10,590 bases of DNA. It comes from a bacterium (GTDB lineage: Bacteria > Coprothermobacterota > Coprothermobacteria > Coprothermobacterales > JAADFF01). Position numbers and translations under genes: made by a program. The notes under the pieces were generated by a model that saw only the letters and a program-made list of their open reading frames with translations, had not been told where the DNA came from and ran no database searches. Below are positions 1 through 10,590 of this stretch, piece by piece. Position 1 is the stretch's first letter. Every line of letters begins with the position of its first letter. The stretch lies in NCBI GenBank assembly GCA_027063755.1, contig JAMORD010000056.1:1-10590 (forward strand), written 5' to 3'.

Positions 1-1407
1 TGGATTCAACAGCTTTTCTCGGTACTCTTTAATCTTTTCCTCTCTGGCCTTCTCTGGATCTGGAGCGTTTTGTATCTCTTTGCGGAAGATAATATTAGCC
101 GCACCAGTGGCCTCCATAACGGCAATCTGAGCTGCTGGATATGCCATTACAACATCAGATGCAAGATGTTTTGATGCCATGGCAAGATATGCTCCACCAA
201 AGGATTTCCTCAGTATCAATGTAACCTTTGGCACAGTGGCCTCAGAATATGCATACAGAAGTTTGGCACCATGTCTGATAATACCTCCATACTCCTGGTT
301 TGTTCCAGGCATGTATCCAGGTGTATCAACCAGTGTCACAATAGGAATATTGAAGGCATCAAGGGTACGAATAAAGCGTGCAGCCTTATCAGATGCATTG
401 ATATCAAGTACACCGGCAAAGTAAGAAGGTTGGTTAGCAATAATACCTATTACCTGTCCACCCAATCTTGCAAAGCCTATAACAATATTGGGGGCAAATC
501 CCGGCATAATCTCAAAGAAATGCCCATCATCAACAAAGCGCGTGATAAGTTGTCTTACATCAAATGGCATCTTGGCCTCAGCAGGCACTATATCAAATAC
601 ATCATCTATTGTTCTATTAATAGGATCGGAAGTCTCATATATAGGTGGTGTTTCCTTGGCATTTTGAGGAAGATAAGACAGTAATTCTTTAACCAGGTCT
701 AAGGTATGTTCCTCGCTATCACCTACAAGGTGGGCATTACCAGAAATTGTCGTATGCACCTGCGGACCACCAAGAGATTCCTTTGTCACATCTTCACCGG
801 TAACAGCCTTAATAACATTAGGACCTGTAATAAACATATAAGAAGATGGACTCATGACAACAAAGTCCATCAGTGCCGGAGAATACACAGCCCCACCGGC
901 ACATGGTCCCATAATAACGGCAATCTGTGGAATATATCCAGAAGCCTTAACATTTCTATAAAAAATATCTCCATATCCACGAAGAGAGTCTACCCCCTCC
1001 TGAATGCGGGCACCACCAGAGTCGTTAATCATAATCACAGGCACGCCATAGAGCATGGCCTTGTCAAGAAGCTCAGCTATTTTTATGCCGTGCATTTCAC
1101 CAACAGAACCACCAAGTACAGTAAAATCTTGTGAAGCTATACCAACAAGTCTACCACCGATGGTGGCAAATCCTGTAACAACACCGTCGGCAGGGGCTTC
1201 AACTTTATCAAGGCCGAACTCTGTACTCCTATGCTTAACAAAAGCACCAAATTCCACAAAACTACCAGGATCAACAAGATAATCTATTCTTTCCCTGGCA
1301 GTCATCTTACCGGCAGCGTGCTGCTTTTCTATACGCTTAGGTCCGCCACCTTGCCTGATTTTCTCCAGTTTTTCCTGAAACTCTTCCATAAACTTATCCC
1401 ACACCAT
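1..1407 (-). CDS. mmdA: Methylmalonyl-CoA decarboxylase alpha subunit / propionyl-CoA carboxyltransferase, 3'-truncated by window edge
   Basis: Carboxyltransferase subunit of the biotin-dependent acyl-CoA carboxylase superfamily; it moves carboxyl groups between methylmalonyl-CoA/propionyl-CoA and biotin. The open frame runs without a stop from ATG at 1407 to base 1, giving 469 residues; relatives are about 510-520, so roughly 45 C-terminal residues are missing. Visible landmarks are ARERIDYLVDPGSF (37-50), SGGARIQEGV (130-139), the oxyanion-hole region GPCAGGAVYSPAL (167-179), DTPGYMPGT (361-369) and the second oxyanion loop KSFGGAYLAM (401-410). From memory of the family, Leu408 and the following GAANIIFRKEI (435-445) resemble MmdA and the transcarboxylase 12S subunit, whereas propionyl-CoA carboxylase beta chains usually have Asp at this position. 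A decarboxylase or transcarboxylase is therefore favoured, but carboxylase is not excluded because the partner subunits are not visible. The Shine-Dalgarno AAAGGAGTG overlaps the end of mce, three bases upstream, which suggests translational coupling. Confidence 0.93.
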   Translation of the reverse strand, partial: MVWDKFMEEFQEKLEKIRQGGGPKRIEKQHAAGKMTARERIDYLVDPGSFVEFGAFVKHRSTEFGLDKVEAPADGVVTGFATIGGRLVGIASQDFTVLGGSVGEMHGIKIAELLDKAMLYGVPVIMINDSGGARIQEGVDSLRGYGDIFYRNVKASGYIPQIAVIMGPCAGGAVYSPALMDFVVMSPSSYMFITGPNVIKAVTGEDVTKESLGGPQVHTTISGNAHLVGDSEEHTLDLVKELLSYLPQNAKETPPIYETSDPINRTIDDVFDIVPAEAKMPFDVRQLITRFVDDGHFFEIMPGFAPNIVIGFARLGGQVIGIIANQPSYFAGVLDINASDKAARFIRTLDAFNIPIVTLVDTPGYMPGTNQEYGGIIRHGAKLLYAYSEATVPKVTLILRKSFGGAYLAMASKHLASDVVMAYPAAQIAVMEATGAANIIFRKEIQNAPDPEKAREEKIKEYREKLLNP

Positions 1408-1410
1408 CAA

Positions 1411-1812
1411 TCACTCCTTTGCATCCTGAGTAAGTTCAGTAAGAACACCAACAACAGATTTAGGATGCACAAATGCAATAAGTTTACCCTCTGCTCCTAC
1501 TCTGGGATTCTCATCAATAAGTCTAAAACCTTTTTCCTTGAGCTCACTCAGCTTTGCTCCAAGGTCATCTACTCTATATGCAACATGGTGAAGACCCTCG
1601 CCTCTTTTTTCTATAAATTTAGCTACAGGACTGTCATCAGATGTCGGCTCAAGGAGTTCTATACGCACATCACCAAGATAGTAAATAGCCGTTTTAACTT
1701 TCTGTTCCTCTACCTCTTCAAAGTGGTCTGGCTCCTTACCAAACAGGGCAGAATAAACCTTTGTTGCATCATCTAAGTTTCTCACCGCAATGGCTATGTG
1801 GTCTACTTTCAT
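1411..1812 (-). CDS. mce: Methylmalonyl-CoA epimerase
   Basis: Interconverts (R)- and (S)-methylmalonyl-CoA, joining the mutase to the carboxyltransferase step. The 133-residue protein is a small two-module VOC (glyoxalase-fold) enzyme of usual length. The expected metal ligands can be picked out: His5 in DHIAIAV, Glu52 in RIELLEP (Gln or Glu in relatives), His76 in GLHHVAYRV and Glu126 in GVLTEL. The acidic stretch 32-36 (EEVEE) may hold a catalytic base, but I cannot assign it without an alignment. The ATG overlaps the meaB stop as ATGA (1809-1812), and a G-rich Shine-Dalgarno (GGGGGTG) lies six bases upstream, inside meaB. The position between meaB and mmdA is typical for this pathway. The VOC fold alone is not specific, so context contributes much of the certainty. 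Confidence 0.95.
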   Translation of the reverse strand: MKVDHIAIAVRNLDDATKVYSALFGKEPDHFEEVEEQKVKTAIYYLGDVRIELLEPTSDDSPVAKFIEKRGEGLHHVAYRVDDLGAKLSELKEKGFRLIDENPRVGAEGKLIAFVHPKSVVGVLTELTQDAKE

Positions 1813-2756
1813 ACTTCACACCCCCACTCTCTCAATGTTGATATTGCTATTTCATAAGGAGAGGTTTTGGGTTTCACTTCTCCCCTTTCTACAAATCCAT
1901 GTATCTTCTTACCCACGATATATCTCATCCAGTTTCCAACTTGAAATTTCCAGCGAGTTGTTCTTCTCTCTACAAGCTGTCCTGTATTCTTTAATTCACA
2001 CCATTTATTGTCAATATACGCAATTAATTCTCTGATACCCTGTTTTTTAGATGCAGATACTTTGACAATATCAGGGTGATTTTCCACCATACGAGTATAT
2101 GAGTTAAGAATACCAACAGTCTTTGATGCAGTAGGTAAATCAGCCTTATTCATTACAATAAGATCTACAAGCTCTATAACACCGCTCTTAAGAAACTGTA
2201 CATCATCACCAAGCCCTGGAGCAATAACAAGTGCCGTAAGATCACACATGTGGACAATATCTATTTCATCTTGACCTATACCCAGAGTTTCAACAATGAT
2301 ATAATCAAATGAAGCTGCCTCAAGCACAGATACAGCATCAAAGATAAAGGGATTAATTCCTCCTACCATACCCCTACTGGAAAAGCTTCTAAAAAAGAGA
2401 TTGGAATTGGGAAACAGATGCTGAAGTCTAATGCGATCGCCAAGCAAAGCACCACCTGTTTTAGGACTAGATGGGTCAACAGCAATAACGCCGACACGTT
2501 TATCCTCTTTTAGCAATGTCTCTGCGAGGACCGATATTAAAGTGCTTTTACCCACACCGCCAGCACCGGTAATGCCAATAATTTTTGCTTTCTCTTTTTT
2601 TTCGGCATTGTAAGCATATATACGAGAAAGCAGGGAGGAGCTTGCCTCCTCCCTGTATATCATAGACAAGGCTCTTGCCAATCCAACTTCATCGCCCTTT
2701 ATAAGACGACGAAAAACCTCTTCTTCTGTTAGAACAAGTCTTTTCTTTTTACTCAC
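1809..2756 (-). CDS. meaB: Methylmalonyl-CoA mutase-associated GTPase MeaB (ArgK family)
   Basis: G3E-family P-loop GTPase that binds methylmalonyl-CoA mutase, gates delivery of adenosylcobalamin and protects the enzyme from inactivation. Residue numbers are from the GTG at 2756 (315 aa): Walker A GAGGVGKST (64-72), the Mg/switch region VDPSSPKTGGALLGDRIR (93-110), Walker B and switch II ETLGIGQDE (156-164), PGLGDDVQ (180-187) and the guanine motif NKAD (203-206). Length is normal for the family. I chose GTG 2756 because AGGTGAG lies seven bases upstream; an in-frame GTG at 2768 would add four residues but has a weaker ribosome site. The start overlaps the mcmA2 stop by eight bases and the stop overlaps mce by four, so it is translationally coupled on both sides. 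Direct adjacency to both mutase subunits supports MeaB over other ArgK-like proteins. The early coding part carries a strong inverted repeat at 2631-2655. Confidence 0.95.
   Translation of the reverse strand: MSKKKRLVLTEEEVFRRLIKGDEVGLARALSMIYREEASSSLLSRIYAYNAEKKEKAKIIGITGAGGVGKSTLISVLAETLLKEDKRVGVIAVDPSSPKTGGALLGDRIRLQHLFPNSNLFFRSFSSRGMVGGINPFIFDAVSVLEAASFDYIIVETLGIGQDEIDIVHMCDLTALVIAPGLGDDVQFLKSGVIELVDLIVMNKADLPTASKTVGILNSYTRMVENHPDIVKVSASKKQGIRELIAYIDNKWCELKNTGQLVERRTTRWKFQVGNWMRYIVGKKIHGFVERGEVKPKTSPYEIAISTLREWGCEV
2631..2655 (-). repeat. Perfect 10-bp inverted repeat (possible mRNA hairpin) inside meaB
   Basis: CAGGGAGGAG (2631-2640) and CTCCTCCCTG (2646-2655) are exact reverse complements separated by five bases, so on either strand the RNA could fold into a 10-bp, GC-rich stem with a five-base loop. 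In the meaB mRNA the 5' arm contains a GGGAGGAGG-like, Shine-Dalgarno-like run that would be hidden by pairing. It encodes the Arg-Glu-Glu-Ala-Ser-Ser-Ser-Leu-Leu stretch near residues 35-43 of the GTPase. No U-tract follows on the coding strand, so it is not a normal intrinsic terminator. Function is unknown and chance occurrence is possible. Confidence 0.5.
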
Positions 2757-3162
2757 CTTGTTTCTCACCTAGCACATGCTCTTTTATCCAGTTAATAATG
2801 TGAATAGGACCTGTACCGGGACCAAAGACTTCATCAATACCCTTTTCTTTCAGAAGCTCTACATCTTCAAACGGAATAACACCTGTTGCCAATACATATA
2901 TATCGTCTCTTCCCCTCTTCTTCAACTCCTCTACCACAAGAGGAAATACCTCAAGGTGTGCACCTGTAAGATTGTTCAGCACAACAACATCTACATCCTC
3001 CTGAACAGCTGTCTGTGCCACCTGAGCTGGTGTCTGGCGAATTCCTGTATATATTACTTCAAATCCTGCATCCCTCAGGGCGCGGGCCATAACCTTTGCT
3101 GCCCTGTCGTGCCCATCAAGACCAGGCTTACCAACAAGTACTCTTACCACTCTATCTGCCAT
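2749..3162 (-). CDS. mcmA2: Methylmalonyl-CoA mutase, cobalamin-binding (small/C-terminal) subunit
   Basis: Stand-alone B12-binding Rossmann domain that carries adenosylcobalamin for the mutase barrel encoded just upstream. The protein is 137 residues from ATG 3162, the usual size for split mutases of bacteria and archaea. It begins RVLVGKPGLDGHDRAAKV; His18 of DGH would be the lower axial cobalt ligand. The fingerprint D-x-H-x-x-G, 41 residues, S-x-L, 26-28 residues, GG is present with exact spacing but altered letters: Ala21 for Gly, Asn63-Asn64-Leu65 for Ser-x-Leu, and Thr93-Gly94 for Gly-Gly. RQTPAQVAQTAVQEDVDVVV and GTGPIHIINWI match the family elsewhere. ATG 3162 is preferred over GTG 3171 because a G-rich Shine-Dalgarno lies five bases before it and would be too close to the GTG. 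It is 13 bases after mcmA1 and overlaps meaB. Another B12-dependent acyl-CoA mutase small subunit is possible, but the large subunit points to methylmalonyl-CoA. Confidence 0.95.
   Translation of the reverse strand: MADRVVRVLVGKPGLDGHDRAAKVMARALRDAGFEVIYTGIRQTPAQVAQTAVQEDVDVVVLNNLTGAHLEVFPLVVEELKKRGRDDIYVLATGVIPFEDVELLKEKGIDEVFGPGTGPIHIINWIKEHVLGEKQGE
2764..2770 (-). promoter_or_regulatory. Ribosome binding site deciding the meaB start
   Basis: On the minus strand AGGTGAG sits seven bases before GTG 2756, which matches the 3' part of a full AGGAGGTGA. It favours GTG 2756 over the upstream in-frame GTG at 2768. The site is inside the last codons of mcmA2, consistent with coupled translation. 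Confidence 0.5.
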
Positions 3163-3167
3163 GTTTA

Positions 3168-3177
3168 CCACCCCCTT
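3168..3177 (-). promoter_or_regulatory. Ribosome binding site deciding the mcmA2 start
   Basis: AAGGGGGTGG on the minus strand overlaps the TAA of mcmA1 and ends five bases before ATG 3162. It matches AAGGAGGTG except for one A-to-G change. Spacing supports ATG 3162 rather than the GTG at 3171, which lies inside the motif. Confidence 0.55.
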
Positions 3178-4858
3178 AGAAGATTACCGGAGGTCTATAT
3201 TCACCAAAGACCTCTCTAAGCACATCTGTAATTTCACCAAGTGTTGCACGGGCTCTTACTGCTTCAATGATATATGGCATAAGGTTGGTATTCTCATCTT
3301 CTGCAGCCTTTCTCAAATCATCAAGCAGTTTTCTCACCTTCTGATTATCTCTCTTTTCACGAAGCTCTTTTAATTTCTTAACCTGCTTCTCTCTAACTGT
3401 TGGGTCTGCCCTGTGGAGGTGGAACTTTGTCAAATCTTCGTTGGGATCAACAAACTTATTAACACCAACAACAACCTTTTCACCATCTGCAACAGCCTTG
3501 TAATACTGATATGCGGCATCGGTAATCTCCTGCTGAATATAACCTTCTTCAATAGCAGGAACCATACCGCCCATCTTTTCAATCTTGTCAAGATATTCCC
3601 AAACTTTCTTTTCTATCTCATCGGTGAGTTTTTCAACATAGTAGCTTCCACCAATACCATCAATGACATCGGCCACACCAGATTCATAGGCAATAATCTG
3701 CTGGGTACGAAGGGCAACGGTAACAGACTCCTCTGTTGGAAGGGACAAAGCTTCATCATAAGAGTTTGTATGCAAAGACTGTGTACCACCAATAACAGCA
3801 GCAAGTGCCTGAATGGCAACACGCACAATGTTGTTAAGTGGCTGCTGAGCTGTTAATGTACTTCCAGCTGTCTGTGTGTGGAATCTTAACATCATACTCT
3901 TTGGATTCTGGGCACCAAACTTCTCCTTCATAATCTTGGCCCAAACCCTTCTTGCGGCACGGAACTTGGCTATCTCTTCAAAGAAATTGTTGTGAGATGC
4001 AAAGAAGAAAGACAGTCTTGCGGCAAACTTATCAACATCCATACCCTTTTCAATAACAGTCTTCACATACTCAATAGCATCACCAAGTGTAAATGCTATC
4101 TCCTGAACGGCTGTAGAACCTGACTCTCTAATGTGATAACCAGAAATAGAAATCGGATTCCACTTGGGCACCTCTTCAGCACAGAACATAATAGTGTCGG
4201 CAATAAGTCTCATAGAAGGCCGAGGTGGGAAGATATATGTTCCCCTTGCCACATACTCTTTAAGAATATCGTTTTGAATAGTTCCCCTAAGCACTTTGCG
4301 GTCTATACCTTTTTCTTCGGCAACAACAATATACATGGCAAGGAGTATAGCAGCAGGTGCATTAATTGTCATAGATGTAGATACCTTATCAAGGGGAATA
4401 CCATCAAATAATACATGCATATCTTCAACAGAATCTATGGCAACACCAACTTTACCCACTTCACCTACGGCAAGATCATGATCTGAATCATATCCCAGCT
4501 GGGTAGGAAGGTCAAATGCCACAGAAAGTCCTGTCTGGCCTTGCTCAAGTAGATACTTAAAACGCTGGTTGGACTCTTCAGCGGTTCCAAATCCAGCATA
4601 CTGTCTCATAGTCCAGAAACGACCTCTGTACATTGTAGGATACACACCACGGGTAAATGGATATCTACCGGGAAAACCTAATCTCTCAAGGTAACTCCAA
4701 TCCTCATCAAGATCGGCAGGTGTGTAAAGAGGGTTAATCTCAATGCCAGAATCCAACATAAAAGGATGCTTTCTCTCAGGCACTTTGGCTACAAACTTGG
4801 CATAGTCTGTAGACAGCCAGTCTTCTTTGACCTGTAAAATTTTTTTTCTGTCTTCCAT
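3176..4858 (-). CDS. mcmA1: Methylmalonyl-CoA mutase, catalytic (large/N-terminal) subunit
   Basis: TIM-barrel subunit of adenosylcobalamin-dependent methylmalonyl-CoA mutase; with the small subunit it isomerises (R)-methylmalonyl-CoA and succinyl-CoA by a radical mechanism. The 560-residue length fits the split form lacking a fused B12 domain. Substrate-site residues known from the Propionibacterium enzyme are recognisable: the tyrosine of PTMYRGR (Tyr77), the arginine of [13 protein letters not shown] (Arg205) and the Tyr-His pair of [12 protein letters not shown] (Tyr241, His242). Isobutyryl-CoA and 2-hydroxyisobutyryl-CoA mutases differ at the Tyr/Arg pair, so methylmalonyl-CoA is the favoured substrate. 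Other family blocks are [17 protein letters not shown] (110-126), [10 protein letters not shown] (193-202), [18 protein letters not shown] and [15 protein letters not shown]. The C-terminal 50-60 residues are a charged helical region ending in EVFGEYRPP, as in split mutases. ATG 4858 has AGAGGTGAG just upstream. It follows ftsH by 17 bases and is presumably cotranscribed with it. Confidence 0.97.
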
Positions 4859-4875
4859 GCCCGCTCACCTCTTTT

Positions 4876-6738
4876 TTATTGTTGTGGCTCGTCTGAGCCA
4901 TTTTCTCCTATGTACTTCTTAATGATGTTGTCAAGTTCCTCTTCTGTCATTACCTCTTTCTCTATAAGTGTCTGAGCTATTTCATCTAAAATAGACCTAT
5001 TAGTTTCAAGCATATTTTTCACTCTTCTATATTGTTCCATAATAATGCGTTTCACTTCAGCATCAATAAGCTTGGCTGTAGACTCGGAATAATTTTTATA
5101 TCTGGCTATTTCCCTACCAAGAAAGACTTCATTCTTCTTTTCTTCAAGGAACATAGGACCTATAATATCACTCATACCCCATTCAACAATCATCTTTCGG
5201 GCAAGGTCTGTGGCTCTCTGAAGATCATTTTCAGCACCGGTGGTAATGTGGTCATGACCGAACACAACCTCTTCTGCCACACGACCACCTAACAACCCTG
5301 CAATCTTGTCAAGAATCTCCACTTTAGAGTAGTTTACTCTATCGCTGGAAGGTTTATCCATAACATATCCCAAAGCCATACCACGAGGAACAATAGATAT
5401 CTTGTGAATGGGATCAGAATGTTTCACAAGCTTTTTCACAAGGGCATGACCAGCTTCATGATAGGCCGTAATTTTTTTATCTTCTTTACGGAGTTTTCTG
5501 GATTTTTTGGGACCAAGAAGAACCTTCTCAAAGGCCTCTTCAAAGTCTTCCATAAGAATAGTGTTTCTATTTTTACGGGCAGCCAATAGTGCCGCTTCAT
5601 TGACAAGATTCTCAAGGTCTGCACCGCTAAAACCTACAGTCATATCGGCAAGCACCTCAACATCAACTGTAGGATCTACTGGTTTACCACGCATGTGTAT
5701 CTGTAATATCTTTTTCCTTCCATCTTTATCGGGATAATCAACAACAACCCTTCTATCAAAACGGCCTGGTCTGAGTAGAGCTGGATCAAGAATATCAGGT
5801 CTATTAGTTGCAGCAAGTACGATAATACCTGAATATGAATCAAAACCATCCATCTCAACGAGTAACTGGTTCAATGTTTGCTCTCTTTCATCATGTCCTC
5901 CACCAAGGCCAGCACCTCTATGTCTACCAACAGCATCTATTTCGTCTATAAATACAATACATGGAGCATGTTTGCGTGCCTGTTGGAACAAATCTCTTAC
6001 ACGAGCAGCACCAACACCAACAAACAGTTCAACAAACTCAGAACCACTAACACTGAAGAATGGTACACCAGCTTCACCGGCTGTTGCGCGTGCAAGTAGT
6101 GTTTTCCCACAGCCAGGAGGACCTACAAGAAGCACACCCTTAGGTATACGGGCACCAAGTTTCTTATACTTAGCAGGATTCTTTAGAAAGTCTACAACTT
6201 CCATAAGCTCCTGCTTTGCTTCATCAGCACCAGCAACATCGTTAAAGGTAACAGGAGGTCTTTTATCTAAAAAGAGTTTCGCCTTACTCTTGGCGAATGT
6301 AAATGCCTGAGCTCCTCCCCCACCTGCACCACTCATCTGTTTAAACATGAAAATTATTAGCACAATAAATAAAAGAGTGGGAATGAAATTGAGAAATATA
6401 TTCCAATACAAATAAGATGTATCCTTTGCCGTAACAACATTGACATCTTTCAATTCCAACGCCTTTTTTAAGATGATATCTTTAACGGCCTCTGTATCAG
6501 TATCAATAACATATTCCCTGCCATCGGTACCAATACCCGTAATAGTATCACCACTAATTTTTACAACGGTAATTTTCCCTTCTTCCATATATTGCAAAAA
6601 CTCATTGACATAAACGGTTTTAGGAGGTATACCCTGTCCCCACATAGCCCAGATAAGAAAGAACATCATTGCCACCAAAAGAACCCATAAAAAAGGCGTG
6701 GGTTTTAGTGCTCCATTTCTATAAGCCTTCATACTCAC
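4876..6738 (-). CDS. ftsH: ATP-dependent zinc metalloprotease FtsH
   Basis: Hexameric membrane AAA+ protease that extracts and degrades misfolded membrane proteins and short-lived regulators. The protein has 620 residues, normal for the family. Order of parts: transmembrane helix about 16-33, small extracytoplasmic domain about 34-113, second helix about 115-133, glycine-rich linker [12 protein letters not shown] module and peptidase. The AAA module shows Walker A GPPGCGKT (206-213), pore loop FVGVG (239-243), Walker B IVFIDEID (261-268) and second region of homology [19 protein letters not shown] (311-329). The zinc site is HEAGH (427-431) with Asp505 of [10 protein letters not shown] as probable third ligand. 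The C-terminus is helical (about 545-605) and ends in an acidic tail. Walker A has Cys210 where most FtsH have Thr. The start is uncertain: GTG 6738 is 12 bases after AAGGAG and has an in-frame stop just upstream; ATG 6732 is the alternative, two codons shorter. It is seven bases after hpt. Confidence 0.98.
4885..4900. repeat. Short perfect inverted repeat at the ftsH / mcmA1 boundary
   Basis: TGGCTC (4885-4890) and GAGCCA (4895-4900) form a perfect 6-bp stem with a four-base loop in the last codons of ftsH, before the 17-base gap to mcmA1. On the minus (coding) strand it is followed by an A-rich, not U-rich, sequence, so it is not a coding-strand terminator. On the plus strand it is followed by TTTTCTCC, a poor terminator tail. 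It might be an RNA processing or stability element between the housekeeping genes and the mutase genes, or chance. Confidence 0.35.
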
Positions 6739-6745
6739 GATTCAA

Positions 6746-7261
6746 TCACTCTCCTTCATATACTCCCACATAAGGAAGATTCCTAAAACGCTCATTATAA
6801 TCAAGACCATATCCTATAACAAACTCATCGGGAATAACAAATCCTGTATAGTGAATAGGCACATCAACCTGTCTCCGTTCCTTTTTATCAAGAAGAACCA
6901 TAACTTCCAGATTCTTAGGATGACGTGCCAAGAAAATTTCATATAGCCTTTGAAGTGTAAGCCCTGTATCCACAATATCCTCAACAAGAATAACATCTCT
7001 GCCCTCAATAGGCTGATCTATATCTTTGAGAAACTTTACCAATCCTGTGCTTTCTGCTCCCGAATAGCTTGATACTTGCACAAAGTCAACGGATACATTG
7101 TAATCAGCAGGAAATTCTCTAAGCAAATCTGCCAAAAAAATAAATGCCCCCTTCAAAACCCCAACGAGTAAAACACCATTAGGATGATTCTCCATGACTT
7201 CGGCAGCAAGCCTCTTGACAGCCTCTTTTATCTGAATATCTGATAGTAGTATTTTCACCAT
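6746..7261 (-). CDS. hpt: Hypoxanthine phosphoribosyltransferase
   Basis: Purine salvage enzyme that joins hypoxanthine (often guanine too) to PRPP, giving IMP or GMP; cytosolic. Numbering is from ATG 7261 (171 aa, usual length). The PRPP loop VILVEDIVDTG (90-100) carries the acidic pair Glu94-Asp95 and the general base Asp98. LVGVLKGAFIFLADL (32-46) is the pyrophosphate loop region; SSYSGAEST (64-72) is the mobile active-site loop; Lys126 in LLDKKERR and the IPDEFVIGYGLDYNERFR segment (143-160) form the purine side. The ATG shares one base with the tilS stop (TGATG) and has AAGGGGGG four bases upstream; a TTG one codon earlier is less likely. The tilS-hpt-ftsH order is a well-known arrangement in Firmicutes and some other bacteria, although the three products act in different processes. 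Confidence 0.97.
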   Translation of the reverse strand: MVKILLSDIQIKEAVKRLAAEVMENHPNGVLLVGVLKGAFIFLADLLREFPADYNVSVDFVQVSSYSGAESTGLVKFLKDIDQPIEGRDVILVEDIVDTGLTLQRLYEIFLARHPKNLEVMVLLDKKERRQVDVPIHYTGFVIPDEFVIGYGLDYNERFRNLPYVGVYEGE

Positions 7262-8196
7262 CAATCCCCCCTTATTATTTTTACACCATTATTGGTTTTT
7301 ATAATAGTAATGTTCCTCCACACAATCCTACTACCCATATTCTTCGTGTCCATATCACCAAGTCTCTCTACAAGCCTACCCGACGGGGATATCCCCCATC
7401 TTTTTAAAATAAAAATGCTGGCCTCTACAACAATAGGCCAACTTCCACTTATTACCGCAACATTTTCAGATATTTTAGCATGATTTCTTACAAAGTTTTC
7501 TATCTGTGTATTTAACACATCCCTTTGTAATGAAAGTCCCTTGTAAGAACGCCAGATATTGTTTACATCAAAGCGCTCTTTCAATAGAGGTATTATCTTA
7601 TGGCGTATAAAGTTTCGGGGAATAGTCGTATCACTGTTGGTAATATCTTCAAAGAAGTTAACTTCATGCCGATGGGCAAATGCCAATATTTCGTCTTTAG
7701 AGAAATCCAGCAATGGTCTTCCAATAAAATCACTGCATCTCTTTAAAGATGTTAGACCTCTAATTTCTTCTCCACGCATAAGCTGAAGCAAAACATGCTC
7801 AATAACATCGTCTTTGTGATGTGCCAACCATATCTTATCTACACCATAATTAGTTATCACTTCTTTCCATATCTCCATTCTACGATTATGTAAATAATGT
7901 TCTGATGTCCTCTCTGGTTTTATATGAAATACAAGGGTTTGAAAACCATATGAATGTGATAAGTCCTTAACATATTCCACTTCGTATTGAGCATCATCTC
8001 TCACACCATGATCTATGGTAATAACAGAAAATTTTATATCACCAAGTAGAGGGGAATCTTTTAGCATATAAACAGAATTAAGAAGAACCATAGAATCAAC
8101 ACCACCAGAAACGGCCATAGCCACATGTTTTCCCAGTAAACATGGATACCTCTTTAAATTGATATATAACTTTTTGAGAAAAGAATCCCTAACCAT
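7261..8196 (-). CDS. tilS: tRNA(Ile)-lysidine synthetase, short form
   Basis: ATP-dependent enzyme that attaches lysine to C34 of the CAU-anticodon isoleucine tRNA so that it reads AUA; normally essential. The N-terminal N-type ATP pyrophosphatase domain has the PP-loop SGGVDSM (30-36), IDHGVRDDA (61-69) and AHHKDDVIEHVLLQLMRG (125-142). The family signature EDITNSDTTIPRNFIRHKI (183-201) with RNxxRH supports TilS rather than TtcA or another PP-loop enzyme. Length is 311 residues against about 430-460 in E. coli and B. subtilis; the sequence ends after what looks like the first C-terminal domain, so the usual second C-terminal domain is absent, as in the short Aquifex-type enzyme. The motif after HxxDD reads VIEH rather than the commoner QxET. 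ATG 8196 has GGGGAGG five bases upstream. It is probably the first gene of the long minus-strand transcript and overlaps hpt by one base. Confidence 0.95.
   Translation of the reverse strand: MVRDSFLKKLYINLKRYPCLLGKHVAMAVSGGVDSMVLLNSVYMLKDSPLLGDIKFSVITIDHGVRDDAQYEVEYVKDLSHSYGFQTLVFHIKPERTSEHYLHNRRMEIWKEVITNYGVDKIWLAHHKDDVIEHVLLQLMRGEEIRGLTSLKRCSDFIGRPLLDFSKDEILAFAHRHEVNFFEDITNSDTTIPRNFIRHKIIPLLKERFDVNNIWRSYKGLSLQRDVLNTQIENFVRNHAKISENVAVISGSWPIVVEASIFILKRWGISPSGRLVERLGDMDTKNMGSRIVWRNITIIKTNNGVKIIRGD
7266..7273 (-). promoter_or_regulatory. Ribosome binding site of hpt
   Basis: AAGGGGGG on the minus strand lies four bases before ATG 7261, inside the last tilS codons. The in-frame TTG at 7264 would sit only one base from this motif, so ATG 7261 is the better start. 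The TGATG junction suggests re-initiation by ribosomes finishing tilS. Confidence 0.5.
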
Positions 8197-8201
8197 ATCT
8201 A

Positions 8202-8220
8202 CCTCCCCGTTTATGTTATA
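8202..8220 (-). promoter_or_regulatory. Putative tilS promoter -10 and ribosome binding site
   Basis: On the minus strand TATAAC (8220-8215) matches five of six bases of a sigma-70 -10 element. A start near G8208 would give a 12-base leader beginning with the Shine-Dalgarno GGGGAGG (8208-8202), which ends five bases before ATG 8196. No convincing -35 is visible; the upstream sequence lies within the first codons of ftsK. This would be the promoter for tilS and possibly the seven genes after it. Confidence 0.4.
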
Positions 8221-8229
8221 CTATCACCG
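8214..8229 (+). promoter_or_regulatory. Putative extended -10 promoter of ftsK giving a near-leaderless mRNA
   Basis: TGTTATACT (8214-8222) is an extended -10: TG, one spacer base, then TATACT, five of six against TATAAT. The standard distance puts transcription start near G8229 or A8226, only three to six bases before ATG 8232. No Shine-Dalgarno precedes that ATG, which fits leaderless translation. No -35 hexamer is apparent at 16-18 bases upstream. The element overlaps the opposing tilS -10. Confidence 0.45.
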
Positions 8230-8231
8230 CC

Positions 8232-10565
8232 ATGAAAAGAAAAAGGAAACAACTCATATCTAAAACCCAAAGTGGAACACAAAAAACAGGCAAAAAGCCC
8301 AAGCCATCAAACAACAAGCGACAAAAAACATCTACAAACCGTTCAAAGAAAGCGACAGTAATGGCAAGAAAATCTACTCCAAAAAGGAGAAAAAACAAGA
8401 GACTTATTGCCAAAGTCATGCTGGGCTTTAAAATATTAGTTCTGGGAATAGCATCTTTACTGCTACTTGCGTTGTTTGCAATAGCCCTCGTCTGGAGTAG
8501 CAAGTATATAAAGATGCTATATATTTACACATTGGAATCTATCCAGGCTTGGCATAATTTCTTTTCTTACTTACATATACCACCTGAACTAAGAACCAAA
8601 TATATGTCCTATATTAAATACAGCCTGTGGTTAATAGGCATTATCATCGTTGCACTCATTTTATTTAAAATCATACTCACCGTTATAAAAAAGACCCGAA
8701 AGCATATTCAACATTCAAACAAACCCACCCCATCAGATACATCACCATCGCATAATAAAGCCCCTATAACTTCTCAAGAAAAAACATATGACTTTCCGCA
8801 ACAAGAGAAAAAAATCATTGTTTTATCGTCAGAAGATATACCAGAGATTAGCTCTAATAGTGAGCAAGATGCAGACTCCAAGGAAATTGCTGATACTGAT
8901 GAGGAAGAACAAGTTATACTCCTTGGGCCAGAGGGTAAGAATGTTATTAAACGCTCTTGGGAGGAAATAGAAATTGTAGAACATTCCAATCAAAGTAAAA
9001 AACCTAAACAATCTGAAGAGGAAAAGGTTATACCACTAAAACCTAAGCAAGTAGAAGCGAAGAAAATCAGTGCCAAGCCATCTGATGTCAAGGTAGTCCC
9101 CAGAGAAGAGCGCATTTCTAAATCTACAGCAGCATCTACCCATAGCAAATCAAACAATGTACCTATGCATCTTATCAGCCATACTCCACCAGACTACCTT
9201 GACAAAGTAAAACCAGAAGCAGAAAAAAACGCAGGCATAATACTAGATTTACTGTCGGAATTTGGTATTGAAGGTGAGCTCGGTCAGCTTCAAATTGGTC
9301 CAAGGGTATCACGATATGAAATAAAAATACCCAAAGGCACCCGGGTAGACAAAATTAAAAGACTCAGCACCGATATTGCCACAGCACTGGGTGTCAGAAA
9401 TATCAGGTTAGAGCTATCGGTGCCACGCAAACCTCAAACAATAGCTATAGAAGTACCTAATAGTATATCTGGCACTGTTCATATTAGTAGTATCATCCGC
9501 ACAAAGGCATTTACAGAATTACATTCTCCTACCCCACTTGTGTTAGGACTTGATGTTACAGGAAGACCTGTAGTAGAAGACCTAAGAAAGCAACCACACC
9601 TACTTATTGCAGGTGCCACAGGATCTGGTAAAAGCGTATGTATAAACACTATACTGGTAGGTATGCTTATGAAAGCTTCTCCTGATCAGCTCAGACTAAT
9701 GCTTGTTGATCCCAAAAGGGTAGAATTAAGCCCTTACGCCCACCTACCCCATTTGATATTTCCTATCCTCACTGAGGCCAGTGAAGCTGTAGCAGGACTT
9801 GAATGGATGATCAGAGAAATGGACCGCCGATACAGGCTACTAAAGGAGCATGGCGTAAGATCTATAGAATCATTCAATAGCAAAGTAGAACCTTCACAGA
9901 AACTACCATATATCGTGATCGTCATAGATGAGCTTGCCGACCTTATGATGGTATCTGCCGGTGAAACAGAGCAGAAAATTGCAAGACTGGCCCAGCTTGC
10001 CCGTGCAGCAGGTATTCATCTAGTACTTGCAACCCAAAGACCATCTACCGATGTTATTACCGGACTTATTAAGGCCAATATACCAGCACGTATTGCATTT
10101 GCCGTCTCTTCACAGGTAGACTCCAGGGTAATATTAGACACAGCAGGTGCAGAAAAGCTCTTGGGTATGGGCGACATGCTATTCATGTCACCAAGATATA
10201 GACATCCAATTCGCATACAAGGTGCCTATACAGCAGACGAAGATATAAGTGCCATCGTAGATTACTGGAGTAGACGATATCCCCAAGAATTTGAAGAGCT
10301 GAACCTCTCAGAACTCTCTGGTGATAGTAACAAATCATCTGGCACTTCACCAACCTCTTATGATCCTTTACTGAAGGAAGCGTGGAAACTTATTGTGCAG
10401 CACAATAGACCATCTGTTTCATTTTTACAGAGAAAGCTTCGGGTGGGCTTCAACAGAGCTTCTCGTATTATGGACCAGCTGGAAGAACTGGGTATTGTAA
10501 GTCCACCCGAAGGACCACAGGGTAAAAGGCAGATACTACGCACCGATTACGATAGCGACTTATAA
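8232..10565 (+). CDS. ftsK: DNA translocase FtsK/SpoIIIE family
   Basis: Septum-associated, ATP-driven double-stranded DNA pump that clears and aligns chromosomes at division. The 777 residues run: very basic N-terminus (1-62, many Lys/Arg), hydrophobic helix about 66-89, a short loop of about 40 residues, second helix about 129-151, a charged low-complexity linker about 155-315, then the motor. The motor has the alpha-domain segment DYLDKVKPEAEKNAG to SVPRKPQTIAIEVPN (321-410), Walker A GATGSGKS (461-468), VDPKRVELSPY (492-502), Walker B IVIVIDELADLM (561-572) and the family block LATQRPSTDVITGLIKANIP (599-618). Residues about 710-775 form the gamma winged helix that reads polar chromosome sequences (SFLQRKLRVGFNRASRIMDQ). 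Most relatives have four or more membrane helices; only two are evident here. ATG 8232 is the first possible start after an in-frame TAA at 8190 and lacks a Shine-Dalgarno; Met44 (8361) is a weaker alternative. It is divergent from tilS by 35 bases. Confidence 0.97.
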   Translation: MKRKRKQLISKTQSGTQKTGKKPKPSNNKRQKTSTNRSKKATVMARKSTPKRRKNKRLIAKVMLGFKILVLGIASLLLLALFAIALVWSSKYIKMLYIYTLESIQAWHNFFSYLHIPPELRTKYMSYIKYSLWLIGIIIVALILFKIILTVIKKTRKHIQHSNKPTPSDTSPSHNKAPITSQEKTYDFPQQEKKIIVLSSEDIPEISSNSEQDADSKEIADTDEEEQVILLGPEGKNVIKRSWEEIEIVEHSNQSKKPKQSEEEKVIPLKPKQVEAKKISAKPSDVKVVPREERISKSTAASTHSKSNNVPMHLISHTPPDYLDKVKPEAEKNAGIILDLLSEFGIEGELGQLQIGPRVSRYEIKIPKGTRVDKIKRLSTDIATALGVRNIRLELSVPRKPQTIAIEVPNSISGTVHISSIIRTKAFTELHSPTPLVLGLDVTGRPVVEDLRKQPHLLIAGATGSGKSVCINTILVGMLMKASPDQLRLMLVDPKRVELSPYAHLPHLIFPILTEASEAVAGLEWMIREMDRRYRLLKEHGVRSIESFNSKVEPSQKLPYIVIVIDELADLMMVSAGETEQKIARLAQLARAAGIHLVLATQRPSTDVITGLIKANIPARIAFAVSSQVDSRVILDTAGAEKLLGMGDMLFMSPRYRHPIRIQGAYTADEDISAIVDYWSRRYPQEFEELNLSELSGDSNKSSGTSPTSYDPLLKEAWKLIVQHNRPSVSFLQRKLRVGFNRASRIMDQLEELGIVSPPEGPQGKRQILRTDYDSDL

Positions 10566-10590
10566 TTGATGTTCCTCTTTGTATGTATCA

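Follow-up and report, generated by a model that had tools for sequence, protein, structure and literature searches.

The window, the whole stretch of 10,590 nucleotides that was analysed, comes from an organism of the order Coprothermobacterales belonging to a family other than that of Coprothermobacter, and the lineage has a cultured thermophilic representative. The gene coding for the B12-binding (small) subunit of a split methylmalonyl-CoA mutase is located on the reverse strand (2749..3171, (-)) and its product matched PF02310 with 79 bits and TIGR00640 with 160 bits against a curated cut-off of 57.45, which places it in the latter family. The neighbouring genes, all on the same (-) strand, code for the catalytic (TIM-barrel) subunit of the mutase (3176..4858, TIGR00641 862 bits), a divergent MeaB GTPase, the mutase chaperone (1809..2768, TIGR00750 244 bits), a methylmalonyl-CoA epimerase (1411..1812, TIGR03081 161 bits) and the alpha subunit of a methylmalonyl-CoA decarboxylase/carboxyltransferase (MmdA, 1..1407). 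The latter is partial, cut by the window edge, and was assigned from its position in the operon; the complete orthologue in genome G001 scored 798 bits with the mmdA model, under the cut-off of 999. The operon with MeaB, the epimerase and the decarboxylase is kept across the order. At another locus (L117, 6216-8382), it runs on with genes for the beta subunit of a sodium-pump decarboxylase and for a biotin carrier, so that the decarboxylation of methylmalonyl-CoA may be coupled to the export of sodium. An Rfam scan of the window gave neither a cobalamin riboswitch nor any other match.

The open reading frame of the small subunit codes for 140 residues from a GTG at 3171 or for 137 residues from an ATG at 3162. 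The ATG is preceded just upstream by the ribosome-binding-like stretch GGGGGTGG and is the likely start. Residues are numbered here from the GTG at 3171, three higher than in the original prediction. The AlphaFold model of the small subunit (pLDDT of 92.7) exhibited a Rossmann-like B12 domain fold, with a Z score of 22.5 to 4r3u_C (1.5 Å over 131 residues), 22.3 to 2req_A and about 22 also to 6oxd_A and 3bic_A. Z scores near 22 to solved B12 domains show that the modelled protein has an unchanged fold. The best structural match, 4r3u_C, is HcmB, the small subunit of 2-hydroxyisobutyryl-CoA mutase, yet HcmB has the canonical cobalamin fingerprint. The human and Propionibacterium methylmalonyl-CoA mutases (2xij and 1req) have the same fold, with the B12 domain fused whereas it is split in the protein of the window.

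The adjacent TIGR00641 gene carries the methylmalonyl specificity residues Tyr87 and Arg205, which align with the Tyr and Arg of the human mutase, whereas the large subunit of 2-hydroxyisobutyryl-CoA mutase has Ile and Gln at these positions. Between the two families of the order the catalytic subunit is 69-71% identical, and among the columns that are invariant elsewhere a single one has an order-specific change (Q453Y). Judged by its sequence, the catalytic subunit is thus orthodox, as had been proposed from the DNA.

We then compared the fingerprint of the small subunit with the classic DxHxxG/SxL/GG motif. It reads D19-G-H21-D-R-A24, L65-N66-N67-L68 and A95-T96-G97, with canonical spacing. 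The cobalt-ligating His and its Asp, in Asp19-Gly-His21 (3109..3117, (-)), are retained and are invariant in 212/212 homologs, in line with the original prediction that both residues are kept. Ala24 (codon GCA, 3100..3102, (-)) replaces the invariant Gly of DxHxxG, Asn66 (codon AAC, 2974..2976, (-)) replaces the invariant Ser of SxL, and Thr96 (codon ACA, 2884..2886, (-)) replaces the first Gly of GG, the second Gly (G97) being kept. A fourth altered position, absent from the original prediction, is Val64 (2980..2982, (-)), with Val or Ile in 6/6 sequences of the order and Gly or Ala in 201/206 sequences outside it; as it lies two residues before the Ser position of SxL, the two should point to the same side of the strand. 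The substitutions at 24, 64, 66 and 96 all enlarge the side chain, and the volume added, calculated from standard residue volumes, is about 190 cubic angstroms in the protein of the window and 245 in that of Coprothermobacter proteolyticus.

Homologs were collected from a GTDB contig scan, from the relatives of the window over 386 genomes and from 80 further fetched stretches. The alignment contained 212 homologs, 206 from Bacteria and Archaea outside the order and six from the order, these last from two families including C. proteolyticus. Outside the order G24, S66 and G96 were each found in 206/206 sequences and the three substitutions in 0/206. Within the order, 6/6 sequences exhibited Ala or Gln at position 24, Asn at 66 and Thr at 96; position 24 is Ala in the window protein and Gln in the other family (f2), which includes C. 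proteolyticus. Outside the order, 27 columns reached a conservation of at least 98%; exactly three of them were altered in 6/6 members of the order, and all three are fingerprint positions (hypergeometric p of 0.007, a rough value since columns are not independent); with the strictest conservation cut, leaving 14 columns, p was 0.055. A codon-spaced DNA pattern that requires Asn where SxL has its Ser was searched in the 386 genomes, about 196 of which lie outside the order and carry the mutase gene. It matched the mutase locus only in the six genomes of the order, with two further matches at unrelated places. The claim of three true, aligned and lineage-specific substitutions thus stands, and the 206 homologs and 386 genomes gave no sign that the same residues are common in ordinary mutases. 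The six sequences of the order form one clade with a support of 100/93, and its two families otherwise share no more than about 56-61% identity. As the finished genome of C. proteolyticus has the same residues, an artefact of sequencing or alignment was ruled out. In the open-access literature that we searched, no description of this fingerprint variant was found.

Between the window and its congener, dN was 0.024 and dS 0.94 for the small subunit (dN/dS of about 0.026), and dN was 0.014 and dS 0.75 for the catalytic subunit. Both subunits are under strong purifying selection. The dN/dS ratio together with the shared substitutions ruled out a pseudogene or a decaying gene. The best-conserved residues of the pocket have here been exchanged jointly by evolution, and the enzyme that carries them is under selection.

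The altered positions were then compared with known systems. Ser830, which is the Ser of SxL, and Gly860 are in contact with the lower base in human methionine synthase (PMC13376404); by our own reading of the spacing, Gly860 is one of the two Gly of GG. These contacts assign the altered positions to the tail pocket of a solved relative, and they agree with the earlier proposal that serine and glycine of these motifs line that pocket. The split subunits of TIGR00640 (for example that of Aeropyrum pernix, 2yxb) have the same length, fold, D-x-H ligand motif and catalytic partner, with an identity to the window protein of up to 65%, but they keep G/S/G where the order has A/Q, N and T, together with Val/Ile for Gly/Ala. 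The human mutase, which has the same catalytic specificity Tyr and Arg as the window enzyme, is canonical at G630, S672 and G702. MtrA and the B12 radical-SAM domains also bind a corrinoid without the full canonical motif (PMC4915002, PMC8828468); these proteins, however, are unrelated in sequence or bind at another site, whereas the protein of the window is truly homologous and has kept the His site.

The genomes of the order were searched for genes of corrinoid synthesis and use. CobT (PF02277) and CobS (PF02654) gave no match in any genome of the order, the finished C. proteolyticus genome included, and PduO adenosyltransferase and CbiC gave no match in the order genomes either; the control genomes were positive for all of them. 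The genome of the window (G000) is 88% complete. The CobA/BtuR adenosyltransferase is present in the order genomes G000-G004, as is the class II, adenosylcobamide-dependent ribonucleotide reductase NrdJ in the genomes of the order, and these genomes contain one or two cobalamin riboswitches, one of them upstream of a BtuF-like importer gene. The presence of CobA, NrdJ and the riboswitch with its importer, with CobS and CobT absent, indicates that the order imports and adenosylates corrinoids. Because CobT and CobS are absent, the known route for adding or swapping a lower base is not available to the order, and bza or bluB genes would be unusable by that route. As the corrinoids are imported, the genome points to no particular lower ligand. 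The suggestion of a phenolic or purinyl lower ligand in particular therefore lost its footing with the lack of any CobT or CobS match in the order genomes. An enzyme matched to an unusual lower ligand of the cell's own making was likewise rejected, PF02277 and PF02654 being absent from every genome of the order.

Two side observations concern these genes. The second of the cobalamin riboswitches immediately precedes sucC-sucD (G000:C90:5237-5409, L138, and G001:C72:4425-4596, L141), which code for succinate-CoA ligase, an enzyme sharing succinyl-CoA with the mutase; in the Coprothermobacter family one riboswitch was found, before btuF, and that of sucC-sucD was not seen. The NrdJ of the window genome (G000:C13:4466-7624, (-)) exhibited two model-matching parts about 380 codons apart within one open frame of 1277 residues, and the gap is probably an intein or another insertion.

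Taken together, the data are best explained by an active adenosylcobamide mutase with a filled and remodelled tail pocket, which probably works in the His-on state with an altered recognition of the tail. The small subunit would most likely hold the adenosylated corrinoid via the usual His, base-off/His-on, and pass it to the orthodox catalytic subunit. The tail pocket has been remodelled by small-to-larger swaps (G to A/Q, G to V/I, S to N and G to T), whose fixation dates back to the ancestor of the order and which have been retained since. Recognition of the tail was probably altered, having become either looser or directed at other cobamides, in organisms that are unable to make or remodel cobamides and rely on the supply of their neighbours. 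For the question which residues of base-off enzymes choose among cobamides, the mutase of this order offers a natural test case.

A neutral lineage variant, binding ordinary cobalamin with ordinary selectivity, in which the substitutions alter the packing and compensate one another within a small thermophilic lineage, is possible but on balance unlikely. The unchanged domain fold and the conservation of every other conserved column are consistent with it, and a different packing of residues does not necessarily alter selectivity. Mutase orthologs differ in their affinity for lower ligands, and the pocket residues, largely conserved between orthologs of different selectivity, did not explain why (PMC6759758), which means that selectivity is not necessarily tied to the residues; engineered mutants in the same study lost solubility and binding (PMC6759758). 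However, three positions invariant in all 206 outside homologs, from two domains of life, were changed together, and the changes stayed fixed in two families as divergent as those of the order. Moreover, the Gly of DxHxxG is the site of a disease variant of the human mutase, G630E (PMC7792044), and the human enzyme is thus sensitive at this position, where C. proteolyticus naturally has Gln.

That the tail pocket is closed, the mutase working with corrinoids that have no tail or keep it out of the pocket (adenosylcobinamide, or any cobamide whatever its lower ligand), appears quite improbable, and slightly more doubtful still is the form of this idea in which the corrinoid, its tail absent (adenosylcobinamide) or outside, is held by the His and the corrin ring alone. 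The bulk added by the four changes is comparable to that of a lower base, and an imported cobinamide could not be completed with CobS and CobT absent. Adenosylcobinamide is, however, inactive in the canonical mutase (PMC6759758), the same genomes carry NrdJ, a class of ribonucleotide reductase that binds complete cobamides base-on (PMC6257451), and both the riboswitch family and the importer belong to the ordinary cobalamin type. A closed pocket, if true, would break the rule that methylmalonyl-CoA mutase needs a bound lower base. Finally, a small subunit that binds no corrinoid, in a mutase that is inactive or uses another radical source, would account for the loss of three fingerprint residues, and the importer, CobA and the riboswitch could serve NrdJ alone, which could then account for the B12-use genes, but this is highly improbable in view of the invariant Asp and His, the strong purifying selection on both subunits and an operon with MeaB, epimerase and decarboxylase that is conserved in the order and has no visible alternative radical activator.

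The MeaB protein of the operon also showed deviations from its homologs. Its Walker A motif is unusual, GAGGVGKS, with the order-specific change P70G, and a further order-specific change, A192F, places Phe192 near the putative switch III region; MeaB has possibly co-evolved with the small subunit of the mutase.
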